64,000 nucleotides of DNA, taken from the NCBI RefSeq assembly GCF_002159915.1, contig NZ_NFJP01000004.1, positions 1 through 64,000 on the forward strand. The letters run 5' to 3'. The notes beneath the pieces are model-generated. The model searched no databases, was not told where the DNA came from, and saw only the letters and a list, made by a program, of their open reading frames with translations. The translations under genes and the position numbers were made by a program. Position 1 is the first letter of the stretch, and every line of letters begins with the position of its first letter. Positions 1-64,000 of the stretch are shown in pieces. Source of the DNA: Gordonibacter sp. An230. GTDB lineage: Bacteria > Actinomycetota > Coriobacteriia > Coriobacteriales > Eggerthellaceae.

Positions 1-441
1 GATGGTGCCCTGCGCGAGGAAGCCCACCTCGCCCGCCACCTTGCGGGCCTCCTCCTCGAACACGCGGATGAACTCGGCGCCGATGATCTTGCGCTTCGCC
101 TCGGGCTCGGCCACGCCGTCGAGCAGGTCGAGAAAGCGGTCGGTGGCGTCCACGTACACGAGGTTCGCGTCGAGTTGGTTCTGGAACACGTCCACCACCT
201 GCTCGCTCTCGCCCTTGCGCATAAGGCCGTGGTTCACGTGCACGCAGACGAGCTGCTTGCCGATGGCCTTGATCAGCAGCGCCGCCACCACGGACGAGTC
301 CACACCGCCGGAGAGCGCCAACAGCACCTTCTGGTCGCCCACCTGTGCGCGCACGGCCTCCACCTGTTCGTCGATGAACGCGCGCGCCAGCTCAGGCGTG
401 GTGATTCGCTCCATGTCCTCGGGACGCTTGTTGAGATCCAT
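1..441 (-). CDS. guaA: GMP synthase, ATP-pyrophosphatase part (3' end outside window)
   Basis: Makes GMP from XMP, ATP and ammonia or glutamine nitrogen in the cytoplasm. The 147 visible codons begin with ATG at 441 behind a GCAAGGAGG ribosome site. The P-loop-like ATP-pyrophosphatase motif [12 protein letters not shown] lies near residue 43, followed by [14 protein letters not shown], both typical of GuaA. Most bacterial GuaA proteins carry a glutamine amidotransferase domain of about 200 residues in front of this motif; here only about 40 residues precede it, so the start has no class I amidotransferase domain. The amidotransferase may be a separate gene, as in archaeal two-subunit enzymes; that is inference. 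The C-terminal dimerisation part lies beyond base 1. Confidence 0.9.
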
Positions 442-847
442 GCGGTGTCCTCCTTGCAGTCGGTATTGCCTTGAGGGAATTATACGTGAAATGATGTGCG
501 TGCGCAGGCAGGTCGTTCGTTCATTTGGGAAGTCGTTCGGCATCCCATCCCGAGGAGGCGCGCCTCGTGGATGGGGAAACGCTTTCGAGCGCAGCGGTGA
601 CGTCCGAGGCTTCCCGTCGGCTCGATCACGAAGGCGATTCACGTGGTGCGGGGAAGCCCTGCGCGCTGCGAGCTTTCGGCACCGAACGCTTTCGCCGAGC
701 ATAGCTTGCGTCAGCGTGCGCCGGTGGCTGCCGAAGCGCCCCACGAGACAAGGGCGCCCCGATCCCAGACAGCGAAGCCCTTGAAACGCTGCTGCTGTCG
801 AATGCGTGGGCGAAGGGTCTTCGGATGCCGTGCGCGCGCCTGTGTGC
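442..847. other. Divergent intergenic region, no gene seen
   Basis: About 400 bases between the divergent guaA and DMT exporter genes. The open frames here are short, arginine-rich and have no ribosome site, so I call none. An imperfect hairpin (CCCATCC against GGATGGG) sits near 547-575. The right edge runs into the DMT exporter promoter. Confidence 0.5.
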
Positions 848-853
848 TACCAT
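848..853 (+). promoter_or_regulatory. -10 element of a likely leaderless promoter
   Basis: TACCAT preceded by TG two bases upstream (TGTGCTACCAT), an extended -10. Seven bases separate it from ATG 861, so transcription would start at or next to the start codon and leave no room for a ribosome site. Confidence 0.5.
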
Positions 854-860
854 GGGCGGC

Positions 861-1793
861 ATGCGTTCACCGCTTCTGAAATACGCGCTGGCCGTCTTCC
901 TTGGCGGGGCCAGCTACGGCGCCATGGGCACGGTGGCCAAAAGCGCGTTCGCCGCCGGCTTCGCGTGGCCTCAGACGGTCATGAGCCAGGCGCTGTTCGG
1001 CACGCTGCTCTTCGGCCTCGCGTTCGCGGTCGAGGCCGCGCGCAACAAGGGCGCGGTGCCAATGAACGCTCGCAGGCTGCTCAAGCTCGCGGGCACCGGC
1101 ATGGTCACGGCCACCACGGGCGTGCTGTACAGCATCGCGCTCTCGAAGCTGCCGGTGGCGGTGGCCATCACGCTTTTGTTCCAGTTCACGTGGATCGGCA
1201 TCGTCATCCAGGTGGTCGCCACGCGCAAGCCGCCCCATGCGGCCCAGGTGACGGCCGCGGTCGTCATCATGGCGGGCACGGTGCTCGCGAGCGGCCTGCT
1301 TTCCTCCGATGTGGACTTCGCGTCGTTCGATCCGGTTGGCATCGCGTGCGCGCTGCTCTCGGCGGTGTCGTGTGCGGCGTTCATGTACCTGTCGGGCCAC
1401 GTGGAGAACGACATGCCGTCCTTCCAGCGCGGGTTCTTCATCTGCCTGGGGTCGCTTGTCGTGGGCGTCGTCGTATGCCCAGGCTACTTCCCATCGGGCG
1501 TGCTTTTCCAGGGCATCGCGGGCTACGGAGTGCTGCTGGCCGTGACGGTGCTGTTCGTGCCGGTCCTCCTGTTTGGCATCGGCACACCGAAGCTGCCGGT
1601 TGGCGTGTCCACCATCCTCGCGGCCTCGGAGTTGCCGTGCGGCATCCTCGTGTCGATCATCGTGCTGGGGGAGGGCATCGGTGCCGTGCAGGCTGCGGGC
1701 GTGGTCGCCATTCTGGCCGGCGTCGTGATCGCGCAAGGGCCCACGATGCGCGTACGCCCTCATCGGCGTTCGGAGGGGGAACGCGTTCAGTAG
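861..1793 (+). CDS. DMT/EamA-family transporter
   Basis: Predicted inner-membrane exporter of the drug/metabolite transporter superfamily, substrate unknown. The 310-residue protein is almost wholly hydrophobic and fits ten transmembrane helices in two EamA repeats; GGASYGAMGTVAKSAFAAGF near the N-terminus and ASELPCGILVSIIVLGE near the end are typical. I choose ATG 861 because a TGTGCTACCAT -10 element ends seven bases before it, which makes ATG 852 and ATG 825, both in frame, lie in or upstream of the promoter. The stop overlaps that of the converging metallopeptidase gene by seven bases, so the two messages overlap at their 3' ends. No regulator is adjacent. Confidence 0.85.
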   Translation: MRSPLLKYALAVFLGGASYGAMGTVAKSAFAAGFAWPQTVMSQALFGTLLFGLAFAVEAARNKGAVPMNARRLLKLAGTGMVTATTGVLYSIALSKLPVAVAITLLFQFTWIGIVIQVVATRKPPHAAQVTAAVVIMAGTVLASGLLSSDVDFASFDPVGIACALLSAVSCAAFMYLSGHVENDMPSFQRGFFICLGSLVVGVVVCPGYFPSGVLFQGIAGYGVLLAVTVLFVPVLLFGIGTPKLPVGVSTILAASELPCGILVSIIVLGEGIGAVQAAGVVAILAGVVIAQGPTMRVRPHRRSEGERVQ

Positions 1794-2182
1794 CCCATCT
1801 CGTGCAGGCGATCGTCGTCGATGCCGAAGTAGTGGCCGATCTCGTGCACCACCGTCTTGCCGATCTCCTCCACCAGTTCGGCACGCGAGCTGAAGCAGCG
1901 CTCATGCGGTCCTTTGAATACGGTGATCACGTCGGGCAGGCCGCCGTCGTAGCCGTCGGCGCGGTCGGAAAGGGACACGCCGTCGTACAGCCCCAGGAGC
2001 TCGTCGCCCTGCACCGACGCGCCTAGGCAGTCGGGTTCATCCATAATTTCGAAATGATAGTCGTCGGGCTCGTCCTCCACCACGACCGCCACGTTCTCGA
2101 GCGCCCCGAGGAACCTCTCGGGGATGCCTGCCAGGGCCTCTTCGACCGCAGCCTCGAACTCCTCGTCCGTCATGCGGGGCAT
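1787..2182 (-). CDS. Small zincin-like metallopeptidase
   Basis: A 131-residue cytoplasmic protein ending in VVHEIGHYFGIDDDRLHEMGY. The HEIGHYFGIDDDRL motif (HExxHxxGxxxD) supplies two histidines and an aspartate for a metal, as in the minimal metalloprotease family (PF06262), whose members are about this size. Substrate unknown. ATG 2182 is preceded by GAAGGAGGCGGAT, a good ribosome site; the longer frame upstream has none. Much of the N-terminal half is acidic (TDEEFEAAVEEALAG). It converges on the DMT gene and stands alone transcriptionally. Confidence 0.85.
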   Translation of the reverse strand: MPRMTDEEFEAAVEEALAGIPERFLGALENVAVVVEDEPDDYHFEIMDEPDCLGASVQGDELLGLYDGVSLSDRADGYDGGLPDVITVFKGPHERCFSSRAELVEEIGKTVVHEIGHYFGIDDDRLHEMGY

Positions 2183-2267
2183 ATCCGCCTCCTTCGCCGC
2201 CGCCGTCTTCCACTGACACGAGTATAGCGGAAGGCGCGGGGGAAGCGGGCGCGGCATCCTTTTTCTT

Positions 2268-2395
2268 TGTCGTCATCCTGAGCGGGCGCTGCGAGCCGAA
2301 GGAGCCCATGCGGCGTCAGCTGCGACCTTTCCGGCTGTCGCCGCGCGGGCTTCTTCGATTTCGTGCTCGGTGGCTCTCCGCTCAGGATGCGAACG
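2268..2395. repeat. Degenerate copy of an interspersed palindromic element
   Basis: Begins GTCATCCTGAGCGG and ends CCGCTCAGGATG, with an inner pair related to GCCGAAGGAGCCCATGCGGC. It shares the end motif, the core TGCGGCGTCAGC and a CGCCGC-CGGG right arm with the better element at 6616-6748, so both belong to one repeat family. This copy has diverged arms. Confidence 0.6.
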
Positions 2396-2426
2396 GTCAC
2401 GCGTCCGCTGCTTTTTACTGTGTATC

Positions 2427-2455
2427 ACACACTAATGTGTAATCTATGGTATAGT
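2427..2455 (+). promoter_or_regulatory. Probable PadR operator and promoter
   Basis: An inverted repeat ACACA-CTAA-TGTGT (2427-2440) lies just before a -10-like TATAGT (2450-2455). The AT-rich patch in otherwise GC-rich DNA and the position ahead of a padR gene suggest autoregulation, which is usual for PadR proteins. Confidence 0.5.
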
Positions 2456-2494
2456 GCACAACGCATGGTAAGCGACGAAGAGGGGAGGGGGCGT

Positions 2495-2899
2495 ATGGAG
2501 CGGGACGACATCGTGTCGAGCATGGTGTTGGAGTTGCGCCGCGGCACGCTGGTCATGCTGGCGCTCAGCCGGTTGCGCGAGCCGGCGTACGGCTATGCGT
2601 TGGTGAAATCGCTCGCCGACCACGGCATCCCCATCGAGGCGAACACTCTCTACCCGCTCATGCGGCGCCTCGAGGCCCAGGGGCTGCTGGAAAGCGAATG
2701 GGACCACGGCGGCTCGAAGCCGCGCAAGTACTACCGCACCACGCCCGAGGGGTTGCACGTTCTGCGCGCGGTCGAGGAGCAGTGGCGCGTGCTCTGCGAA
2801 GGCGTGAACGGCCTTCTGCGGGCCGATGGCGAGACAGTCGGCGAGTCTTGTGCGGATGCAGCCGAACAGGGGAAGGACGACGAAGATGCCCTACGATAA
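2495..2899 (+). CDS. PadR-family transcriptional regulator
   Basis: Winged-helix repressor of 134 residues. The PadR core runs from LRRGTLVMLALSRL through YGYALVKSLADHGI and EANTLYPLMRRLEAQGLL to KYYRTTPEGLHVL; the C-terminus is acidic. ATG 2495 is set by the GGGGAGGGGG ribosome site; an in-frame ATG at 2465 has none. The gene overlaps the next one by 14 bases, so the pair is translationally coupled. PadR next to a HAAS-domain membrane protein is a recurrent arrangement in Gram-positive bacteria, in which the PadR protein controls expression of its partner. The inducer is unknown. Confidence 0.88.
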   Translation: MERDDIVSSMVLELRRGTLVMLALSRLREPAYGYALVKSLADHGIPIEANTLYPLMRRLEAQGLLESEWDHGGSKPRKYYRTTPEGLHVLRAVEEQWRVLCEGVNGLLRADGETVGESCADAAEQGKDDEDALR

Positions 2900-3872
2900 C
2901 GACCTTGTGGAACGCTATCTCTACGCCGTCACGCGCCGACTGCCCGCCAAGCAGCGCGCCGACGTGGCTGAGGAGCTGCGCACGCTCATCTCCGATATGC
3001 TGGACGAGCGGTGCGGCGCCCTGCCGCCCACGCAGAAGGACGTGCGCGTCGTGCTCACCGAGCTGGGCACGCCCGGCGAGATGGTGCGAAAGTACACCGC
3101 CGACGAGGATGCGTGCCTCATCGGCCAGCCGTACTACGCGCAGTACCTGTTCGTGCTCAAGATCGTGCTCGCATGCGTCGTCGGCGGCATCACGCTGTCC
3201 TCGGCGCTGACCGTGGTCACTGGCAGAGGCGGCGACGGTCTTGAGGAAGGGCTCGGATGGCTCGGCTCGATCATAGCGGCTTCGTCGTTCGCTTTCACGT
3301 TCGTCACAGTGCTGTTCGCCGTGTTCCATCGCAAGGGCGTCCGGGTGGAGGTCATGGGCTCGCTCGACGACCTGCCGCCGGTCCCGCGCGGAAAAAGCTC
3401 CACGCGCGGCGAGGCGGTGGCCGGCATCGTGTTCTCCATCGCGTTCGCGGTTGTCTTTCTGCTGTTTCCCAACATCTTGAACGCGCTCTGCCGCCGCGCG
3501 GATGGCGCGCCCTTCGATCTCTTCGATGTCGAGGCCATCCGCGCATCGGCTTGGATCCTTGTGGCGTGGGTGTTGGTGAGCGTGGCAGGCGAGAGCTTCA
3601 AGCTGGTGGAGGGACGCTACACCAAGCGCGTCTTCATCGTGTCGCTCGTCGCCAACGTGGCGGCCGCCGCGCTCGCGGTCTTCTGGCTCGCGAACTACCA
3701 GATAGTCGACTCCCAAGCCATCGTGCAGGCTTTCGCCTCGACGGTCGAGGCGCCGGAGGGGGCCCTTTTCCAGGTGCTGTCGAACGTGCAGCCGGCGTTC
3801 TGCGGGATCGTCGTGCTGTCGCTCGCCATCGACACGGTGGGCGTCGCCGCGAAGACGTTCAAGGCGCGGTGA
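2886..3872 (+). CDS. HAAS-domain multi-pass membrane protein
   Basis: A 328-residue protein whose first 75 residues (YLYAVTRRLPAKQRADVAEE, then LTELGTPGEMVRKY) form a HAAS-type helical domain. It is followed by about six hydrophobic segments. The HAAS domain is known as a companion of PadR regulators; its biochemical role is unsettled, so I assign only envelope association. ATG 2886 lies inside the end of padR. No enzyme motif is visible in the membrane part. No strong terminator follows. Confidence 0.7.
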   Translation: MPYDNDLVERYLYAVTRRLPAKQRADVAEELRTLISDMLDERCGALPPTQKDVRVVLTELGTPGEMVRKYTADEDACLIGQPYYAQYLFVLKIVLACVVGGITLSSALTVVTGRGGDGLEEGLGWLGSIIAASSFAFTFVTVLFAVFHRKGVRVEVMGSLDDLPPVPRGKSSTRGEAVAGIVFSIAFAVVFLLFPNILNALCRRADGAPFDLFDVEAIRASAWILVAWVLVSVAGESFKLVEGRYTKRVFIVSLVANVAAAALAVFWLANYQIVDSQAIVQAFASTVEAPEGALFQVLSNVQPAFCGIVVLSLAIDTVGVAAKTFKAR

Positions 3873-4757
3873 GGCGTAAACCGCTCTGAGGGGATTTTGC
3901 GCCGCAGTGCGCCTATGGGTAAGCGGATCGGCGAGGTGATCGTTTCCGAGACTGCCATCGTGCGGCGCAAGAGCAGAAGACGGCGCGAGCGCTCGCGCGT
4001 GCGGGGCGCGCCGTGCGATTCGCCAAGAAGAGCGAGGGCCCCAATGCGGCCTCTGCCGATGTTCCGATCGACAGGGCGCCTTGGGAGATGAAGGCGCCGG
4101 CTTCAGGAGGACTCAGAATGGTTGAGCGGAGGCCCGGTCGCGCAGCGCGCCAACCTTCGAACGTCATCTTCGGCTCGCAGCTCATGAAGGGTGTTTCCAG
4201 TGCGGGCATCGAGCGGAAGCTGCGCATGCGGTCGTCTGGGCTGAGAGGGGCGTCCCGCATGGTTTTCGTGAACCGCCGTTGATAGTAAGCAGGGTCGCGG
4301 ACGGTAAGCAAAGCCGTGGATAGAGCGCACGTTGCCAAACATCAAAGCGGTATGCATAGTACCACTCCGGGCGTTTTCTTTCTCTCGAAGCCTTTTTTGC
4401 GGGATTCTGCTTTCCGCTCCGGCATTGGGGCTGTGATCGGTGCCGCCGACGGGTGCGTGCGCGTATTCCGGCATGCGCTGCACAAAAACCCGCGACGTGA
4501 ATGGAGGAGGCTGTGGAACGAAAGACCTGGCTCTCGGCGACCTGCGGAAACGCCGCCCATCTCGTGCGGCCGGGAAGCAGAGAGCGCGGAAGCGACCGGG
4601 ACGGCCCCGCCGTATCTTTCACTTCGCTTGTTTTTGTGCAATGGAAGCGGACTTTCGTGCGCGTCGCCGCGAGGCGAGCCTGCCTGCGGGAAACCGGACA
4701 TCGGGAAGGGGCGTTCCATGCGGCGGAATTCGCATCCTGCGCCCACAATGCGAACAA
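3873..4757. other. Long intergenic region, no gene supported
   Basis: About 885 bases. Open frames on both strands have no ribosome sites, are rich in Arg/Ser/Pro, and show no family resemblance. Toward the right edge a TGTGCTATGCT element (4759-4769) resembles the extended -10 sequences seen elsewhere in the window and probably drives the helicase gene. Confidence 0.5.
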
Positions 4758-6599
4758 GTGTGCTATGCTTTTCCGAAAGGATGGCCGATCGAGGGAAGGG
4801 AGACCGCGACGCAGGATCGCTCGACACTGAAGCTGCGCGACTACCAGCAGGAGTGCGTCGAGGTGTGCGACGCCCTGCCTCCGGGCTCCTACCTCGTGCA
4901 GATGGCCACCGGGCTGGGCAAGACGGTCACGTTCGCGCGGCTCGCTCGACGCGGGCGGGTGCTCGTGCTGGCGCACCGCAAGGAGATCCTCGAGCAGGCG
5001 CAGTCCTACTACGACGTGCCCGTGGGCATCGAGATGGCCGAGCGCGCGAGCGCGGGCGAGCCGGTGGTGGCGGCGTCGGTGGCGTCGCTCGTGCGCCGGC
5101 TCGACCGCTTCGCGCCCGATGACTTCGACCTTGTCATCACCGATGAGGCTCACCATGCGGTGGCGCCGTCGTATCGCAAGATATACGACTATTTCAAGCC
5201 GCGTCTGCACTTGGGGTTCACGGCCACACCGAACCGCGGCGACAAGGTGCGCCTGTCGGACGTGTATGAGCGCATCGTGTTTGCTCGCGACCTCAAATGG
5301 GGCATCGACCAGGGGCATCTGGCCGATATCGACTGCCGTCAGGTCACGGTGGACTACGACGCGCGCAAGATCAAGACAAGCCGCAACTCAACGACCGGCC
5401 AACAAGACTTCCGGCTGCGCGATCTGGACGAGGCCCTCAACACGCCCGAGACGAACGACCAGATAGCGGCCGCGTACCGCCGCTACGCGCAAGGGCAGAC
5501 GCTCGTGTTCGCCGCCAGCGTCGACCACGCCTACGAGCTCGCGCGGCTCATCGACGGCGCTCGGGTGGTGGAGGCGAACACGAGCCCCGAGGAACGCGAG
5601 CGGCTGATCTCGGGCTTCGGGCGCGGGGAGTTCCCGTGCCTCGTCAACAACCTCGTGCTCACCGAGGGCACCGACATCCCGGGCATCGAGACGGTGCTCA
5701 TCGCGCGTCCGACCAAGAATCCGACGCTCTACACGCAGATGGTGGGCCGCGGGCTCAGGCGCGGGCCCGGCAAGGAGAGCGTGCGCCTCGTGGACTGCGT
5801 GGGCATCACCTACGACAGCGGTCTGTGCGCCGCGCCCACGCTTCTGGGCCTCGATCCGGAGAAAGTGCTCGCGCGCTACCGGCGACAGGCTGTCGAGGGT
5901 CCGCTCAGCACGATGGAGGAGCGCTTCCTCTCCTTCGATGAGACGCCGCTGTCCTGGGCGCTTCGCGCGAAGCGGGTGGACGTGCTCGGACGCGACGAGG
6001 GGTGGGACCTCCACGACGTCAACTGGGTGCAGCTGGGCGACGGGTCGCTCACCATCTCCACCGAGCGCGTCGTGTTGCGCATCGCGCCGGTCGACCTCGT
6101 GGGCGCGTCGGTGCTGGAGATCGTCGACCGCAAGACGGGGCTCGTCCTGTCCGCGAGCGAGCGCGAGCCGCTGCAGCGGCTGCTCGACGCCGCTCACGAG
6201 CGTCTCTCGCGCAAAGCCGCCGACCAGCGGCAGCTGTGGGATCGCAAGAGCGCCGACAGATGGGGGAGCCGTCCGGCCTCGCCCAAGCAGATCGCGCTCA
6301 TCGAGAAGCTGTGCGCGGAGGCGGAGCTTTCCGACCTCTACGACGGCCTCGACGGCGAGCTGACGAAGGCCCAGGCCGGCCAGCTGATCACACATCTGAT
6401 CGAGCGCTCGAAGAGCGAGCGCGCCGCGAAGGCGCGCAAGGGGAGGGCCGACGCCCGGCAGCGCCGCGACATCGAGCGCCTGCACCGCCAGGGCCGCGTG
6501 CCCGACTACGTCTTCCGCGCCATCCGCTTCGACGAGCTGGATGGCTACACCGCCTGGCGCATCGTCAAAGCCGCCGAGGAGGACGCTTGGGACGCATAA
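4758..6599 (+). CDS. DEAD/DEAH-box helicase (start uncertain)
   Basis: Superfamily 2 nucleic-acid helicase. From the N-terminus it has the Q-like LRDYQQECVE, Walker A MATGLGKT, motif II DEAHH, motif III GFTATPNRGD, and motif VI QMVGRGLRRGPGK, then a C-terminal region of about 200 residues rich in Lys/Arg with no recognised domain. Homology begins at LKLRDYQQE (base 4827). GTG 4758 is the nearest conventional in-frame start, but the likely -10 element TATGCT lies at 4764-4769, downstream of it, and between the expected transcript start and 4827 the frame holds no ATG, GTG or TTG. A CTG start at 4827, or initiation at ATG 4781 in another frame after a sequence change, are alternatives. Confidence 0.85.
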   Translation: MCYAFPKGWPIEGRETATQDRSTLKLRDYQQECVEVCDALPPGSYLVQMATGLGKTVTFARLARRGRVLVLAHRKEILEQAQSYYDVPVGIEMAERASAGEPVVAASVASLVRRLDRFAPDDFDLVITDEAHHAVAPSYRKIYDYFKPRLHLGFTATPNRGDKVRLSDVYERIVFARDLKWGIDQGHLADIDCRQVTVDYDARKIKTSRNSTTGQQDFRLRDLDEALNTPETNDQIAAAYRRYAQGQTLVFAASVDHAYELARLIDGARVVEANTSPEERERLISGFGRGEFPCLVNNLVLTEGTDIPGIETVLIARPTKNPTLYTQMVGRGLRRGPGKESVRLVDCVGITYDSGLCAAPTLLGLDPEKVLARYRRQAVEGPLSTMEERFLSFDETPLSWALRAKRVDVLGRDEGWDLHDVNWVQLGDGSLTISTERVVLRIAPVDLVGASVLEIVDRKTGLVLSASEREPLQRLLDAAHERLSRKAADQRQLWDRKSADRWGSRPASPKQIALIEKLCAEAELSDLYDGLDGELTKAQAGQLITHLIERSKSERAAKARKGRADARQRRDIERLHRQGRVPDYVFRAIRFDELDGYTAWRIVKAAEEDAWDA

Positions 6600-6615
6600 G
6601 GTCGAGAGGGGCGCG

Positions 6616-6748
6616 CCCGTTGTCATCCTGAGCGGAGCGAACGCAGCGAGCGGAGTCGAAGGATCCCGTGCGGCGTCAGCAGTAGCGTTCGCAGCTATCG
6701 CCGCACGGGATCCTTCGACTCGCTTCGCTCGCTCATGATGACAACGGG
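6616..6748. repeat. Interspersed imperfect palindrome (REP/MITE-like)
   Basis: Outer arms CCCGTTGTCATC and GATGACAACGGG are exact complements, and an inner pair at 6654-6675 and 6699-6720 matches over 22 bases without mismatch, so the transcript would fold into one long hairpin. It lies between the ends of the helicase and an ABC transporter operon. The family resemblance to 2268-2395 marks it as a dispersed element rather than a dedicated terminator. Confidence 0.75.
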
Positions 6749-6767
6749 GGAGCTTCACTCTCTTGGA

Positions 6768-6806
6768 TAAAAAACGCCCGCTGCCCGCTTGTTGCAGCGG
6801 GCAGCG
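6768..6806 (-). terminator. Rho-independent terminator of the ABC/two-component operon
   Basis: Read on the minus strand: an 11-base perfect stem (AGCGGGCAGCG pairs within 6779-6806), six-base loop, then a run of T (AAAAAA on the plus strand at 6769-6774). It lies 14 bases past the stop of the permease gene. Confidence 0.85.
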
Positions 6807-6819
6807 TTCCTTCGTTCTC

Positions 6820-9687
6820 CTAGATCGCGTCGGTCCTCAAGGCTTCCACGATGCTGCCGGCGCGGGTGCGGACGAGCGCGTAGGCCACGCTCATGGCGAG
6901 CACCGCCAGCACCACGCCCACGGCGGCGCCCACGTAGGGCCACGGCAGCGAGAACGCCCTGCCCGCGAACGCGAGCGACGTGGCCTGGAAGAGCGCCCAC
7001 GCCACCGCCGTCGCCGCCACGAGGCCGATCGCCAGGCCGCGCGCGGCGTAGCTCGCGCACTCGTAGGCGAGCATGCGGGCGAACGCGCGGCCGCCCATGC
7101 CCATCGACTTCAGCACCGCGAACTCCCGCGTGCGCAGGATGATGCTGTTCGCCAGCGTGTTGAACACGTTCGCCACCGCGATGAGCGCCATGATCACGGA
7201 GAAGCAGATCACGAACAGCTGGATGGCCTGCGTCATCAGGCGGTTCTGACGCGCGCTCTCCGCGAGGTCGGTCACGTACAGGGAGACGCCGTCGAGGCCC
7301 TTCCCGAGCGCCTCGAGCTCCTCGGCGGCCTTCGCGTGGTCGGCCGCCTTGAAGGAGAAGCTCGCGAACGAGTAGGTGAACGGGCTCGTGAAACGGTCGT
7401 CCTCGGGAGCGGCCGCCGCGCTCTCGGGCAGCACGAGCGCAGGGAACTGGCTGCTCGCGGCCAAGGCGTTCAAAGCATCGGGCTCCCCTTCGGTGAGCGC
7501 GCCCACCTCGATCCCGACGCTCGTCGCGACGTCGTCGAGGGGGAGGAGCTCGATGCGCTCGGGGTCCTCGATGTCGAGGTAGCCCGCCACCAGCCCGCCG
7601 TCGGGCCCCTCCCGCACGCCCAGCGTCGAGAAGCCCTCGCGCCCTTCGATGGCGAACAGGTCCACGTCGCCCGCGGCGGCGAAGGGGGCGGTCGAGACGT
7701 AGGTGCCGTCCATGAGCGTGCCCTGGAACGCGTTCAGGCCGATGGCACGCGGGTTGTCGGGGTCGCAGAACGCCGCCTCGTCCTGGCCGAGCTCCGCCAC
7801 GAGCGAGCGCCACGAGGCGTCGTCGAGGTAGAACAGCGCCACGGAGCCAAGATAGTCGCCCTGCGCGTTGAAGCTCGGGGCGCTGTACGCGCCGTTGCTC
7901 TCGGCGTCGATGCGCTCGCGCGCCGCCTTCGCCTCGGGCGAGATCATGCCCGCGGGAATGACGGCCTCGGCCTGGCCCTGGCACGTGGAGCCGAGGAACT
8001 CGAGCCCTTCGACGGCGCGCGCCTGCTCGAGGAACCGGTCGAGCTCCTGGGCGTAGGAGTGCAAATCGACGGTCGACCCCTGCTCGTAGGAGTCCATGTG
8101 CGCCGACACCGTGACGTCGGCCCCGCTACCTGCGCCGCCGCGCCCAGCCCTGTCGGCGATGGGCGCCAGGGCATCCGCCAGGCTGCCGGTGGCCACGATG
8201 AGCACGACGCTCACCGCAAGAGACGCCACCACGGTGCGCCCGCGCGAAGCGGAGCGCGAGAGGTTGCGGTGCGCCACGAACCCGGGCACGCCGAAGAGCT
8301 TCCCGCGCCAGCCGAGCTTGACGGCGGCGCCCGCCCCGGCCGCGCCGCGCCGCGCCGCGCGCCTGGACAGCCGCACGTCCTGCGTCTGCCGTATAGCGTC
8401 GACGGCCGACACGCGGCTCGCCCGCAGGGCCGGCACCCAGGCGCTCGCCACGAGGGTGGCCAGCGAGAGCGCGGCAGCCGATGCCAGCACGAGTGGGTCC
8501 ACGTGCACGGGCACGCCTTCGACCCCGCTCACGAGGGAGGCGAACGCCTCGGAGGACGCCGCGAACGCGCCGGCCGTGCCGGCGACGCCCAGCACGAGCC
8601 CGAGCGGCACGCCCACGAGGCCCAGCACCAGCGCCTCCGCGAACACCGTGCGCCGCAGCTGCCGTTTCGACGCGCCGAGCGAGGCCAGCAGGCCGAACTG
8701 GCGCGTGCGCTCGGCCACCGAGATGGCGAAGGAGTTGTAGATGAGCGTCACCGACGCCGCCACGATCACCACGGCGAGCACGGCCGCGACCGCCCAGAGC
8801 GTGCCCCAGATGGGCCGGCCGTCGGAGATGCCGAGGTACGGGAACAGGTTCCCGTGGTACAGGGTCGCGTCCGATTGGGGAAAGCCCGTCGCCTCCTCGA
8901 AAAACGCGCGCATCTCGTCGAAGCTGCCGATGCCCCGCGTCACCACGTACGCGCCCATCGTCGCATCGCCCTCGCCCGCGCCGATGCCCGCAGGGGAGCC
9001 GGCGGCGTTGATCGCCACCGACGAAGAGGTGGCCACCGCGTAGTTGTTCGCCAGGAAGGGAGGCTGGCGCTCGTAGAACCCGGTCACGACGAGCGTGCGC
9101 GTGCGCGGGTCCTCGATGGACTCCTCGCCGTCGTCGCCGAGGACGCGCACGCCCAGGTCGGCCTCCACGGCCGAGCCCACCGCGATCGGGCCGTCCGAGC
9201 GCACGCCGCCGCTGCCGTCGGCGCCGAGCGTCTCGCCCTTGAGGTAGTCGGGCAGGATGACCTCGTCCGCGGTCTGCGGCATGCCGCCCTCCACAAGCTC
9301 GGGCATGAGCGCGTACGGCGCGCCCATCGGCTCGTCCGACCCCTTCGCCACGGTGGGCATGCTCTTCAGCGTGAAGAAGTCGCCCAGGTTGCGTGCATCC
9401 TCCTCCGACAGTGCCGCCGTGCCGCCCTTCGTGAACGTCATGAGGTCGCTCACCTGGTCGCTGTCCGCAAGCGCGTCGACGGCGGTCGCGGACAGCTCCG
9501 AGGAGAACACGTGCCACGACCCCTCGGTGGCCATGGTGCGCTCCATAAGCGCCGCCTGCATGCTGCCCACGCTCGTGAGCACGGCGGCCAGAAGCGCAGT
9601 GGACAGCGCGATGCCCGCCACGGTGACGGCGGTGCGCACGCGGTTCTTCGCGAGGGAGCGCAGCGTGAAGCGCGTGAAGATGCCCAT
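6820..9687 (-). CDS. FtsX/MacB-type ABC transporter permease
   Basis: Large permease of 955 residues. The N-terminus (RFTLRSLAKNRVRTAVTVAG) begins the first membrane helix; a large extracytoplasmic domain follows; a central group of helices around VIVAASVTLIYNSFAISVAE carries the FtsX signature; a second extracytoplasmic domain precedes four C-terminal helices. This is the duplicated layout of two-domain FtsX permeases that work with a MacB/LolD-like ATPase, often extruding peptides or lipids or resisting antibiotics; the substrate is unknown. The ATPase gene ends one base before this gene starts, and a histidine kinase and response regulator lie upstream in the same direction, so expression is probably induced by the adjacent two-component system. 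Confidence 0.88.
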   Translation of the reverse strand: MGIFTRFTLRSLAKNRVRTAVTVAGIALSTALLAAVLTSVGSMQAALMERTMATEGSWHVFSSELSATAVDALADSDQVSDLMTFTKGGTAALSEEDARNLGDFFTLKSMPTVAKGSDEPMGAPYALMPELVEGGMPQTADEVILPDYLKGETLGADGSGGVRSDGPIAVGSAVEADLGVRVLGDDGEESIEDPRTRTLVVTGFYERQPPFLANNYAVATSSSVAINAAGSPAGIGAGEGDATMGAYVVTRGIGSFDEMRAFFEEATGFPQSDATLYHGNLFPYLGISDGRPIWGTLWAVAAVLAVVIVAASVTLIYNSFAISVAERTRQFGLLASLGASKRQLRRTVFAEALVLGLVGVPLGLVLGVAGTAGAFAASSEAFASLVSGVEGVPVHVDPLVLASAAALSLATLVASAWVPALRASRVSAVDAIRQTQDVRLSRRAARRGAAGAGAAVKLGWRGKLFGVPGFVAHRNLSRSASRGRTVVASLAVSVVLIVATGSLADALAPIADRAGRGGAGSGADVTVSAHMDSYEQGSTVDLHSYAQELDRFLEQARAVEGLEFLGSTCQGQAEAVIPAGMISPEAKAARERIDAESNGAYSAPSFNAQGDYLGSVALFYLDDASWRSLVAELGQDEAAFCDPDNPRAIGLNAFQGTLMDGTYVSTAPFAAAGDVDLFAIEGREGFSTLGVREGPDGGLVAGYLDIEDPERIELLPLDDVATSVGIEVGALTEGEPDALNALAASSQFPALVLPESAAAAPEDDRFTSPFTYSFASFSFKAADHAKAAEELEALGKGLDGVSLYVTDLAESARQNRLMTQAIQLFVICFSVIMALIAVANVFNTLANSIILRTREFAVLKSMGMGGRAFARMLAYECASYAARGLAIGLVAATAVAWALFQATSLAFAGRAFSLPWPYVGAAVGVVLAVLAMSVAYALVRTRAGSIVEALRTDAI

Positions 9688-9688
9688 G

Positions 9689-10369
9689 CTAGCGCCGCCT
9701 CTCGTCGGAGGCCACGCGCCCGTCCTCGATGGCGATGACGCGGTCGGCCGCGCATGCGATGTCCTCGTCGTGCGTGATGACGACGAGCGTCTGGTCGAAA
9801 TGGCGGTTCGAGTCGCGCAGCAGGCCCATGATCTCGCTGGAGTTCCGCGAGTCGAGGTTGCCGGTGGGCTCGTCGGCCAGCACCACGGCCGGCGCGTTCA
9901 TGAGGGCGCGCCCGATGGCAACGCGCTGCTGCTGGCCGCCGGAGAGCTGGTTGGGCAGGAAGCCCTCGTGGCCGCGCAGCCCTAAGGCCTCGACGAGGGT
10001 GCGCAGGCGATCCTCGTTCACCTTGCGCCCGTCCATGAGCACGGGCAGCGTCATGTTCTCCACCACGTTGAGCACGGGGATGAGGTTGTAGAACTGGTAG
10101 ACCAGCCCCACCTCGCGGCGGCGCAGCACCGCGAGCTCCTCGTCGGAGCGCGCGTACACGTCGGCGCCGGCCAGGCGCACGGTGCCCGACGTGGGGCGGT
10201 CGACGCCGCCCATGAGGTGCAGAAGCGTCGACTTGCCGGAGCCCGACGAGCCCACGATGGCCACGAACTCGCCCTGCGCGATGGAGAGCGACACGCCGTC
10301 GAGGGCCTTGAGCGCCGTCGCGCCCTGCCCGTACACCTTCGTCAGCCGCTCGGTGGTGAGGATGTCCAT
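9689..10369 (-). CDS. ABC transporter ATPase, MacB/LolD family
   Basis: Cytoplasmic ATPase of 226 residues: Walker A GSSGSGKSTLLHLM near residue 37, Q-loop YQFYNLIP, signature LSGGQQQRVAIGRAL, Walker B VVLADEPTGNLD and switch histidine VVITHDED. These match the family that powers FtsX-type permeases, and the permease is the next gene with a one-base gap. The start ATG 10369 follows a CGAAAGGCGAAAACCT stretch. About 100 bases without a clear terminator separate it from the kinase gene, so it may be co-transcribed with the regulators. Confidence 0.92.
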   Translation of the reverse strand: MDILTTERLTKVYGQGATALKALDGVSLSIAQGEFVAIVGSSGSGKSTLLHLMGGVDRPTSGTVRLAGADVYARSDEELAVLRRREVGLVYQFYNLIPVLNVVENMTLPVLMDGRKVNEDRLRTLVEALGLRGHEGFLPNQLSGGQQQRVAIGRALMNAPAVVLADEPTGNLDSRNSSEIMGLLRDSNRHFDQTLVVITHDEDIACAADRVIAIEDGRVASDERRR

Positions 10370-10467
10370 AGGTTTTCGCCTTTCGCTCGATTCTCTACGA
10401 ACAGTGTCCCATCGCGCGGTTGCGGCGGCGTGAACCCCGCATTACGAAATCGTCATCTTGGGCGCGC

Positions 10468-11472
10468 TCACACCACGACCTTGGGAAACGCGAAGTCGAA
10501 GCGCGCGCCGCCGGTCGCGCGGTCGTTGCTGGCGCGCAGCGTGCCGCCTTGGGCGACGACGAGCGAGCGGGCGAGCGAGAGCCCGATGCCGAAGCCCTCC
10601 GACCCCGCCCCGCGGTAGAAGCGCTCGAACAGGCGCGGCAGGTCCTCGGGCGCGATGCCGGGCCCCGTGTCCGTGACGCGCAGGCGCAGCGCCACGGCGT
10701 CCTCCGACGCGCTCACGCGCACGACGCCGCCGGCGGGCGTGTGCTCGAGGCAGTTCTTCAGCACGTTGCCGAGCGCCTCGGCCGACCACGCGGCGTCGCC
10801 CGTGAACGACGCGCCCGGCTCCACGTCCACCTCGCAGGCCACGCCGCGCAGGTCGAACGCGCCGGCCAGCGGGGCCATCGCGTCGCGCACGAGGCGCTCC
10901 ACGTCCACGGACGCGGCCTGCACGCGGATGGCCCCCGCGTCGGCCTTCGCCAGCTTGAGGAGCGTCGTCACGAGCCAGCCCACGCGCTCCACGAGCACCT
11001 CCAGCTCGCGCAGGGCGCGCGTGCGCTCGGCCTCGCTTTCGGCCTCCTCGATGGCGGGTACCAGCAGGCCGATGGCCGTGAGTGGCGTTCTGATCTGGTG
11101 CGACACGTCGGCCAGCGCGTCGGCCAGCGCGCTTTTCTCCTGCCCGAGGCGCTCGGTGGCGCCAAAGAGCGCGGCGGTCATCTTCGCCAGCTCGTTCTTG
11201 AGCACGGCCACGTCGCCCTCGCGATAGTCCGAGAAGTCGATGCGCCGCCCGCCGTGCAGCACCGCGTCCACCTCCTCGGCGAGGCGCGCGATCTCGCGAT
11301 GGCGGCGCTCCGTGAACAGGGCGAAGAGCCCGCAGGCGATGGCGAGCGAGCAGAGGGCGGCGATCCCCGCGCCCGGTCCCGCCAGCGCGAAGGCGAGCGC
11401 GGCGGCCGCGCCGAGGGCCCCCGCCATCAGGGCGAGCTCGACGGCGAAGGAGCGGTTGCGCAGGACGCTCAT
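10468..11472 (-). CDS. Sensor histidine kinase
   Basis: A 334-residue inner-membrane kinase with two hydrophobic segments at the N-terminus (ELALMAGALGAAAALAFALA and the next 25 residues), a short linker, the HisKA box DVSHQIRTPLTAIG with the phospho-accepting histidine, and a HATPase domain with N box NVLKNCLEHTP, G1 DTGPGIAP and G2 GFGIGLSLARS. There is almost no extracytoplasmic loop, as in intramembrane-sensing kinases that respond to cell-envelope-active compounds via their ABC transporter; that comparison is inference. The start overlaps the response regulator stop by four bases (ATGA). Confidence 0.92.
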   Translation of the reverse strand: MSVLRNRSFAVELALMAGALGAAAALAFALAGPGAGIAALCSLAIACGLFALFTERRHREIARLAEEVDAVLHGGRRIDFSDYREGDVAVLKNELAKMTAALFGATERLGQEKSALADALADVSHQIRTPLTAIGLLVPAIEEAESEAERTRALRELEVLVERVGWLVTTLLKLAKADAGAIRVQAASVDVERLVRDAMAPLAGAFDLRGVACEVDVEPGASFTGDAAWSAEALGNVLKNCLEHTPAGGVVRVSASEDAVALRLRVTDTGPGIAPEDLPRLFERFYRGAGSEGFGIGLSLARSLVVAQGGTLRASNDRATGGARFDFAFPKVVV

Positions 11473-12161
11473 CGCGCGCCGCCTTCCGCTGCGGGGCCCG
11501 CCTTGTACCCGAGGCCGCGCACCGTGAGCACGAGCCTCGGGTCGGCCGGGTCGTCCTCGATCTTGTCGCGCAGGCGCTTGACGTACACGTTGAGGGTGTT
11601 GTCGCTCACGTACTCGCCGGCGCTGTCCCAGATGGCGTTGCGCGCGTGCTCGCGCGTGACCAGGCGCCCCTGGCTCTGTGCGAAGAGCAATAGCAGCCGG
11701 TACTCGAGCGCGGTCAGCTGCACCTCGCGGCCCGCCTTGCGCACTGTGGCCGCCGCCGGGTCCACCTCCACGTCGCCCAGGCGCAGCGCCGCCGACGCGC
11801 CCGACGTGCGGCGCAGCACGCTCTTGATGCGCGAGAGCAGCTCGCGGGCGCGGAAGGGCTTGGCGATGTAGTCGTCGGCGCCCATGTCGAGTCCCGCCAC
11901 CGTGCTGAACTCGTCGTCGGAGGCGGTGAGGAAGATGACGGCGGGCGCGGGGTCGGCCCCTTTCGCCGCCGCGCACACCGCGAACCCGTTGCCCTGCGCG
12001 AGCGCCACGTCCACGAGCGCCAGGTCGAAGCGCTCAGCGCCCAAGAGCGCCACCGCGTCGTCTTGGCGGCTCGCGTGCCGCGTCTCGTAGCCCTCGCGCC
12101 GCAGCAGATCCGTCAAACTGCCCACGATGGCCGCATCGTCCTCCACGATGAGTATGCGCAT
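11469..12161 (-). CDS. OmpR/PhoB-family response regulator
   Basis: Receiver plus winged-helix DNA-binding protein, 230 residues. It starts MRILIVEDDAAIVG (acidic pocket), has the phospho-acceptor Asp in FDLALVDVAL and the lysine in AKPFRARELL, and ends with a Trans_Reg_C domain (VQLTALEYRLLLLFAQSQG, then NTLNVYVKRLRDKIE and VRGLGYK). ATG 12161 follows GGAAGGATCGCC. First gene of the kinase/ABC unit that runs down to base 6820. Confidence 0.93.
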   Translation of the reverse strand: MRILIVEDDAAIVGSLTDLLRREGYETRHASRQDDAVALLGAERFDLALVDVALAQGNGFAVCAAAKGADPAPAVIFLTASDDEFSTVAGLDMGADDYIAKPFRARELLSRIKSVLRRTSGASAALRLGDVEVDPAAATVRKAGREVQLTALEYRLLLLFAQSQGRLVTREHARNAIWDSAGEYVSDNTLNVYVKRLRDKIEDDPADPRLVLTVRGLGYKAGPAAEGGAR

Positions 12162-12242
12162 GGCGATCCTTCCCTCGGTTCGCCGCCTATGGTAGCAGAT
12201 CGGGGGCGGTGGGGGACGGGGCGCTTGCGAAGGGCGGAACGC

Positions 12243-12647
12243 TCAAAGGCGGCGTCTGGCCGTCCGGTCGATCGTCTTGAGGGCGAGGCGGGCGAGCGCT
12301 GCGCCGAGCGCCGCGAAGCAGAGGTAGAAGATCAGGTTCCCCGCATCGGAGGCCCCGCCCGCGTCGACGAGGGCGACCACGACGACGGCGAACAGCGCGG
12401 AGGCGGCGAACGCCGCAAGGCAGGCGGGCGTGAGCGGAAGGTGCTGCCACAGGGCGTTGGCCAGAAGGAAGCTCAGCGCCGCGAACGCGCCGAGGCGCGC
12501 GGGAAGCGCAAGGGCGTCGAAGGCAAGCGGGATGGCCGCGGCGCATGCCGCCGCGAGCAGCCAGCGCGCGACCACGACGAGCGCGCGTCCCGCCCGCAGG
12601 GGCGGAGGCCCGTCGTCATGCCGTCCGATGTCGCGCGCGTCGCTCAT
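12243..12647 (-). CDS. Small membrane protein, four helices, function unknown
   Basis: A 134-residue protein; after about 25 polar residues it consists of four hydrophobic helices (ALVVVARWLLAAACAAAIPL, RLGAFAALSFLLANALW, CLAAFAASALFAVVVVALV, NLIFYLCFAALGAALARLAL) and a basic end. No motif identifies it. I use ATG 12647; ATG 12677 in the same frame is possible. It precedes the two-component operon on the same strand but is separated by 81 bases and may be independent. It could be an accessory envelope-stress protein. Confidence 0.55.
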   Translation of the reverse strand: MSDARDIGRHDDGPPPLRAGRALVVVARWLLAAACAAAIPLAFDALALPARLGAFAALSFLLANALWQHLPLTPACLAAFAASALFAVVVVALVDAGGASDAGNLIFYLCFAALGAALARLALKTIDRTARRRL

Positions 12648-12831
12648 AAGGCCCCAGCGTAGCGCCCCTCCGCGCATGCAGGGCGGTCGGCTCTGGAACG
12701 CAAGGCGCCCGTCACCGCGTCGAATACCGGTCGCCATGCGCGTGCCGCGGACGCGGCGATGGTATCATGGACCCAGGCCGTCCGCGACCGGGTTTGGGGC
12801 GCAGACGGGGATGGCTTCGGAAGGAGAGGGC

Positions 12832-13533
12832 ATGGACGCAGGGCGCATCCTCGTCGTGGAAGACGATCCGGACATCAACGCGCTTCTGGCGCGCATCGCG
12901 ACGCGCGAAGGGTTCGAGGCGGTTTCGGCCTTCTCAGGCACCGAGGCGCTTCTACGCATGGAGCGCGCGCCGTTCGACCTCGTCCTGCTCGACATGATGC
13001 TGCCGGGCATGGACGGGCCGGCGATCATCGGGCGCATGCGCGAAGCGGGCGCGCGCACGCCCGTCGTGGTGGTGTCGGCGAAGGCGGGCGCCTCCGACAA
13101 GGTGGCCGCGCTCAAGCTGGGCGCCGACGACTACGTGACGAAGCCCTTCGACCCCGACGAGGTGGCCGCGCGGATCCATGCGGTGCTCAGGCGCGCGCAG
13201 GGCGCCTCGGCAACATTGGGCGCGGACGTCGGCGAAGAGGTGCTTGTCCATCGGGGTCTGCGCCTCGACGCCGCGCGCCGCTGCGTGACGCTCGACGGCG
13301 TCGAGGTGGCCCTGACCGTCCGCGAGTTCGACATACTCCACGTGCTCATGCGCGCGCCCGACCGGGTGTTCTCGCGCGAGCGCCTCTACGAGCTGGTGTG
13401 GAGGTGCGGCTACTACGGCGAGGAGAACGCCGTCAACGTGCACGTGAGCAACATCCGCAAGAAGCTTTCGGCCGCCGGCGCGCAGGACGAGTACGTGAAG
13501 ACCGTCTGGGGCATCGGTTTCAAGCTGGCATGA
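12832..13533 (+). CDS. OmpR/PhoB-family response regulator
   Basis: A 233-residue regulator: receiver RILVVEDDPDINALLARIAT, phospho-acceptor Asp in LVLLDMMLPGMDG, VTKPFDPDEV, then a winged helix with VALTVREFDILHVLM, NAVNVHVSNIRKKL and VKTVWGIGFKLA. ATG 12832 has GGAAGGAGAGGGC just upstream; a -10-like TATCAT lies near 12770. No kinase is directly beside it; the nearest in the same direction is at 15538, behind an ABC transporter pair, so the four genes probably form one regulatory unit. A hairpin follows the stop. Confidence 0.92.
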   Translation: MDAGRILVVEDDPDINALLARIATREGFEAVSAFSGTEALLRMERAPFDLVLLDMMLPGMDGPAIIGRMREAGARTPVVVVSAKAGASDKVAALKLGADDYVTKPFDPDEVAARIHAVLRRAQGASATLGADVGEEVLVHRGLRLDAARRCVTLDGVEVALTVREFDILHVLMRAPDRVFSRERLYELVWRCGYYGEENAVNVHVSNIRKKLSAAGAQDEYVKTVWGIGFKLA

Positions 13534-13558
13534 GCGCTCGGAGCGCCCCTCCGAGCGC
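13534..13558 (+). terminator. Hairpin after the response regulator
   Basis: GCGCTCGGAG and CTCCGAGCGC form a ten-base stem with a five-base loop immediately after the stop codon. There is no T-run, so termination would be weak or factor-dependent. Confidence 0.45.
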
Positions 13559-13742
13559 CATGCGGTTCGCCCTCTGGCGTGGAACCCGCGTTGGGGCGTC
13601 CGCCTTGCATCGACTTACCCGCGCGGAGCGGCCGCCGTGTTTGAGAAAACGATGGGCGCGCACCGCACCCGTGCGAGAAGGCGGCCTTCGGCATGCGGCA
13701 GGGCAGCCATTCGAGGAGCGTCTTTATTCTTTCCTTAGGATT

Positions 13743-13777
13743 TCTTGAGGACTTATTTCAAGAGGGTCGGCTATCGT
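13743..13777 (+). promoter_or_regulatory. Candidate operator and promoter of the ABC/kinase operon
   Basis: TCTTGA and TCAAGA form an inverted repeat with a nine-base spacer (13743-13763) in an AT-rich island, followed by a -10-like TATCGT at 13772-13777 and the ATPase gene at 13821. Its position makes it a candidate binding site for the upstream response regulator. Confidence 0.4.
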
Positions 13778-13820
13778 CTTTTCCGCAACGTGCGAATAGG
13801 AGGAAAGGAGGCGCTTCCTT

Positions 13821-14738
13821 ATGGAGGCGGTTATCGAAGCAAGGGGCCTGAAGAAACGCTATGGTTCCGTTGCCGCCCTCGACGACGTGAGCCTCGCGGT
13901 GCGCCGCGGAACGGTGCTCGGGGTCGTGGGCGACAACGGGGCGGGCAAGTCCACCCTGTTCAAAATCTTGTGCGGCCTGGCATTCCCCACGCAGGGGGAG
14001 GTACGGCTGTTCGGCGAACACGACGCGCGAGCCGTCGAGCGGCGGCGTTCGCGCATCGGCGCGCTGATCGAGCAGCCCGGATTCTACCCTCGCTTGAGCG
14101 TGGAGAAGAACCTCGAGTGCTGCCGTATCCGAAAAGGCGTGCCGGGGGAGGGCAAAACGGATGCGCTTTTGGAAGCGGTGGGGTTGGCGCAGGCGGCAAA
14201 GCGTCGCGCAGGGGATCTGTCCATGGGCATGAGGCAGCGCCTCGGGCTGGCGATGGCCCTCATGGGAGAGCCCGAGGTGCTCGTCTTGGACGAGCCGACG
14301 AACGGACTCGACCCGAGCGGCATCGCCGAGGTGCGAACCCTGCTCGAGAGGCTCAATCGCGAGCGAGGCGTGACCGTGGTGACGTCAAGCCACCATCTCG
14401 CAGAACTCGAGCACGTGGCGACCGAGTACGCGTTTTTGCGGCGGGGGCGTCTGCTCGAGCAGGTGAGTGCCGAGACGCTGCGCGCGCGATGCGCCGATTG
14501 CATCGATATCGCCGTGTCGGACCCCTCGCGCTACGCCGTGCTGCTCGAACGGGAGTGCGTGCATGATCGCTACCAGGTGCTGCCCGACGCCACGGTACGC
14601 ATCCTCAGTCCGCAGCATCCCATCGAGGCTTACAGCGGTCTTGCGAGCGCGCACGGCCTGGGCATCTTTCGACTCGAGCGGCGCCGAATGACGCTCGAGC
14701 AGTATTATTTCGATCTGAAGGAAAAGGGGGCCGCATGA
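13821..14738 (+). CDS. ABC transporter ATPase, BcrA-like
   Basis: A 305-residue ATPase: Walker A GDNGAGKSTLFKIL, Q-loop IEQPGFYP, signature DLSMGMRQRLGLAMAL, Walker B VLVLDEPTNGLDPSG, and a helper C-terminal domain of about 90 residues. This is the form found in bacitracin/lantibiotic self-protection and resistance transporters with ABC-2 permeases. GGAGGAAAGGAGG precedes ATG 13821. It overlaps the permease gene by four bases and shares the operon with a histidine kinase. The transported compound is not shown by the sequence. Confidence 0.9.
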   Translation: MEAVIEARGLKKRYGSVAALDDVSLAVRRGTVLGVVGDNGAGKSTLFKILCGLAFPTQGEVRLFGEHDARAVERRRSRIGALIEQPGFYPRLSVEKNLECCRIRKGVPGEGKTDALLEAVGLAQAAKRRAGDLSMGMRQRLGLAMALMGEPEVLVLDEPTNGLDPSGIAEVRTLLERLNRERGVTVVTSSHHLAELEHVATEYAFLRRGRLLEQVSAETLRARCADCIDIAVSDPSRYAVLLERECVHDRYQVLPDATVRILSPQHPIEAYSGLASAHGLGIFRLERRRMTLEQYYFDLKEKGAA

Positions 14739-15514
14739 TGTTGAACTACGTGAAAAGCGAATGGTACCGCATTGTCCACGGCCATGAGTTCTACATGTTC
14801 ACCGGCCTGTTATGCGCGCTCGGCTTGGCGGGCAACCTGCTGTTGTTTGGCATGGGCGCGTTCGATCCGGGCTTCCCGTATGCGACCGTGCGATTCTCCC
14901 TGAGCAACGTCGTCTCCGCTTTGAGCCTTACGTTCTTCGTGGCGGGTCTGCTCGTGTGGGACTTGTTCTCCAGCGAGGGTAAGGACGGCACCTTCAAGAA
15001 CGCTGTTGCGCATGGTTTGTCACGGCGCGACCTGTTTTTGGGCAAATGCCTCGTGTCCACGGTGTTGGGCCTGATCAGCATAGCGGCATTCCTCATCGTG
15101 TTCATCGGCAGCGCGTTTGCGCTCTTGGAGGGGCCGGGGCTTGAGCCGACGAGCTATTTGCTGCAGGGCATCGCAGCGACGCTTCCGTTCTCCGTCGCGT
15201 GCGTCGTGCTCGTCGTTGCCGTGTGCGCGACGCTGCCGGCGTCGGGGGCGGGTTTCTTCGTGTTTCTCTTGGTCGTCTACTTCGTCCCCGCGCTGTTCGA
15301 CGGCATCGGTCGCTTCGTCGAGCCAGTTGCCGCCGTGGCCGCTTGGATGCCCGCGAACTTCTTCTCAAGCGAGGTGCTCATCAACCAGAGCGGTGCCGCC
15401 GAGTTTTTATGGAGCACCCCTTCGGGTTTGGCGAAGTGCCTCGTCACGGGATTCGCGGGGATCGTCGCGTTCGGCGCTTGGGGCCTGTGGCGGGCAGAGA
15501 AGACGGAGCTGTAG
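14735..15514 (+). CDS. ABC-2 type transporter permease
   Basis: Integral membrane protein of 259 residues with six hydrophobic segments (for example FYMFTGLLCALGLAGNLLLF, VVSALSLTFFVAGLLVWDLF and CVVLVVAVCATLPASG). It starts MMLNYVKSEWYRIVHGHEFY, a common beginning in small BcrB-like permeases. The ATGATG start overlaps the ATPase stop. Together with the ATPase it would form a minimal exporter in the cytoplasmic membrane. Confidence 0.85.
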   Translation: MMLNYVKSEWYRIVHGHEFYMFTGLLCALGLAGNLLLFGMGAFDPGFPYATVRFSLSNVVSALSLTFFVAGLLVWDLFSSEGKDGTFKNAVAHGLSRRDLFLGKCLVSTVLGLISIAAFLIVFIGSAFALLEGPGLEPTSYLLQGIAATLPFSVACVVLVVAVCATLPASGAGFFVFLLVVYFVPALFDGIGRFVEPVAAVAAWMPANFFSSEVLINQSGAAEFLWSTPSGLAKCLVTGFAGIVAFGAWGLWRAEKTEL

Positions 15515-15537
15515 CGGAAGAAAGGAAGGAGGTGCGG

Positions 15538-16512
15538 ATGGAGGCGATCCTCGCAGTGCTTCTCGCCCTCGCGCTCTCGGCGGCGGCGCTCCTCGCCGCG
15601 CGCCTCGCGCTGCTCAAGTGCTCGATCCGGCAGACGAGCGCCGAGCTTGCCGAGATCGCGGAGCGCATCGAGGACAACCGCATGGCGCGGTTGCCGCAGC
15701 CCTGCGCCGAGCTGGAGGGGCTTCTCGAGGCCGTCAACCGGGTGCTCGAGGCCGCGCAAGAGCGGCAAGTCGAGTGCGCGCGGCAAGAGGATCGGCTGAA
15801 GTCCCAGGTGGAAAGCTTGAGCCACGACCTGAGGACGCCGCTCACCGCCATGGTGGGCTACCTGGCGCTCATGGATGGGGACGCGCTTGACGACGATGCG
15901 CGCGCCTCTCTCGACACCGTCCGGCGCAAGACCGCCGCGCTGCAGCGCCTCGTCGCGCAGTTCTACGAGCTGTCGCAGGCGCGCGGGGGCGATGCGCGCC
16001 TCGAGATCGGGGAGATGGACGTCTGCCGCGCTGTGCGCGAAGCGCTCTCCGAGCGCCACCGGCTCCTCTCCGAGCGCGGGCTCGACGTGCGGGTCGACCT
16101 CCCCGCGCGCCCGGTCTTCGCACTGGCCGACCCCTCAGCGCTCGAGCGCGTGCTAGAGAACCTGCTGGGCAACGTCGGCGCCTACGCGAAAGGGTCGTTC
16201 GAGGCGGCCGTGTCCGTGCGCGGGGACGGCCGCGTGGTCGTGACGATGGCCAACGATGCCGACGAGCTTTCGGAGAGCGAGATGGAAAGGCTGTTCGAAC
16301 CGTTCTTCACGGCGGATGCCGCGCGCGGAGGCGAGAGCTCGGGGCTGGGATTGGCCATCGCGCGCTCGCTTTCCGAGCTCATGGGCGCCTCGCTCGATGC
16401 GACAGCCCAGCGCCGCGACGGCGCGTTCTGGCTGCGCTTCGACCTCGTGTTGGAACCCGGTCGCCCCTGCGCGATGCGGATGGGGGCGAGCGCGGCGTCG
16501 TGCGAAAACTGA
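15538..16512 (+). CDS. Sensor histidine kinase
   Basis: A 324-residue kinase with a single N-terminal hydrophobic segment (AILAVLLALALSAAALLAAR), a coiled linker, the H box SLSHDLRTPLTAMVG, and a HATPase domain with VLENLLGNVGAYAKG and SSGLGLAIARSLSEL. The D box is altered to ANDADELSE, so the usual DxGxG glycines are missing; Asp-Glu residues remain, and activity should be tested. AAGGAAGGAGG lies before ATG 15538. With only one membrane segment it probably senses through its transporter partner (13821-15514), as in BceS-like systems, and signals to the regulator at 12832. Confidence 0.88.
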   Translation: MEAILAVLLALALSAAALLAARLALLKCSIRQTSAELAEIAERIEDNRMARLPQPCAELEGLLEAVNRVLEAAQERQVECARQEDRLKSQVESLSHDLRTPLTAMVGYLALMDGDALDDDARASLDTVRRKTAALQRLVAQFYELSQARGGDARLEIGEMDVCRAVREALSERHRLLSERGLDVRVDLPARPVFALADPSALERVLENLLGNVGAYAKGSFEAAVSVRGDGRVVVTMANDADELSESEMERLFEPFFTADAARGGESSGLGLAIARSLSELMGASLDATAQRRDGAFWLRFDLVLEPGRPCAMRMGASAASCEN

Positions 16513-16727
16513 CGAGGCCGACGAGCGACGCCGATCCTGCTTTGCGGCCTCGCCGTCCTGAATGACGGGAATCGACGTCCTCAGGATTCCGCGTTCGCCT
16601 TCTTCGAGCGTCGTCTCTCAAAGCGCCTGCCCTCATGCAGCCTGCACTCTGCCAAGCCTCTGAGAGCTCGCACGTATGCGGAGCTCTCTTCCCGCTTCGG
16701 CGCTTCGCTTCCATCTGCGATGAGCGC

Positions 16728-16771
16728 CTAGGTGCGACTGCGCTCGGCGCGCCGAGCGCAGTCGCACCTAG
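16728..16771. repeat. Perfect 44-bp loopless palindrome
   Basis: Two 22-base arms (CTAGGTGCGACTGCGCTCGG... mirrored) meet without spacer at 16749/16750 and match at every position. It lies between convergent genes, 24 bases past the end of the metal ATPase gene. There is no T-run on either side, so it is not an ordinary terminator, though it could act on both messages. Confidence 0.85.
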
Positions 16772-16794
16772 CTGGGAGGGTCGTCCGATTGCGG

Positions 16795-18717
16795 CTACTT
16801 CTTCACGTTCATCGCCCTCATGGCGTTCAAGATGGCGATCACGGCCACGCCCACGTCGGCGAACACAGCGAGCCACATGTTCGCGATGCCCACCGCCGCC
16901 AGGATCAGCACGAGGAACTTCACGCCGAGGGCGAACACGATGTTCTGCCACACGATGCCCATGGTTTTGCGGGCGATGCCGATCGCCCGCGCGATGTTGG
17001 ACGGCTTGTCGTCCATGAGCACCACGTCGGCCGCCTCGATGGCCGCGTCCGAGCCCATCGCGCCCATGGCGATGCCGATGTCGGCGCGGGTGAGCACTGG
17101 GGCGTCGTTGATGCCGTCGCCCACGAAGGCCAGCTTGCCCTTGCCGGTTCCGTGCGCATGCGTCTCCTCGAGCAGCTTCTCCACTTCCGCGACCTTGTCT
17201 TGGGGCAGAAGCTGCGTGCGGAACTCGTTGATGCCCAGCTCCTTCGCCACGGCTGCGGCCACGTCGGCGCGGTCGCCCGTCAGCATGACGGTCTTCTTCA
17301 CGCCGGCCGCGCGCAAGGCGGCGACGGCTTCGGCCGCGTCGGGCTTGATGACGTCGGCGATGACGATGTGGCCGATGTACTCGCCGTCCAGCGACACGTG
17401 CAGGATGGTGCCGGTCAGCTCGCAGTCGCGGCAGTCCACGCCGCACGCGCTCATGAGCTTGTCGTTGCCCACGTACACCACGTGCTCGTCGATGCGCGCC
17501 CGCACGCCGTGGCCGCTCTGCTCCTGCACGTCGTCGATGCGCTGCTGGTCGATGGGCCCCGAGTAGGCCGCGCGCACCGACAGCGCGATCGGATGGTTCG
17601 AGTACGCCTCGGCGTGCGCCGCGATGGACAGCAGCCGGTCGGGGTCGATGCCGGAGGCGGGGTGCACGGCCACCACGTTGAACGAGCCGTCGGTGAGCGT
17701 GCCGGTCTTGTCGAACACGACGGTCTCGGCTCGGCTCAGCGTCTCCAGGTAGTTGCTGCCCTTCACGAGGATGCCGAGGCGCGAGGCGCCGCCGATGCCG
17801 CCGAAGAACGACAGGGGCACGCTGATGACGAGCGCGCAGGGGCACGACACCACGAGGAAGATCAGCCCGCGCTGCACCCAGTCGGACCAGCCGCCGCCCA
17901 GCAGAAGCGGCGGCATGATGGCCAAGAGCGCCGCGATGCCGACGACCGCCGGGGTGTAGTAGCGCGCGAAGCGGGTGATGAAGTTCTCGGTCTTGGCCTT
18001 CTTCTCGGCCGCGTTCTCCACGAGCTCGAGGATGCGGCTCACGGTGGACTCGCGATAAGGCTTGGTCACGCGCACGGTGATGAGGCCGCTCATGTTGACG
18101 CAGCCCGAGATGATCTCGTCGCCCTCGCGCACCTCGCGCGGCACCGACTCGCCGGTGAGGGCCGCGGTGTCCAGCTGCGAGGAGCCGCGCACCACCACGC
18201 CGTCGAGCGGCACGCGCTCGCCGGCTTTGACGACGATCTCGTCGCCCACGGCCACCTCGTAGGGGTCGACCTGCACGAGCCGCCCGTCGCGCTCCACGTT
18301 GGCGAAATCGGGCGCGATGTCCATCATGTCGGCGATCGACTTGCGCGATTTGCCCACGGCGTAGCTTTGGAACAGCTCGCCCACCTGGTAGAACAGCATG
18401 ACGGCCGCGCCTTCGGCCATGTGCGGGTCGCTGTCGGGGAACAGCACCAGCGCGAACGCGCCGATGGTGGCCACGCTCATGAGGAAGTTCTCGTCGAACA
18501 CCTGGCCGTGGCCGATGTTCTTCGCCGCGCGCAAAAGCACGTCGTAGCCGGCGATGAGGTAGGGGACGAGGAAGAGCGCGAACTCCACCCAGAGCGCGGC
18601 TGTCTCGCTTCCGAGCCACGTGGCGAGCGGCATGAGCTCGGCGATCACGTAGACGACGGCGAACAGCGCGATGGCGAGGACGATGCGGTTCCTCGTTCGT
18701 TTCTGTTTCTTGTTCAT
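16795..18717 (-). CDS. P1B-2-type heavy-metal ATPase (Zn/Cd/Pb exporter)
   Basis: Inner-membrane metal-exporting ATPase, 640 residues, no N-terminal metal-binding domain. It has TGES (LDTAALTGESVPREV), the metal site SCPCALVISVP, DKTGTLTDG, GDGINDAPVL, and in the last helices a conserved Lys (ALGVKFLVLIL) and DVG (VFADVGVAV), the P1B-2 signature for divalent Zn/Cd. ATG 18780 would encode MFHVKH, but that is simply the parS site translated, so ATG 18717 (MNKKQKRTRNR) is preferred; its ribosome site is weak. Last gene of arsR-HMA-ATPase; the small HMA protein may take the place of the missing domain. Confidence 0.9.
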   Translation of the reverse strand: MNKKQKRTRNRIVLAIALFAVVYVIAELMPLATWLGSETAALWVEFALFLVPYLIAGYDVLLRAAKNIGHGQVFDENFLMSVATIGAFALVLFPDSDPHMAEGAAVMLFYQVGELFQSYAVGKSRKSIADMMDIAPDFANVERDGRLVQVDPYEVAVGDEIVVKAGERVPLDGVVVRGSSQLDTAALTGESVPREVREGDEIISGCVNMSGLITVRVTKPYRESTVSRILELVENAAEKKAKTENFITRFARYYTPAVVGIAALLAIMPPLLLGGGWSDWVQRGLIFLVVSCPCALVISVPLSFFGGIGGASRLGILVKGSNYLETLSRAETVVFDKTGTLTDGSFNVVAVHPASGIDPDRLLSIAAHAEAYSNHPIALSVRAAYSGPIDQQRIDDVQEQSGHGVRARIDEHVVYVGNDKLMSACGVDCRDCELTGTILHVSLDGEYIGHIVIADVIKPDAAEAVAALRAAGVKKTVMLTGDRADVAAAVAKELGINEFRTQLLPQDKVAEVEKLLEETHAHGTGKGKLAFVGDGINDAPVLTRADIGIAMGAMGSDAAIEAADVVLMDDKPSNIARAIGIARKTMGIVWQNIVFALGVKFLVLILAAVGIANMWLAVFADVGVAVIAILNAMRAMNVKK

Positions 18718-18763
18718 CGATTTCAACTTTCGGTTCGATCGAGGGCGCGGAACGCCGCCGGAG

Positions 18764-18779
18764 TGTTTCACGTGAAACA
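18764..18779. promoter_or_regulatory. parS site (ParB binding), copy 1
   Basis: TGTTTCACGTGAAACA, the perfect 16-base palindrome bound by chromosomal ParB/Spo0J. It lies in the short gap between the small HMA gene and the metal ATPase. Confidence 0.85.
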
Positions 18780-18841
18780 TCCGTTCGTGAAAAGTGCGGC
18801 GAGCGCGCTCGTGCGCAGGCGCCCCCTCGATGGTCGGTGGG

Positions 18842-19060
18842 TTAACGCAGGATGACGCAATCCGGCTCGATCTTCGAGCAGGCGCGCTGCGCTTCGTCGA
18901 GCACGGCGTCGAAACAGTCGTCGTCGGCCTCGATCACGAGCTTCTGCGTCATGAAGCTGACCGTGGCGCTTTTCACGCCGTCGATGCCCTTGATGGCGTT
19001 CTCCATCTTCGCGGCGCAATTCGCGCAATCGAGGTCCTGGAGTTTGAAAGCCTTGCGCAT
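18842..19060 (-). CDS. Small HMA-domain metal-binding protein
   Basis: A 72-residue protein of the ferredoxin-like HMA fold, with the metal-binding loop LDCANCAAKMENAI (CxxC) and GIDGVKSATVSFMTQKLVIE. Such proteins carry soft metal ions to an exporter. ATG 19060 is preceded by GAAAGGAAG. It sits between arsR and the metal ATPase, which lacks its own N-terminal HMA domain, so it may be a split-off domain or a chaperone. The acidic tail region ADDDCFDAVLDEAQRACSK has two more cysteines. Confidence 0.85.
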   Translation of the reverse strand: MRKAFKLQDLDCANCAAKMENAIKGIDGVKSATVSFMTQKLVIEADDDCFDAVLDEAQRACSKIEPDCVILR

Positions 19061-19120
19061 GGTTCTTCCTTTCACGTGCGCCGCTGCCGGCGCTCTCCTG
19101 TTTTCGTCTTCCGGGCGAGA

Positions 19121-19136
19121 TGTTTCACGTGAAACA
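19121..19136. promoter_or_regulatory. parS site (ParB binding), copy 2
   Basis: Second perfect TGTTTCACGTGAAACA, 357 bases from the first, in the gap between the arsR and HMA genes. Confidence 0.85.
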
Positions 19137-19159
19137 TCTGTACGTGTCGGTGGCGCTCG

Positions 19160-19567
19160 TCATTCGCAGATGTGGGTCATGCCCTGGGCCAGCATGGTGT
19201 ACACGTGGTCGTCCGACAGCGAGTAGATGACGTTCTTGCCGTCGCGCTGGAACTTGACGAGGCGGGCCTGCTTGAGCGTGCGCAGCTGGTGCGACACGGC
19301 GCTCTGCGTGGCGCCGATGATGTCGGCTATGTCGGCCACGCACCGCTCCGTGCCCATGAGGGCGTAGAGGATCTTGATGCGCGTCGTGTCGCCGAACACC
19401 TTGAACAGGTCGGCCAGGTCGTAGAGCAGTTCCTCGTCGGGCATGGATTCGATCTCGAAGCGCTCGACAATGCTGGCCGGGCAAGCGCACTCGTCTTCGC
19501 GCTCGAGTCCTCGGGCTGCGATGTCCGAGCTCGAACCCGATCGGACCATCTCGTCCTTCTCTTCCAT
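19160..19567 (-). CDS. ArsR/SmtB-family metal-responsive repressor
   Basis: A 135-residue winged-helix repressor. The ArsR core is LADLFKVFGDTTRIKILYAL, then ADIADIIGATQSAVSHQLRT with the recognition helix, and LVKFQRDGKNVIYSL. Two possible metal sites are visible: N-terminal ECACP with a cysteine in ERCVADI, and the C-terminal helix DDHVYTMLAQGMTHICE (DxH...HxxE), the alpha-5 zinc site. ATG 19567 follows GGAGGTGATT. The 8-2-8 operator just upstream implies autorepression relieved by zinc or cadmium, controlling the HMA protein and ATPase. Confidence 0.92.
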   Translation of the reverse strand: MEEKDEMVRSGSSSDIAARGLEREDECACPASIVERFEIESMPDEELLYDLADLFKVFGDTTRIKILYALMGTERCVADIADIIGATQSAVSHQLRTLKQARLVKFQRDGKNVIYSLSDDHVYTMLAQGMTHICE

Positions 19568-19582
19568 AATCACCTCCAAACA

Positions 19583-19606
19583 TATGAACAACTGTTCATA
19601 AGTATA
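19583..19606 (-). promoter_or_regulatory. ArsR/SmtB operator with -10 element
   Basis: TATGAACA-AC-TGTTCATA (19583-19600) is a perfect inverted repeat resembling known zinc-repressor operators (TGAACA-TGTTCA). On the minus strand the -10 TATACT (19601-19606) directly abuts it, so a bound repressor would cover the transcription start. Confidence 0.8.
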
Positions 19607-20715
19607 GGAGAGGACGACATGTTGTCAAGGGATCCGGGAGATTTCTATTGAAAACAGGGGAAGCCCAGAGAAGGGGAACCGCCGAGGGGTCGGACGAAAG
19701 AGGCACGATCCTTCTGAAGACCGCTTCGACTTGCCTTCCCGCAACGTTGCGGTGGCGTTGCGTTCCTCAAAGCGGGGAAGGACCTGGAGCCGAATGGCGC
19801 CCAAATCGCCGGAGCGAAGCGCTACGCTCGAAGCCAGCGACTGAGCGCCCGTGATCCGAAGGCCTTGGGCATCGCAACGGTTTCGGCCGCCTTCTGCAGC
19901 AGGACCATGAAGGCGATGCCGCAAGGCTTGTCGTCGCCTCCCCGGCGCAGCGCGTCGCGATGGCTGTCGAGCTCGTCAACGTCGGGCTTTCCGTGCTCCA
20001 CGTGATGCCGGAGATGCCAGCCGGAAGTTGATGCCGGCAGACCGATCTGCACCGTGCGCGTTTTTGCGCATAAGCGACGCGCTCGTGCGCCAGCCTCTGC
20101 GCGTCGCGTTATCTGTTTCCATGTCGACGGCTGTCGACGACATGAGGAAAAGACGTCCCTGTCCGACCGGGCGTCGGCCGGATGCGAGCGGCTGTCCTTT
20201 TGGCGGGTAGTCTGGTCGGCGTGCGGTTTGACCGCGCGGGCGCATCAAAGGACGCTGAAGCGTAGTGCCGGTCCGATGTCCGACCGGGCGACGCCTAGAG
20301 CGCAGGGCGAAACGCGCTCCTCGTCGAGAAATGGAAGGATGCAGGGTCCCATTCGCCTCATGCTGGGGTGCATGCGCGGGCTTCGCGGTCGCATCCCAAT
20401 GGGCTGGCAGGGTTCGAATCCGGCAAGGGCAACCCTTTGCGGCTCGCATGCTTCTAAGCGCGACGGGCGCACGCGAATCCGACGAAAAGCGGCAGCATGC
20501 GAGTTGTCGACGGAGCGTCTTCCGACGGTCATGCTACTTTCCGTCTGCCGAGAAGCGGTTTGGACAGCTAGGGAACCGCAAGATCAGGCCTGCGGCGCTG
20601 ACGTGCTCCCTGCCCTTGCTTTATCGTGCGCAGATGCTTCGGTCGAAACAACTGCGCACGACATCGAAACGCCTCGAAGCCATAGGCCGTTTCTCGTTCG
20701 CCTGAGGCTCGGTCC
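19607..20715. other. Intergenic region, no gene supported
   Basis: About 1.1 kb between the arsR promoter and the SRAP gene end. The open frames, including a long plus-strand one from 20054, lack ribosome sites and have rambling Arg/Ser/Ala-rich translations. A tRNA-like GGGTTCGAATCC at 20409 was checked and rejected. It may be decayed DNA. Confidence 0.45.
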
Positions 20716-21390
20716 TCAGCCCGTCGGCTCGGCTTCGAGGGCGGGCGAGTCAAGGTCGAGGAGCGTCGCGAAATCGCCGACGAGCCACAACGCGGCGCCG
20801 TCCGCGCTGAGTGCGAGCGGCATGCGGTCGTGCACCGGCGCGACGACCGTGGAAGGCTCGGTCGTCACGAGCGAAAAACGCCCCGCCTCGTGGATGCCCG
20901 CCAGAATAAGCGGCGTGCCGTCCGCGCGGGCAAAAGAGTAGAGGCGGCGCATGGGCTTTCCGGTGCGCGGGCTCGGCACCGTCTCGGTCGCATGGGACTC
21001 GAAGAAGCTCCAAGCCGGCACGAGGCAGCGACGGCGCTCGAGAGACACACGCCACATGTTCGAGGAGCTGCCGAGAGCCGTCTCTATGCGCGTGTTGAAC
21101 ACGACCCCTTTTTTCCAGGGGACTTGATATCCCCAGGTCATATCCGCGACGGCAAGCTGCGTTCCAAAGCCTGTCGGCACGATGAGCGTTACCACAGACG
21201 AAGGGAAAGCATCGTGTCGAGCCGACGGCCTGTACGAAGTCGGCTCAGACAGGCTCGCTTGGAAGTCGTCGAGAGCGTCAAGAGCGCCGAGCCCTTCGCA
21301 TGCGTCCCCGCGAGCTTCCAGCGCACGCGCGACTTCGGTCGCGACGCGCGCGACCTCGGCTCGGTCGACCGCGACGAAACGTCTGCACAC
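20716..21390 (-). CDS. SRAP (YedK/HMCES-like) abasic-site protein
   Basis: Forms a protein-DNA crosslink with abasic sites in single-stranded DNA. The 224-residue protein starts at GTG 21390, read as Met-Cys-Arg-Arg-Phe, so the catalytic Cys2 is exposed after Met removal; GGAAGGAT lies upstream. Other catalytic residues are present: Asn99 in FNTRIETA, Glu121 in SFFES, His177 in VHDRMP. The family's usual MCGRF is MCRRF here. The longer frame upstream of GTG must be ignored, since the cysteine has to be residue 2. Convergent with nothing nearby; divergent from csoR. Confidence 0.87.
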   Translation of the reverse strand: MCRRFVAVDRAEVARVATEVARALEARGDACEGLGALDALDDFQASLSEPTSYRPSARHDAFPSSVVTLIVPTGFGTQLAVADMTWGYQVPWKKGVVFNTRIETALGSSSNMWRVSLERRRCLVPAWSFFESHATETVPSPRTGKPMRRLYSFARADGTPLILAGIHEAGRFSLVTTEPSTVVAPVHDRMPLALSADGAALWLVGDFATLLDLDSPALEAEPTG

Positions 21391-21489
21391 AGCCAGATCC
21401 TTCCGACGATCCCTTTGCCTTTGGGCGCTGCATTGTACCATGAGCCCGATTCGCGCGCTGTCGATTTCCCTTTCGTTGATGAACGGTGC

Positions 21490-21517
21490 TTGACAATGCC
21501 CCGAGGGGGCATATACT
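21490..21517 (+). promoter_or_regulatory. Copper-operon promoter with CsoR operator 1 in its spacer
   Basis: TTGACA (21490-21495) and TATACT (21512-21517) are separated by 16 bases, and the palindrome ATGCCCC-GAG-GGGGCAT (21496-21512) fills that spacer exactly. GC-rich palindromes of this kind are typical CsoR sites. Confidence 0.85.
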
Positions 21518-21532
21518 GCCATTGACGGGAAC

Positions 21533-21551
21533 ATGCCCCGAGGGGGCATAT
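21533..21551 (+). promoter_or_regulatory. CsoR operator 2
   Basis: An identical 19-base copy, ATGCCCCGAGGGGGCATAT, 37 bases downstream of the first, between the promoter and csoR. A TTGACG at 21522-21527 lies ahead of it. Confidence 0.8.
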
Positions 21552-21573
21552 GGTATACAGGAGGACGATATCC

Positions 21574-21876
21574 ATGGAACAGCAAGGCTGCTGCCATCGC
21601 AAGGAGACGCCGCGCTCGGCTGCGCTGCAAGATGACCTGCAAAAGCGACTCAACCGAGTCATCGGCCAGCTGAACGGCGTGAAGGGCATGATCGAGGACA
21701 ACCGCTACTGCGGCGACGTCCTCGTGCAGCTCGCAGCCGCCGAAAGCGCCGTGCACCGCATCTCGGAGATCATGCTGCAAGACCACCTGGAAACCTGCGT
21801 AGTCGAGCAGATCCAGCGCGGCAACGTCGAGGTGGTCGACGAGGTCATGCAGCTCCTGCGGAAGTTCTCGCGCTGA
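21574..21876 (+). CDS. csoR: CsoR copper-sensing repressor
   Basis: An all-helical DUF156 repressor of 100 residues. The Cu(I) ligands fit exactly: Cys46, His71 and Cys75 have the same spacing as Cys36-His61-Cys65 of the Mycobacterium protein. LQKRLNRVIGQLNGVKGMIE is the family core. ATG 21574 follows CAGGAGGACGATATCC. Two identical GC-rich palindromes in front of it, one inside the promoter spacer, imply repression of itself and of the copper ATPase, released by Cu(I). The N-terminal GCCHRKE adds further possible metal ligands. Confidence 0.93.
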   Translation: MEQQGCCHRKETPRSAALQDDLQKRLNRVIGQLNGVKGMIEDNRYCGDVLVQLAAAESAVHRISEIMLQDHLETCVVEQIQRGNVEVVDEVMQLLRKFSR

Positions 21877-22007
21877 CTGCGCCCTGCGGTGCCGTAAGGC
21901 CCGCCCGCGTACAGCGCGGCCCAACAAGGCCCTCGCCCGCACGCGGGCGCGGGCAAAAGCTCCCATCGACGACGCCCGCCCAAGGCGGGGCGCGGAAAGG
22001 AACCCTT

Positions 22008-24629
22008 GTGAAGAGAACGTTCGACATCACGGGCATGACCTGCGCGGCGTGCTCGGCGCGCGTGGAGAAAGCGGCGCGCGGAGTGGACGGCGTGCGGGAC
22101 GTGGCCGTGAACCTGCTCAAAAACACCATGGAGGTCGATCTTGACGATGTCCCCGGAGCCGTGGACGCTGTCGAGCGCGCTGTGGAAAAAGCGGGCTACG
22201 GCGCGTTCGCACGGCCCGAACAGAAAAGTTCGGCATCGACGGGGCGCTCGGTGCAAACGCGTCCTGTGGCCGACGCTGCGGCCGAGGCCAAACGCGTGCG
22301 CACGCGCCTTATCGTGTCCGCCGTCTTCACCGTGCCTTTGTTCTACCTGTCCATGGGCCATATGTTCGGCTGGCCTTTGCCGGGCTTCTTCTTGGGCGAG
22401 GCGAACGTCATGCCCTTCGCCCTCACGCAGTTCCTGCTGCTTCTGCCCGTGGTCTTCGCGAACTTCAAGTCCTTCCGCGTGGGCTTCAAGACGCTCGCCC
22501 ACGGCGCGCCGAACATGGACTCGCTCATCGCGCTCGGGTCGGCGGCGTCGACGCTCTACGGCGTCTACGCGCTTTACAAGATAGGCTACGCGCTCGGCGC
22601 GGGCGACGTCCATGCCGCGCATACGGCCGCGATGGACCTCTACTTCGAATCGGCCGCCATGATCCTCACGCTCATCACGCTCGGCAAGTACTTCGAGGCG
22701 CGCGCGAAGGGCAAGACGACCGATGCCATCGCCAAGCTCATGGACCTCGCCCCCAAGGAGGCGACCCGCCTCGTCGAGGGCCGCGAGGAGCGCATCGGCA
22801 TCGACGAGGTGCGCGAGGGCGACATCCTCGCGGTGCGTGCCGGCGAGAGCGTGCCGGCGGACGGCACGCTCATCGAGGGCGCGGGAACCGTTGACGAATC
22901 GGTGGTGACCGGCGAGAGCGTGCCGGTGGACAAGCGTCCGGGCGACCGGGTGACGGGCGCCACCGTCAACCGCACGGGCTGGTTCGCCATGCGCGCCGAC
23001 CGCGTGGGGGACGACACGACGCTCGCCGGTATCATCCGCCTCGTCGACGAGGCCACCTCCACCAAAGCCCCGGTGGAGAAGCTCGCCGACCGCATATCGG
23101 GCGTGTTCGTACCCGCGGTCATCGCCGTCGCGCTCGTCACGTTCGCCGCATGGACGCTCGGCGCGGGCGCGTCGCTCGAAACGGCGCTCTCGCACGCCGT
23201 GAGCGTGCTCGTCATCTCATGTCCGTGCGCGCTCGGGCTGGCCACGCCCACCGCCATCATGGTGGGCACCGGGCGCGGGGCGCAAAGCGGCATCCTCGTG
23301 AAATCCGCCGAAGCCCTTGAGACCGCCCACGCCGTGAAGACCGTCGTGCTCGACAAGACGGGGACGGTGACCGAGGGCGCGCCGAGCGTGACCGACGTCG
23401 CCGCAGCTCCCGGCGTCGGCGAGGAACGCCTGCTCGAGGCCGCCGTGTCCATCGAAGGGAAGTCCGAGCATCCGCTCGCGCGCGCCGTCGTCGAGCACGC
23501 CCGCGCCCGAGGCGCGCACCCGCTCATCGTCGAGGGGTTCTCGCAGGTGCCGGGAGAGGGCGTTGAGGCGCTCGTGGACGACCGGCCCACCATCGCCGGC
23601 AACCTGCGCATGATGGAGGCGCGCGGAGTGGATGTGGGCGATCTTGCGCGAAGGGCGCGCCGCTTCGCCGACGAAGGCAAGACGCCGCTGTTCTTCGCGC
23701 AAGACGGCCAAGCGCTCGGCGTGATGGCCGTGGCGGACACCGTGAAGCCCACGAGCGCCGCCGCCTTGCGCGAGCTTTCCGCCATGGGCGTGCGCACGGT
23801 CATGCTCACCGGCGACAACGAGCGCACCGCCGCCGCCATCCAACGCGAGGTGGGGGCCGACGAGGTGGTGGCCGGTGTGCTTCCCGAAGGCAAGGAGCGC
23901 GAGATCCGCCGCCTGGCCGAGAAGGGGGCGGTGGCCATGGTGGGCGACGGCATCAACGACGCGCCCGCCCTCGCCCGCGCCGACGTCGGCATCGCCATCG
24001 GCGCGGGCACCGACATCGCCATCGAGAGCGCCGACGTCGTGCTCATGAGAAGCGACCTTATGGACGTGCCTGCCGCCGTCCAGCTTTCGCGCGCCACGAT
24101 GCGCACCATCAAGCAGAACCTGTTCTGGGCGCTCGTGTACAACGCCGTGTGCATCCCCGTGGCCGCCGGCGCGCTCTCAAGCTGGGGCGTGAACCTGAAC
24201 CCCATGATCGCCGCGGCGGCCATGAGCTTGAGCTCGGTGTGCGTAGTGGCCAACGCCCTGCGGCTGCGCGGATGGCGTCCCCGCTTCGCGGCGGGCGAGG
24301 GCGCCATCCGTCCCGTCGAGGGGCCGCGCTCTGCGGAAAGCGCGCCTCGCGGAGGGGGCGAAGCATCCGACGGAGCGGGAAGGGAAACGGAGAAGGGCGT
24401 GAAAACGCCGAAGGGAAAGGAGACGACCATGGAGAAGACCCTGCACGTGGAGGGCATGATGTGCCAGCATTGCGTCGCGCACGTGAAGAAGGCCCTCGAA
24501 GAGGTGGACGGCGTCGAAGAGGCGGTCGTGGACCTCGGCGCGGGCACCGCCACCGCGAAGATGAGCCGGGACGTGCCCGAAGAGACCCTTGTCGCCGCCA
24601 TCGCGGAGGCGGGCTATGCGGTGAAGTGA
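22008..24629 (+). CDS. copA: Cu(I)-exporting P1B-1 ATPase with HMA domains at both ends
   Basis: Exports Cu(I) across the membrane; 873 residues, longer than the usual 750-800. Order: HMA domain 1 (GMTCAACSARVEKAA), eight membrane helices, TGESVPVDK, metal site SCPCALGLATPTA, DKTGTVTEG, GDGINDAPALARA, and the P1B-1 signatures YNAVCIP and MSLSSVCVVANA. After a 50-residue hydrophilic linker comes a second HMA domain (GMMCQHCVAHVKKAL) at the very end. GTG 22008 follows GGAAAGGAACCC. An in-frame ATG at 24429 with its own AAAGGAG site could start a free CopZ-like chaperone. In one unit with csoR. Confidence 0.94.
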   Translation: MKRTFDITGMTCAACSARVEKAARGVDGVRDVAVNLLKNTMEVDLDDVPGAVDAVERAVEKAGYGAFARPEQKSSASTGRSVQTRPVADAAAEAKRVRTRLIVSAVFTVPLFYLSMGHMFGWPLPGFFLGEANVMPFALTQFLLLLPVVFANFKSFRVGFKTLAHGAPNMDSLIALGSAASTLYGVYALYKIGYALGAGDVHAAHTAAMDLYFESAAMILTLITLGKYFEARAKGKTTDAIAKLMDLAPKEATRLVEGREERIGIDEVREGDILAVRAGESVPADGTLIEGAGTVDESVVTGESVPVDKRPGDRVTGATVNRTGWFAMRADRVGDDTTLAGIIRLVDEATSTKAPVEKLADRISGVFVPAVIAVALVTFAAWTLGAGASLETALSHAVSVLVISCPCALGLATPTAIMVGTGRGAQSGILVKSAEALETAHAVKTVVLDKTGTVTEGAPSVTDVAAAPGVGEERLLEAAVSIEGKSEHPLARAVVEHARARGAHPLIVEGFSQVPGEGVEALVDDRPTIAGNLRMMEARGVDVGDLARRARRFADEGKTPLFFAQDGQALGVMAVADTVKPTSAAALRELSAMGVRTVMLTGDNERTAAAIQREVGADEVVAGVLPEGKEREIRRLAEKGAVAMVGDGINDAPALARADVGIAIGAGTDIAIESADVVLMRSDLMDVPAAVQLSRATMRTIKQNLFWALVYNAVCIPVAAGALSSWGVNLNPMIAAAAMSLSSVCVVANALRLRGWRPRFAAGEGAIRPVEGPRSAESAPRGGGEASDGAGRETEKGVKTPKGKETTMEKTLHVEGMMCQHCVAHVKKALEEVDGVEEAVVDLGAGTATAKMSRDVPEETLVAAIAEAGYAVK
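24416..24629 (+). CDS. Possible internally initiated CopZ-like chaperone
   Basis: Within copA, ATG 24429 in the same frame is preceded by AAAGGAG (24416-24422) at six bases. Translation from it would give a 66-residue HMA protein (METMEK-type start read as MEKTLHVEGMMCQHC) ending at the copA stop. The size and motif equal a stand-alone CopZ. This is a prediction, not an observed product; the feature span includes the ribosome site. Confidence 0.5.
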
Positions 24630-24713
24630 GCGCGGCGCGTCCTCGTCTTTGACTCGCGGCGGCCAAGACGCACAACGGCTTCGTGAGGCAGGAGCGCGAG
24701 GCGCCGCTCGACC

Positions 24714-24765
24714 AGGAGCGCCTTCCGGAACGCGAAGGCGCTCCTCGCAGAAACGAGCGTTTTTT
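24714..24765 (+). terminator. Terminator after the copper operon
   Basis: AGGAGCGCCTTC pairs with GAAGGCGCTCCT (24714-24745, 12-base stem, eight-base loop); a run of six T follows at 24760-24765 after an intervening stretch. The remaining convergent gap (24630-24952) holds no gene. Confidence 0.55.
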
Positions 24766-24952
24766 CTCGGCAAGCTTCGCGCTTCAGACGTCCGCGAGCG
24801 ACGAGGCGCTCGTGACGTTCGCCCAGGGTGCCACTACGAACGCGTTCGCGGCTCGCAGGGTTCAAACGCGCGACTTCTTCCGGGCGAGAATCGCAAAAGG
24901 ACGAGCATCGTTGCGGGAAAAGGATCGATGCGCGAGCTCAGAACGGGAATCC

Positions 24953-26083
24953 TCAGCAGCCTGTCACGATCTCGCGTAACGCGGCGATAAGCTTCTCGTT
25001 GTCCTCGCGTGTGCGGACGGCCACGCAGAAATAGCGTCCGTTTGAGAGTCCCGGCGTCCCCTCGAGCTTGCGGATGAGGAAGCCTGCCAGCCGCAGCCGC
25101 GCAGCCAGCTCCTCGACGCTGCGAACGCCCAGGGAGAGTTCCGGCCCTTCGTCGAACGAGCACATGACGTAGTTCGCCTCGGCAGGAAAGATATCGATGC
25201 CCGGAACGAGGTTCAGCATGCACTGCAGCCAGGGGATCTCGCTATCCAAAAACTCGCGCGTGCGCTCGAGGTGCTCCGCTTCGGACAGGGAGAGCTCGCC
25301 AAGAACCTCGGCGAACATGGGCACGCCAGAGCTGTCGTAGAAGCGCGCGATCTGCGCGATGGTGTCGGGATGCGCGATGCAGTAGCTGACGGGGACGCCC
25401 GGCATGGCGAACGGCTCGCAGAACGATCTCACGACTACGAGGTTGCGGTGCTCTGACACGAGGCCCGCCATGCTCTCGCCGCCCAATGTCAGCTCGATGG
25501 AGCGCTCGTCGACGACCACCCAGTTGCAAGCGTCCAGGTAGGCGCGCAAGGTGGGTTCGGGCAGGAGGCGGCTCGTCGGGTAGCCCGGGTTGGCCAGCAC
25601 GGCCGCGTCGAAGCGGGCTCCGCAGCGCTCCGCCGCCGTTGGATCGGGGACGACGAATCCGCCAGGACCCGCGATCTCCACGACGCGGTGTCCTGCGTTG
25701 CCGGCCGCCAGCGCGTATTCCGCCGGGCCCGGAACGGCCACGCCCACGGTGCAGGGCCGATAGGTCTGCGCGACGGCGCGCACCATGTCGCCCACGGTGG
25801 ATCCGACGAGAAAGGAGCCGACGGGAAGGCCGAACTTGCGCGCGAGCGCGCCGCGCAGCGCATGCGCCTCGCGATCAGGAGGGTAGTTCAGCTCGCCGGC
25901 GGCCAGAGCATCCTTCATGGCGCGTATGAACGACGGGGGAGTGCCGAGAGGGTTCGCAGTTCCCGAGAAATCGATCCAGTTCATTTCCGTGCGGAGCTCG
26001 TAAGGCGGCGGGAGCAGCTGCTCCGGCAAGGCGGTCACGCACTCGCGAACTCCGGACTGCGCATGGGTCGGATGCGGCGCCAT
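24953..26083 (-). CDS. Fold-type I aminotransferase-like protein lacking the PLP lysine
   Basis: A 376-residue protein with the layout of the HisC/CobD group: FSGTANPLG near residue 39, LANPGYPTS (Asn165), VVVDERS (Asp192). The segment that should carry the Schiff-base lysine reads VVRSFCEPFAMPGVPVSY (residues 217-234), where the family has a Lys (aligned with Glu223) and an Arg (aligned with Pro231). So the cofactor lysine and phosphate-binding arginine are both absent, although the frame is intact and the rest well kept. It may be a PLP-independent binding or regulatory protein. ATG 26083 has GAAAGGAGAGACG. Divergent from dinB. Confidence 0.8.
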   Translation of the reverse strand: MAPHPTHAQSGVRECVTALPEQLLPPPYELRTEMNWIDFSGTANPLGTPPSFIRAMKDALAAGELNYPPDREAHALRGALARKFGLPVGSFLVGSTVGDMVRAVAQTYRPCTVGVAVPGPAEYALAAGNAGHRVVEIAGPGGFVVPDPTAAERCGARFDAAVLANPGYPTSRLLPEPTLRAYLDACNWVVVDERSIELTLGGESMAGLVSEHRNLVVVRSFCEPFAMPGVPVSYCIAHPDTIAQIARFYDSSGVPMFAEVLGELSLSEAEHLERTREFLDSEIPWLQCMLNLVPGIDIFPAEANYVMCSFDEGPELSLGVRSVEELAARLRLAGFLIRKLEGTPGLSNGRYFCVAVRTREDNEKLIAALREIVTGC

Positions 26084-26247
26084 CGTCTCTCCTTTCGACG
26101 GTCCTTCGCGTGCCGCCGACGGGCATGCAGCGCAAGCCCGAGGGACGTTTCAGCCGGCTGTTGTCGTGCGGTCGCGCCCTCCTGCCCCCCGATGGGTCAA
26201 GGGATGAATATCCTAGCACAAATCGGCGACGCGCGGGCGCGGCGTGC

Positions 26248-26253
26248 TAGACT
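26248..26253 (+). promoter_or_regulatory. -10 element of the dinB promoter
   Basis: TGCTAGACT, an extended -10 (TAGACT), ends ten bases before ATG 26264, so the leader would be only a few bases long. Confidence 0.45.
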
Positions 26254-26263
26254 TATGCGCGAC

Positions 26264-27643
26264 ATGAGACGGGAATCCCCACATACCGCCAGCAAAGCGC
26301 CGGTCGGCCCAGAGGGCGGCTCGGCGCGCGAAGCCGTCGGCGCAGATGTCGCTGCATTCACTGAGCGAGGCGCTCTCCCGCTTCCGCCTTGGGAGGGTCC
26401 GGCCATCCTGCTCGTGGATCTCGATGCGTTCTTCGCCTCGGTCGAGCAGCTCGATCATCCCGCTTGGCGCGGCAAGCCCGTCATCGTGGGGGGCGATCCC
26501 GACAAGCGCGGGGTTGTGTCGACGGCATCTTACGAGGCGCGCCCTTACGGCGTGCGCAGCGCCATGCCCTCGTCCACCGCATACCGCCTGTGCCCCCACG
26601 CCATCTGGACGCGCGGGAGGTTCGACCGTTACCGCGAGATGTCGAACGCCATCATGGACATCCTGCGCGTTGAGACGCCGTACGTGCAGCAGGTGAGCAT
26701 CGACGAGGCGTTTCTGGATGTGTCGCCCACACCGGTGAACCGCGAGCACCCCGTGCGCGTCGCGCAGCGAGTCCAGCAGCGTATCGAGGAGATGGGCGTC
26801 ACGTGCTCCATCGGCGTGGGAACGTCGAAGACCATCGCGAAGATCGCCTCGGACATGGACAAGCCGCGCGGACTGACCGTGGTGTATCCGGGAGGAGAGC
26901 GGGACTTCCTCGCGCCCCTCCCCGTCCGCACGATGAGCGGCATCGGGGCCGCGGCCGAGGAGAAACTGCGCTCTTGCGGAATCCGCACGCTCGGCGAGCT
27001 CGCCGACGCGGACGAGGGCATGCTGTTGCGCGTCTTCGGCAAGAACGGCCATGTCATGCACGTGCGGGCGAACGGCGGAGACGACGCGCCCGTCGCGCAG
27101 GACGACTCGGTGAAGTCGGTGTCCAACGAGATGACGTTCGCAGTGGACCTCACCGAGCGCGAAGAGGTTGAGGGCGCCATCGCCACCATAGCGGCGAAGG
27201 TGGGGCGTCGCCTGCGCCGCAAGGGCCTGCGCGGCCGCACGATCAGCCTGCGTGTGCGCTACGACGACCGAAGCGTGCGGTCGGTGCAGCGTCAGCTGGC
27301 GACGCCCAGCGACGACGAATTCGCCTACACGCCGCTTCTGTACCGCATGATGGACGAGCTGTGGCGACCCGGCATGCCCGTGCGCCTCATCGGCGTGGGG
27401 ATGACGGGGTTCGAAGACGGCGAGGGTGTGCAGGAGAGCTTGTTCGACCTCGCTGAAGCCGCGCCGAGCGAGGACGACGTGCGGCCGTCCATCCCGGATG
27501 CACGCAAGCGCCGCGGCCTCATCGAGGCCACCGACCTCGTGAAGGACAAGTTCGGTGAGTCCGCCGTCCGCTTCGGACGCGAGCTTCGCGGCGAGGAGAA
27601 CACCACCGGATCCGCCAGCAAGAACCCGGCGGACTACAAATAG
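26264..27643 (+). CDS. dinB: DNA polymerase IV (Y-family)
   Basis: Error-prone translesion polymerase, 459 residues. The catalytic palm has ILLVDLDAFFASVEQ and VSIDEAFLDVS, the fingers have SYEARPYGVRSAMPS, and SIGVGTSKTIAKIASDMDKP is the classic IMS motif; the little finger follows. QESLFDL about 70 residues before the end is a sliding-clamp binding motif. The N-terminal extension of 45 residues before the palm is unusual. ATG 26264 is taken because the predicted transcript starts near 26260; ATG 26255 is in frame too. No ribosome site is seen, so near-leaderless initiation is likely. Confidence 0.93.
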   Translation: MRRESPHTASKAPVGPEGGSAREAVGADVAAFTERGALPLPPWEGPAILLVDLDAFFASVEQLDHPAWRGKPVIVGGDPDKRGVVSTASYEARPYGVRSAMPSSTAYRLCPHAIWTRGRFDRYREMSNAIMDILRVETPYVQQVSIDEAFLDVSPTPVNREHPVRVAQRVQQRIEEMGVTCSIGVGTSKTIAKIASDMDKPRGLTVVYPGGERDFLAPLPVRTMSGIGAAAEEKLRSCGIRTLGELADADEGMLLRVFGKNGHVMHVRANGGDDAPVAQDDSVKSVSNEMTFAVDLTEREEVEGAIATIAAKVGRRLRRKGLRGRTISLRVRYDDRSVRSVQRQLATPSDDEFAYTPLLYRMMDELWRPGMPVRLIGVGMTGFEDGEGVQESLFDLAEAAPSEDDVRPSIPDARKRRGLIEATDLVKDKFGESAVRFGRELRGEENTTGSASKNPADYK

Positions 27644-27669
27644 CCCCGTCTCACGCGAGGGCGAAGGAG

Positions 27670-27837
27670 TCAGCGAACCCCCAAAACGCAAAGCGTCCCG
27701 AACACGGCAGCAGCGACAGCTGCGAATGCAAGAACCAGAGCCAAGACGAGCCATCGCCCATACATTTCGCCATCCCGGTTCTTCCGTCTGTCGGGAATGT
27801 GGATGTCGATCTGGATGTCGGAAACGACATCCAGCAC
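27670..27837 (-). CDS. Possible small single-helix membrane protein
   Basis: Fifty-five codons from GTG 27837. The first 25 residues are polar (VSDIQIDIHIPDRRKN), then one hydrophobic helix (WLVLALVLAFAAVAAAVFGT). It starts 11 bases after the degV stop and could be translated from the same message; the purine stretch GAAAGGTAGGG lies a little far upstream. Not recognised. Low certainty because it is short and has a weak start. Confidence 0.4.
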   Translation of the reverse strand: MLDVVSDIQIDIHIPDRRKNRDGEMYGRWLVLALVLAFAAVAAAVFGTLCVLGVR

Positions 27838-27848
27838 GTTCGGAAGCC

Positions 27849-28721
27849 CTACCTTTCGCTCGCGAGGAAGAACAGCGCCATCGTGCCGGGGCCGGAGTGG
27901 GCGCCGATGACGGGATCCACGTAGTTGATGACGACCTCCTTCACGCCGAAGCGGCTCTTCACCTGCTCGGCCACGTATTCGGCGTCCTCTACGCAGTCCC
28001 CGTGGGTGATGAACACCGTCTGCTCGCCGATGGGAGCGCACGCCGTCTTCTCCATGTGATCCACCAGCGCGTTGAGCGACTTCCTACGTCCGCGGACCTT
28101 CTCCATCGGGATGAGATGCCCTTCGTCGTCCACGTGCATGACCGGCTTGATGTTGAGCATCGTGCCCGCCCACGCGCTCGTGCGCGACACGCGCCCTCCG
28201 CGGAACAGGAACATGAGGTCGTCCACCGTGAACCAATGGGCCAGATGCAGCTTGTTGGCCTCCACCCAGTCGCGCACCTCGTCGATGGACGCGCCCGCGC
28301 GCGCCCTCTGCACGGCGTGCCACACGAGCAGCCCCTGCCCACCCGAGGCCGCGAGCGTGTCCACCGCGCGCACCTTGCGGTCAGGGAACTCGGCGGCCAG
28401 CTGCTTCGTCAGAAGCTCTACGGCCTCGTAGGTGCCCGACAGCCCGCTGGAAAAGCCGAGGTACAGCACGTCGCGGCTCTGCTCCAAGAGCCCGCGCATG
28501 AGGGCCTCGGCCTCGGCGAGATTCGGCAGCGAGGTGGTGATGACCTTGCCCTCGCGCATCATCGTGTAGAACTGCGCCAGATCGGTGTGCTCGCCTTTGA
28601 GGTAGCTTTGGTACTGCTCGCCGTCCACCATGAAGGTGAGCGGCAGGATGTGCAGACCGAACTCGTCGATCATCTCCTCTTTGAGGTTGCTGCTGGAATC
28701 GGTGACGATTTCGAAGTCCAT
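27849..28721 (-). CDS. DegV family fatty-acid-binding protein
   Basis: A 290-residue DegV protein: MDFEIVTDSSSNLKEEMIDE, ITTSLPNLAEAEALM (TS-P fatty-acid carboxylate site), FSSGLSGTYEAVELL, DTLAASGGQGLLVW, and GAHSGPGTMALFFL near the end. DegV/FakB proteins present fatty acids to a kinase for membrane lipid synthesis; no kinase gene is near, so the exact role is open. ATG 28721 follows GGGAGGCCCCG. Confidence 0.88.
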   Translation of the reverse strand: MDFEIVTDSSSNLKEEMIDEFGLHILPLTFMVDGEQYQSYLKGEHTDLAQFYTMMREGKVITTSLPNLAEAEALMRGLLEQSRDVLYLGFSSGLSGTYEAVELLTKQLAAEFPDRKVRAVDTLAASGGQGLLVWHAVQRARAGASIDEVRDWVEANKLHLAHWFTVDDLMFLFRGGRVSRTSAWAGTMLNIKPVMHVDDEGHLIPMEKVRGRRKSLNALVDHMEKTACAPIGEQTVFITHGDCVEDAEYVAEQVKSRFGVKEVVINYVDPVIGAHSGPGTMALFFLASER

Positions 28722-29772
28722 CGGGGCCTCCCGTGCATTCCCGCGGCCCTCGCCCCACATGCGCGGCCGCGCTTTTCCTTACCGGATGAAATATAGCACA
28801 CAATGCATGCAGCACGTGCGGCCGTTGTCGACGCGTTCGCCCGCAATGGACCCTTCGCCACGGAGACGCTGGGTTTGTCGCAGACGTTCTGCGATGTCGC
28901 TCTGCGGCTCTCAAGCGTTGAAGAGCCTGCCGCGCCCGTGCCGTCCCCGATGCGAGAACCCTCGTTTTGCAAACGCCTGCCGTCTTCGACGTCGCTTTGA
29001 ACTCTGTCGTTTCCCTTTGCGAGGTCGCCTCCCTGCGAGACGGCGCGGCCCATAGGCCCCTTTTTCTCGTCTTCCCTTCGCCGCGCCTCCGAAAGCTCGA
29101 AGCCGTCCGCCAAGCGGGGCTCTCGCCGACAGGGTCGCTCCCCCTGCCTCTCGACCACGTGTCGGATTTTCTCGCAGTCCTTCTCCGCTCGCATCAGAAC
29201 CGTTGCGGTCGTTTTGCCTTTCCCCGCTTGGGAAACGCCCCTCTTTGCTCTCCGCCCCTTTGCGCAGGCATCGATCCCGCTCTCTCTCGCGGCTCGCACG
29301 GAAGCCCCAGCTTTAAAAAACCGAAGAGCACGCCGACGAAGCAAAGACCCGTAACTCGCACGGGAACGCCGAAACCGCCCAGAATGGCAAGTTTTTTCGT
29401 TTTTGGGAACGGAAGGGGAGGGAAGTCGTTTTTTCACCTGGGGTTTTCCCGCCGCGATTCGTAAAACGGTCGGACGTGGTCGGGAATTGCTCGCAAAAGC
29501 GAAAAAACTTGCACAACCTACCCGTTTTGTCGCGCGCGTTGGAGCAGTCCGGCATCGACGAAACCGCTTCGCGGCGGAGCCTCCTTCCTTTTTTCCGCGC
29601 CGGACCCTTTCGCGGCCCCCTGCGGTTTTCTTGCGACGCGTCCGCCGCGGCGGTGGAACAGTGGGCAGTTTTTCCCTATACTGTCCAAGTTTGACGAACG
29701 AAGAACCGCCGGCGCCGAAGCGCGGCGGTGTCGGGCGCCAAGGCGTTCAGGCACGAGGAAAGGCACGTCCCA
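28722..29772. other. Long region ahead of ileS: no gene, inverted repeat, promoter
   Basis: About 1 kb without a convincing gene. It contains an exact 13-base inverted repeat (GCAAGTTTTTTCG at 29387-29399, complement at 29500-29512) enclosing 100 bases, a TATACT -10 near 29680, and a leader hairpin just before ileS (ACCGCCGGCGC against GCGCGGCGGT, 29705-29730). I looked for a T-box (TGGNNCCGCG) and did not find one. Confidence 0.5.
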
Positions 29773-32613
29773 GTGGGCAACACGTACAAGAACACGATGA
29801 ACCTTCCCAAAACCGACTTCGCGATGCGGGCGAACCTGCCCGAGAACGAGCCGAAGCGGCTGGCGAAGTGGGAGGAAGAGCAGATCTACGAACAGGTGCT
29901 CGAGAAGAACAAGGACGGCAAGCCGCACATCCTGCACGACGGCCCGCCCTACGCCAACGGCCCCATCCACATCGGGCACGCCTTCAACAAGATCCTCAAG
30001 GACTTCGTGAACAAGTCCTATGCGCAGCGCGGCTACTTCACGCCGTACGTGCCCGGCTGGGACTGCCATGGTCAGCCCATCGAGCACATGGTGGAGAAGA
30101 CGCTCGGCCCCGAGAAGATGGCGAAGATCGACCAGCCCACGCTGCGCCGGCTCTGCCGCGAGTGGGCCGAGAAGTACGTAGACGTGCAGCGCGAGGGCTT
30201 CAAGCGCCTCGGCGTGAACGCCGACTGGGATCATCCCTACCTCACGTTCACCCCCAACTACGAGGCCGGCAACGTCGAGGTGTTCAAGAAGATGTACCTC
30301 GACGGCTCGGTGTACCGCGGCCGCAAGCCCATCCACTGGTGCAAGCGCTGCCACACCGCGCTCGCCGAGGCCGAGATCGAGTATTCGGACGAGGAGTCGC
30401 CGTCCATCTTCGTGCGCTTCAAGCTGGACGCGATGCCCGGCGTGTTCGAGGCTGCGGGCGCGACCGGCAGCGCCTACGTGCTCATTTGGACCACGACGCC
30501 CTGGACGCTGCCGGCCAACACGGCCGTGTCGCTGGCCCCCGACGCCGACTACGTCATGGTGGTCGCCGACGGAGCGAACATGATCTTCGCCCGCGAGCTG
30601 GTGGAGCAGGTGGCCGAGATCGCGGGCTGGCAGTCCTACGACCTCGTGCGCGGCGAGAGCGGCGAGCCCGTCGCGCTCAAGGGCCGCGAGCTCACCGGCC
30701 TCACCTACACGTGCCCCGTCCGCCAGGACCTCAAGGGCACCGTCATCTACGGCGACCACGTCACGCTCGACTCGGGCACGGGCGCGGTGCACACGGCTCC
30801 CGGCCACGGCCAGGACGACTATCTGGTGGCGCTGGAGTTCGACGTGCCGCTGCTCATGCCGGTGGACGACAACGGCGTGCTCACCGACGAGGCCGGCCCC
30901 TTCGCGGGCCTCGACGTGGACGAGGCGAACCCGGCCATCATCGCATGGCTGCGCGAGCGCGGCACGCTCGTGGCCGAGAAGAAGATCGTGCACAGCTACC
31001 CGCACTGCTGGCGCTGCCACGAGCCGGTCATCTTCCGCGCCACCGACCAGTGGTTCGTGTCGATGGGCAAGAACAGCCTGCGCGAGAACGCGCTGCGCGC
31101 CATCGAGAACGACGTGGAATGGATTCCCGCGTGGGCGTCGAATCGCATCGGCTCCATGGTGGCCGACCGTCCCGACTGGTGCATCTCGCGCCAGCGCAGC
31201 TGGGGCGTGCCCATCCCCGTGTTCAAGTGCGCCAAGTGCGGCAACACGGTGGCAAACGAGCGGACGTTCGACGCGGTGATCGACCTGTTCTACAAAGAAG
31301 GTGCCGACGCGTGGTTTACGCGCGAGCCGTCCGAGTACCTGCCGCGCGGCGTGAAGTGCGAGACCTGCGGCTGCTCCGAGCTCGTCCCCGAGAAGGACAT
31401 CCTCGACGTGTGGTGGGAGAGCGGCGTGTCGCACACCTCCGTGCTCAGGCATCGCGAGGCCGAGGGGCTGCGCTTCCCAGCCGATATGTACCTGGAGGGC
31501 TCAGACCAGCACCGCGGATGGTTCCAGTCGTCGCTCCTCACTAGCATAGGCGCCTACGGCGTGCCGCCGTACAAGTCCGTCATGCACTGCGGCTTCACGG
31601 TTGACGAACAGGGACGCAAGATGTCGAAGTCGCTCGGCAACGGCGTGGACCCGGCCGAGGTGGCGAACACCTACGGAGCCGACGTGCTGCGCCTGTGGGT
31701 GGCGAGCGTGGACTACTCGCAGGACGTGAGCATCTCCGACGGGATCTTGAAGCAGGTGTCGGACGCCTACCGGCGCTTCCGCAACACGTTCCGCTTCCTG
31801 CTGGGCAGCTTGGACGACTTCTCCGACGAGCTGATCGCGAAGTCGTGGGACGACCTCGAGCCCATCGACCGCGCCATGATGGCGAAGACCCACGCGCTGC
31901 TCGTCGAGGTCGAAGCCGCCTACGACGCCTGCCGTTTCAACGCGGTGTACCGCGCCGCCTACGACTTCGTGAACGACCTGTCGTCCGTCTACATGGACGT
32001 GGCGAAGGACCGCCTGTACTCCGAAGCGCCGGACAGCCCGCGTCGGCGCGCCGTGCAGACGGTGCTCATGAACATCCTCGAGGTGCTCGTGCGCATCCTC
32101 GCGCCCGTGCTCTCCTTCACCACCGACGAGGTGTGGGAGCACTACCCCGAGGCCATGCGCGGCAAGCCCGGCCGTCCGAGCAGCGTGCAGCTGGCCGGCT
32201 GGCCTTCCCGCACGGACTTCGCACCCGCCCTGCCTGCCGACGTGCAGGCCGAGATCGACGCGTTCGCCCCGGCGCTCGAAGCGCGGGAAGTCGTGACCAA
32301 GGCCCTCGAGGACGCGCGCGCCTCGAAGCTGATCAACAAGAGCCAGGAAGCGGCGGTCGTCCTCACGGCGCCCGCCGACCAGCTTGCGACCCTCGAGGCG
32401 TTCGGCGCCGACGCGCTCGCCGAGCTGTTCATCGTCTCCGGCGTGGACTTCGCCGAAGGCGAGGAGCTTTCCGCGGCCATCCGCCCCGCCGACGGCGAGA
32501 AGTGCCCGCGCTGCTGGAACTTCCGCGCGCTCGGCGGCAACCCGAACCATCCGGACGTCTGCGAACGCTGCGGCGACGCGCTCGACGCCATCGGATTTTC
32601 GGAGGAGGGGTAG
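29773..32613 (+). CDS. ileS: Isoleucyl-tRNA synthetase
   Basis: Charges tRNA-Ile; 946 residues, class I. HIGH motif in GPIHIGHAFNKILK, KMSKSLGNGVDP (KMSKS), a long CP1 editing domain between, and a C-terminal zinc-binding segment CPRCWNF...CERCGDAL. GTG 29773 (VGNTYKNTMNLPKTDF) has GAGGAAAGG eight bases upstream; ATG 29797 lacks one. It is followed within five bases by lspA and then rluD in coupled fashion, a lineage-typical linkage. Confidence 0.96.
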   Translation: MGNTYKNTMNLPKTDFAMRANLPENEPKRLAKWEEEQIYEQVLEKNKDGKPHILHDGPPYANGPIHIGHAFNKILKDFVNKSYAQRGYFTPYVPGWDCHGQPIEHMVEKTLGPEKMAKIDQPTLRRLCREWAEKYVDVQREGFKRLGVNADWDHPYLTFTPNYEAGNVEVFKKMYLDGSVYRGRKPIHWCKRCHTALAEAEIEYSDEESPSIFVRFKLDAMPGVFEAAGATGSAYVLIWTTTPWTLPANTAVSLAPDADYVMVVADGANMIFARELVEQVAEIAGWQSYDLVRGESGEPVALKGRELTGLTYTCPVRQDLKGTVIYGDHVTLDSGTGAVHTAPGHGQDDYLVALEFDVPLLMPVDDNGVLTDEAGPFAGLDVDEANPAIIAWLRERGTLVAEKKIVHSYPHCWRCHEPVIFRATDQWFVSMGKNSLRENALRAIENDVEWIPAWASNRIGSMVADRPDWCISRQRSWGVPIPVFKCAKCGNTVANERTFDAVIDLFYKEGADAWFTREPSEYLPRGVKCETCGCSELVPEKDILDVWWESGVSHTSVLRHREAEGLRFPADMYLEGSDQHRGWFQSSLLTSIGAYGVPPYKSVMHCGFTVDEQGRKMSKSLGNGVDPAEVANTYGADVLRLWVASVDYSQDVSISDGILKQVSDAYRRFRNTFRFLLGSLDDFSDELIAKSWDDLEPIDRAMMAKTHALLVEVEAAYDACRFNAVYRAAYDFVNDLSSVYMDVAKDRLYSEAPDSPRRRAVQTVLMNILEVLVRILAPVLSFTTDEVWEHYPEAMRGKPGRPSSVQLAGWPSRTDFAPALPADVQAEIDAFAPALEAREVVTKALEDARASKLINKSQEAAVVLTAPADQLATLEAFGADALAELFIVSGVDFAEGEELSAAIRPADGEKCPRCWNFRALGGNPNHPDVCERCGDALDAIGFSEEG

Positions 32614-32617
32614 GCCC

Positions 32618-33229
32618 TTGGACGAGCAGACGAACGCGCCCGGACGCGACCCTTCCACCGACCTCGACGCCGCAGCGGGTGACCTCGAGCCGCGTTCGAG
32701 CCGTCCGGGCCGTGCGCGCTCCGCGATCCTGTTCGTCCTCGTCGCGGCGGCATGGTTCGCCCTCGACGTCGCGACGAAGGGCTGGGTGTCGGGAGGCTGG
32801 CAGGAGGGCGACGTCGTCACGGGCCCCATCCTCGGCCTCGTGCGCTTCCACCTCGTGCACAACACGGGCATGGCGTGGGGCATGTTCGGCGATTCGACGT
32901 TCGCGCTCGGCGTGCTGTCGCTTGCCGTGTGCGCCGCCGCGACCGCCTACCTCTTCGCGTTCTCGAAGAGGCCCAACGCGCTCGAGACGACAGGCGTCGC
33001 GCTCGTGGTGGCGGGAGGGCTCGGCAACGCGCTCGACCGGTTCACGCTCGGCTACGTGGTGGACTTCATCGAGCCCGTGTTCATCGACTTCCCCGTGTTC
33101 AACGTGGCCGACATCGGCGTGACGTGCGGGTTCGCGATCTTCCTTGCGGGCATGGCGTTCGCATGGCGCCGTGAGGACCGCGCCCTTGCGGCGGCTCCGA
33201 CAGACGGCGAAGGGGCCGGCCCCCGATGA
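32618..33229 (+). CDS. lspA: Lipoprotein signal peptidase (signal peptidase II)
   Basis: Cleaves the signal peptide of prolipoproteins in the cytoplasmic membrane. 203 residues with four membrane helices after a 45-residue polar N-terminus longer than usual; catalytic aspartates in NALDRFTLGYVVDF and FNVADIGVT. TTG 32618 is the start indicated by GGAGGAGGGG (32601-32610); no ATG or GTG is placed as well. The stop overlaps the next start (ATGA). Confidence 0.92.
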   Translation: MDEQTNAPGRDPSTDLDAAAGDLEPRSSRPGRARSAILFVLVAAAWFALDVATKGWVSGGWQEGDVVTGPILGLVRFHLVHNTGMAWGMFGDSTFALGVLSLAVCAAATAYLFAFSKRPNALETTGVALVVAGGLGNALDRFTLGYVVDFIEPVFIDFPVFNVADIGVTCGFAIFLAGMAFAWRREDRALAAAPTDGEGAGPR

Positions 33230-34260
33230 CGCGCTTGCTCTCCCACACCGTCTGCGCCGACGACGCGGGGCAGCGCCTCGACGCGCTTCTGGCCGCCCGC
33301 GGCCTCTACCCGAGCCGCAGCGCTGCCGCGCGCGCCGTGGAGGAGGGCGCCGTGTGCGTGAACGGCGCGACCGTGACGAAGCGGCACGCCGTGTCCGCGG
33401 GCGACACGATCGTCTACGAGGCACCCGACGAGCCCGCCCGCGGCCCCGTGGCAGGCCAGCCCATCGATCTGGACGTCCGCTTCGAGGACGAGCACCTCAT
33501 CGTGCTGTCGAAGCAGGCGGGGCTCGTGTGCCACCCCTCCGCCGACCACTGCGACGGCACGCTCGTGAACGCGCTCGTGCACCGCTGCGGAGCCGACCAC
33601 CTGTGCAACGTGCAGGGCGAGGACGACCGCCTCGGCATCGTGCACCGCCTCGACCGCGACACGACGGGCCTCATGCTGGCCGCGAAGGACGACGCGACCG
33701 GCTACGCCCTCATGGCCGATATCCGCGACCGCGCGGTGGACAGGCGCTACCTCGCGCTCGTGCACGGCGTCGTCGCGCACGACACGGGCATGGTCGACGC
33801 CCCCATCGCGCGCAGCGCGCACGACCGCACGCGCATGGCCGTGCGCGACGTCCCCTCGGCCCGCGAGGCCGTCACCACGTTCCGCGTGCTCGAGCGCTTC
33901 GAGCACGGCGCGCGCGACGACGGCTACACGCTCGTGGACTGCAAGCTGTTCACGGGGCGCACGCACCAGATCCGCGTCCACATGCAGTACGCGCGCCACC
34001 CGCTCGTGGGCGATCCCGTGTACGTCGCGCACGCCCCGAAGGACCCTTCCGCAAGCCTCGGCCTTAAGCGGCAGTTCCTCCACTCGTTCAGGCTCTCCTT
34101 CGAGCATCCTCTGACCGGAGAAGAGCTGGACTTCAAGGACGCGCTGCCGTGCGACCTCGCCCAGGTCCTCGAAGGGCTCGCGCCGCGCAGCCTGGGCCGC
34201 ACCGAGGCGGGGGAGGAGGTCGCCGCCTCGCTCGCAACCGCACCGCGCCCGCTGCTGTGA
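33226..34260 (+). CDS. rluD: RluD-family 23S rRNA pseudouridine synthase
   Basis: Isomerises uridines in 23S rRNA (the exact position is not shown by sequence). 344 residues: N-terminal S4 RNA-binding domain (SRSAAARAVEEGAVCVNG), then the catalytic domain with HRLDRDTTGLML, whose Asp is the nucleophile, and GRTHQIRVHMQYARHPLVGD. Four-base overlap with lspA. The C-terminal 30 residues are variable. Confidence 0.92.
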   Translation: MTRLLSHTVCADDAGQRLDALLAARGLYPSRSAAARAVEEGAVCVNGATVTKRHAVSAGDTIVYEAPDEPARGPVAGQPIDLDVRFEDEHLIVLSKQAGLVCHPSADHCDGTLVNALVHRCGADHLCNVQGEDDRLGIVHRLDRDTTGLMLAAKDDATGYALMADIRDRAVDRRYLALVHGVVAHDTGMVDAPIARSAHDRTRMAVRDVPSAREAVTTFRVLERFEHGARDDGYTLVDCKLFTGRTHQIRVHMQYARHPLVGDPVYVAHAPKDPSASLGLKRQFLHSFRLSFEHPLTGEELDFKDALPCDLAQVLEGLAPRSLGRTEAGEEVAASLATAPRPLL

Positions 34261-34481
34261 GCGGTCCCGAAGCCTTTGGCCAAAAGACGGCATCCAACCC
34301 GCACCGGGCCGAGGCGGAGGCTGCCGGGCGCACGGACAAGGCCGCTCATCTGGTTTTTTCGCTTCTTTCCGTTCTTTCGACGTTCGTCGGCCCCGTGCAA
34401 GCGCGATGGGCTACACTGTAGCGGGTTTTAAAGGGTGGGGACGCGTCCCGCCACGGGTTTTTCTCGAGAAGGTGATCGATC

Positions 34482-35504
34482 GTGCCAGAAGGCAACCGCT
34501 GCGGGGTGCTGCTCGTGAACACGGGCACGCCGACCGAGCCGACGCCGCGCGCCGTGCGCAAATACCTCGCGCGCTTTTTGTCGGATCCGCGCATCGCGCC
34601 GATGAACCGGCTGGGATGGTGGTTCGTGCTCCATCTGTTCATCCTGCCGAAGCGCGCCCGCGCCTCTGCGGAGAAGTACCGCGCCATCTGGACCGCCGAG
34701 GGATCCCCGTTCGACGTGGCGCACCGAAAGCTCGAAAGCGGTCTGCAGAGGACGTTCGACGACGAGGGCTTGGACGTCATGGTGCGCTGCGCCATGAGCT
34801 ACGGCGAGCCCACGATCTTGGACAGCGTGCGAGTCCTCAAAGACGCCGGTTGCGAGCGGCTCGTGGTGCTGCCGCTCTACCCGCAAAGCGCCTACTCCAC
34901 CACAGGCGCCGTCTCCGACGGCGTAAAGCGCGCGCTCAGAAAGGCCCGGTGGGACGTCCCCTGCGACATCATCGACAACTACCACGACGATCCCACCTAC
35001 ATCCGCGCCATCGCCGCCTCCATCGAGCATGCGGGATTTCAACCGGACGCGGACGACAAGGTGCTGTTCTCGTTCCACTCCATCCCGCTCGCCGACATTG
35101 AGACGGGCGACACCTACGAGCTGCAGACGGGCGCTTCGAGCCTGGCCGTCGCCGGAGAGCTCGGCATCGACCGCAACCGCTGGACCATCGGCTACCAATG
35201 CCGCTTCGACAAGGGGCGTGAATGGCTCTCGCCCTTCACGCGCGACGTGCTCGCACGCTGGGCCGAAGCGGGTGTGGGACGCGTGTTCTTCGTGTGCCCG
35301 AACTTCGCCGTCGACTGCCTCGAGACGCTCTACGACATCGAGTACGAGCTCAAACCGCACTACTTCGATTGTCTGAGGAAAGCGGGGCAGACGCCCGACG
35401 CGCGCTCGTTTCTCTACGTTCCGTGCCTTGACCGCAGCCGCGCGCACCTCAAGGTGCTTGCCGACGTGCTGCATCCGTATCTGAAGGAGGTCCGACATGG
35501 GTAA
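34482..35504 (+). CDS. hemH: Ferrochelatase-family protein
   Basis: Inserts iron into a porphyrin at the membrane surface. 340 residues: LLVNTGTPTEPTPRAVRKYL, the catalytic His in LFSFHSIP, QCRFDKGREWLSPF, and FVCPNFAVDCLETLYDIE with the conserved Glu. The start is GTG 34482 with GAAGGTGATC upstream. A -10-like TACACT lies at about 34409. Overlaps coaBC by eight bases. Whether the substrate is protoporphyrin or coproporphyrin cannot be told. Confidence 0.9.
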   Translation: MPEGNRCGVLLVNTGTPTEPTPRAVRKYLARFLSDPRIAPMNRLGWWFVLHLFILPKRARASAEKYRAIWTAEGSPFDVAHRKLESGLQRTFDDEGLDVMVRCAMSYGEPTILDSVRVLKDAGCERLVVLPLYPQSAYSTTGAVSDGVKRALRKARWDVPCDIIDNYHDDPTYIRAIAASIEHAGFQPDADDKVLFSFHSIPLADIETGDTYELQTGASSLAVAGELGIDRNRWTIGYQCRFDKGREWLSPFTRDVLARWAEAGVGRVFFVCPNFAVDCLETLYDIEYELKPHYFDCLRKAGQTPDARSFLYVPCLDRSRAHLKVLADVLHPYLKEVRHG

Positions 35505-36711
35505 CGCCGATGCCGCAGCCGCCGGAGGCAAAACCGTCCTTTTGGGCGTGACCGGCTGCATCGCCGCCTACAAATCCTGCGAGATCGTGCGCGCGCTCCA
35601 AAAGGCGGGGGTGCACGTGAAGGTGGTCATGACCGAGCACGCGACCGAGTTCGTGGGCCCGACGACCTTCCGCGCCCTCACGCACGAGAAGGTGGCCGTG
35701 GGCCTGTTCGACGATCCGGAGGACCCTATCCACCACGTCTCGCTCGCCCAAGAGGCCGATGCCTTCCTCATCGCGCCGTGCACCGCGAACGTCATCGCCA
35801 AGATCGCCAACGGCATCGCCGACGACCTGCTCACCACGACGGCGCTCGCCACCACGGCGCCGCTTATCATCGCGCCGGCCATGAACGTCAACATGTACGA
35901 CAACGGCGCGACGCGCTACAACATCGGCAAGCTCCACATCCGCGGCGCGCGCATCGTCGAGGCAGGCGACGGCTACCTGGCTTGCGGCGACGTGGGCAAA
36001 GGCCGCCTCGCGGACATAGGGGACATCGTGGATGCCACCCTCGACGAGCTCGGCGTGCGCCGCGACCTCGATGGCCGGCGCGTCATGGTGACCGCCGGCC
36101 CCACTGTCGAGCCCATCGATCCGGTGCGCTACATCTCGAACCACTCGTCGGGCAAGACCGGCTACGCCATCGCGCGCGCGGCCGCCCTGCGCGGCGCCGA
36201 CGTGACGCTCGTGTCCGGCCCCGTGTCGCTGCCCGCACCCGAAGGCGTGCGCGTCGTTCGGGTGCGCACGGCCCGCGAGATGCTCGCAGCCGCCGAGGAG
36301 GCGTTCCGCGACGCCGACATCGCCGTGTTCGCCGCAGCCGTGGCCGACATGCGTCCGCGCGCCGTTTCCAACCGCAAGCTCAAGAAGGGTCGCGATGGCG
36401 ACGAACTCGGCGCCATCGAGCTCGTCGAGAACCCCGACATCCTGGCCACGCTCGCCGCGCGCAAGGACCGCCAGGTGGTGGTGGGGTTCGCCGCCGAGAC
36501 GAACGACGTGGTGCCCAACGCCGAGGCGAAGCTCGCCGCGAAGCGCGCCGACTTCGTGGTGGCCAACCAGGTGGGGGAGGGCATGGCCTTCGGCACCGAC
36601 GACAACGCCGTGTGGTTCGTGGACGCCGAGGAGGTCGAGGAGCTGCCCCGCATGCCCAAAAGCCGCCTCGCCGACGAGATCCTCGACAAAGCCGTCCAGT
36701 TTTTGAGGTGA
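35497..36711 (+). CDS. coaBC: Bifunctional phosphopantothenoylcysteine synthetase/decarboxylase
   Basis: Two consecutive steps of coenzyme A synthesis. 404 residues: N-terminal flavin decarboxylase CoaC (LLGVTGCIAAYKSCEIVRAL, catalytic His in DPIHHVSLAQ, PAMNVNMYD) and C-terminal CTP-dependent CoaB (VTAGPTVEPIDPVRYISNHS, SSGKTGYAIARAA, AVADMRP). ATG 35497 lies within the end of hemH, so translation is coupled. A 13-base stem-loop follows the stop. Confidence 0.95.
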   Translation: MGNADAAAAGGKTVLLGVTGCIAAYKSCEIVRALQKAGVHVKVVMTEHATEFVGPTTFRALTHEKVAVGLFDDPEDPIHHVSLAQEADAFLIAPCTANVIAKIANGIADDLLTTTALATTAPLIIAPAMNVNMYDNGATRYNIGKLHIRGARIVEAGDGYLACGDVGKGRLADIGDIVDATLDELGVRRDLDGRRVMVTAGPTVEPIDPVRYISNHSSGKTGYAIARAAALRGADVTLVSGPVSLPAPEGVRVVRVRTAREMLAAAEEAFRDADIAVFAAAVADMRPRAVSNRKLKKGRDGDELGAIELVENPDILATLAARKDRQVVVGFAAETNDVVPNAEAKLAAKRADFVVANQVGEGMAFGTDDNAVWFVDAEEVEELPRMPKSRLADEILDKAVQFLR

Positions 36712-36717
36712 GACGAA

Positions 36718-36747
36718 TCCGTCTGCCCGCTATGGCGGGCAGACGGA
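36718..36747 (+). terminator. Hairpin after coaBC
   Basis: TCCGTCTGCCCGC and GCGGGCAGACGGA form a perfect 13-base stem with loop TATG, six bases past the stop. No T-run follows. Confidence 0.6.
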
Positions 36748-36752
36748 AGGTG

Positions 36753-36800
36753 GACGACGCGAAGGGGCGGGATCCCAAGCCCGCGCCCCTTCGCGTCGTC
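36753..36800. repeat. Second stem-loop between convergent genes
   Basis: GACGACGCGAAGGGGCG (36753-36769) and its exact complement (36784-36800) form a 17-base stem with a 14-base loop. It probably ends transcription for the flavin reductase gene on the minus strand, or isolates the two convergent messages. Confidence 0.6.
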
Positions 36801-36858
36801 ATGCGGCCCGCGTTGCGCAAGGGAGGGGAAAGCGGGCCGGATCGCCGAGACGGATGCG

Positions 36859-38838
36859 TTACGAAGCCGCCTGCTCGCAGCACTTCGCCACGGCCGTGAG
36901 GAATCCTTGCGAGGTGCGCGTGGCACCCGCCACCGTGTCGACGTCGTCGACGCTTTGCGCTTCGATCACGGCCGGGATGAGCACACTTTCCATGGCCGCC
37001 ACGCCCACATAGGAGGTCTCGAGCTCGCTCTCCTGGTCGATGGAGGCTATCTTGCCGCCCGACACCGTTACCGTCACGGCGATGTCGCTGAACATACCGA
37101 ACTGCGTGTCGGTGTACTCGCCGTCCTTGAGCTCGCCTTCGGGCATGCCCCACGTGCGCTCGGGCTTCGACTCGCTCGTATCGCCTTCCAACGTCACGGC
37201 ACCCGCCTTGCCGTCGCCGATGTACTCTGCGGCAGACCTGGCTGCGAAGCGTCCCGAGTTGATGTTGTTCGCGTTCGTGCCGCCCGGCACGTTGATGGTG
37301 TAGATGTTGGGCCATAGATCGGCCGAGTCCACGCCGGCGGAGTAGAGGCCCGCCACCGGCGCGCCGGCCTTGTCGACGACTTCCATCTTGCGGTTCGTGC
37401 GGATGCCGCCGAAGGTGACCATCACCGACTGGGGCATGTAGCTGAAGTAGAACGGCGGGTTCTCCAGCTTCTGCAGGTACTCCTTCGGCTTGCCGAAGTA
37501 CGCGTCGCGGCCCTGCTCGCACATCTCGCAGTAAGCGTCGATGGACTCCTTCACCGTGTCGAAATCGAGCTCGAGGGCGTCGCATGCCTTCTTCGCCAGT
37601 TCATCGAGCGTGTCAGCGCTGAAGAAGTCGTTGTGCGGGTTCTGCTCGATGCGCTCGGCGAGCTCGGCCTGCGTCTCCTCCCAGGAGATGCGCGGCGCGA
37701 TCATGCCGTCGTAGGCGTCCTTGAACACCTTCGCGTCGTAGATGGAGTAGAGCTTTCGATGGACGAGCGAGGGGATCATGTCGCTCATCCAGTTCTCGAC
37801 GCCCGCCGACTCCGCGCAGAAGCGCTGCCCGTCCTCGTTGATCCACATGGCGCAGGGATTGTGGCCGGCCACCACCAATCCGTCGCCTCGCCCGTACGTG
37901 CCGTACTCGCCGCCCGGCTTGCCCGACACGGTGAGCTGCATGAGGCCCGACATGCGCGGAATGTCGCTTGCGCCGCCAGCCTCGAGCGCCATGCGCACCC
38001 CGTCGCCGTCGTAGCCGTACAGGAAGCGCTCGACGTTGGCCGTGTCGGAGAAGCCGCCTTCCTGCAGATACTCGTCGTTGTTGGCGAAACCGCCCGTGGC
38101 CAGCACGACGGCCTTCGCGTTCACCTGGACGTAGTCGCCGTTGAGCTTCTGGGCGTACACGCCCGCCACCGCGCCCGCGTCGTCGACGATGAGCTCCACC
38201 GCCGGGCAGTTCATGAGGAACTCGACGCCCAGGTCCTTCGCCGTCTTCGTCATGGCGGGGGAGAAGTCGTCGTGCGCGCGGTTCTCGCCGAACCAGTGGA
38301 ACGTCTCGAACTTGCCGCCGTGGTAGTCGTCCACGACGCCGGTGAAGTTCACGCCGCAGTCCTTGAGCCACGAGATGTTCTCGCCCGAAGCCTGCACGAG
38401 GTCGAACCATTTGAGGCCGTTCGCGCGGTTGTGCGAGTACTCCATCTCCGTGGAGATGATGTCGGCCGGCTCGATCGAGATGCCCGCCTCCTGCTGCATC
38501 TCCGAGTTGACGGCGAACACGCCTTCGGTGCCGATGCCGCCGCCTCCCGTGCCGCCTTGCTTCTCGAGCACGACTACGCCCAATCCTCGCTGAGCGGCGT
38601 CGACCGCCGCCGAAAGCCCCGAGTTGCCCGCGCCGCACACGCAGAGGTCGCATGCGTACGTGGCAACCGCATTCTTCGACGCGCCCTTGGACGCGGTGCC
38701 GTCCTTCGCGGAGTCGTCTCTGCCGTTGCCGCCCGCGTCTTGCGATCCTCCGGCCGGCGCGCAGCCCGCCAGGCTCGCGCCCGCGGCGAGTCCTGCGACG
38801 CCCGCCATGCCGAGGAAGCTCCTTCTCGTCAGTTCCAT
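36859..38838 (-). CDS. Exported FAD-dependent reductase with FMN-binding domain
   Basis: Fumarate-reductase-like flavoprotein of 659 residues, predicted to act outside the membrane. The N-terminus has a twin-arginine signal (LTRRSFLGMAG) and a possible lipobox (SLAGC). Next come the FAD fold (CVCGAGNSGLSAAVDAAQRG, VVVLEKQGGTGGGGIG), the catalytic middle, and a C-terminal FMN-binding domain ending DVDTVAGATRTSQG, where the Thr is usually flavinylated. Eggerthellaceae carry dozens of such reductases with diverse electron acceptors; the acceptor is not evident. ATG 38838 has GAAGGAGGGCATC. Divergent from a membrane LuxR regulator, likely its controller. Confidence 0.88.
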   Translation of the reverse strand: MELTRRSFLGMAGVAGLAAGASLAGCAPAGGSQDAGGNGRDDSAKDGTASKGASKNAVATYACDLCVCGAGNSGLSAAVDAAQRGLGVVVLEKQGGTGGGGIGTEGVFAVNSEMQQEAGISIEPADIISTEMEYSHNRANGLKWFDLVQASGENISWLKDCGVNFTGVVDDYHGGKFETFHWFGENRAHDDFSPAMTKTAKDLGVEFLMNCPAVELIVDDAGAVAGVYAQKLNGDYVQVNAKAVVLATGGFANNDEYLQEGGFSDTANVERFLYGYDGDGVRMALEAGGASDIPRMSGLMQLTVSGKPGGEYGTYGRGDGLVVAGHNPCAMWINEDGQRFCAESAGVENWMSDMIPSLVHRKLYSIYDAKVFKDAYDGMIAPRISWEETQAELAERIEQNPHNDFFSADTLDELAKKACDALELDFDTVKESIDAYCEMCEQGRDAYFGKPKEYLQKLENPPFYFSYMPQSVMVTFGGIRTNRKMEVVDKAGAPVAGLYSAGVDSADLWPNIYTINVPGGTNANNINSGRFAARSAAEYIGDGKAGAVTLEGDTSESKPERTWGMPEGELKDGEYTDTQFGMFSDIAVTVTVSGGKIASIDQESELETSYVGVAAMESVLIPAVIEAQSVDDVDTVAGATRTSQGFLTAVAKCCEQAAS

Positions 38839-39055
38839 GATGCCCTCCTTCGCGATTCCCTTCGTGCCCGGGCCGGTCGGCTCCCGACTGCCCGATGCTC
38901 GCGATTTTAGACAGGGCCCTCCGGACGGCCTAGTACCCGTCGAAGGTGAATTTCTCACGCCTCCACTCGAAAATTACCCGCTGCGGGTAAGGAAGAAGGA
39001 CGTGCAACGCGGTATGATCGGCGTACCGCACGGGGAGCGGACGAAAGGGGAGGGC

Positions 39056-40639
39056 ATGTCCAAGCGAACAAAAGTCGGAGCGAACAGGCGCTCGCGCGCC
39101 GTCGAAGCGGCGGGAGAGGCCGTGGTGTACAGCGCGGGACATGCCCGCGGCATCTTGCTGGCGCTGGCGGGCATGGCGTTGCAGTGGGGCTTCCTCCATT
39201 CGGTCACATTCTTGGAGACGGTGCTGGGCGCTCAAGCGGAGGTGGAACCCGGGAGCGCCTGGCTCGTCAACTCGGTGTGTACGCTATCGGTTTTCCTGAC
39301 GACGTTCCTGTCGTCGCGAAGGCTCGCCCCGCTCATGGAGCATCGGGGCGTCATCGTGTTCGCGACCGTCTCGCTCGCCGCGGGCGTGGCCCTGCTCGTG
39401 GTCGGCAACCTGGCTTTGCGCTCTCCGGCGTGCAACTACCTGGGAAACGCGTCCGTTGCATTTGGGGCCGCGCCGATGATCGTCATGTGGGGCGAGTTGT
39501 ACAAGTACCTCAATCCCAAAGGCGAGCAGCTGCTCGTGACGCTGGCAGCGGCGGCCTTGGCCGTGGCGCTCTACCTGGTGGAGACGCTGCTGCCCTTGGC
39601 GCTGTCGGCGACGGTGTTCGCCCTGCTGCCCTTTGCATCGCTCGGTTGCATCTTGCACGCTCGCGACCTGTTGAAAGAGTCGTCGAACACGTGGCGGGCC
39701 CGCACTGTGGCGAAGCGGAAGTCGCCCGCGCTGCTCTTCGTCTGCATCGCCGTGTTCTCCATCCCTTACAACTACCTGCGCAACACCGCCGGCTTGCAGG
39801 ATGTGCTCGCCAGCGCCACCACCTGGCCCGCCGTGCTCGCCGTGGCCGCAGTGGCCCTCGTCGCCATCGCGTTGGCGGAGTCGGTCGCGGAGCGGCGCAA
39901 CGTGCTTCTCGTGCCCGGCTTCGTGCTCTTCCTTCTGAGCGCCGCCATGCTCGCGCACCTGCTGGGCGATGGAGGAATCGCGTTCGCGGTGCCGAGTTTT
40001 CTGTACACGGGCTACTATCTGTTCCTCGCCATGGTGTACCTCGCCCTCGGGCCCATCGCCGCCGCCACCGGTGAAAACCCCACGCGCCTGTTCTCGGGGG
40101 CGATGCTCGCAAACGTCGCCGGCCTCCTGTCGGGCTCGGCGATGGGCGGCATGGAACGCTTGTTCGGCCCTCAAACGTCTGCCCTGGCCGTGCTCGGCGT
40201 CACGTACGCGCTGTTCACTCTGGGGATCATGCTGCTCAGCAACCGTTCCTACAGCCTGTTTCGCATAAACTGTCTTGACGAGGAAGAGTACTCGTTCGAG
40301 TATCTTGCGCCGCTTGCCCCTTTCGGACGCCACGAGGCGTTCGGCGATGGAGGCGATAGCGGGGAATCCGACGAAGGACGGACGAGGTCGCTGCTTCAAG
40401 CCATCGCGCGGCAGTGCGAGACGGCAAGCGAGCGGTACGGCTTGAGCGCGCGCGAAAAGGAAGTGCTCGTCGAGCTGGTGCGCGGCAGGACCATCGCCTC
40501 CATCGCCGAACGCCTCGTGGTGTCCGAAAACACCATCAAGGCGCACACGAAGTCCGTGTACCGAAAGATCGGCGTGCACACCCGCGAGGAACTGCTTCAA
40601 AGCGTGGAGGAGGCGGACGGGGAAATCCGCTCAAAATAG
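39056..40639 (+). CDS. Membrane-bound LuxR-family regulator (multi-helix plus HTH)
   Basis: A 527-residue protein: about 12 hydrophobic segments, then a cytoplasmic linker and a C-terminal LuxR-type helix-turn-helix (YGLSAREKEVLVELVRGRTI, ERLVVSENTIKAHTKSVYRK). Such fusions are a speciality of Eggerthellaceae and often sit beside inducible oxidoreductases; a ligand in the membrane part presumably changes DNA binding. ATG 39056 follows AAAGGGGAGGGC; a TATGAT -10 lies at 39013. The likely target is the divergent flavin reductase. Confidence 0.87.
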   Translation: MSKRTKVGANRRSRAVEAAGEAVVYSAGHARGILLALAGMALQWGFLHSVTFLETVLGAQAEVEPGSAWLVNSVCTLSVFLTTFLSSRRLAPLMEHRGVIVFATVSLAAGVALLVVGNLALRSPACNYLGNASVAFGAAPMIVMWGELYKYLNPKGEQLLVTLAAAALAVALYLVETLLPLALSATVFALLPFASLGCILHARDLLKESSNTWRARTVAKRKSPALLFVCIAVFSIPYNYLRNTAGLQDVLASATTWPAVLAVAAVALVAIALAESVAERRNVLLVPGFVLFLLSAAMLAHLLGDGGIAFAVPSFLYTGYYLFLAMVYLALGPIAAATGENPTRLFSGAMLANVAGLLSGSAMGGMERLFGPQTSALAVLGVTYALFTLGIMLLSNRSYSLFRINCLDEEEYSFEYLAPLAPFGRHEAFGDGGDSGESDEGRTRSLLQAIARQCETASERYGLSAREKEVLVELVRGRTIASIAERLVVSENTIKAHTKSVYRKIGVHTREELLQSVEEADGEIRSK

Positions 40640-40716
40640 CATCTTGCAAAACGGTTGGGTTACGGTTATTATAATCTGCGCTGTTTGAGAGGCTTTCAGC
40701 CGATCAAATGCGATAA

Positions 40717-40793
<77 letters not shown>

Positions 40794-40801
40794 GCAAAAC
40801 T

Positions 40802-40844
40802 AGCAGGTCGGAAGCTGAAAACGCTTCCGACCTGCTTTGCTTTT
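40802..40844 (+). terminator. Terminator after tRNA-Pro
   Basis: AGCAGGTCGGAAGC and GCTTCCGACCTGCT form a perfect 14-base stem (40802-40836) with a seven-base loop, followed by TTGCTTTT. Confidence 0.9.
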
Positions 40845-41175
40845 CGGGGTAATTGCGAAGTGGCGTTGTCTAATTATTGTCTAATGGTCGAACGGCTTGC
40901 GTTTATCGATAAACGGCGGAGGTCGCAAACCTAAATCGCTCTGAATGCCAATTTGTCCTTGCTTATGCTCGTCGTCCGGTATGTTCGATACGGAGTTTGC
41001 GGCAGATACCCAATCTCACTTGCCATGGAGACAGATGGTCTGCTCTAATCGATTAAAGCATGGAGACAGTGGGATATGTCGGGAAAACGCCAAGCTTCTC
41101 GTCTGATACGAATATGCAAAAGCGAGCTATGGGAAATCGCCGAAGATCATGATGCGAGGCAGCCGAACCTTGTTC
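40845..41175. other. AT-richer region with short direct repeats
   Basis: No gene. TGTCTAAT occurs twice in 40867-40885 (TGTCTAATTATTGTCTAAT) and CATGGAGACAG occurs twice (41022-41032 and 41059-41069 approximately). Base composition is clearly lower in GC than the window average. These features just after a tRNA suggest the edge of an inserted element. Confidence 0.45.
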
Positions 41176-41394
41176 TTAGAAATCGATGAGGTCTTTAACT
41201 TTCGCATCCAGAGCCTTGGCTATGCGATGAAGAACCACAATGCTTATGTTGCATTTTCCCAATTCAATGCGTGAGATGTACGCCTTGCCCTTCGAGCTGC
41301 CGATCATCAGCGCGAGCTTATCCTGCGATAAACGTTGCGCTAGGCGGCGCTCTCGTATGCGCGAGCCAAGCATCTTTAAGAAGTCTTCATCCAT
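41176..41394 (-). CDS. XRE-family HTH regulator
   Basis: A 72-residue Cro/CI-type helix-turn-helix protein: FLKMLGSRIRERRLAQRLSQ, DKLALMIGSSKGKAYISRIE, then ISIVVLHRIAKALDAKVKDL. ATG 41394 sits six bases after a TATCGT -10 (41406-41401 on the minus strand), so this message would be leaderless. It is divergent from the gene at 41462, and an inverted repeat GTAGA-TCTAC (41427-41444) lies between them. Confidence 0.85.
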   Translation of the reverse strand: MDEDFLKMLGSRIRERRLAQRLSQDKLALMIGSSKGKAYISRIELGKCNISIVVLHRIAKALDAKVKDLIDF

Positions 41395-41411
41395 AGGGAT
41401 ACGATATGCGC

Positions 41412-41444
41412 TACAATCTTTAGGAGGTAGACGTATTAATCTAC
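41412..41444 (+). promoter_or_regulatory. Promoter and candidate XRE operator
   Basis: On the plus strand a -10 TACAAT (41412-41417) is followed by GTAGA-CGTATTAA-TCTAC (41427-41444), then GGAGG and ATG 41462. The inverted repeat is placed to block the message for the exported protein. Confidence 0.4.
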
Positions 41445-41461
41445 TTTGAAACGGAGGAGCC

Positions 41462-42655
41462 ATGATAGGAGCGGAAGAGGAGTCTGTGACCAAGGATGCT
41501 TCTGAAGTTGTTGAGGCGTGCGACGGATGCGAGCAAGAAAGCGTCGGAGTGCGCTTCGAGGCCCGCAAGCGTCCCGCGTTCCTGACATGCGCATGGTGGA
41601 CTAAGCGCCGCGCCGCCATCGCCATCGTGTGCGCCGCCGTGCTGGTCGCAGCGGTGGGGGCGGGGGTCTGGCTGGCCTCCTCCCAGCCCCAGGAGACGGG
41701 CGGTTCCGGCCCCTCGTCCACGTCCCAGGAGGCGGATGCCGTCCTGGCCCGGGTCGAGGCGACGGTCAAGGCCGAAGGCGCGGGTCCCGAGTCCACCAAG
41801 GCCGTGGCGGAGGTGCTGGGGAAGGACGGCCTGGCGGTGATCGGGGCGGTGGAGGTCGCCCCCAACGAGGCCGCGCCCATAGGGGAGCTGCCCGAGGGGC
41901 CGTACTCCCTGCGGGTGGTCCAGGCCCCGGTGAACGGGGACGGCTCCACCTACAGGCTGCCCGAGCAGCCGACGGCGTTCGAGGTCGGGCCGGATGGGCG
42001 ATCCGTGGCGGTGTCGGAGGATCTGGAGCCTCTGGCCGTGGAGGACATGACCAAGGAGCAGCTGGAGGCCGCAGCCGACGAGCTTGAGGAGGCGGGCAAG
42101 GAGGGCGCCCAGTCCGTGCGGGAGGAGGCGGTCGGCCGACCCTCCGTGCCGGGCAGCGCCGGCGAGGTGACGTCCGAACCATCCGCCCCCAGCGTGGAGA
42201 ACCCGTCGAACCCCAACGGCGGGGGGACCTCCACCGCGCCGTCCGACCCTCCCTCCAAGCCCGACGAGGGACCCTCCACCCCGTCCCACGCCCATAGCTG
42301 GGTGGCCCAGACCGAGACGGTGCACCACGAGGCGGAGTACAAGACCGTGCACCACGACGCCGTGTACGACACGATCCACCATGATGCGGTGAAAGAGGGG
42401 CGGATCGTGTGTAATGGATGTGGAAGTATGTTCCCAGATGCTGCATCTTATACCCAACATAGCAAAGATGCGATCATTAATAATACTATATGTGCGACGG
42501 CTGGTGCTCATAATACCAGCGTTGTAGTGCAGGAAGCCTGGGACGAAACCGTGCTGGTGAGCGAGGCGTGGGATGAGCAGGTGCTTGTCAAAGACGCCTG
42601 GGACGAGACGGTCGTCACCGGGTACAAGTGCTCCGGCTGCGGGGCGACCAAGTAG
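41462..42655 (+). CDS. Single-pass exported protein with His-His and Trp repeats
   Basis: A 397-residue protein of unknown function. About 48 cytoplasmic residues, one membrane helix (AAIAIVCAAVLVAAVGAGVW), a charged extracytoplasmic region of 150 residues, a Pro/Ser-rich linker, then an odd end: three HH repeats (TVHHEAEYK, TVHHDAVYD, TIHHDAVKE), a Cys/His segment (CNGCG...TQHSKD), three Trp repeats (QEAWDETVL, SEAWDEQVL, KDAWDETVV), and CSGCGATK at the end. The spaced Cys and His suggest metal binding (inference). Bases 42409-42510 are much poorer in GC than the flanks, like a swapped-in segment. GGAGG precedes ATG 41462. Confidence 0.7.
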   Translation: MIGAEEESVTKDASEVVEACDGCEQESVGVRFEARKRPAFLTCAWWTKRRAAIAIVCAAVLVAAVGAGVWLASSQPQETGGSGPSSTSQEADAVLARVEATVKAEGAGPESTKAVAEVLGKDGLAVIGAVEVAPNEAAPIGELPEGPYSLRVVQAPVNGDGSTYRLPEQPTAFEVGPDGRSVAVSEDLEPLAVEDMTKEQLEAAADELEEAGKEGAQSVREEAVGRPSVPGSAGEVTSEPSAPSVENPSNPNGGGTSTAPSDPPSKPDEGPSTPSHAHSWVAQTETVHHEAEYKTVHHDAVYDTIHHDAVKEGRIVCNGCGSMFPDAASYTQHSKDAIINNTICATAGAHNTSVVVQEAWDETVLVSEAWDEQVLVKDAWDETVVTGYKCSGCGATK

Positions 42656-42686
42656 GGGACGAAGACGGCTTCGACAGGAGGATGGC

Positions 42687-43253
42687 ATGATGGCTGGAAC
42701 CGCCGCAAGGACCGACGGATGCTGCGGGCGCAACCCCATGGGCCGGGTGCGCACCGACGAGGAGCTGCTGGAGTTCGCCGGACGGCTGTCCGGCAACGTC
42801 CTGCGCGACAGGGGCGACGCGCGGCTGGCCGAGAGCTGCCGCAGGCTCCTGGTGGCGTCGGCGGCGCTTCTGAGGGACTGGTTCGAGGAGGAGAGCTACT
42901 CGCCCTGCGGGATGGTCGCGGTGATATCGATGGGCCTCATGAGGGGCAAGTACGACAGCGACGCCGACTTCATGTCCAGGAGCACCCCGCTCGACCTGCT
43001 GTTCCGCCAGATAGAGCGCGGGGAGAAGTACGCGCGGGGCGAGGACGGCGAGTGGGGCTGGCGCAAGACGAGGCTGCGGCGCAACTACGACGGGGCGCGG
43101 CCCGCCGAGACGGGCGGCATGCCCTGGGGCACCGACGTTGCCTCGGCCTTCTACGCCGCATGGCGCGCGTCTGCCGAGCCGGCGGTGCTGGAGGAGTCGA
43201 TCGGCGCGTGCATAGGGGAGGTTTCGGGGCTGGGCATGCGCCACGCCGCGTAA
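42687..43253 (+). CDS. Hypothetical protein of the accessory region
   Basis: A 188-residue soluble protein with ATG 42687 behind CAGGAGGATGGC. The visible stretches EELLEFAGRLSGNVLRDRGD and SCRRLLVASAALLRDWFEEE look helical; the middle holds KYDSDADFMSRSTPLDLLFR. I do not recognise a family. It follows the exported repeat protein by 31 bases in the same direction and may share its message. Coding quality is good (consistent third-position GC). Typical of accessory or mobile-element cargo. Confidence 0.65.
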   Translation: MMAGTAARTDGCCGRNPMGRVRTDEELLEFAGRLSGNVLRDRGDARLAESCRRLLVASAALLRDWFEEESYSPCGMVAVISMGLMRGKYDSDADFMSRSTPLDLLFRQIERGEKYARGEDGEWGWRKTRLRRNYDGARPAETGGMPWGTDVASAFYAAWRASAEPAVLEESIGACIGEVSGLGMRHAA

Positions 43254-43526
43254 AGCTTCGGAGCGGCGCCCTCGGCAGCCACGCCGCCCGCCGAGGGCGC
43301 CGATGGCGATCCCGCCCGACGGCGGTCATCGCCGCCCGCGCCCCCTCGTCCTCCCGAAGGCGGTCTTCTTCCGCCTCTCCAGATCGTCCATGATCCCATC
43401 CAGCCGGTCCATCTGGCGGTCCGCCTTCGCGAGGACGCCCTCCACGCCGCAGGCCGCGTGGGCTTGCCCGACGCGCTGTTCGATCCGGGCCTCCCCGAGA
43501 ACCGCGCCCGCGACGAGGCGACCGCA

Positions 43527-43816
43527 ATGCCGGGCGGAGGAATGCGGGAGGCGGCCCTCGAATGGAACCTGGAGGAGAGTTTCGACGAGGTGGGGGCGCT
43601 CGCCAAAGCGCGGGGGCGCGCCCTGCGCGCGGCGGAGGCGCTGGATTCGGGCCGTGCGGAGGCCGACGACGTGCCGCCGCTGGCGCGGGCCGTCGCGGAG
43701 CGGGGGTGGTGCACCGAGGGGAGCTGGCGGACTTCTACCGCCGCTTCGCCGAGAAGGTCCGCCCCATCGCCCTGCTCGACCCCGCTCGGTACGTCGTCAG
43801 CTTCTGCGGGCCGTGA
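43527..43816 (+). pseudogene. Frameshifted hypothetical gene remnant
   Basis: The frame from ATG 43527 reads MREAALEWNLEESFDEVG through ARAVAERGWCTEG, then the coding sense jumps to a neighbouring frame: GELADFYRRFAEKVRPIALL, ending VVSFCGP at 43816. One base missing in a GGGG run near 43709 restores a single protein of about 95 residues. GAGG eight bases upstream may be the ribosome site. Either a decayed gene or a sequencing indel; no family recognised. Confidence 0.5.
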
Positions 43817-44217
43817 AGGGCGCCAGCCGCCGGCGCCCCTGCTGTCCCTCGGGTCGGGACACCGAGGCCACGCGCTTCGCCAACACCTTGCAACCCCCAT
43901 CCCAACCACGGCCCGGTTCGCCTCGACGTTCCGTGCGGGAGCTTTCGGGGCAACCACGGACGCGAAAGCCCTTCGAACCCCCTTCCCAGCCCCGCAGATC
44001 CCGCGGAGGGGTTCCCCGCAGCTCTTCGCCTCGCCGCCTTTAAACGCGCCTCTTTGCCAGGTCGGCATTCGACCGCGCTCCTTCGCGAGCGCTTCGACCA
44101 AGGCGGTCGCACTGACGAGAAGGGCTCGTCCGCCTTTCTCGTCGCCATGTCGGCCGTCCGCTTGTCGTTGGCGCGGCTGGACAGTGGAGCCCCTTTCTGC
44201 GGCATAGCAGGACGAGC

Positions 44218-44297
44218 GTGAGAGCCCCTTGACGGAGTGGCTCGCTGTTTGCAAGGGGGTTGGGGGAGGCGAGCCACTCCCGCCAAGGGGCTCTCAC
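44218..44297. repeat. Long near-perfect stem-loop
   Basis: GTGAGAGCCCCTTG (44218-44231) and AGTGGCTCGC (44236-44245) pair with GCGAGCCACT (44269-44278) and CAAGGGGCTCTCAC (44284-44297); only a few bases in the middle mismatch. The loop is GT-rich (TGTTTGCAAGGGGGTTGGGG). Confidence 0.75.
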
Positions 44298-44365
44298 TGA
44301 GGGAAGGCCGGCGTCGGAGGGGGCTCCGAGCAGTTCAGCCGATGGAAAAGGAAGAGCTGCACCGG

Positions 44366-44401
44366 TTCGGCCGCGCCGGTCGAAAACGCGGCGCGGCCGA
44401 A
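44366..44401 (-). terminator. Hairpin after the oxidoreductase operon
   Basis: TTCGGCCGCGCCG and CGGCGCGGCCGAA form a perfect 13-base stem with a ten-base loop, three bases after the membrane subunit stop. There is no T-run. Confidence 0.6.
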
Positions 44402-44404
44402 ACC

Positions 44405-45292
44405 CTAGTAGAGCATGAACACGGAGAGGCCAAGCTCGTAGAAGGCCACACGCAGGCACACGGCGCCGAGGACCGCGCACGCCGCGCCGGCAGAGCCCAG
44501 GGCAAGCCAGCTCTTGCCGCCCTTCTTCCTGGCAAGGACCGCGCAGACGACGGGAGCGAGCGCGCCCACGGCCACGATGCCGAGCCAGACCAAGGGCGCC
44601 AGATCCCCTGAAAGGACGTTGGTTTCGGCTGCGATGTCGACGAGGGGGCTTGTCGGGGCCGTCGGGTCGAAATGGTACCCAACGTCCTCGAAGGCACCGG
44701 AGGAGAATTGCCACACCGCTACGAGAGCGACAGCGGCAACAGCAGAAACGGCCGTCAACGCGGTGGCGAGCAGGCCGCCAATCGCGGATCCGCCACCTTT
44801 GGCGGAGAGCATGGCCATGACCGTGAGAGCGCCCGCAGCGCCTCCGCCGAACAGCATGGCGAGGGGCCACGCGAAGGTGTCCCATGCCGGGCGCGCAGCC
44901 ATCATGTAGCTATGCGCCGACACGACCGCGAGAACCACGCTGACAACGATGGCGGCGACGGCCAGCCACGATGGCACGGTCGCACCGTCCTCGCTCTTGC
45001 GCAACATGGCAAAGTACGCCACGGCCACCACCGCGAATACCACGATCACGATCAGCTCCTGCGTGATGCCGGAGGTGATGTGACCGAAGCCGTTGAAAAT
45101 GCGCTCCCAGTGCTGCAGGTGGAAGAAGACGGCGATGCCGGACACGGCCAACAGGACCACCGAGGTGATGAGCGCGGGCATCTGGATCTCCTTGCCCTCG
45201 CCTTTGAGGGCAAGCACGCCCTGGGTTGCGAACACGCCGCAACTCCACGCGAGCAGCACCGTGAAGATAATCAGAGGCCATTGGAGCTCCAT
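44405..45292 (-). CDS. DmsC-like membrane anchor subunit
   Basis: A 295-residue integral membrane protein with eight hydrophobic segments (LQWPLIIFTVLLAWSCGVFA, MPALITSVVLLAVSGIAVFF with following LQHWERIFNGFGH, and so on), typical of DMSO-reductase anchor subunits that take electrons from quinol. ATG 45292 with GGGAAGGGAG lies two bases after the iron-sulfur subunit stop. Last of three co-directional genes that together form the electron path membrane - iron-sulfur - molybdenum subunit. Confidence 0.85.
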   Translation of the reverse strand: MELQWPLIIFTVLLAWSCGVFATQGVLALKGEGKEIQMPALITSVVLLAVSGIAVFFHLQHWERIFNGFGHITSGITQELIVIVVFAVVAVAYFAMLRKSEDGATVPSWLAVAAIVVSVVLAVVSAHSYMMAARPAWDTFAWPLAMLFGGGAAGALTVMAMLSAKGGGSAIGGLLATALTAVSAVAAVALVAVWQFSSGAFEDVGYHFDPTAPTSPLVDIAAETNVLSGDLAPLVWLGIVAVGALAPVVCAVLARKKGGKSWLALGSAGAACAVLGAVCLRVAFYELGLSVFMLY

Positions 45293-45294
45293 GG

Positions 45295-45978
45295 TTACTC
45301 CCTTCCCTGCCAGGTCTTGCCGCGCAAGATGTAAGCGCAGCTCGGCTTGTTGCCCACGTCGGTCAAATGATGCACGTCGGACTCGGTGAACTCGTCGACG
45401 AAGTCGGAAAGCCTCACCCTTCCGGCGGTCACGGCCTCGTAAGGCCGCTCCGACCCGTAAGGGAGATCCTCTTCGAGGGCTATCCAGTCCGCTGGCGCCT
45501 CGAAAGATTCGATCCCCTCGTCCAAGTCCCCGAACCAGCGGGCACGCCCGCCGCACTGGGCCACGCACTGCGGGAGCTCGCCCTGGGCGACCTTCTGCTC
45601 GCAGAGGGTGCACTTCTCCACCACGCCCTCCTCCTCGTTGAGGTAGCGCACGTTGTAGGGGCAGGCCATGGCGCAGAACTGGCAGCCGATGCACTTGGAC
45701 TTGTCCACCTGCACAGTGCCGTCCTCGAGCTTGCGCGAGGCGCCCGTGGGGCACACCTTCACGCACTCGGGGTCGGCGCAGTGCTGGCAGGTCACCGGCA
45801 GGAAGTAGAGCTCGACATCCGGGTTCTGCGCGCCTTCCCACTTCGGATTCGGTCCGATGCGCATAACCTTGTTCCAGTAGTTTCCGATGGGCACGTTGTT
45901 CACGACCTTGCACGCCACGCTGCATGCAAGGCATCCGGTGCAGCGGTTCAAGTCGGTGATGATCGCATACCGAGCCAT
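45295..45978 (-). CDS. DmsB-like four-cluster iron-sulfur subunit
   Basis: A 227-residue ferredoxin-type protein carrying four [4Fe-4S] motifs: CTGCLACSVACK, CQHCADPECVKVCPTG, CIGCQFCAMACPYN, and CTLCEQKVAQGELPQCVAQC. It transfers electrons between the membrane anchor and the catalytic subunit. One base separates it from the catalytic subunit's stop, with an AGGGAGGAATAAT site before ATG 45978. Confidence 0.93.
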   Translation of the reverse strand: MARYAIITDLNRCTGCLACSVACKVVNNVPIGNYWNKVMRIGPNPKWEGAQNPDVELYFLPVTCQHCADPECVKVCPTGASRKLEDGTVQVDKSKCIGCQFCAMACPYNVRYLNEEEGVVEKCTLCEQKVAQGELPQCVAQCGGRARWFGDLDEGIESFEAPADWIALEEDLPYGSERPYEAVTAGRVRLSDFVDEFTESDVHHLTDVGNKPSCAYILRGKTWQGRE

Positions 45979-45979
45979 A

Positions 45980-48838
45980 TTATTCCTCCCTTCCCTCGTA
46001 GACCGGCAGCCACTCCTTCAGGCGCGGATCGTCGCAGGTGTGAATGATCTCCGTGCCGTCGTCGCCGCACGGCACCGGGTTGCCGAACGGGCTGTTCTCC
46101 GGAGTCGCTTTGTAGACTTTCACCGGGTAGGCTCGCAGCTGGCTGGAACCGCATATGGGATCCTGCGCGTCCTTGTTGACAAGACAGTTGATCCCCGAGA
46201 GCTTGAAGCCTTTGTCCGCCTGCTCCAACTCCGGATACCACCAGGTGTGCTCGCAGTTGATGACCCCCCTCTTCACTCCGTAGCACAAGTCGGCGGTCTG
46301 CCGCACTTTGCCCCACTTCGACTCGATCCAGCACCAGTCGCCCTGTTCGATTTCCAATTCGTACGCATCTTCGGGATTGATCTCCATGCGCGGCACAGGC
46401 CACAGCTCGCGGCACCAGGGAAGCTGGCGATGCTCCGAATGGAAGTAGACGGGAATGCGGCGGCCGGTTGTCATGTTGAAGGGGTACTCCTCATAGAGCT
46501 CGGGCGTTGACACCGGGGACATCGGCGGCTCCTCGTAATGCGGAAGCTCTTCGCTGTCGATGATGCTTTCGAGTATGGTGGACCAGAATTCCGCCTTCAT
46601 CGTCGGCGTCTCCATGCCCGGCAGGTTGCCCTCGACCGAGCCGCTGCCCCGCAGGTAGCCCATCTGGTAGCGCCGGTAGGTGCCCCAGCGTTCGGGGTAG
46701 AGCTTCTTGGCGTCCCACCAACCGTTCTTCTCGAACTCGTCGACGTACTCCTTCCAGGTCATGCCCATGCTGCTGACCGCGTTGTCGAGGAACGCCTCTA
46801 TCGGGCGATCCCATGCATCCCCGCCGTCCTTCGTGTCGTAGAAAGGAACGCCGAACCTTTTGTAGATGTTGCACAGGATCTCCGGCTCGAAGCCCGTTTC
46901 CGCAGGCGGATCGATGCAGTTGACGTTGGCGCCGACCGCGCCGGACGCGCCTTGGGAGGCGCGCGGGAAGCCGGGGATCTCAAGCCAATGGCGCGTCGGC
47001 ACCAGGATGTCGGCCAGCTGCGCGCCGGCGATGGGCCAAAGATCGATGTAGAACGTGAACTCCATCTGCTGCAGCGCCTCCCACGCGTAGGCGGCGTTGC
47101 TCTGGCACATGAAGTTCGCGGCCGAGCAGACGCAGCCCTTGATGGGGTAGGGCTCTCCCGTGTGGCAGGCGTCCCACACAGACGTCTGGTCCACCCAGTT
47201 GTTCCACCATTTCGTCACCGGAAACTTGTCGCCGCCGACGATCTTCGCACGCGTCGTCAGGTTCGGCTCGGTGGAGGGCGGGGTCTTCGCCGGAGCGGCG
47301 CAGCCGCCGGCGGCAACCGTCGAGTTCGTCACGCCGCGGTTGCCGCCGGGCGTGTCGTAGTTGTCGGTCATGAACGCAAGGATGTACGCGGTGCGGAAGT
47401 TCTGGATGGCACGACCGACCTGCTCGGGGGCTAGCTGAGTGTTCAGGCCGCCGTTTCCGCGACGCGGATCGACGCGCGTCGCCCACGCTTTGCACGCATC
47501 GTAGATCGTCTCCGCGGGCACGTCGCAGATCTCGGCCGCCTTCTCCAGGGTCATCTCGTTGACGCACTCGTCCCAGTACTTCTGGAAGACGGGCTTCGCC
47601 TTCACGGTCCGTCCGTCCTTGAGCGTCACGTCGAACTCGCCCCAGAGCGCCGGGTCGATGTCGACCGGGAAGGGCATCGGGTCGGGGACCCAGCCTCCGG
47701 TCGGCTCGTACTCGAAGCCGGTGGTCGAGATGTCGTGCTCGGTCTGCCCTTCCCACATACCGGCATGCTCGCCCTCCTCGTTCGCATCGAAGTAGGTGAG
47801 CCTGTCGTGCAGGTTGTCCCACACCATGAACTTCTTGGGGTCTCCGCCCTCTTTGATGTCGGATTCCTTGAGCAGGCGCGTCTTCACCTCGAACGCAGGG
47901 GAGACGTTGCCCGAAACGCCGATCCAGCCGCTCGGCTCAAGCTCCTCGACGTGAAGGAAGGGCGCGTTCGACCAACGTTTCACGAGCAGGTCGTCATAGA
48001 GCTCCTCTTCCATCACGATCCTGGTCCACGCCATGAGAAGCGCTCCATCCGTGCCGGGACGCAGCGCCAAATGGTAATCCGCCTCCTTGCCCATGTTCGA
48101 CTTGCGAGGGTCGACGGAGATGAAGGTCTGGGCACGCGTGAGCGCTTCGACGGTCGTGCGGCACGAGTCGTCGTAGTTCGACTGCGTCTGGTCGGTTCCC
48201 CACTGGACCAGAACCTGCGGACGGTCCACCAACGCCTGGAAATGGATGCCGTTCTCGATGGTGAGGGCGCCCGCCTCGCGACGCGGTCCCTTGCAGATCT
48301 GCGCGGCGCCGACGTCGTTTATGCCATCGACGAGCTGCATGTAGCCGGGAGCGGACATGCCCCACATGCGGCTCGTTCCGGTCATGAACGTGAACGTGGT
48401 GTTGCCGTACTTCTCGTACAGGTTGCTCAGCCCCTGATAGACCGCGTCGTACGCCTCATCCCACGTGATGCGCTGCCAACCGGGATCCCCGCCTTTCGGG
48501 TTCGTGCGCTTCATGGGGTATTTCAGGCGGTCTGGATGGTAGGCCGCCTGGATGGAGGCTTGCGATTTGCCGCAGCAGTTGCCGTTCGACTGACGTGCGC
48601 TCTCGTCGCCTTCCACCTTGACGGCGCGGCCGTTCTCGACGGTGACCCAGACCCCGCACTCCATCTTGCCGCATCCGCGACACGCGGTGCGGATGCGCTT
48701 CACTTCGTTCGAAGATCCCTCCTCCACTTCGGCCAGAGCCTGCAACGGCTCGGATGCGGCGCCCGCCACGGTCGCCGCCGAGGCCGTGATTGCCGCAAGC
48801 TGCAAAAAACTCCTTCTCGACATCGTTGTGCTCGGCAT
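45980..48838 (-). CDS. Exported molybdopterin oxidoreductase, catalytic subunit
   Basis: DMSO-reductase-family enzyme of 952 residues with a Tat signal (MSRRSFLQLAAITAS). The iron-sulfur motif is CRGCGKMECGVWV (Cys53, Cys56, Cys61) with the fourth cysteine at NCCGK (88/89); the C-x2-C-x4-C spacing is a little unusual. ICKGPRREAG (Cys182) is where the molybdenum ligand normally lies. Substrate unknown: Eggerthellaceae use such enzymes on catechols (dopamine, hydrocaffeate), sulfoxides and others, and a membrane LuxR regulator beside it recalls the catechol dehydroxylase loci. AAGGAGGAATGC precedes ATG 48838. Confidence 0.88.
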   Translation of the reverse strand: MPSTTMSRRSFLQLAAITASAATVAGAASEPLQALAEVEEGSSNEVKRIRTACRGCGKMECGVWVTVENGRAVKVEGDESARQSNGNCCGKSQASIQAAYHPDRLKYPMKRTNPKGGDPGWQRITWDEAYDAVYQGLSNLYEKYGNTTFTFMTGTSRMWGMSAPGYMQLVDGINDVGAAQICKGPRREAGALTIENGIHFQALVDRPQVLVQWGTDQTQSNYDDSCRTTVEALTRAQTFISVDPRKSNMGKEADYHLALRPGTDGALLMAWTRIVMEEELYDDLLVKRWSNAPFLHVEELEPSGWIGVSGNVSPAFEVKTRLLKESDIKEGGDPKKFMVWDNLHDRLTYFDANEEGEHAGMWEGQTEHDISTTGFEYEPTGGWVPDPMPFPVDIDPALWGEFDVTLKDGRTVKAKPVFQKYWDECVNEMTLEKAAEICDVPAETIYDACKAWATRVDPRRGNGGLNTQLAPEQVGRAIQNFRTAYILAFMTDNYDTPGGNRGVTNSTVAAGGCAAPAKTPPSTEPNLTTRAKIVGGDKFPVTKWWNNWVDQTSVWDACHTGEPYPIKGCVCSAANFMCQSNAAYAWEALQQMEFTFYIDLWPIAGAQLADILVPTRHWLEIPGFPRASQGASGAVGANVNCIDPPAETGFEPEILCNIYKRFGVPFYDTKDGGDAWDRPIEAFLDNAVSSMGMTWKEYVDEFEKNGWWDAKKLYPERWGTYRRYQMGYLRGSGSVEGNLPGMETPTMKAEFWSTILESIIDSEELPHYEEPPMSPVSTPELYEEYPFNMTTGRRIPVYFHSEHRQLPWCRELWPVPRMEINPEDAYELEIEQGDWCWIESKWGKVRQTADLCYGVKRGVINCEHTWWYPELEQADKGFKLSGINCLVNKDAQDPICGSSQLRAYPVKVYKATPENSPFGNPVPCGDDGTEIIHTCDDPRLKEWLPVYEGREE

Positions 48839-49158
48839 GCATTCCTCCTTCTCGTCGTGCTAGACGCAAGCCGCTCTGGACGGCTGTCCTGAGCCAGACG
48901 GCCGCAAGGGCGGCTGATGGAGCGAGATTACGCTCGGAACCCCCATCCTGTATGCCATCCCGAGCGCTCTCTTATTGGAAACAGAACGCATGTATGCCAT
49001 CATGGCGTGCGAGTTTTCCTGTTCGGCACCGTAGGGCGCCTGTTTTCTGTCAGATCAGGGCTGAGTGGGGGTATACTCGACGGTCAAAGGGGATTCTGGC
49101 AATCGAAAGCATAGAGGCTTCGTCATCAAGCGAGAGAGAGAAAACGAGGGGGAGGGAG
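48839..49158. promoter_or_regulatory. Divergent promoter region of oxidoreductase and LuxR genes
   Basis: About 320 bases. A TATACT -10 at 49072-49077 points toward the LuxR gene. The other promoter was not identified. As both genes share this gap, the regulator's binding site is likely here. Confidence 0.5.
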
Positions 49159-50631
49159 ATGTCTGTCGTTTCGGTTCGGGGCAATACGGCGCCCTGCCTC
49201 TGCGGCGTCGGGTTCTTTACGGTCTGGCTTTTCATCGCGTACTACAAACCCCTTTTGTACGACCTTCCCACATCTCAGTACGTCTTGACATCGCCCGCCT
49301 CGTATGTTTCCGGCGTTGTCGCCGTCGTCCTGCTGCTGGCTCTCGTGTTCGCCCACCTGCCGCTTCAAACGCTTTTGTCGGGACGGAGGGTCTTCTCCCT
49401 CTACATGGTCTGTATGACCTTGGTCGCCATCGGCGCGACGGCGGCGGAAAGCGCGCTGCCTCTCGACAGTGGAGGCGGGCTCGTCGTCCGGATCGCCCTG
49501 CGCCTCGCGTCGACAGGGCTGCTGCTCGGCTGGTTCAGCGTGTTCTCCCAGGTTTGCACGAGCGATTTTCTGAAGGCCCTTCCCTTTGTCTTGGCGTTCA
49601 CGTTCCTGCTGTCGGCGATCGCTGCGTCGTTTGTGCCCCAGCACCGCTGGGCCCTGCTCGCCTTGCTCGCCGCGTTCAACTGCCTTGCGACGATCGCAGC
49701 CCACGGAAAGCTGCTCACGGGCGTTCCTTCGTCGCCTCGCGCCTCCCGGAGCGCTCTTGCCAAAGCGCTTGCCAGCATTTTCGCGATCAGCCTTTTCGTG
49801 GGGATTCTGTGCGGCCTTTCCCGCTTCGTCGATCCCGAAGAAAAGGTGCTTTCCCTGTACAATCTTTTCGCCCTCATGCTGTCGCTCATCCTCGTGGCGC
49901 TCGCCATAGCCATCGGCATGCACGAGAAAACGCGAAAGGGGGTTCTGGGATGGTCGCAGCCTCTCGTCCTTTCGCCGCTGGCGATCCTCGCCTTGGCTGC
50001 GGCCGTCATAGCCCTCACGCCGGCCAGCGCCACCGTCGCGGCCAACGCTTACTGTCGTTCGAGCATCGAGATCGCGATGCTCGTTTGCTCGCTCGTGGTG
50101 TCCCGCGAGCTGGGAAGCCACCCGGTCATGCTGTTCTTGCTCGGACAGGCATCCTTGCTCGTCGGCAACATCCTGGGCGTCCCCATAGCCGTCGCCCTCT
50201 CCGATGCCCACGTCGAGAACGCTCTCGTGTTCGGAACGGCGGTGCTGATCGCCGCGTGCGAATCCGTCTTCGTCTTCGTGCTCGTGTTCCTCTCCGCGCG
50301 GCGAAATCCCCCATCTGATTCGTCCTCGACAGACATAGTCGCCGCCGAGCCGTTCCAGGAGTCCGTGATCCTGCGATACTCGCAGAAGCTCGGGCTCTCC
50401 TCCCAGGAGGCGAAGGTGCTCGCCCTCACCCTACACGGCCGCAACCGGCAAAGGATCGCCGAAGAGATGTACCTCTCCCCTGGGACGGTGAGCTCGTATC
50501 TCAGGCGCGTGTACGACAAAGCGGGGGTCAGAACGCGCCAAGAGCTCATCGACCATTACGAGACCTACGCCTGCGAAGCGCATCCGGAAAAAGACGCAGG
50601 GGGAAGGGAGCCGTTCGCCGAGCGAGCATGA
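49159..50631 (+). CDS. Membrane-bound LuxR-family regulator (multi-helix plus HTH)
   Basis: A 490-residue protein with about 12 hydrophobic segments beginning LCGVGFFTVWLFIAYYKPLL, then a short linker and a LuxR HTH (LGLSSQEAKVLALTLHGRNR, AEEMYLSPGTVSSYLRRVYD). Same architecture as the protein at 39056, but with low similarity in the membrane part, so each presumably detects a different ligand. ATG 49159 has GGGGGAGGGAG. It is the likely regulator of the divergent molybdopterin oxidoreductase. Confidence 0.87.
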   Translation: MSVVSVRGNTAPCLCGVGFFTVWLFIAYYKPLLYDLPTSQYVLTSPASYVSGVVAVVLLLALVFAHLPLQTLLSGRRVFSLYMVCMTLVAIGATAAESALPLDSGGGLVVRIALRLASTGLLLGWFSVFSQVCTSDFLKALPFVLAFTFLLSAIAASFVPQHRWALLALLAAFNCLATIAAHGKLLTGVPSSPRASRSALAKALASIFAISLFVGILCGLSRFVDPEEKVLSLYNLFALMLSLILVALAIAIGMHEKTRKGVLGWSQPLVLSPLAILALAAAVIALTPASATVAANAYCRSSIEIAMLVCSLVVSRELGSHPVMLFLLGQASLLVGNILGVPIAVALSDAHVENALVFGTAVLIAACESVFVFVLVFLSARRNPPSDSSSTDIVAAEPFQESVILRYSQKLGLSSQEAKVLALTLHGRNRQRIAEEMYLSPGTVSSYLRRVYDKAGVRTRQELIDHYETYACEAHPEKDAGGREPFAERA

Positions 50632-51018
50632 TGAAAGGCGCAGAAGGGTCGCGAAGGATGCGGAGAGAGAAAAAAAAGGAGGGGGATCGCATCCTCCCTC
50701 TGCATCCTTCGCTCGACATGCTTTAGACTCCGGCCGTGGCCGACGCGGAGGGCGAGGCCGGCGGCATCCGCACCGCGGGCGCAGCGCGAGAGTCGCGAGC
50801 GCATCGGCCCCTTGGCAAAGCATCGGATTCTCCGAGCGCCATCGAGCGTGACGGGTCCCGCATCGCGGAAAGGGCGGGGAGGGGGAGCGGTCCCCCTCCC
50901 ACCTTCGCGAAACACGTGGGCCACGAAACGTATACGGCGCATCCTTCCGGCGGCTCCAAAAGAAAGGCCTCGCCTATGCTTTCAGCGTCAAGCCCAAGCA
51001 TCCGGAAAGGAGATCGCC
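50632..51018. other. Intergenic region with nested hairpins
   Basis: GCGAAGGATGC (50651-50661) pairs with GCATCCTTCGC (50702-50712), enclosing an inner GGAGG-CCTCC hairpin and an A-rich run; this probably ends the LuxR message. No gene seen in the remainder. Confidence 0.5.
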
Positions 51019-51270
51019 ATGAGCATAATCGTATGGATCGTTATCGGAGGGTTGGCAGGCTGGATAGCGAATATGATAATGAAAACCGACGGCAGCCTCG
51101 TCAAGAACATCGTGACGGGTATCGTGGGAGCGCTTATCGGCGGTTTTGTCATGAGCATCATCGGGGCGGAAGGGTTCACCGGTTTCAATTTGTGGTCGTT
51201 CGTGGTCGCCCTCGTCGGCTCGGTTATCCTCATAGGGGCCATCAACCTGCTCACGGGCAGGCGAGCATAG
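51019..51270 (+). CDS. GlsB/YeaQ/YmgE-family small membrane protein
   Basis: An 83-residue protein with three hydrophobic helices and the Gly-rich pattern of the transglycosylase-associated/YeaQ family (IVIGGLAGWIANMIM, NIVTGIVGALIGGFV, FVVALVGSVILIGAINL). Members are stress-induced membrane proteins of unclear mechanism. GGAAAGGAGATCGCC before ATG 51019. A strong terminator follows at once, so it is a monocistronic unit. Confidence 0.88.
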   Translation: MSIIVWIVIGGLAGWIANMIMKTDGSLVKNIVTGIVGALIGGFVMSIIGAEGFTGFNLWSFVVALVGSVILIGAINLLTGRRA

Positions 51271-51276
51271 CGCGAA

Positions 51277-51331
51277 AGCGCCGTCGTCCGAGACGGAAGG
51301 GGCTGGGACGACGGCGCTGCCGTGCTTTTTC
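51277..51331 (+). terminator. Terminator after the GlsB-like gene
   Basis: AGCGCCGTCGTCC (51277-51289) and GGACGACGGCGCT (51306-51318) form a 13-base perfect stem; a T-run follows at 51326-51330. Confidence 0.88.
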
Positions 51332-51424
51332 AAAGGCCCTTCGCACCTCCTTGCCGCTCTCGCCGAATTCCCGCAAGATGCGGCTCATGCGAGCCATCGC
51401 CGCTCCGAAGGCGAGCTCGCGCTC

Positions 51425-51452
51425 ACGGCCGGAGCGTTGCTCCGGCCGTTTT
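51425..51452 (+). terminator. Second terminator without an obvious gene
   Basis: ACGGCCGGAGC and GCTCCGGCCGT form an 11-base stem with a three-base loop, then TTTT. It stands about 95 bases beyond the previous terminator, with no gene between, so it could end a small RNA or be a backup. Confidence 0.65.
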
Positions 51453-51681
51453 CCATGGGGCGCCGTCCAAAGAGCCCCGAGCATCTTTTTCCGCGAAGGG
51501 GCCGCCGCATTCGATGTCCGAAGGGGTTCCGACGAAGAGATCCGCCTCGCTCACGCGGGATCGGCCTCGGCGACTCCAGAAATGCGGGAAAGCTCGACCG
51601 ACCCGAGGCGCCACTCGCCGCCGCCATTCGCGCCGGCTTGCGGGTTCGCGATTTTATGTTGCCTGTTTATCGAGGCGTTCG

Positions 51682-51687
51682 TATACT
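51682..51687 (+). promoter_or_regulatory. -10 element of a leaderless promoter
   Basis: TATACT, seven bases before ATG 51695, so transcription would begin at or just before the start codon of the MATE gene. Confidence 0.6.
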
Positions 51688-51694
51688 GGCGTTC

Positions 51695-53221
51695 ATGGAG
51701 CGCAATGGCAGACACTTTTCCCTTGAGTCCGAAGCGGGTTCGAAACGCGCATCGTCGTACGAGGCCTCGCGCGGCGAAACGCGGCGAAGCGACATCGACC
51801 GGATGGGAACCGAAGGCACTTTCAAGCTGCTGCTCGAATTCTCCGTCCCGGCTGTGGCGGGCGTCCTCGTGCAGATGCTCTACAACGTGATAGACGCCGT
51901 GTACGTGGGCCACGCAGTGGGCGCTGATGGCTTGGCCGCCACCACGGTGGCGAATCCCACGATGACGGCGCTCGTGGCCGTGGCCATGCTCGTGGGCGTG
52001 GGCGGCAACGCGCTCGCGGCCATCAAGCTGGGGGAGCGCAGGAAGGACGTGGCCGAGCGCGTGATGGGCACGAGCCTGGTCCTCTTGCTCGGCGCTGCGG
52101 CGCTGCTGTGGGCAGCCGCACCGCTTACCCTCGAGCCCGTTTTGCGCTGCTCTGGCGCCGACGGCGCCGTGCTGCCGCTCGCACTCGACTTCATGGCGGT
52201 GATCATCGCAGGCTGCCCTCTTCAGTTCATCTCCTTCGGTATGAACAACTTCATCCGCACGGCGGGAAGGCCCAACCGCGCGCTCGGATCCATGCTCGTC
52301 GGAACCGCTTCGAACGTGGTGCTCGGATACCTGTTCATCGTGGTGCTCGACGGCGGTATGCGCGGCGCTGGCCTAGCCACCGTGTGCTCCTGGGGCGTAT
52401 CGGCGGCGTTCGTCATGCAGTTCTTCCTCAAAAAGGACTCGCCTTTGCCGCTCGTTGGGCCCCTGCGCTCCTTCCGGCCTCGGATGGCCTTGCGCATCTG
52501 CGCCCTCGGCATGGCTCCGGCGGTTGCGGAACTCGGCTGGGCCGTCTCGTCGATGATCATCAATAACCTGCTCGTCTCGTACGGCTCGGCGGATGATCTC
52601 GGTTCGGACGGGGCGCTCGCCATCATGCGGGTGCTTTCGGCCGTGGGCATGTTCACGTTCATGCCGTCCATGGGCATTGCCATGGGCGCCCAGCCTATCA
52701 TCGGGTACAACTACGGCGCACGCAGCTTCCGGCGGATGAAGCGCGCCCTCGTGCAGGCAATCGTTCTCGGCGTGGTCGTCACCACGCCCCTGTGGGCCAC
52801 GGTCGTCTTTGCGCCCGACATGTATGCGCACCTCTTCGGACTGCCGGAGCGGTACCTGGACGAGACGGCGTGGGCCCTCGTGCTATACCTCATGTTCATC
52901 CCCATCCTGCCCGTCCAAATCATCGGATCGAACTATTTCGACGCCACAGGGCAGGCGGTCAAGGCCACGGTTCTCACGCTCACGCGCCAGATCCTGTTCC
53001 TCATTCCCTTGCTGTTGGTTTGCCCGATCGCGCTTCCGCATCTGCTGCCCGTCACGCCGCTCGAGAGCGTATGGCTCGCTCCATCCCTTTCAGATATCAC
53101 CTCGACGCTCATCGTCTCAGGATTCCTCGCAGCAGAATGGCGCCGCCTCGGTCGCATCAGGCTCGCTGCGGAATCCGACGAGCGCTCTTCGGGAGAACGC
53201 GCCGGCAAACGGTTGCCCTGA
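51695..53221 (+). CDS. MATE-family efflux transporter
   Basis: A 508-residue exporter with 12 membrane helices, using ion gradients to expel cationic compounds. After a 45-residue polar N-terminus come LEFSVPAVAGVLVQMLYNVI, DAVYVGHAVGADGLAATTVA, and MGAQPIIGYNYGARSFRRMK, all family-typical. ATG 51695 lies seven bases behind TATACT and has no ribosome site; an in-frame ATG further in (RMGTEGTFKLLLEFS) would remove the polar leader. The substrate is not known. A terminator follows. Confidence 0.9.
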   Translation: MERNGRHFSLESEAGSKRASSYEASRGETRRSDIDRMGTEGTFKLLLEFSVPAVAGVLVQMLYNVIDAVYVGHAVGADGLAATTVANPTMTALVAVAMLVGVGGNALAAIKLGERRKDVAERVMGTSLVLLLGAAALLWAAAPLTLEPVLRCSGADGAVLPLALDFMAVIIAGCPLQFISFGMNNFIRTAGRPNRALGSMLVGTASNVVLGYLFIVVLDGGMRGAGLATVCSWGVSAAFVMQFFLKKDSPLPLVGPLRSFRPRMALRICALGMAPAVAELGWAVSSMIINNLLVSYGSADDLGSDGALAIMRVLSAVGMFTFMPSMGIAMGAQPIIGYNYGARSFRRMKRALVQAIVLGVVVTTPLWATVVFAPDMYAHLFGLPERYLDETAWALVLYLMFIPILPVQIIGSNYFDATGQAVKATVLTLTRQILFLIPLLLVCPIALPHLLPVTPLESVWLAPSLSDITSTLIVSGFLAAEWRRLGRIRLAAESDERSSGERAGKRLP

Positions 53222-53223
53222 GC

Positions 53224-53249
53224 GGGCGAAAGGCCTTTCGCCCCCTTTT
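53224..53249 (+). terminator. Terminator after the MATE gene
   Basis: GGGCGAAAGGCCTTTCGCCC is a perfect 20-base palindrome (53224-53243), followed by CCTTTT. Confidence 0.75.
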
Positions 53250-53377
53250 ACCGAGCAATATCCCCCGCCTCCCTCCAGCCGCCGGACCGGCCCCTCTTCT
53301 CTGATAGAGTACATGAGCGGGCGACGTCTGGTCGCCTTCTGTACATCGGCATCGGATAGGATGAAGGAGGAAGCCCC

Positions 53378-55327
53378 GTGGCCCTGCTTGGCTTTTTGAT
53401 CCTCTTCCCGCTTGTCGTGGCGGGCGTGCTGCTCGCGGTGCGCGACAACCGTGCGAGAAACGTCGTCGTCGCGGTCTCCGCACTTGTGGTCGGGGTCGCA
53501 TCCGTGTGGCTGGTCGTCTCCTACCTGAGCGCTCCATGGATCTCGTTTGACTTCCATTCGCCTGTGGTCGACTACGCCTGCACGATCGTGAGCGTGCTCG
53601 TCGCCGCGGCCATCCTGTTCTTCGGCATCCGCTACAAGAACGTGCCGGCCTGCGTGCTCGCCGTTGTGCAAGTGGTTGGCTCGCTTGCGTTCGAGTTCGC
53701 CTTCGCCCACAGCTTGCCCGTCGAGCAAGGGCTCTACCTCGATTCTCTGTCGCTGCTCATGGCGTTCATCATCGGTGTCGTCGGATCGGGTATCTGCGTG
53801 TACGCCCTCGGGTATATGGAGGATTTCCAAGCCCACGAGCCAGAGGGCGCGAAAGACCGACGCCCGACGTTCTTCGCCCTCATGTTCGCTTTCCTCTCGG
53901 CAATGTTCCTCATCGTCTTCTCGAACAACATGGTGTGGCTGTTCACCGGCTGGGAGGTCACCACGGTCTGCTCGTTCCTGCTCATCGGCTACACCCGCAC
54001 AGAGGAGGCTGTCAGAAACGCCTTTCGCCAGATCATCATGAACCTGATCGGCGGCATCGCCTTCCTCGTCGCCCTGTACGCTTGCGCCATCCAGCTGGGC
54101 ACGCTGTCGCTGGTCGAGTTTCTCCAAATCGGCATCATGAATCCGGCTCTCGTCGCGCTGCCGGTCACAGCGCTTGCTCTCGCCGGCCTCACGAAGGCCG
54201 CCCAGATGCCGTTCCACACGTGGCTGCTCGGCGCCATGGTGGCGCCGACGCCCACCTCGGCGCTTCTGCACTCGTCAACCATGGTGAAAGCCGGCGTGTT
54301 CCTGCTCGTGAAACTCTCTCCCATCATGTACGCTGGCGCCTTCGCCTCGCAGGGTGGGCTGCTTGCGGCCATGCCCTCCATCATGACGGTGCTCGTGGGA
54401 GGCATCACGTTCGCGCTCTGCTCGTTCATGGCGATCTCCCAGTCGAACGCCAAGCGCGTGCTCGCGTACTCGACCATCGCCAATCTCGGCCTGATCGTCG
54501 CCTGCGCCGGCGTCGGCACCCCCGAAGCCGTCTGGGCGGCGGCGTTCCTCATCCTGTTCCATGCCATCGCGAAGTCGCTCCTGTTCCTTTGCGTCGGCAC
54601 GGCCGAGCACCACATCGGCAGTCGAGACATCGAGGACATGGATCTGCTCTTCGAGCGCATGCCTCGCCTCTCGCGCTTCATGATGCTCGGCATCCTGTGC
54701 ATGTTCATCGCGCCGTTCGGCATGCTCGTGGCTAAGTGGGCCACCCTCGTTTCCTTCGCCGAGATGGGGCAGGTGATGCTCATCATAGTCCTTGCGTTCG
54801 GTTCGGCAGCCACGTTCATGTTCTGGGCGAAATGGCTCGGAAAGCTCTCCGGCATCGCCGCCGCCCGCGAGAACGTGGAGCACGACGTTCACACGAGCGA
54901 ATGGACGGCGGTCATGGTCATGGCCGTTCTCGTCATACTGTGCTGCGCGGGGCTTCCCGTCATCTCGTGGTTCGCGGTGGAGCCCTACGTTTACAGCGTC
55001 TACGGGATGCTCGGGCAGGACATCTCCTTCTCCAACCTGTGGATCTCGTCCGTCCTGTCGATCGCGGTCATCGTTGTGCTGTTCGCGGGCCTCGGTCGCA
55101 CGAAGGCCCGCAAGGTGGACATCTATCTTGCGGGAGTGAGCCGCGATAACGGTGAGCGCACGTTCCGGAACTCGCTTTCAGGCACCTCGACGGCCTCGGC
55201 CCGCAACTGGTACCTCGAGGACGTGTTCGGAGAGCGGCGTATCGCGCCGATCGGAACAGCATGCTGCTCGGCCGTCATCATCGTGGCTCTCGCGGCCGCA
55301 GCCGTGTCTGTGCCGGGATTGTTTTAG
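53378..55327 (+). CDS. echA: Ech-type hydrogenase antiporter-like subunit EchA
   Basis: Membrane subunit of 649 residues related to NuoL/HyfB, probably moving H+ or Na+. About 16 helices; key stretches are NNMVWLFTGWEVTTVCSFLL, AAQMPFHTWLLGAMVAPTPT, SALLHSSTMVKAGVFLLVKL, and AYSTIANLGLIVACAG. The GTG start 53378 follows GAAGGAGGAAGCCCC. First gene of six in the order echA-B-C-D-E-F. It lacks a long lateral helix, as expected for group 4 hydrogenases. Confidence 0.92.
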   Translation: MALLGFLILFPLVVAGVLLAVRDNRARNVVVAVSALVVGVASVWLVVSYLSAPWISFDFHSPVVDYACTIVSVLVAAAILFFGIRYKNVPACVLAVVQVVGSLAFEFAFAHSLPVEQGLYLDSLSLLMAFIIGVVGSGICVYALGYMEDFQAHEPEGAKDRRPTFFALMFAFLSAMFLIVFSNNMVWLFTGWEVTTVCSFLLIGYTRTEEAVRNAFRQIIMNLIGGIAFLVALYACAIQLGTLSLVEFLQIGIMNPALVALPVTALALAGLTKAAQMPFHTWLLGAMVAPTPTSALLHSSTMVKAGVFLLVKLSPIMYAGAFASQGGLLAAMPSIMTVLVGGITFALCSFMAISQSNAKRVLAYSTIANLGLIVACAGVGTPEAVWAAAFLILFHAIAKSLLFLCVGTAEHHIGSRDIEDMDLLFERMPRLSRFMMLGILCMFIAPFGMLVAKWATLVSFAEMGQVMLIIVLAFGSAATFMFWAKWLGKLSGIAAARENVEHDVHTSEWTAVMVMAVLVILCCAGLPVISWFAVEPYVYSVYGMLGQDISFSNLWISSVLSIAVIVVLFAGLGRTKARKVDIYLAGVSRDNGERTFRNSLSGTSTASARNWYLEDVFGERRIAPIGTACCSAVIIVALAAAAVSVPGLF

Positions 55328-55345
55328 GAAAGGGTGTGGTACGAC

Positions 55346-56227
55346 ATGTCGTTGCTTTCCGTCCTCATCGGCACCCTCGCCTTCGCCGTGTTGGCGCCGG
55401 TTCTGGGTTGTCTGCTCGCCGGGCTTGACCGCAAGGTGTCAGCACGCATGCAGGGTCGCGTGGGCCCTCCGCTTTTGCAGCCCTACTACGATGTGCGCAA
55501 GCTCATCGAGAAGGACAACGTGTCGGTGAACTCCGCCGAAGGCGCCTACGTCACGTGCGCTCTCGTGTTCACCCTCATCGCCGGCGGCATCTTCTTCAGC
55601 GGCGGGAATCTTCTCATGAGCGTGTTCGTCGTCACGCTGTCGGGACTGTTCTTCATCGTGGCTGCATACTCCACACGCTCGCCTTATGCGGAGATCGGCG
55701 CGATGCGCGAGACGTTGCAGGTCATGGCGTACGAGCCCATGGTGCTGCTCATGGCCGTGACGTTTTTCATGGCCTCGGGCACTTTCGACGTCGCAGGCGC
55801 TTTCGCACTCGGGGCCCCTGCGGTCGTCGTCGCCTGGCCGGCGTTTTTGGGCTTTCTGTTCGTGCTGACCATCAAGCTGCGAAAGTCGCCTTTCGACCTG
55901 TCCTATTCGCACCACGCGCACCAGGAGATCGTCAAGGGAATCACCACCGAGATGAGCGGACGCACGCTCGCGAAGGTCGAGGTTATGCACTGGTGCGAAA
56001 ATATCCTGTTCCTTGGTTGGACGGCCCTGTTCTTCATCTGGGGCTCTCCGGTATCGGCGCTCGTGGCCGTTCTTGTTGCCGTGCTCGTGTACTTCCTGGA
56101 AATCTGGATCGACAACAACTTCGCGCGTGTGAAATGGCAGGCGCTGCTCAAATCCGCATGGGTGGTGGCCCTCGTTGCGGGCGGCGTGAACATCGCCGCG
56201 CTTGCGTACGCCCCCTACCTGATGTAA
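55346..56227 (+). CDS. echB: Ech-type hydrogenase membrane subunit EchB
   Basis: A 293-residue NuoH/HycD-like protein with eight helices that couples the hydrogenase arm to the membrane arm. SARMQGRVGPPLLQPYYDVR is the family motif that contacts the hydrophilic part; SPYAEIGAMRETLQVMAYEP follows. ATG 55346 is used, with GAAAGGG upstream; GTG 55334 in the same frame is an alternative start adding four residues. Follows echA by 18 bases. Confidence 0.92.
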   Translation: MSLLSVLIGTLAFAVLAPVLGCLLAGLDRKVSARMQGRVGPPLLQPYYDVRKLIEKDNVSVNSAEGAYVTCALVFTLIAGGIFFSGGNLLMSVFVVTLSGLFFIVAAYSTRSPYAEIGAMRETLQVMAYEPMVLLMAVTFFMASGTFDVAGAFALGAPAVVVAWPAFLGFLFVLTIKLRKSPFDLSYSHHAHQEIVKGITTEMSGRTLAKVEVMHWCENILFLGWTALFFIWGSPVSALVAVLVAVLVYFLEIWIDNNFARVKWQALLKSAWVVALVAGGVNIAALAYAPYLM

Positions 56228-56243
56228 ACAAAGGAGCTCTCCC

Positions 56244-56687
56244 ATGACGTATGCGACCAAATCACCGTGGGTCATCCATTACGACGCCTCGAGCTGCAAC
56301 GGCTGCGACATCGAAGTGCTCGCAGCGCTGTGCCCAGGCTACGATGTCGAACGTTTTGGCATCGTGAACACGGGCAATCCCAAGCACGCCGACATATTCC
56401 TCGTCACCGGCAGCGTGAACGAGCAGAACATCAAGGTGGTGCAGGAGATATACAACCAGATGGTCGAACCGAAGGTGGTCGTGGCATGCGGCATCTGCGC
56501 ATGCTCTGGCGGCATCTTCCATGACTGCTACAACGTGATAGGCGGTGTCGACCAGGCCATCCCCGTCGACGTGTATGCGCCGGGCTGCGCCGTGCGCCCC
56601 GAAGCCATCATCGACGCGGTGGTCGAGGCGCTCGGCATACTGGAGGAGAAATCGAAGGCCCTGCAGGCGCAGAGGAAGGGGGCGTAG
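56244..56687 (+). CDS. echC: Ech-type hydrogenase small subunit EchC
   Basis: A 147-residue NuoB-like small subunit holding one [4Fe-4S] cluster close to the active site: ligands in SSCNGCDIEVLAAL (two cysteines), ACGICACSGGIFHDC and YAPGCAVRPEAI. Shorter than periplasmic small subunits and without a signal peptide, so it faces the cytoplasm. AAAGGAGCTCTCCC before ATG 56244. Confidence 0.93.
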   Translation: MTYATKSPWVIHYDASSCNGCDIEVLAALCPGYDVERFGIVNTGNPKHADIFLVTGSVNEQNIKVVQEIYNQMVEPKVVVACGICACSGGIFHDCYNVIGGVDQAIPVDVYAPGCAVRPEAIIDAVVEALGILEEKSKALQAQRKGA

Positions 56688-56690
56688 GAT

Positions 56691-57425
56691 ATGACGCTGG
56701 AAACGGAGTTCGTCCCTCTCTGTATCGAGGAGTTGCCCGCGCTCGCCGCCGAGAAGAAAGCCGAGGGCGCGCGCTTCGTGCAGCTGCTCGCAGTGAACGC
56801 CGAGGAGGGCGTCGATCTCATCTACACATTCATGAGAGACGGGGTGCTGACTAACCACGAGATAAAGGGCGTGGGCCCGAGCACGGTGGTGCCCAGCATC
56901 ACCGATCAGTTCCTAGCGGCGTTCGTGTTCGAGAACGAGGTTCACGACCTGTTCGGCGTAAGCATCTCCGACATCGCCATCGACTTCGGCGGGAACTTCT
57001 ACGCGCTCGCGCAGAAGGAGCCCATGACCATCATATCGCCCGAGCAGAAGGCGGCACGTGAGAAGGCGAGGAAGCTCGCCGCCGCAAAAGCGGCCAAGGA
57101 GCGCCAGCCCGCTGCTCGCGCGGCGCAGGCCGAGTACCTGGCAGGGCATCCTGATGCGCATCCGGGCAAGCCGCGCGGGCCCATCGAGCCCTCAGGGAGC
57201 GACGATCTCGACGCGCGCCTGGCCGGCGTCGATCCAGAGAAAGTCGCACGTGTGAAAGCCGCGCTCGCCGCGAAGGCAAAGAAGGCCTCCGAAACTGCCG
57301 CAGGGAACGCCGAGCTCGAAAAGAAGCTTGCCGGCATGGATCCCGAGAAAGCCGCCAAAGTGCGAGCCGCCATGGAAGCCAAGGCCAGGCGCGAACCGAG
57401 CGCGACCGAAAAGGAAGGTGAGTAG
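56691..57425 (+). CDS. echD: Ech-type hydrogenase subunit EchD with a Lys/Ala-rich tail
   Basis: A 244-residue protein. The first 115 residues match NuoC/EchD (FVFENEVHDLFGVSISDIAI is the 30-kDa-subunit signature). The remaining 130 residues are a Lys/Ala/Glu-rich extension with two similar units, LAGVDPEKVARVKAALAAKA and LAGMDPEKAAKVRAAMEAKA. Ordinary EchD stops around residue 125. The tail may form helices that bind the complex or another protein; that is inference. Follows echC by three bases. Confidence 0.88.
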   Translation: MTLETEFVPLCIEELPALAAEKKAEGARFVQLLAVNAEEGVDLIYTFMRDGVLTNHEIKGVGPSTVVPSITDQFLAAFVFENEVHDLFGVSISDIAIDFGGNFYALAQKEPMTIISPEQKAAREKARKLAAAKAAKERQPAARAAQAEYLAGHPDAHPGKPRGPIEPSGSDDLDARLAGVDPEKVARVKAALAAKAKKASETAAGNAELEKKLAGMDPEKAAKVRAAMEAKARREPSATEKEGE

Positions 57426-57426
57426 C

Positions 57427-58515
57427 ATGGGGAAGGCGACCGTCATCCCGTTCGGCCCGCAGCACCCGGTGCTGCCCGAACCTTTGCATCTCGATCTCGT
57501 GGTCGAGGACGAAACAGTCGTCGAAGCCATCCCGCAGATCGGCTTCGTTCATCGCGGCCTCGAGAAGCTCGTGGAGACGCGCGACTACAACCAGTTCATC
57601 TACGTGGCCGAGCGCATCTGCGGCATCTGCGCCTTCGGCCATTCCATGGGCTACGCCGAGACGGTGGAGCGGCTCATGGGCGTCGAGATCCCCGAGCGCG
57701 CCGAATGCCTACGCGTCATATGGCATGAGCTGTCCCGCGTGCACTCTCACATCTTGTGGATGGGGCTGGCCGCCGACGCGTTCGGATTCGAGAGCCTGTT
57801 CATGCACTGTTGGCGACTGCGCGAGCGCGTGCTCGACATCTTCGAGAAGACCACGGGCGGACGCGTCATCTTCAGCGTCGTGAAGGTGGGCGGCGTGGTC
57901 CGCGACATCGACGAGGGCCAGCTCGCCGAGATCAAGCGCGTCCTCGAGGGCATCAAAGACGACTACAGCCAGATCATGAACGCCTTCCTCAAAGACACCT
58001 CGGTCAAGAACCGAACCGTGGGCGTGGGCTTCGTCAGCCACGAGGACGCCCTCTCCATGAGCATGGTGGGGCCGTTCGCCCGCGCGTCTAACGTGAATTA
58101 CGACGTGCGCATGCTCGGCAACGGCGGATACGGACGCCTCTCCGACTTCAAGCCCGTGCTCGACACCCAGGGCGATTGCTACGCTCGCGTCAAAGTGCGC
58201 GCCCTCGAAGTCCTGCAGTCCATCGACATCATTGAGGAGATGATCGCGCAGCTTCCCTCCGGAGACATCGCCGTGAGCGTCAAGGGGTCGCCCGCCGACG
58301 GTGCCGAGGCGGCCAATCTCGTAGAGCAACCGCGCGGCGAATGCTACTACTACGCGCGCGGAAACGGCACGAAGAACCTCGAGCGCATGCGCATGCGCAC
58401 CCCCACCTCGCAGAACCTGGCGGGCATGACCACAGCGCTGTCGGGTTGCGACCTGGCCGACGTCAACATGATCGTGCTCACCATCGACCCCTGCATCAGC
58501 TGCACGGAAAGGTAG
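57427..58515 (+). CDS. echE: Ech-type [NiFe] hydrogenase large subunit EchE
   Basis: Catalytic subunit of 362 residues, related to NuoD. Both nickel-binding motifs are present, L1 RICGICAFGH and L2 DPCISC, so it is a true hydrogenase and not an Nuo relative. The protein ends DPCISCTER right after L2, so there is no C-terminal peptide for a maturation protease to remove. ATG 57427 follows GGAAGGTGAGTAGC. The hyp maturation genes are not in the window. Confidence 0.95.
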   Translation: MGKATVIPFGPQHPVLPEPLHLDLVVEDETVVEAIPQIGFVHRGLEKLVETRDYNQFIYVAERICGICAFGHSMGYAETVERLMGVEIPERAECLRVIWHELSRVHSHILWMGLAADAFGFESLFMHCWRLRERVLDIFEKTTGGRVIFSVVKVGGVVRDIDEGQLAEIKRVLEGIKDDYSQIMNAFLKDTSVKNRTVGVGFVSHEDALSMSMVGPFARASNVNYDVRMLGNGGYGRLSDFKPVLDTQGDCYARVKVRALEVLQSIDIIEEMIAQLPSGDIAVSVKGSPADGAEAANLVEQPRGECYYYARGNGTKNLERMRMRTPTSQNLAGMTTALSGCDLADVNMIVLTIDPCISCTER

Positions 58516-58522
58516 GAGGACC

Positions 58523-58879
58523 ATGGGAGGATTCAAACTCGGGAAGATGACGCTCGGAGGCCTGTTCAAGGAACCCGAGACGATCCAATACCCTTCTCAG
58601 ACCAAGACGCCTCCGCCTGGGCTCAAAGGCCACGTGAGCAACGACGTGACCGCCTGCATCCTGTGCGGCATCTGCCAAAGGCGCTGCCCTTGCGGGGCGA
58701 TCGAGGTGGACAAAGCCGCCCGTGCCTGGAAGATCGACCGCTTCCGCTGCGTGCAATGCGGCAGTTGCGTGCGCGAGTGTCCGAAATCCTGCTTGTCCAT
58801 GGAACCCAGCTACGCGCCCCCGGCCACAAAGAAGCGCACCGACACGTTCGACGTGCCGAAAGCCGAGAAGACAGCTTAG
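58523..58879 (+). CDS. echF: Ech-type hydrogenase ferredoxin subunit EchF
   Basis: A 118-residue polyferredoxin with two [4Fe-4S] motifs, CILCGICQRRCPCGAI and CVQCGSCVRECPKSC, that accepts electrons from soluble ferredoxin. TAGGAGGACC before ATG 58523. Last gene of the ech operon; a stem-loop follows. Confidence 0.94.
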   Translation: MGGFKLGKMTLGGLFKEPETIQYPSQTKTPPPGLKGHVSNDVTACILCGICQRRCPCGAIEVDKAARAWKIDRFRCVQCGSCVRECPKSCLSMEPSYAPPATKKRTDTFDVPKAEKTA

Positions 58880-58886
58880 AATCATA

Positions 58887-58917
58887 CAGGGGCCCCGCCT
58901 TTCGAGCGGGGCCCCTG
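58887..58917 (+). terminator. Terminator after the ech operon
   Basis: CAGGGGCCCCGC and GCGGGGCCCCTG form a perfect 12-base stem with a seven-base loop eight bases past echF. No T-run, so its strength is uncertain. Confidence 0.65.
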
Positions 58918-59018
58918 CCGTCTGAAACGCCCCCCTCGAGCATGGCCGCGCCAGCAGGGGAGGCCGATGGAGAAGCTGTCGAGCGGCGAAACGGGGCGAA
59001 TGCGATGGGGAAACCTGC

Positions 59019-59024
59019 TAGAAT
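59019..59024 (+). promoter_or_regulatory. -10 element of the pgsA promoter
   Basis: TGCTAGAAT, an extended -10 (TAGAAT), placing the transcript start near 59031, just before the 42-base palindrome. Confidence 0.5.
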
Positions 59025-59035
59025 GGACGAATAGG

Positions 59036-59077
59036 CTCGCGCGAAGGCCGGATCCGCGGATCCGGCCTTCGCGCGAG
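59036..59077. repeat. Perfect 42-bp loopless palindrome in the pgsA leader
   Basis: Two 21-base arms (CTCGCGCGAAGGCCGGATCC... mirrored) join at 59056/59057 with no mismatch. It starts about five bases after the predicted transcript start and ends 13 bases before the GGAGG of pgsA, so it would fill the leader RNA with one hairpin. Confidence 0.85.
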
Positions 59078-59107
59078 GGCATGCGTGGAAAAGGAGGCTG
59101 GTGGACG

Positions 59108-59755
59108 ATGCGCGGCAACGGTTCGAAGGACGGTTCCCAGCAGGTAAGCGACCGCATCCTCACCTTGCCGAACGTCATCTCGGCCGTCAGGCTGTGCCTT
59201 GTCCCCGTGTTTCTCGTGCTTTTGCTCGACGGCCACGACCTCGCGGCCACGCTTTTGTTCGCGATCGCCGCAGGCACGGATTGGGTCGACGGCCAGATCG
59301 CACGCCGCACGAACGCGGTGTCGCGCCTCGGGCAGCTGCTCGACCCCGCTGTTGACCGCATCCTCATGATAGCCGGGGTGACGGGCTTGTTCTTGGCAGG
59401 ACGGCTGCCCCTGTGGATCATCTTCGTCGTGCTCGTTCGAGATCTGCTCCTGCTCATAGGGGGCGCTATTGCACTCAAGCGCTACCATGTGCGCGTGCCT
59501 GTCGTGTTCCCGGGCAAGGTGGCCACGACGCTGCTGTTCGTCGGATTCGCCGGACTGCTCCTGAACTGGCCGCTCGTGCCGGGCCTCGGCATCGTTGATG
59601 CCTCTTGGCTTCCGGGCTTGAACGAGCAAGCGTGCTCGTGGAGCATCTGGTTCGTGTACGCAGGCCTCGCGCTCGCACTTGCCACCACAATCTACTATGC
59701 GCGCACGGCCCTCTTGCGCATCCGTGCCGCCCTCCGCTCTGAAGCGGAGGGCTAG
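59108..59755 (+). CDS. pgsA: CDP-alcohol phosphatidyltransferase (phosphatidylglycerophosphate synthase-like)
   Basis: Joins a CDP-diacylglycerol to a polyol phosphate in the membrane. 215 residues; the family motif DGxxARxxxxxxxxGxxxDxxxD is complete in DWVDGQIARRTNAVSRLGQL followed by LDPAVDRI. Four to five further helices follow. ATG 59108 is chosen because AAAAGGAGG lies ten bases upstream; earlier in-frame starts are in the palindrome or promoter. The longer frame through the palindrome is an artefact. PgsA is the likeliest member, but other CDP-alcohol transferases are possible. Confidence 0.88.
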   Translation: MRGNGSKDGSQQVSDRILTLPNVISAVRLCLVPVFLVLLLDGHDLAATLLFAIAAGTDWVDGQIARRTNAVSRLGQLLDPAVDRILMIAGVTGLFLAGRLPLWIIFVVLVRDLLLLIGGAIALKRYHVRVPVVFPGKVATTLLFVGFAGLLLNWPLVPGLGIVDASWLPGLNEQACSWSIWFVYAGLALALATTIYYARTALLRIRAALRSEAEG

Positions 59756-59911
59756 AGCCGCACGAAAGGACGGATGGGGCGCCGCCTTGCACCGCAGAAC
59801 GCTCTTTTGGCGCGTTTTTCGCCCAGTCGGCTCGGCAACCGCTACACTATGCAGCAACGGGCGAGCAGAGTCATCCGCCCGATGTTCGAACGATGAGAGG
59901 TGATTTGCGAG

Positions 59912-61216
59912 GTGTACTACCAGCCAGACATCGAAACCATGCCGCGCGAGCAGCTGCGAGAGCTCCAGCTCGAGCGCATGAAGCAGAGCGTCCGCCACGC
60001 CTATGACAACGTGGCGTTCTACCAGCAGTCCTTCAAGGAGGCGGGCGTCACCCCCGACGACCTGCAGACCCTCGAGGACTTGGAGCGCCTCCCGTTCGTC
60101 GTGAAGCAGGACATGCGCGACGCCTACCCGTTCGGGCTGTTCGCCGTGGGGCAGAAGGACGTGGCGCGCATCCACGCGTCCTCCGGCACGACGGGCCAGG
60201 CCACGGTGGTGGGCCACACGGCGTCCGACCTCAAGAACTGGGGCGACTGCTTCGCCCGCGGCATCGCCATGGTGGGCGGCGACGAGAACTCCACCATCCA
60301 GGTGTCCTACGGCTACGGCCTGTTCACAGGCGGCTTGGGCGCGCACGCCGGCGGCGAGGCCATGGGCTGCTCGGTCATCCCCACCTCCTCGGGCAACACG
60401 CGCCGCCAGGTGCAGATGATGAAGGACTGCGGCACGGACATCCTGGCCTGCACGCCCTCCTACGCCCTGCTCATCGCGGACACCGCCATCGAGATGGGCT
60501 ACGACCCGGCCACCGAGTTCAAGATCTCCGGCGGCATCTTCGGCGCCGAGCCTGCGTCGGACAACATGCGCGAGGAGATAGCCTCGAAGCTGGGCATCCA
60601 GTACTGCGACGTGTACGGCCTCTCCGAGATCATGGGCCCCGGCGTGGCCATGGAGTGCGCGGAGCGCGCCGGCCTGCACGTGGCCGAGGACCACTTCTAC
60701 TGCGAGATCCTCGACCCCGAGACGCTTGCGCCCGTGCCCGACGGCGAGTGGGGCGAGCTCGTCATCACCACGCTCACCCGCGAGTGCTGCCCGCTCGTGC
60801 GCTACCGCACGCGCGACGTCACCCGCATCATCTCCGAGCCGTGCGCGTGCGGGCGCACGCACCGCAAGATCGACCAGCTGCGCGGCCGCACCGACGACAT
60901 GCTCATCATCCGCGGCGTGAACGTGTTCCCCTCGCAGATCGAGCAGGTCATCACCGGCTTCCCGGAGATCGCCACGCACTACCAGATCGTCCTCACCACG
61001 CGAGGACCCCTCGACCACGTGGAGCTGCAGGTGGAGACGGTCCCCGACTTCCCCATCGACGAGGTGCGCAAGATCGAGGATCTGAAGCGCCGCCTGGGCG
61101 TGGAGCTGAAGAGCAACCTGCAGGTATCGGTGGAGGTCAAGATCGTCGAGCCGAAGACCATCGCCCGCAGCGAGGGCAAAGCGAAGCGCGTCATCGACCT
61201 GAGGGAGGGAAGGTAG
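59912..61216 (+). CDS. Phenylacetate-CoA ligase-like adenylate-forming enzyme
   Basis: A 434-residue PaaK-family enzyme that activates an aromatic acid to its CoA thioester. ASSGTTGQATVVGHT is the adenylate motif, VSYGYGLFTGGLGAHAGGEA and YGLSEIMGPGVAMEC are family stretches, and GRTDDMLIIRGVNVFPSQIE marks the hinge and C-terminal domain. The start is GTG 59912 (MYYQPDIETM), eight bases after AGAGGTGA; GTG 59900 overlaps that site. With the ACT gene and iorA nearby it probably handles aryl-acetates from aromatic amino acids. Confidence 0.9.
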   Translation: MYYQPDIETMPREQLRELQLERMKQSVRHAYDNVAFYQQSFKEAGVTPDDLQTLEDLERLPFVVKQDMRDAYPFGLFAVGQKDVARIHASSGTTGQATVVGHTASDLKNWGDCFARGIAMVGGDENSTIQVSYGYGLFTGGLGAHAGGEAMGCSVIPTSSGNTRRQVQMMKDCGTDILACTPSYALLIADTAIEMGYDPATEFKISGGIFGAEPASDNMREEIASKLGIQYCDVYGLSEIMGPGVAMECAERAGLHVAEDHFYCEILDPETLAPVPDGEWGELVITTLTRECCPLVRYRTRDVTRIISEPCACGRTHRKIDQLRGRTDDMLIIRGVNVFPSQIEQVITGFPEIATHYQIVLTTRGPLDHVELQVETVPDFPIDEVRKIEDLKRRLGVELKSNLQVSVEVKIVEPKTIARSEGKAKRVIDLREGR

Positions 61217-61219
61217 CCC

Positions 61220-61648
61220 ATGATCTCGCAGCTGACCGTGTTCCTGGAGAACGAGAAGGGCCGCCTCGCGGCTGCTTGCCGCGTCGTTTCGGAGGCCGGC
61301 ATCAACTTGCATGCGCTCAATCTGGCGGATACGGCCGATTTCGGCGTCGCCCGCATGTTGTGCGACACGCCCGAAGCTGCCGCCAAGGCTCTTCGAGAGG
61401 CCGGTTACCGTGCAACGGTGACGCCGGTTTTGGCCGTACGCGTGCCGAACGCTCCGGGCGGCTTGGCCTCCTTGCTCGAAAGCCTGGATGACCGGGGCGT
61501 CAACGTCGAGTACGGCTACTGCTTCTCAGTGAGCGCGGATTCCGCGATTGACGTTCTTAAGATCGACGGGGGAGAGAGCGTCGAGTCCAAGCTCGCCGAA
61601 GCGGGCTTCGAACCCGTTCGGGCCGCGGACCTCTACCGCATTGACTAG
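61220..61648 (+). CDS. Two-domain ACT protein
   Basis: A 142-residue protein made of two ACT domains (SQLTVFLENEKGRLAAACRV and LAVRVPNAPGGLASLLESLD), which bind amino acids. It starts three bases after the ligase stop, and such genes often accompany paaK-like and indolepyruvate oxidoreductase genes, where they may sense aromatic amino acids. ATG 61220 has GGAGGGAAGGTAGCCC. It has no catalytic domain. Confidence 0.9.
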   Translation: MISQLTVFLENEKGRLAAACRVVSEAGINLHALNLADTADFGVARMLCDTPEAAAKALREAGYRATVTPVLAVRVPNAPGGLASLLESLDDRGVNVEYGYCFSVSADSAIDVLKIDGGESVESKLAEAGFEPVRAADLYRID

Positions 61649-61649
61649 C

Positions 61650-63038
61650 ATGCGCGGACATATCGGATCGCCGTCGCGACGCCTATGCGCGAAGACGGTC
61701 GGCACGTCCTTTGCAACGTGCGCCCTCGCGCTCGTCCTTGCTTTCTCCCTGTGCCTTCCCCTCTCCCGAAACGCCTTCGCAGACGTGCGCAAGGCCGATG
61801 TCGTCTTGGGACAGACCGTCGACGCGAGAGGGCTGTCCGTGGCGCAATGCCCCAGCATCGACGCCGAGTACGCACTCGTGATGGACGAGAACGGCACCGT
61901 GTATTTCGAGCGCAACGCCGAAAGCCCCACGCAGATCGCCTCCATCACCAAGATCATGACCGCCGTCGTGGCGCTCGACGCGGTGGATGCGGGCGAAACG
62001 TCGCTCGACGCGCCTGTCTTCGTGTCCGAAGCCGCTGCGGCAGTGGGGGAGTCGTCGGCAGGGCTGCAGGCTGGAGACGTCATGGATCTGGAAACGGCGC
62101 TCAAGGCGCTGCTCGTGCCGTCCGGAAACGATGCGGCCGTAGCCATCGCCGAAGCGGTGGGAGGCGGCGTGGAGCCGTTCGTCGAGCGGATGAACGCGAA
62201 AGCGGCGGAGCTTGGCTGCACCGACACCGTCTATGAGAATCCTCACGGACTTGATTACGACCAGTATGCAGGCGATCTTCACAGCACGGCGGCGGACGTG
62301 GCAACCGTGGTCCGCCATGCGATGAAAAACGACCTGTTCCGCTCCATCGTGGCTGGCGGCAGCACCGACATCGCTGTGACGCGCGGCGGTGCGGAAACGA
62401 CTATCCATCTGGAGTCCACCGATGGCTTCCTCGACGTTTACGAGCACGCCATCGGCGTCAAGACCGGCTTTACCGCCCTGGCAGGCCCTTCGTTCGCAGG
62501 CGCCGCCGACAACGGTGATCGCGAGCTGTACGCCATCGTCATCCATTCGTCCTCGGAGGCTCAGCGTTTCGAGGACGCCAAAACACTGTGCGAGTGGGTT
62601 TACGGGCACCTTGTATCCTATCCTTTGGCCAACAGCCCCGAGACGACGATGTATGAAGGCATGGAGGTTCCCGTCGTCGCCAAGGTTGCCCATGAGGGTT
62701 GGATCGACAAGACCGTGAACGCAACGCTGTCCGACCCGAGCGCGTCGATCGACATCTTCGACCTCAACGGCAACGTGAGCCAGACCACGTCCTTCGAGAA
62801 GCTCGACGGTGACGTGCGCGCAGGCGACAAGGTGGGCACGATCACGTTCAAGCAACGCAACGAGGAGATCGCCACGCTCGACCTCGTTGCGTGCGAAGAT
62901 CTCGACGCGCCCGACTTCTTCGAAGGCGTGGGCATCTGGTGGGACCGGTTGTTCCGCGGCTTCTCGGGCCAGCCCCAGTCAGCTCAGTCCGTCACGTTGA
63001 ACGAGACACCGCTCGTCATCGACAAGACCGCCGAATGA
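61650..63038 (+). CDS. D-alanyl-D-alanine carboxypeptidase (penicillin-binding protein 5/DacA type)
   Basis: Trims the pentapeptide of peptidoglycan outside the membrane. 462 residues with a signal sequence (TCALALVLAFSLCLPLSRNA). Catalytic SxxK in ASITKIM, SGN in VPSGNDAAVA and KTG in VKTGFTALAG. A C-terminal beta-rich domain follows. ATG 61650 overlaps nothing and has no clear ribosome site, but the ACT stop lies one base before it, so it may be translated by coupling; TTG 61641 is another possibility. Confidence 0.9.
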   Translation: MRGHIGSPSRRLCAKTVGTSFATCALALVLAFSLCLPLSRNAFADVRKADVVLGQTVDARGLSVAQCPSIDAEYALVMDENGTVYFERNAESPTQIASITKIMTAVVALDAVDAGETSLDAPVFVSEAAAAVGESSAGLQAGDVMDLETALKALLVPSGNDAAVAIAEAVGGGVEPFVERMNAKAAELGCTDTVYENPHGLDYDQYAGDLHSTAADVATVVRHAMKNDLFRSIVAGGSTDIAVTRGGAETTIHLESTDGFLDVYEHAIGVKTGFTALAGPSFAGAADNGDRELYAIVIHSSSEAQRFEDAKTLCEWVYGHLVSYPLANSPETTMYEGMEVPVVAKVAHEGWIDKTVNATLSDPSASIDIFDLNGNVSQTTSFEKLDGDVRAGDKVGTITFKQRNEEIATLDLVACEDLDAPDFFEGVGIWWDRLFRGFSGQPQSAQSVTLNETPLVIDKTAE

Positions 63039-63061
63039 GCGGCCCCAAGAGAGGATACGCC

Positions 63062-63502
63062 ATGACCACGCTCTGCCCCGTATGCAACAATACAGTCGAT
63101 CCCGACGCCGCCGTCTGTCCTCAGTGCGGTTTCAAGCTGCTCGGCGCAACGCAGCGCTTCGAACCCGTAGCGCTCGAAGACGCCCCGCCTTCCGTGGACG
63201 CTGCACCGCAGGCGCGCGCCGTTCTCCACGTGGTGCGCGGTCCGTCCTCCGGCGTGACGTTCCAGCTCGGCGACGCTCCTCTGTCCATCGGACGCAGCCC
63301 GCAATGCGATGTGTTCCTGAACGACATGACCGTGTCGCGCTCTCATGCCACGGTGGAGCCCGACGAGGGCGGTTACGTCATTCGCGACGACAACTCCTTC
63401 AACGGCGTATGGGTGAACAACGACAGCGTTGAGAGCCGAAAGCTCGCATCCGGCGACATCGTCCAGATCGGAGCGTTCTGCCTCGTCTACAAAGAGGAAT
63501 GA
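63062..63502 (+). CDS. Zinc-ribbon plus FHA domain protein
   Basis: A 146-residue protein: N-terminal zinc ribbon (CPVCNN, then CPQCGF), a linker, and a C-terminal FHA domain (SIGRSPQCDVFLNDMTVSRS with HATVEPDEG and NSFNGVWVN), which binds phosphothreonine. Probably a signalling adaptor for a Ser/Thr kinase located elsewhere. ATG 63062 follows AGAGAGGATACGCC; ATG 63035 overlaps the dacA stop and is less likely. Confidence 0.9.
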   Translation: MTTLCPVCNNTVDPDAAVCPQCGFKLLGATQRFEPVALEDAPPSVDAAPQARAVLHVVRGPSSGVTFQLGDAPLSIGRSPQCDVFLNDMTVSRSHATVEPDEGGYVIRDDNSFNGVWVNNDSVESRKLASGDIVQIGAFCLVYKEE

Positions 63503-63506
63503 GGGG

Positions 63507-63541
63507 TTGCGCCGCAAGGACGCGACGCCTTTGCGGCGCAC
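63507..63541 (+). terminator. Terminator after the FHA gene
   Basis: TGCGCCGCAAGG and CCTTTGCGGCGCA form a stem of about 12 bases with a loop of eight and one bulge; CTTTG follows. Confidence 0.55.
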
Positions 63542-63588
63542 TTTGCCGTACAATAGCCTTCGGGTCAGCATTCAAGGAAGGTTCGCCT

Positions 63589-64000
63589 ATGGAACTGTTG
63601 TCGGGTAACGAAGCCATCGCCCAAGGAGCATGGGAGGCCGGAGCGCGTATCGCAACGGCGTACCCGGGCACGCCGTCCACCGAGACCATGGAGGCGTTCG
63701 CATGCAAAGACGGCGTGTACGCGGAGTGGTGCGTGAACGAGAAGGTGGCTGCGGAAGTGGGTCTGGGGGCCTCCGCTGCAGGCGCGCGTGTGCTGTCGAC
63801 GATGAAGCATGTCGGAGTGAACGTGGCGGCCGATCCGCTCTTCACCGCAGCGTACACGGGCGTTGGGGGAGGGTTCGTGATCCTGGCTGCGGACGATCCG
63901 GGCATGTACTCGTCGCAGAACGAGCAGGACTCCCACTGGTACGCCCGCGCGGCGCACATCCCCATGCTCGAGCCCGCCGACTCGGCTGAGGCGCTGCGCT
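63589..64000 (+). CDS. iorA: Indolepyruvate:ferredoxin oxidoreductase alpha subunit (3' end outside window)
   Basis: Oxidises aryl-pyruvates from transaminated aromatic amino acids to acyl-CoA and reduces ferredoxin. The first 137 codons are visible: MELLSGNEAIAQGAWEAGAR, YPGTPSTETMEAF (family motif, TPP-enzyme pyrimidine domain) and GGGFVILAADDPGMYSSQNE. ATG 63589 follows AAGGAAGG; a -10 TACAAT lies at 63549-63554. It is cut by the window end. Reduced ferredoxin from this enzyme could feed the Ech hydrogenase encoded upstream. Confidence 0.9.
   Translation, partial: MELLSGNEAIAQGAWEAGARIATAYPGTPSTETMEAFACKDGVYAEWCVNEKVAAEVGLGASAAGARVLSTMKHVGVNVAADPLFTAAYTGVGGGFVILAADDPGMYSSQNEQDSHWYARAAHIPMLEPADSAEALR

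Follow-up and report, generated by a model that had tools for sequence, protein, structure and literature searches.

In Escherichia coli, frameshifting in copA gives rise to CopA(Z), a 70-aa product, and a single copA gene thereby encodes both a pump and a free, small protein that binds copper (PMC5009743). In Shigella, Spa33-FL and Spa33-C are described as products of the same logic that we propose below for copA and copZ (PMC4832279), and in a CRISPR system Cas11b is made from cas8b by in-frame translation, an internal methionine of the large ORF starting a small functional protein (PMC11899642). Here we examined copA of Gordonibacter sp. An230 within a stretch of DNA of 64,000 nucleotides (the window) and compared it with copA genes of relatives. 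Judging from sequence comparison, copA in many gut-type bacteria appears to hold a second, internal start signal. The features to which the text refers are the following, in window coordinates.

21550..21876, + strand: CsoR-type metal-sensing repressor gene (PF02583, 93.3 bits)
22008..24629, + strand: copA, P1B-type copper ATPase of 873 aa with a GTG start and an HMA domain at both termini
24303..24428, + strand: low-complexity linker from the last ATPase segment to the C-terminal HMA (left edge approximate)
24416..24422, + strand: internal Shine-Dalgarno (SD) sequence AAAGGAG, duplex of -13.5 kcal/mol with the genome's 16S tail
24429..24431, + strand: internal start codon ATG, in frame with the 873-aa CopA ORF
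24429..24629, + strand: predicted free CopZ-like chaperone of 66 aa (MEKTLHVEGMMCQHC...), which is also the C-terminal domain of full CopA

The CopA translation was recognised by the copper-translocating ATPase model TIGR01511 (588.7 bits, cut-off 397), and its P-type ATPase core, matched by both PF00122 (E1-E2_ATPase) and PF00702 (Hydrolase), is of the copper type. It contains SCPCALG, DKTGT and GDGINDAPAL, which we take to be the motifs of P1B copper ATPases. Pfam detects two HMA stretches, one at the N-terminus (22017-22199) and a better-scoring one at residues 811-870, so that the extra C-terminal HMA domain claimed by the first-pass annotation of this DNA is indeed present. The CsoR-type repressor gene lies immediately 5' of copA.

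On the opposite strand, some 3 kb away from copA, a 661-aa ORF (16798-18780, - strand) encodes a second P-type ATPase, in which Pfam detects no HMA domain. It adjoins a 77-aa ORF (18845-19075, - strand) for a free HMA protein with a DLDCANC motif, and at this locus pump and metal-binding domain are thus separate genes. Closer to copA, an SRAP domain occupies only residues 240-397 of a 416-aa ORF (20716-21966, - strand). This ORF and the CsoR-like gene of the opposite strand overlap, and the true start of the former therefore probably lies far downstream. On the other side of copA, a 651-aa ORF (25688-27643, + strand) has a Y-family DNA polymerase (IMS) domain from residue 243, and the true start of this gene is probably internal.

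The first-pass annotation had pointed to AAAGGAG and an in-frame ATG right before the C-terminal HMA domain. Both are as described: a gap of 6 nt separates them, ATG 24429 is in frame with the CopA ORF, and 66 codons run from it to the TGA stop at 24627-24629. The 16S gene of this genome ends ...GGATCACCTCCTTTCT, a tail in which we assume the end point of the mature rRNA. With this 3' end, the SD duplex at ATG 24429 is stronger than that at copA's own GTG (-10.3 kcal/mol) and is the strongest among the 26 in-frame ATGs of the gene; it is equalled or exceeded at only 2 of the 862 other in-frame codons. Since ATG 23937 (-13.0) and GTG 23940 (-13.9, stronger than ATG 24429) have SDs of about the same strength, the window gene is not decisive by itself, and it is the comparison with relatives that decides.

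Taken alone, the 66-aa piece matches the Pfam HMA model over residues 4-63 (model positions 1-61 of 62; 63.0 bits, cut-off 24.8), and its residues 2-65 align with residues 3-67 of the copper chaperone CopZ chain 2qif (E 2.5e-9). AlphaFold2 gave a mean pLDDT of 94.8, with strands and helices in an HMA-like order. The piece unites an HMA domain with a GMxCxxC motif, reading EGMMCQHC, in the length of about 65-70 aa that characterises CopZ. All curated NCBIfam CopZ models score it below their cut-offs (the best, NF047957, at 69.5 against 85; NF033794 at 58.1 against 95; NF033795 at 57.5 against 91; TIGR00003 at 53.7 against 62), and we therefore call it CopZ-like and do not place it in those families; the same label, given in the first-pass annotation to a 66-residue protein, was aptly worded. 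An HMA search of the genome (assembly 96.66% complete) returned only two other matches, the 77-aa DLDCANC ORF and the C-terminal HMA of a 142-aa ORF, and hence no further stand-alone GMxCxxC protein was found in this assembly.

We propose that copA is translated in two ways, as the full pump with a tethered HMA and, from the internal start, as a free CopZ-like chaperone; on sequence evidence we regard this as highly probable. Ribosomes starting at GTG 22008 would make the full-length pump with its tethered C-terminal HMA, and others, recruited to the AAAGGAG within the linker, would initiate at ATG 24429 and give the free 66-residue chaperone. The pump or the CsoR-type repressor could then receive Cu(I) from the free domain. 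As set out below, the site combines an SD and an in-frame start inside a longer ORF with conservation in relatives, which strongly supports an internal start that is real and under selection.

To sample relatives, a 169-aa C-terminal query was compared with 296 genomes of the window's class, 272 of which matched. The better-scoring part of these matches forms the first set, 129 loci (L005-L133); L043 and L050 (short loci without an ATPase motif) and L134 (11 bases) are omitted. Of the 129 loci, 127 contain an ATPase motif; the ORF extends into a C-terminal HMA in 99 of these and lacks one in 28. As many as 98 of the 99 fused CopA genes examined in this class have an in-frame ATG 8-9 codons before GMxCxxC, and these 98 span 37 genera and two families. 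Start and strong SD (duplex of -8 kcal/mol or below) occur together in 97 of the 99; L056 has a weaker SD. The linker preceding this ATG is near saturation in sequence and differs widely in length between relatives: in first-set fusions, 28 to 123 codons lie between ATPase and ATG. When the set is anchored on the ATG with one row per genus, identity in the linker is 0.31, against 0.27 from composition, and 0.58 in the SD; since possession of the ATG was the criterion for these rows, its conservation is better judged from the count of 98 in 99.

The single first-set fusion without the ATG, L062 (genome G250), has the GM of its C-terminal HMA motif changed to EM, and directly behind copA lies a separate, intact-looking copZ with its own SD (AAGGAAGGGAACAGCAATG). 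A duplication or replacement of copZ may be in progress at this locus. At least 208 nt of downstream DNA were scanned with a wide motif that includes GMHC and GLHC forms; a separate copZ-like gene follows 23 of the 28 non-fused copA genes (L102-L106, L111, L116-L132) and 1 of the 99 fused ones, that of L062. Downstream motif matches at L019 and L060 were rejected as copZ because their sequences do not resemble HMA domains. No copZ-like gene was found within the scanned DNA behind the non-fused genes of L100, L101, L107, L113 and L133; in the case of L101, a stand-alone HMA gene (L345) is present at another place in the genome.

The same arrangement was found in a second sample, drawn separately from Clostridia, where a query from the CopA of [Ruminococcus] torques (L188) matched 267 of 291 genomes of its class. 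The better-scoring part of these matches gave 110 loci (L216-L325), namely 99 fused, 9 split and 2 unreadable; L246 and L292, in which no motif was found, are omitted, and L266 and L280 come from one genome. Among the 99 fusions examined, 92 have the ATG and two more a GTG (L239 and L245, with strong SDs), and in 91 the start is accompanied by a duplex of -8 or below. The ATG stands 6-12 codons before the motif, at 8 codons in 76 of the 91 genes counted; the two GTG genes and L311, a GMCC variant with an ATG and an SD of -9.0, lie outside these clostridial statistics (n=91). Weaker SDs were seen in 3 of the 91, one of which, L267, has the ATG and almost no SD. Identity, computed from rows with an ATG only, is 0.30 in the linker, against 0.28 from composition, and 0.55 in the SD. 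In all nine split loci, copZ lies just behind copA. A third sample, the named set of 80 loci (L144 and L174 gave no row), includes Pyramidobacter (L199) of the phylum Synergistota; 75 of the 80 are fused, all 75 with the ATG and 73 with an SD of -8 or stronger. The conservation of SD and ATG in relatives with the same fusion, which the first-pass annotation had proposed as a check, was thus observed in the window's class (98 of 99) and in Clostridia (92 ATG and 2 GTG of 99).

Conservation of this kind might be passive. The old copZ methionine could have been kept, with residues rich in Lys and Glu conserved for the protein and the SD an unused by-product. Since relatives with split copA and copZ have an SD and ATG at copZ, the site could simply be inherited; yet the linkers are near saturation and the ATG has been kept in all but one of the class fusions. 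The SDs were compared with synonymous shuffles of the same genes. With a 12-nt 16S tail, the SD energies of the internal ATGs average -10.9 in the 98 class genes and -10.1 in the 91 clostridial genes, compared with -3.2 and -3.4 at the other in-frame ATGs of these genes and with -7.95 and -6.5 in the shuffles. The excess over shuffles corresponds to Stouffer z values of 12.2 (class) and 12.6 (clostridial), the pooled p-values being inflated by the relatedness of the genes; by genus, means are stronger than shuffles in 34 of the 37 genera of the window's class. With a short anti-SD (ACCUCCUU), the 98 class genes show no excess over synonymous shuffles (z 0.9), as expected of a passive relic, and the clostridial excess persists (z 12.2). 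The real 16S tail was adopted after this null result and three tail lengths were then compared: the 16-nt tail gave an excess in both sets (z 10.7 in the class, 11.5 in Clostridia), and the clostridial excess holds with all three. That codon choice strengthens the SD as measured with the real tail argues against a passive relic.

The coding register of the SD bears on whether protein-level constraint could account for it. In keeping with such constraint, codons -4 and -3 of the first set most often encode K and E. However, the SD core occurs in registers 0, 2 and 1 in 71, 18 and 8 class genes (one without a core) and in 66, 2 and 21 clostridial genes (two without), encoding different peptides (KE, ERS, KGE and others), which indicates that nucleotides have been kept and not one peptide. 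Evidence from individual codons is mixed: at the SD codons, GAG is enriched in Clostridia (Fisher p 4e-6) but depleted in the window's class (p 2e-7), and for AAG neither set shows a significant change. Furthermore, other C-terminal HMA domains lack the methionine: among 18 proteins other than CopA that end in an HMA domain (L004, L326-L342), none has an ATG 5-13 codons before the motif. These proteins resemble one family and so represent one protein lineage rather than 18 independent cases. GTG or TTG occurs in this interval in 3 of the 18. For this negative control, L343 and L344 gave no qualifying ORF, and L003 and L345 (a 229-codon open frame), which have an ATG with an SD, were judged to be stand-alone HMA genes and left out. 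We consider it very unlikely that the site is a passive relic or a by-product of protein conservation. The control proteins represent a recurrent type present in several of these genomes, in which the C-terminal HMA follows a stretch rich in Cys and Gly and, in most cases, also a D(T/K)DE..YPY-like segment.

Ribosome pausing at SD-like sites has been proposed, raising the possibility that the element merely halts elongating ribosomes while the last membrane helices insert or fold ahead of the HMA, with no initiation taking place. The position of the site, downstream of the last membrane segment, would suit such a role. Pausing needs no ATG, however, and the SD tends to be missing where the start is missing. 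At the expected position, a start codon is missing from five of the 99 clostridial fusions (L268, L277, L283, L293, L322), and four of these, together with L062, have no comparable SD (none stronger than -4.1); L322 reaches -7.6. Moreover, the gap between SD and ATG falls in the range for initiation, 5-9 nt, in 93 of 98 class genes and 78 of 91 clostridial genes, and the mRNA around the ATG is open, with less folding than in synonymous versions for 43 of 49 class and 38 of 46 clostridial genes (every second gene tested). These observations make pausing without initiation very unlikely. The start-less clostridial cases are less neatly explained than L062: all five genomes have other small HMA ORFs, yet so do 16 of the 20 start-bearing genomes searched alongside. 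A separate copZ was therefore rejected as the explanation for every start-less fusion, being clear for L062 only.

Free CopZ might also be made from the same ATG by way of a separate short mRNA, transcribed from a promoter inside copA, and selection would then favour the SD and ATG equally. A search of 24100-25000 with a simple consensus, covering promoters of the sigma-70 type, found no sigma-70-like promoter, and in split relatives copZ lies close behind copA, in an operon-like order. Both points argue against this route, to which we give hardly any credence.

Internal initiation on the copA message remains our preferred reading, and the split relatives suggest how it may have arisen. The arrangement would derive from fusion of an ancestral copA-copZ operon in which the copZ start was retained by selection; such a history of fused operons with the copZ start kept, as in Shigella Spa33, is likely. 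A tree of fused and split forms (FastTree, 249 columns, weak support), from which the direction of change was not inferred, requires at least 8 changes of state. More broadly, we think it reasonably probable that a conserved internal start serves to make pump and free chaperone from fused copA genes of at least three phyla (represented by the window's class, Coriobacteriia, by Clostridia and by a single Synergistota genome, Pyramidobacter), fused and split states having interchanged repeatedly and the copZ start having rarely been lost. That the start would be rarely lost while the states interchange suggests that the free and tethered domains do distinct jobs, both of them needed, and their ratio would be set by the relative strength of initiation.

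If this proposal is correct, these genes are listed as a pump only by any gene finder that assigns one product per ORF, and in many bacteria a copper chaperone would go unnoticed. It also raises a testable question, what the tethered HMA does that the free HMA cannot, and suggests a rule for searches: fusions whose downstream partner must also act alone should retain an internal SD and start. Searches of the open-licence PMC literature gave no paper describing an internal CopZ start within copA; with that coverage, this is weak evidence of absence. Among described arrangements, the separate copA-copZ pairs of relatives (the 23 in the window's class, and L305, L309, L312, L315, L316, L319-L321 and L323 in Clostridia) serve the same two functions with copZ behind copA, and the 18 separate copZ starts have SDs as strong as the internal sites (mean -11.0); they differ in the stop codon between the genes, and hence make no pump with a tethered C-terminal HMA. 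Spa33 belongs to an unrelated family with an unrelated role, in the type III secretion C-ring (PMC4832279), and Cas11b is a subunit of a CRISPR complex in an archaeal system (PMC11899642). The contrast that the first-pass annotation drew with E. coli, where the chaperone is made by frameshifting at the other end of copA, agrees with the account of the 70-aa product in PMC5009743: there, a -1 programmed frameshift produces a short protein from the 5' end of the gene, whereas in the window copA the free domain is C-terminal and would arise by internal, SD-dependent initiation. Such initiation would be a third route to a pump and a free chaperone, beside separate genes and the E. coli frameshift.
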